Shown one piece after another: positions 1 to 5,254 of a stretch of DNA of 5,254 bases (position 1 is its first letter; each line of letters opens with the position of its first letter). A model generated the notes under the pieces. The model had not been told where the DNA came from, searched no databases, and saw only the letters and a program-made list of their open reading frames with translations. Source of the DNA: Eubacteriales bacterium (GTDB lineage Bacteria; Bacillota_A; Clostridia; Christensenellales; Aristaeellaceae); the NCBI GenBank assembly GCA_028692205.1, contig JAQUXV010000218.1, positions 1 to 5,254 of the forward strand, in the 5' to 3' direction. Position numbers and translations under genes: made by a program.

Positions 1-2
1 AC

Positions 3-395
3 GAATCGCCCAACCGGGTTTGCTGGTCTACCATGCGGGGGCGCAGCGCCCTGCGCCTGCCCCTGCCGCAGAACCGTTTCGCGCGGATGCAGATTGCCAG
101 CCCCGATCCCACCTGCAACGCCTACCTTGCCTATTCCCTGTTGATTCGTGCGGCGCTGGAGGGCATTGAGGGGCGGGAGGAACTGCCGTCCTCGGCGGGC
201 CGGAACTGGCTTGATGCGCCCACGCTGCCCGAAAGCCTGCCCGACGCCCTCGAAACGGCGAAAAACAGCGCGTTTATCGCGCGGAGCCTTCCGGAATCGG
301 TACGGATGTCCTTCCTGGAAGGCGGCGAGAAGCTGCTGACCCTGGACCGGCAGGATAAGACGGGTTTATTCCAGAAGCAGTTTGAGCGTTTCTAG
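3..395 (+). CDS. glnA: Glutamine synthetase, C-terminal fragment (5' end outside window)
   Basis: This is the last 130 codons of a type I-like glutamine synthetase, the cytosolic enzyme that makes glutamine from glutamate, ammonia and ATP. The reading frame is open from base 3 to the TAG at 393-395; the start lies upstream of the window. Visible family motifs are RGRSALRLP (residues 12-20 of the fragment), matching the NRSxxxRIP substrate-binding segment, and ASPDPTCNAYLA, matching the RSPDPSxNPYLA strand-helix region, followed by a LEGIEG turn. The C-terminal helical part ends in KQFERF. The NLYDLPPE segment that carries the adenylylated tyrosine in proteobacterial enzymes is absent and the loop is short, so control by adenylylation is unlikely. 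The gene is followed after 28 bases by an ANTAR regulator, an arrangement known from Clostridia. Whether it is a canonical GlnA or a GlnA-like paralogue cannot be decided from the tail alone. Confidence 0.88.
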   Translation, partial: ESPNRVCWSTMRGRSALRLPLPQNRFARMQIASPDPTCNAYLAYSLLIRAALEGIEGREELPSSAGRNWLDAPTLPESLPDALETAKNSAFIARSLPESVRMSFLEGGEKLLTLDRQDKTGLFQKQFERF

Positions 396-409
396 GCGAA
401 TGCCGGCGG

Positions 410-417
410 AAAGGGGG
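410..417 (+). promoter_or_regulatory. Ribosome binding site deciding the ANTAR gene start
   Basis: The purine run AAAGGGGG lies 6 bases before the ATG at 424. It supports this start over an in-frame TTG at 382, which would overlap the end of the glutamine synthetase gene and has no comparable site. Confidence 0.7.
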
Positions 418-423
418 CGTTCG

Positions 424-993
424 ATGGCTGATGGGAAGACCCTGCTGGTTGCCTCACAGGGGGCGGAAAAACTGAAGCAATGGCTGGCGGATGTGAACAC
501 CGGTGAACTTATCGCGGTTCACACGGCGGGTGAAGCGCGGCGTATCGCGTCGGGCGACGCCTATTCGTTGATGCTGATCAACGCGCCGCTGATGGACGAA
601 ACCGGGCTGGAGCTGGCGATTGATATGGCGAAACGAACCACGGCCGCTGTGGTGATGCTGGTGAAAACCGAGCTTGCGCCGATGATCAGCGACGCGGCGA
701 CGGAATCCGGCGTGCTGCTGGTAACCAAGCCTGTGATCCCCCAGATTTTTGAACAGACCATCCGCGTGGGCATCGCGTGCCGCAACCGGATGTTGCTGTA
801 TAAAAGCGAAACCGAGCGCCTGCAGAAAAAATACGAGGAACTGAAGATTGTCGACCGCGCCAAGTGCCTGTTGATTGAGCATATGCGCATCACCGAGGAG
901 GAAGCCCACCGCGTCATCGAAAAAGAAGCGATGGACACCCGTGTAACGCGTGTGCGTGTAGCCAAACAGGTGTTGGAACGGTTTGAACTGTAA
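424..993 (+). CDS. ANTAR-domain response-regulator-like RNA-binding antiterminator
   Basis: This complete 189-residue protein begins MADGKTLLVASQ. Residues 1-115 have the length and pattern of a CheY-like receiver domain and residues about 128-187 form an ANTAR domain. A coiled-coil-like helix (about 120-143, with KSETERLQKKYEEL) joins them. ANTAR hallmarks are DRAKCLLIE (144-152), EEEAHRVI (158-165), EAMD (168-171) and VAKQVL (179-184). ANTAR proteins (AmiR, NasT, EutV) bind paired hexaloop RNA hairpins and prevent intrinsic termination. In the receiver part, the position of the phospho-acceptor aspartate is Asn53 (LMLIN, then APLMDETGLE), and the acidic pair expected after the first strand is missing (VASQ). 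The lysine of the KP motif is kept (Lys102-Pro103). It is therefore probably phosphorylation-independent (inference). It follows glutamine synthetase in one operon, so a role in nitrogen control is likely. A GlnR-type ANTAR protein beside glnA has been described in solventogenic Clostridium. No histidine kinase is nearby. Confidence 0.9.
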   Translation: MADGKTLLVASQGAEKLKQWLADVNTGELIAVHTAGEARRIASGDAYSLMLINAPLMDETGLELAIDMAKRTTAAVVMLVKTELAPMISDAATESGVLLVTKPVIPQIFEQTIRVGIACRNRMLLYKSETERLQKKYEELKIVDRAKCLLIEHMRITEEEAHRVIEKEAMDTRVTRVRVAKQVLERFEL

Positions 994-1005
994 CGGCTGT
1001 GAAAA

Positions 1006-1020
1006 CGGCTATGTAAGCCG
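1006..1020 (+). other. Small hairpin just after the ANTAR gene
   Basis: The arms cggct and agccg form a 5-bp stem around a 5-base loop, 12 bases after the stop codon. No T-run follows, so it is not a convincing terminator. It may only protect the 3' end or be fortuitous. Confidence 0.3.
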
Positions 1021-1056
1021 ACAGGGCTGAAAAACGGGCATGCGATAAAAATACGA

Positions 1057-1248
1057 AAGCGACGTGTTTGTAGAGAACACGTCGCTTCAGCATGCTGAAA
1101 AAGGCTCATCTGCATTGTCGCCTGCGCCGCAACGGGCGGTCACGTACGTCCGTGTACGCTCCCGCCCGAGTGCGGCTTGGCTTCGCGCATCTGAACCTTT
1201 TTGAGCAAGCTGGACTTGCGTGCTTGCAGGAGGTTTATCAAAGGGATG
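1057..1248 (+). repeat. Array unit 1
   Basis: The hairpin is 1057-1087 (12-bp perfect stem, loop tgtagag) and the core is 1088-1248. The core opens with a palindrome centred on gcatgc (1086-1099). It then has a long nested hairpin (1126-1176): gccgca pairs with tgcggc, cgggcgg with ccgcccg, and cacg with cgtg around the hexaloop tacgtc. A further hairpin pairs gcaag with cttgc at 1205-1219. Confidence 0.9.
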
Positions 1249-1440
1249 AAGCGACGTGTTTGTAGAGAACACGTCGCTTCAGCATGCTGAAAAAGGCCCA
1301 TCTGCATTGTCGCCTACGCCGCAACGGGCGGTTACGAACGTCCGTGTACGCTCCCGCCCAAGTGCGGCTTGGCTTCGCGCATCTGAACCTTTTTGAGCAA
1401 GCTGGACTTGCGTGCTTGCAGGAGGTTTGTCAAAGGGATG
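1249..1440 (+). repeat. Array unit 2
   Basis: The hairpin is 1249-1279 and the core 1280-1440. By hand alignment it differs from core 1 at six positions. One change weakens the closing pair of the cgggcgg stem. Another turns the apical stem pair C-G into T-G, so the four-pair apical stem can still form, with loop aacgtc (1337-1342). Confidence 0.9.
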
Positions 1441-1632
1441 AAGCGACGTGTTTGTAGAGAACACGTCGCTTCAGCATGCTGAAAAAGGCCCATCTGCATT
1501 GTCGCCTACGCCGCAACGGGCGGTTACGAACGTCCGTGTACGCTCCCGCCCAAGTGCGGCTTGGCTTCGCGCATCTGAACCTTTTTGAGCAAGCTGGACT
1601 TGCGTGCTTGCAGAAGGTTTATCAAAGGGATG
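1441..1632 (+). repeat. Array unit 3
   Basis: The hairpin is 1441-1471 and the core 1472-1632. It shares all but one of the core-2-specific changes and differs from core 2 at only two positions (caggagg to cagaagg, and tttgtc to tttatc). Units 2 and 3 therefore look like the most recent duplication or conversion in the array. Confidence 0.9.
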
Positions 1633-1824
1633 AAGCGACGTGTTTGTAGAGAACACGTCGCTTCAGCTTGCTGAAAAAAGCCCATCTGCATTGTCGCCTG
1701 CGCCGCAACGGGCGGTCACGTACGTCCGTGTACGCTCCCGCCCGAGTGCGGCTTGGCTTCGCGCATCTGAACCTTTTTGAGCAAGCTGGACTTGCGTGCT
1801 TGCAGGAGGTTTATCAATAGCCTG
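1633..1824 (+). repeat. Array unit 4
   Basis: The hairpin is 1633-1663 and the core 1664-1824. Its central part equals core 1 rather than cores 2 and 3. It differs at the 5' end (gcttgc in place of the gcatgc palindrome) and at its last eight or so bases (aatagcctg in place of aaagggatg), next to the closing hairpin. Confidence 0.9.
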
Positions 1825-1858
1825 AAGCGACGTGTTATGGAGAACACGTCGCTTTTTT
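1825..1858 (+). terminator. Intrinsic terminator closing the array
   Basis: A 12-bp perfect stem (1825-1836 with 1843-1854) with loop atggag runs into six T residues (1853-1858). This is the only hairpin of the array followed by a T-run. On the + strand it is a good rho-independent terminator for the glutamine synthetase-ANTAR transcript, about 830 bases after the last gene. Read on the minus strand it has no T-run. It is likely the ancestral terminator from which the other hairpin copies arose (inference). Confidence 0.8.
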
Positions 1859-2155
1859 GACAAGGACAAGAGCACACAATAGCAATCCCTTCGGGGACAC
1901 GGGAAAAGTTAAAATCTGTCAGCAGTACCCGTGGGTTTAGTCACACAGCCGAAGCGGAATGTACAACCTTATCGAATATCGCGAGCGGATTGCTTTTCCA
2001 TTAGGGGAAAATCAAACGGGAGGCGCGGCGCGGGCCGTAGTGGAACGGCACCTCTTTCAACGCTGCGATGCCGCGGAAGATACGTTACAAGCCCTGTGGG
2101 CCGACGGGCGAAACCGTTGCCGGAACCACGGGCGTTCTTCGACGATTTTGATGCG
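1859..2155. other. Gene-free spacer between convergent transcription units
   Basis: About 300 bases separate the array terminator from the stop codon of the sortase gene. Two small abutting inverted repeats lie at its left: tccc-ttcg-ggga (1886-1897) and cacggg paired with cccgtg (1898-1903 with 1928-1933). A + strand frame starting at 1959 (MYNLIEYRERIAFPLGE) is open for roughly 60 codons before it runs antisense into the sortase. It has no ribosome binding site and resembles nothing I know, so I do not call it a gene; it could be a remnant. No clear terminator for the sortase was found here. Confidence 0.5.
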
Positions 2156-3253
2156 TTATTTCTCGTACAACCCCAGCAGGGCATGGTTAATATCCGACTC
2201 GGTTTCGTCGGCGCGCTGCCTGCGGGCCAGCAGCACCAGACGGTCGTCATCCAGACAGGTGACCAGCGTAATCAGCGTATCGGTCGGGGCGACGTCCAGG
2301 AAACGGGTATACAGCGACTGTTGGTACACCTCGTCAATATACCGGTTAAACGCGTCCGCGCTTGTGAAAGCCGTGTGGCCCGCAAAGTTCAAAAAGTTTT
2401 TGGAGTATACATCCATCTTTACGCGAACGACGGCGAAGATCAGATAGGTGTAGGTGTCGAACCTCGTTTCAAACTGAAGGGTGTAGTTTGTGCGCAGAAA
2501 GTTGACGTTCGAATAGTATTTAATCAACCGCCCGAACATGCTGCCGTCCTTCATGTTATGGCCGTAAATCAGCAGGTTTTGCGAATCCGAATGGAGCGGG
2601 TGGTTCACATCCAGAAATATCGCGCCGCAGGTATTCCGTTTGCCGGTAAAATCGTGCGTCAGGTAATAGGTGTTGTCCCGATATACGACGGGAAGATCCA
2701 CGATGCCCTCTATCGTAATCCAGCCGACGGCATCGCTGTTTTGCTTCACAATAGGCTTGAACGCCTGCCGCGTCAGCCCGACGGTCTGGAAAAACTCGCC
2801 GCCTACCGCTTCGGCAACCGGAGACACAGTTGCGGCCTGTGTGGTGGGTACATTGGTTGGCGCTGTACCGTCGGCGGATGGTACGGTTGCCGTGTTGCCG
2901 CCGGTTGCGGCGGTGGGTGCGGGCTGTTCCAATGCCAGCGCCGCCTGATGCTCGTTCGCCAGCGCCGCCTGCTCCGCCCGATTGTTGCGCGAATGAACAA
3001 AGTAAATCACGATTTCCGTAAGGCTTACGATCATTACAATAATTAGTACGGCCAGTATTACCGGGCGCAAAATACCGCGCTTGCCGCCTGTGAACTTGCC
3101 ATGGCCTGTGGAGGCGGACGAACGGGTGCTGCCGACGGGCGGCCTGTACCCCGCCCTTGAGAGGCGGCGGATCGGGCGGTTACGTTGTCGGCTTTGCGCC
3201 GCTTTGCGTTTTCCCGCAGCCGGTGTTTGCCGGTAGTTTTTACCGCGGTCCAT
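2156..3253 (-). CDS. Class B sortase (cysteine transpeptidase)
   Basis: This 365-residue membrane-anchored sortase would cleave a sorting signal in surface proteins and join them to the cell wall or to pilin-like subunits. It has a cationic cytoplasmic tail (1-61, rich in Arg, Lys and Gln), one membrane helix (about 62-86, ILRPVILAVLIIVMIVSLTE onward) and a Pro/Ala/Thr-rich linker (about 107-150). The catalytic domain (about 165-350) follows. Family motifs are NSDAVGWITIEGIVDLPVV, TCGAIFLDVN and LIYGHNMKDGSMFG with catalytic His232. TLITLVTC holds the nucleophile Cys333, and Arg338 follows in DDDRLVLLARR. All three catalytic residues are present, so it should be active. The start at 3253 is chosen for its AGGGGGC site; the frame stays open further upstream without support. 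The tail is longer than in typical SrtB proteins. No LPXTG- or NPQTN-type substrate and no pilin gene lies nearby, so the substrate is unknown. It may be the housekeeping-like or an orphan class B enzyme of a clostridial genome. Confidence 0.93.
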   Translation of the reverse strand: MDRGKNYRQTPAAGKRKAAQSRQRNRPIRRLSRAGYRPPVGSTRSSASTGHGKFTGGKRGILRPVILAVLIIVMIVSLTEIVIYFVHSRNNRAEQAALANEHQAALALEQPAPTAATGGNTATVPSADGTAPTNVPTTQAATVSPVAEAVGGEFFQTVGLTRQAFKPIVKQNSDAVGWITIEGIVDLPVVYRDNTYYLTHDFTGKRNTCGAIFLDVNHPLHSDSQNLLIYGHNMKDGSMFGRLIKYYSNVNFLRTNYTLQFETRFDTYTYLIFAVVRVKMDVYSKNFLNFAGHTAFTSADAFNRYIDEVYQQSLYTRFLDVAPTDTLITLVTCLDDDRLVLLARRQRADETESDINHALLGLYEK

Positions 3254-3258
3254 ACCCT

Positions 3259-3265
3259 GCCCCCT
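3259..3265 (-). promoter_or_regulatory. Ribosome binding site deciding the sortase start
   Basis: On the minus strand AGGGGGC lies 5 bases before the ATG at 3253-3251. It favours this methionine over in-frame starts up to 80 codons further upstream, which would only add sequence without family resemblance. Confidence 0.65.
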
Positions 3266-3339
3266 AATGCTTTCATCCGGCTTTGCTGCTGCGTGCCGTG
3301 CCGGTGACGAAACGCGATTCGTGCGCCGATGCCGGGTCA

Positions 3340-3368
3340 ATCTTACCTTATGATACCGCGATTGACGA
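3340..3368 (-). promoter_or_regulatory. Possible sigma-A promoter of the sortase gene
   Basis: On the minus strand TCGTCA (3368-3363, 4 of 6 to the -35 consensus) and TAAGAT (3345-3340, 4 of 6 to the -10) are 17 bases apart, about 90 bases before the start codon. An overlapping TATCAT (3355-3350) is a better -10 but has only a T-run as its -35. The evidence is weak. Confidence 0.35.
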
Positions 3369-3544
3369 AATAAAAAAAGCACTATTTCATCCGGCATATC
3401 TGCTTTGCAGAAATGCGGACGGTGCGGCTGAAAAGCCGTTTGCAGCTGTGTCGGCTGTAAATGGCGGTCTCCTGAAAAGTGCGAAGAAAACAATCAGGGA
3501 ACAGCCTGAACGGCGGCGAGAGAACCGCTTTGTGCATGCGGTAT

Positions 3545-3570
3545 AAACCGGTCTGACGCTTCGCCGGTTT
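3545..3570 (-). terminator. Possible terminator of the serine hydrolase gene
   Basis: A 7-bp stem of aaaccgg and ccggttt with a 12-base loop lies 16 bases after the serine hydrolase stop. Read on the minus strand it ends in CCGGTTTAT, a short T-run, so it is at best a modest intrinsic terminator. It would separate this gene from the sortase downstream. Confidence 0.45.
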
Positions 3571-3586
3571 CGCACCGCTGACGCGT

Positions 3587-4570
3587 TTATTCGGAATCGC
3601 GCGTGAACAGCGGTTCAATGTACTCTCGAATCAGCGCGATGCGGTCTTTCGCGTTCGGCTTAAAAAGCGCCGCGATCACAACGATGATATTTTGGGCGGG
3701 ATTTACGTAAATGGTGTTGCCGCCGTCGCCCAGCGCGGCGAAGCTGTGCTCCTGCTCGTCGATAATCCACCACAGATAGCCGTAAGCCAGCTGGCTCCAG
3801 CGGCTGTGTACTGCGGTGCTTTCGTCGACCCACCCGGCGGATACGATCTGTTTCCCGTTCCACATGCCGCGGTTCCGGTAGAGAAGCCCGAGCTTTGCCA
3901 TGTCCGCGGGCGTGGCGAAAAGCCCCCAGCCGGTTGTGTTGATCCCCTGCGGGTCCGCCACCCAGCCGCTTTTGCTGTTGCCCTTCATAATGGACAGCTG
4001 TTCTTCCTTGCTGTGAAAAACAATTTTGTCCGTAATATCTATGCCCAGCGGCGAAAACAGATACCGGACCGCGAAATCCAGCGCGGAACAACCGGTTGAT
4101 GCGGTTAGAATGCCGGACAGAATATCCGGCCCGATGAGGGGCGCATACCGGAACCGGCCGATCTCTCCTTTGCCGCCCAGCAGGTCAAGCGAGGCTTTCA
4201 CCCAGCTTTCGCTGCTGAAGTATTTGGTATACGGAGCCGATTTATACTTATACGGCGCGGTCATGGTAAGCAGATCGCAGATTGTAACGCGCTGAAGGGT
4301 CTTTTCACCGCGCTTTGCCGCATAATCCGGGAAAAAGTCCAGCACTTTCTGATCAACGCTCTGCAGATAACCCTTGTCCAGCGCAATGCCGATCAGCATG
4401 GAAAAAACGCTTTTGGTTACCGAGAACAGATGGACGGCGTGGTCGGCGGAGCAGCCGTGATAATATTTTTCGTAAACCGTCTGTCCATCCTTGAGCACAA
4501 TCATGGCTTCAGTGTTGGCGTATTCATCGGCCACCAGCTTTTCAAGCACCGACGGATCGAATTTTATCAT
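3587..4570 (-). CDS. Serine hydrolase, class C beta-lactamase fold
   Basis: This 327-residue protein belongs to the beta-lactamase/penicillin-binding-protein-like serine hydrolase superfamily, in the branch that includes 6-aminohexanoate-dimer hydrolase and various esterases and peptidases. The nucleophile motif is SVTK (Ser50, Lys53) in LFSVTKSVFSMLIGIALDKG. A helix-rich middle with CDLLTMTA (98-105) follows, then GWGLFATPADMAKLGLL (214-230), WNGKQIVSAGWVDEST (237-252), YGYLWWI (263-269) and the third active-site strand as ALGDGGNTIYVNP (279-291). The usual YxN motif reads Tyr142-Ala-Pro here, so the Asn is replaced, and the KTG-like triad reads Asp-Gly-Gly. No signal peptide or membrane segment is visible, so it appears cytosolic; this makes a role in antibiotic resistance unlikely. 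The substrate cannot be predicted. The start at 4570 is supported by a strong AAGGAGG. It has its own promoter and is probably monocistronic. Confidence 0.9.
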   Translation of the reverse strand: MIKFDPSVLEKLVADEYANTEAMIVLKDGQTVYEKYYHGCSADHAVHLFSVTKSVFSMLIGIALDKGYLQSVDQKVLDFFPDYAAKRGEKTLQRVTICDLLTMTAPYKYKSAPYTKYFSSESWVKASLDLLGGKGEIGRFRYAPLIGPDILSGILTASTGCSALDFAVRYLFSPLGIDITDKIVFHSKEEQLSIMKGNSKSGWVADPQGINTTGWGLFATPADMAKLGLLYRNRGMWNGKQIVSAGWVDESTAVHSRWSQLAYGYLWWIIDEQEHSFAALGDGGNTIYVNPAQNIIVVIAALFKPNAKDRIALIREYIEPLFTRDSE

Positions 4571-4577
4571 GGGTTTT

Positions 4578-4584
4578 CCTCCTT
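4578..4584 (-). promoter_or_regulatory. Strong ribosome binding site of the serine hydrolase
   Basis: On the minus strand AAGGAGG lies 7 bases before the ATG at 4570-4568. This is near-ideal spacing and fixes the start. Confidence 0.8.
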
Positions 4585-4611
4585 GTTTGATGTGGAATAT
4601 CGCTCAAAACA

Positions 4612-4640
4612 AGCATAATTTGATTAAAAATCTTTTTCAA
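4612..4640 (-). promoter_or_regulatory. Sigma-A-like promoter of the serine hydrolase gene
   Basis: On the minus strand TTGAAA (4640-4635, 5 of 6) and TATGCT (4617-4612, 4 of 6) are separated by exactly 17 bases, giving a leader of about 35 bases. A perfect TATAAT occurs further upstream (4651-4646) in an AT-rich tract, but its -35 is poor. That tract could act as an UP element or a second start. Confidence 0.65.
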
Positions 4641-4703
4641 GGCTCATTATAAAAAATAATTAATAATGATTTGCTTTGAGGCATATTCTCATCAAAAAAA
4701 TCT

Positions 4704-4736
4704 GGCCGATTCGGAAGAAAACGTGGTTTATCGGCC
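4704..4736. repeat. Inverted repeat upstream of the serine hydrolase promoter
   Basis: The arms ggccgat (4704-4710) and atcggcc (4730-4736) are perfect complements around a 19-base loop that contains a smaller aaac/gttt pairing. No T-run follows on either strand. It could be an operator-like palindrome or chance; no regulator gene is nearby. Confidence 0.35.
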
Positions 4737-4777
4737 TGGAATATGGTTTTTCGGGGAAGATTGACGAGATAGAATGG

Positions 4778-4996
4778 GAAGCGGCAGCCCGTCGGGGGGC
4801 TGCCGCTTCAGCCTGCAGAAAAAGGCTCATCTGCATTGCCGCCTGCGCCGCAACAGGCGGTCACGTACATCCGTGTGCACTCCCGCTCGAGCGCGGCTTG
4901 GCTTCGCGTATCTGAACCATTTTAAGCAAGCCGAGCTTGCGAATTTACAAGAGCCCTGTAACGGTTAAAAGCGGCAGCTATAAGAGCCCGCCGCTT
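4778..4996 (+). repeat. Dispersed fifth copy of the hairpin-plus-core element
   Basis: The left hairpin (4778-4809) has a 13-bp perfect stem, gaagcggcagccc with gggctgccgcttc, and loop gtcggg. The core (4809-4968) is 160 bases against 161 in the array and aligns without gaps over its first 133 bases, with about 15 substitutions by hand count; the last 27 or so bases have diverged. The right hairpin (4969-4996) starts with the same aagcggcagc as the left one but has decayed, with a 7-bp stem aagcggc/gccgctt. Hairpin-to-hairpin distance is 190 bases against 192 in the array. The stem sequence is unrelated to the array's apart from its aagcg/cgctt base. Orientation is the same as in the array (+), although both flanking genes are on the minus strand. 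Confidence 0.88.
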
Positions 4997-5023
4997 CAAT
5001 TTCGTTGTATTGGGAATATAGCC

Positions 5024-5035
5024 ACCCCGAAGGGT
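5024..5035. other. Small hairpin 28 bases after the fifth copy
   Basis: The arms accc and gggt enclose cgaa, which reads ttcg (a UUCG tetraloop) on the minus strand. It lies within the 112-base stretch between the repeat and the terminator at 5109, which otherwise holds only a loose gcggtttt/aaaactgc inverted repeat (5041-5071). A similar hairpin with a shared atagc flank follows the array. Confidence 0.35.
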
Positions 5036-5108
5036 ATTTAGCGGTTTTTATTCTGCAAAGGTGAAAACTGCCGCACGCCCCGATGAAGCCGTTCCAACCG
5101 GATAAAGC

Positions 5109-5138
5109 AAAGCCGCCGGGAGCTTTCCCGGCGGCTTT
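5109..5138 (-). terminator. Terminator of the right-edge gene
   Basis: A 12-bp perfect GC-rich stem, aaagccgccggg with cccggcggcttt, encloses a 6-base loop. It lies 20 bases after the stop codon of the minus-strand gene at the right edge. The T-run is only CTTTGCTTTA on the minus strand, but stem strength and position favour an intrinsic terminator. The symmetric ends mean it could also act on the + strand. Confidence 0.7.
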
Positions 5139-5158
5139 GGATAAGGAAGGAGAATGGT

Positions 5159-5254
5159 TTACTGCTCCTTTTTGCCCGCGTATGCGGCGATCAGCGCCAG
5201 CGCGAGCACCGCGCCCTTGACAGCGGGGAGCACGTAGTAGGATACGGCGCAGAT
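5159..5254 (-). CDS. C-terminal fragment of an unrecognised, probably membrane protein
   Basis: The minus-strand frame is open from the window edge to the TAA at 5161-5159 and gives 31 residues. They comprise a hydrophobic stretch VLPAVKGAVLALALIAAYAG followed by a charged tail, KKEQ. This looks like a last membrane helix with a cytoplasmic end. I do not recognise the family. That the frame is real is supported by the strong terminator 20 bases after the stop; the fragment is too short for more. Confidence 0.6.
   Translation of the reverse strand: MCAVSYYVLPAVKGAVLALALIAAYAGKKEQ

Follow-up and report, generated by a model that had tools for sequence, protein, structure and literature searches.

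The window analyzed here, i.e., the whole 5,254-nt stretch of contig JAQUXV010000218.1 from an Eubacteriales bacterium, carries a gene encoding an ANTAR-domain regulator (424..993, + strand; ORF with a PF03861 match) and, 3′ of this gene, an array of four tandem units plus a closing hairpin (1057-1854, + strand). The period of the array is 192: each of the first four hairpins (1057..1087, 1249..1279, 1441..1471 and 1633..1663, + strand), all 31 nt long and corresponding to AAGCGACGTGTTTGTAGAGAACACGTCGCTT, precedes a core of some 161 nt (1088..1248, 1280..1440, 1472..1632 and 1664..1824 for units 1 to 4, + strand). The first hairpin is the left copy of a duplicated terminator-like stem-loop; the fifth one (1825..1854, + strand, 30 nt) is the sole array copy with a T-run after it. 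Units diverge at 2 to 11 of the 192 positions, the closest pair being units 2 and 3, and the left and right hairpins of the array match with a score of 46. The left end, TCAGCATGCTGAAAAAG (1087..1103, + strand), and the right end, TCAGGCTATTGATAAAC (1809..1825, − strand), show five and four mismatches, respectively, over 17 positions to the terminal repeat consensus of the IS1182-type elements presented below; only 0.095% of 20000 random 17-mers from six loci of a related genome, G002, have five mismatches or fewer. The right ends of units 1 to 4 have 6, 5, 6 and 4 mismatches, and the left ends found in the window 4-6. The core of unit 1 has a strong predicted fold as single-strand DNA (z = -3.3; none of 200 shuffles equally stable). 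No transposase gene was found in this element of about 160 nt: the mechanically delimited ORFs of the array reach at most 70 aa (61-70 aa), and searching with the ORF antisense to unit 1 retrieved no homologue. Judging from these data, the element of the window can only be a derivative without its own transposase.

A dispersed copy (4778-4997) consists of a left hairpin with a perfect stem (4778..4809, + strand), a core (4810..4967, + strand, its right limit being approximate) and an imperfect right hairpin (4968..4997, + strand). Its core, of about 160 nt between hairpins like that of the array, is 87% identical to the array reference over 150 ungapped nt. Coordinates and alignment thus confirm the preliminary description, which reported a conserved core bounded by other hairpins at a second locus of the window. 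This description was also right in stating that the right hairpin repeats the local stem start, since the first 10 nt (AAGCGGCAGC) are common to both hairpins; loop and inner stem are not. The change of hairpin from one locus to the other stands, with one correction: the closing hairpin of the array is also slightly unlike the other four. With a left-right score of 20, compared to a cross-locus 99% level of 19 and a maximum of 22 (870 pairs), the dispersed copy is among the weaker cases of hairpin match. Its left end (4808..4824, + strand) has four mismatches of 17, and no recognizable IS-type end was found on its right side (10 mismatches of 17 at best).

Related genomes were reached via the ANTAR protein of the window. 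One of them, G002, contains 13 diverged matches to the window element, which together with the array and the dispersed copy make up a set of 15 loci; the copies of G001, G011, G018 and G231 were left out of it. For each locus, the 48 nt on the left of the element were compared with those on its right, and the threshold was taken from 870 cross-locus pairs pooled together, whose scores have a 99% level of 19 and a maximum of 22. In the preliminary description, the element was suggested to target hairpins and duplicate them, in which case the two hairpins of a locus should be more alike than those of different loci. Nine of the 15 copies are above the threshold, and the sum of matches observed was not attained in any of 20000 permutations, a result also obtained for each of the two other sets presented below. 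One of these nine (C193), like the dispersed copy of the window, has a score of 20 and lies under the cross-locus maximum. Two others (C296, score 18; C77, score 17) fall just under the level, each outranking all 14 other right flanks, and four (C111, C152, C184 and C129) have left and right hairpins without match. Element ends abut a stem-loop (score of 6 or more) in 21 of 30 cases, compared to 13% of 4000 random positions.

No hairpin duplication was seen by eye in the related elements of G018, G011 and G001. Three tandem arrays of G018 (L197, L198 and L199) comprise copies, about 129 nt apart, of a shorter related unit without the right-hand tail; the inner stem of this unit varies by eye among copies. 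A family-wide search gave matches at E ≤0.001 in five of 300 genomes (two candidates scored per genome), so that the form found in the window looks rare in this sample; the match in G231, 29 bases only, may be due to chance. Searches for exact core patterns (a 25-base one in viral contigs and a looser one in genome contigs) and of the core in plasmid and phage collections gave no match.

Another genome, G062, harbors a MITE of about 200 bp with 40 matches listed, whose identity to the query is 85-97% within the stretch matched. The window core has homology to the inner part of this MITE (scores of 61 with unit 1 and 40 with the dispersed copy, compared to maxima of 33 and 34 in 1000 mononucleotide shuffles). 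Among the 40 listed copies, 37 were fetched and four of them run off contig ends, leaving 33 for the hairpin comparison. The threshold was the 99% level of the cross-locus pairs of this set (21; the maximum of 40 is due to loci with similar hairpins). The two hairpins of a copy match above this level in 28 of the 33 cases, and a stem-loop lies directly against 64 of the 66 ends. According to a hand count, the matched stretch has the length of one hairpin in 21 of the 28 copies and is within 2 nt of it in 26, the two departures being L331 (11 nt) and L341; apart from L331, matched lengths range from 17 to 38 nt. Among the five copies that fail, L338 is truncated on its right side, the two hairpins differ in L312 and in L334, and L307 and L308 show a crosswise arrangement, the right hairpin of one being the left hairpin of the other, which points either to exchange among copies or to a join made in assembly. 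In four of the 29 copies listed for this comparison (L331, L333, L337 and L341), the right hairpin is closer to the left one as its reverse complement, which reads as if the loop was inverted; L331 is a weak case with a poorly placed hairpin.

The ends of the G062 elements and most ends of the G002 ones resemble the terminal repeats, close to TCAGACYRTCRACAAAG, of IS1182-family ISs found in the bacterial family to which G002 belongs. The transposases of two of these ISs (L232 and L228) match the NCBIfam IS1182 model NF033551 above its cut-off as well as PF05598 and PF13751, the gene of L228 (= L247) having an internal stop. When ends were scored over 17 positions against the IS consensus, with shifts of the start by up to 2 permitted, 11 of the 13 left ends of G002 had 4-7 mismatches and 10 of the 13 right ends 2-7, compared to random positions (n = 20000, same treatment) of which 5% have at most seven mismatches and 0.2% at most four. 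The left ends of the G002 and window copies fit the IS consensus more poorly (4-7 mismatches), and no end with seven mismatches or fewer was found on either side of C129 and C77 or on the right side of C137. In G002, the search for an autonomous IS bearing IS-type ends was negative: the sole PF05598 match of this genome (L166) has an internal stop, and no G002-type end with five mismatches or fewer was found in that locus. Candidate ends in five contigs of G002 (C138, C216, C332, C297 and C246) do not form a pair like that of the element and were rejected. In G062, one locus (L255) carries an IS1182 with an uninterrupted reading frame and IS-type ends. The elements of the window, G002 and G062 share several features of MITEs: (i) a small size (about 160-200 bp) and no transposase gene, (ii) multiple dispersed copies, (iii) terminal inverted repeats in the array, the G062 copies and most G002 copies, and (iv) a target site duplication in the 9/15 and 28/33 copies mentioned above. 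A related autonomous element was found in the same genome for G062 (L255) and not for G002.

The IS1182 copies themselves were compared in the same way. Their end consensus was drawn by inspection, when some flanking hairpins were already visible; loci L215-L273 were screened by paired ends alone, and the ends of one copy (L224 and L259) were paired by eye and later confirmed. This gave 15 distinct copies with both ends and both flanks. In nine of them, an identical whole stem-loop of 18-31 nt opens both flanks, the match exceeding the 99% level given by 870 pairs pooled across loci. The length of the duplication is that of the left stem-loop in eight of these nine copies (18 versus 16 nt in L243), and all 32 ends examined (17 loci, two with one flank only) abut a stem-loop. 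The six other copies, including the IS of G062 (L255), have two different hairpins. A distant partner was searched for in all six, in stretches of 3.2-19.9 kb, and only L270 (= L302) gave a positive result: its left hairpin recurs 1.1 kb past the IS, beside a third end. The mobile unit at this locus is, by its sequence, the IS plus a passenger stretch, which explains the mismatch of its immediate hairpins. At L270:2921-4068, the 1.1-kb passenger has, by eye, a reading frame of about 190 aa and is followed by the third end, beyond which stands the 38-nt hairpin also found on the left. No second copy of the hairpin was found in the fetched stretches of the five others. Flanks unrelated to each other, which the preliminary description regarded as contrary to its proposal, do occur (4/15 copies in the window and G002, 5/33 in G062 and 6/15 ISs); a few are explained and most are not. 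A single hairpin sequence common to all loci, another pattern regarded in this way, was not found.

Other IS1182 elements were encountered. Three of them (L167, L226 and L237), which have GGACCTGTTGA-like ends, show no hairpin duplication by eye. In G147, two IS1182 ends lie 8 kb apart within a single contig (L303:3481-11527), each against the same 28-nt hairpin, and this IS was apparently interrupted by a later insertion. In G155, a dispersed repeat of about 170 nt (L244:1266-1441), with at least 17 further matches in this genome, is found beside an IS1182 copy.

Sites devoid of element were also compared, since the proposal implies that they keep one hairpin. The site of one G062 MITE (L313) has a counterpart in G160, where the same two genes flank aligned parts 56 bases apart, with a single hairpin of related sequence and no MITE. 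Three other genomes with both genes (G146, G016 and G089) carry spacers of 305, 755 and 202 bases, respectively, that are too divergent to be informative. For the IS locus of G280 (L248), 27 of the 29 genomes searched (G280 counted among them) match the left flank. Among 11 orthologues inspected by eye over 170 nt, 10 lack an IS and have a single clear hairpin shortly after the same gene, L296 being unclear. These 10 orthologues have nine different stems (only L290 and L291 are alike), which indicates that the stems of these probable terminators drift fast between species. An identical pair of stems at one locus therefore reflects a recent duplication. The expected single hairpin is thus retained in G160 and in the 10 orthologues of the G280 locus.

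Long and variable target duplications are made by some transposons, for example kin of IS1634. It could thus be supposed that the element merely prefers intergenic DNA and that hairpins lie within its duplications by chance. The duplication lengths do vary (about 17-38 nt), and direct repeats of 2-60 bp are attributed to IS1182 by ISfinder, as cited in the accessible text of a review of IS982 (PMC7335449). However, the duplications run from foot to foot of the stem-loop and correspond to the hairpin in 8/9 ISs and, within 2 nt, in 26/28 G062 copies, so that this explanation, already disfavoured, seems very improbable. The hairpins could instead belong to the element and drift by compensatory changes, gene conversion keeping the two hairpins of a locus alike. 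In agreement with this, loops differ and stems agree in C347 and L341, and inner stems also vary by eye among relatives. Yet, the hairpins are specific to each locus even though G062 copies share 85-97% identity with the query over the stretch matched, and sites without element retain one hairpin. We consider this combination highly improbable; free drift of the stem, put forward in the preliminary description as the alternative to targeting, does not by itself account for the exact left-right identity within a locus.

Terminators are among the targets of group IIC introns, and the core of unit 1 folds strongly; a structured RNA or a retroelement resembling these introns, inserted beside terminators, would be compatible with both. 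However, the ends resemble those of IS1182, and to our knowledge a duplicated hairpin is not expected from group II introns. An Rfam search of the window up to E = 1 gave no intron match and a single hit, to the RcsR1 sRNA (5036-5141; 21 bits compared to a gathering score of 60), which lies outside the element and is probably due to chance. In the fold predicted for 34 G062 copies, 11 changes are compensatory, 59 one-sided and 52 broken among 1793 cells, which is too few compensatory changes to argue for an RNA function. Such an RNA or retroelement appears extremely improbable. The comparison with group IIC introns made in the preliminary description holds as an analogy only, given the lack of an Rfam intron match and ends like those of DDE transposons. 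Overall, the intron, structured-RNA and chance-length readings were set aside on the evidence of the ends, of Rfam and of the tracking of hairpin length.

We therefore favor the reading in which the element is a MITE moved by an IS1182-type transposase, this element and the ISs inserting at the base of probable terminator stem-loops and duplicating the whole stem-loop (probability of about 0.83). As far as sequence comparison can establish them, its foundations are the duplication of hairpins specific to each locus, a duplication length that tracks the hairpin, the similarity of ends and the empty sites. The target duplication thus appears to owe its size to hairpin shape and not to a fixed cut. 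In the mechanism that we propose, the target palindrome would be extruded in the cell as a cruciform, the transposase would act at the 5′ feet of the extruded stem-loop, and gap filling would copy the stem-loops, leaving a complete hairpin on either side. Since the stem-loop would be copied by gap filling, the length of the duplication would follow that of the hairpin. The window element, too, was presumably moved by an IS1182 transposase. The 192-bp array would most simply result from unequal recombination between direct repeats, either hairpin or core. It is likely, in our opinion, that DDE transposition takes place here in a mode where target shape defines the duplication. Each insertion would then duplicate one complete terminator, whatever its sequence, and MITEs would use this as a safe haven, with a full hairpin kept by the upstream gene.

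Several aspects of this behavior are already known. According to the accessible text of Wan et al. 2017 (PMC5678879), where it is credited to Siguier et al., some IS1182 members target palindromes. As here, IS1272 and TnSha1 have an IS1182-family transposase and stem-loop targets recognized by structure, several of which are terminators (PMC5678879, PMC4923244). However, as far as these sources describe it, IS1272 replaces its target stem-loop (PMC5678879) and TnSha1 deletes a part of it (PMC4923244), in both cases without duplication, whereas both hairpins are kept in the matching loci that we found. TnSha1 has three inverted repeats (PMC5678879, available part), as does L270. Wan et al. drew the routes open to a DDE element that meets a cruciform: the stem-loop is lost when joining occurs at the 3′ feet, which is their model for IS1272, and joining at the 5′ feet (pathway b, Fig 13) would duplicate the whole stem-loop (PMC5678879). 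The latter was drawn as a possibility, and no example was found in the accessible text; our matching loci fit this pathway. The direct repeats of 2-60 bp known for IS1182 are not tied in length to hairpins in the accessible part of PMC7335449. Prokaryotic MITEs such as RUP, BOX, ERIC and QMITE are likewise short, intergenic, multi-copy and IS-like, but no duplication of terminator hairpins is described for them in the part of PMC10969869 available, unlike here. ISs that target REP sequences also use palindromes (PMC1525189, available part), REP sequences in their case and hairpins varying between loci in ours. Beyond pathway b, no duplication of a whole hairpin by IS1182 or MITEs was found in the literature covered, which includes few subscription papers.

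This work brings together, in uncultured Clostridia, short non-coding elements and related transposons that sit on gene-ending stem-loops, often flanked on both sides by a full copy of the stem-loop. Target duplications are usually of a fixed few bases and are a signature of the transposase. Here, their length tracks the secondary structure of the target, which provides natural evidence for a route so far drawn as a possibility, and, for one type of target and one transposase family, an outcome opposite to that of IS1272. Cruciform extrusion at terminators thereby becomes testable in cells, and paired locus-specific hairpins flanking a repeat offer a signature for annotation. Overall, these results suggest a way in which such elements may spread without parting operons from their terminators.
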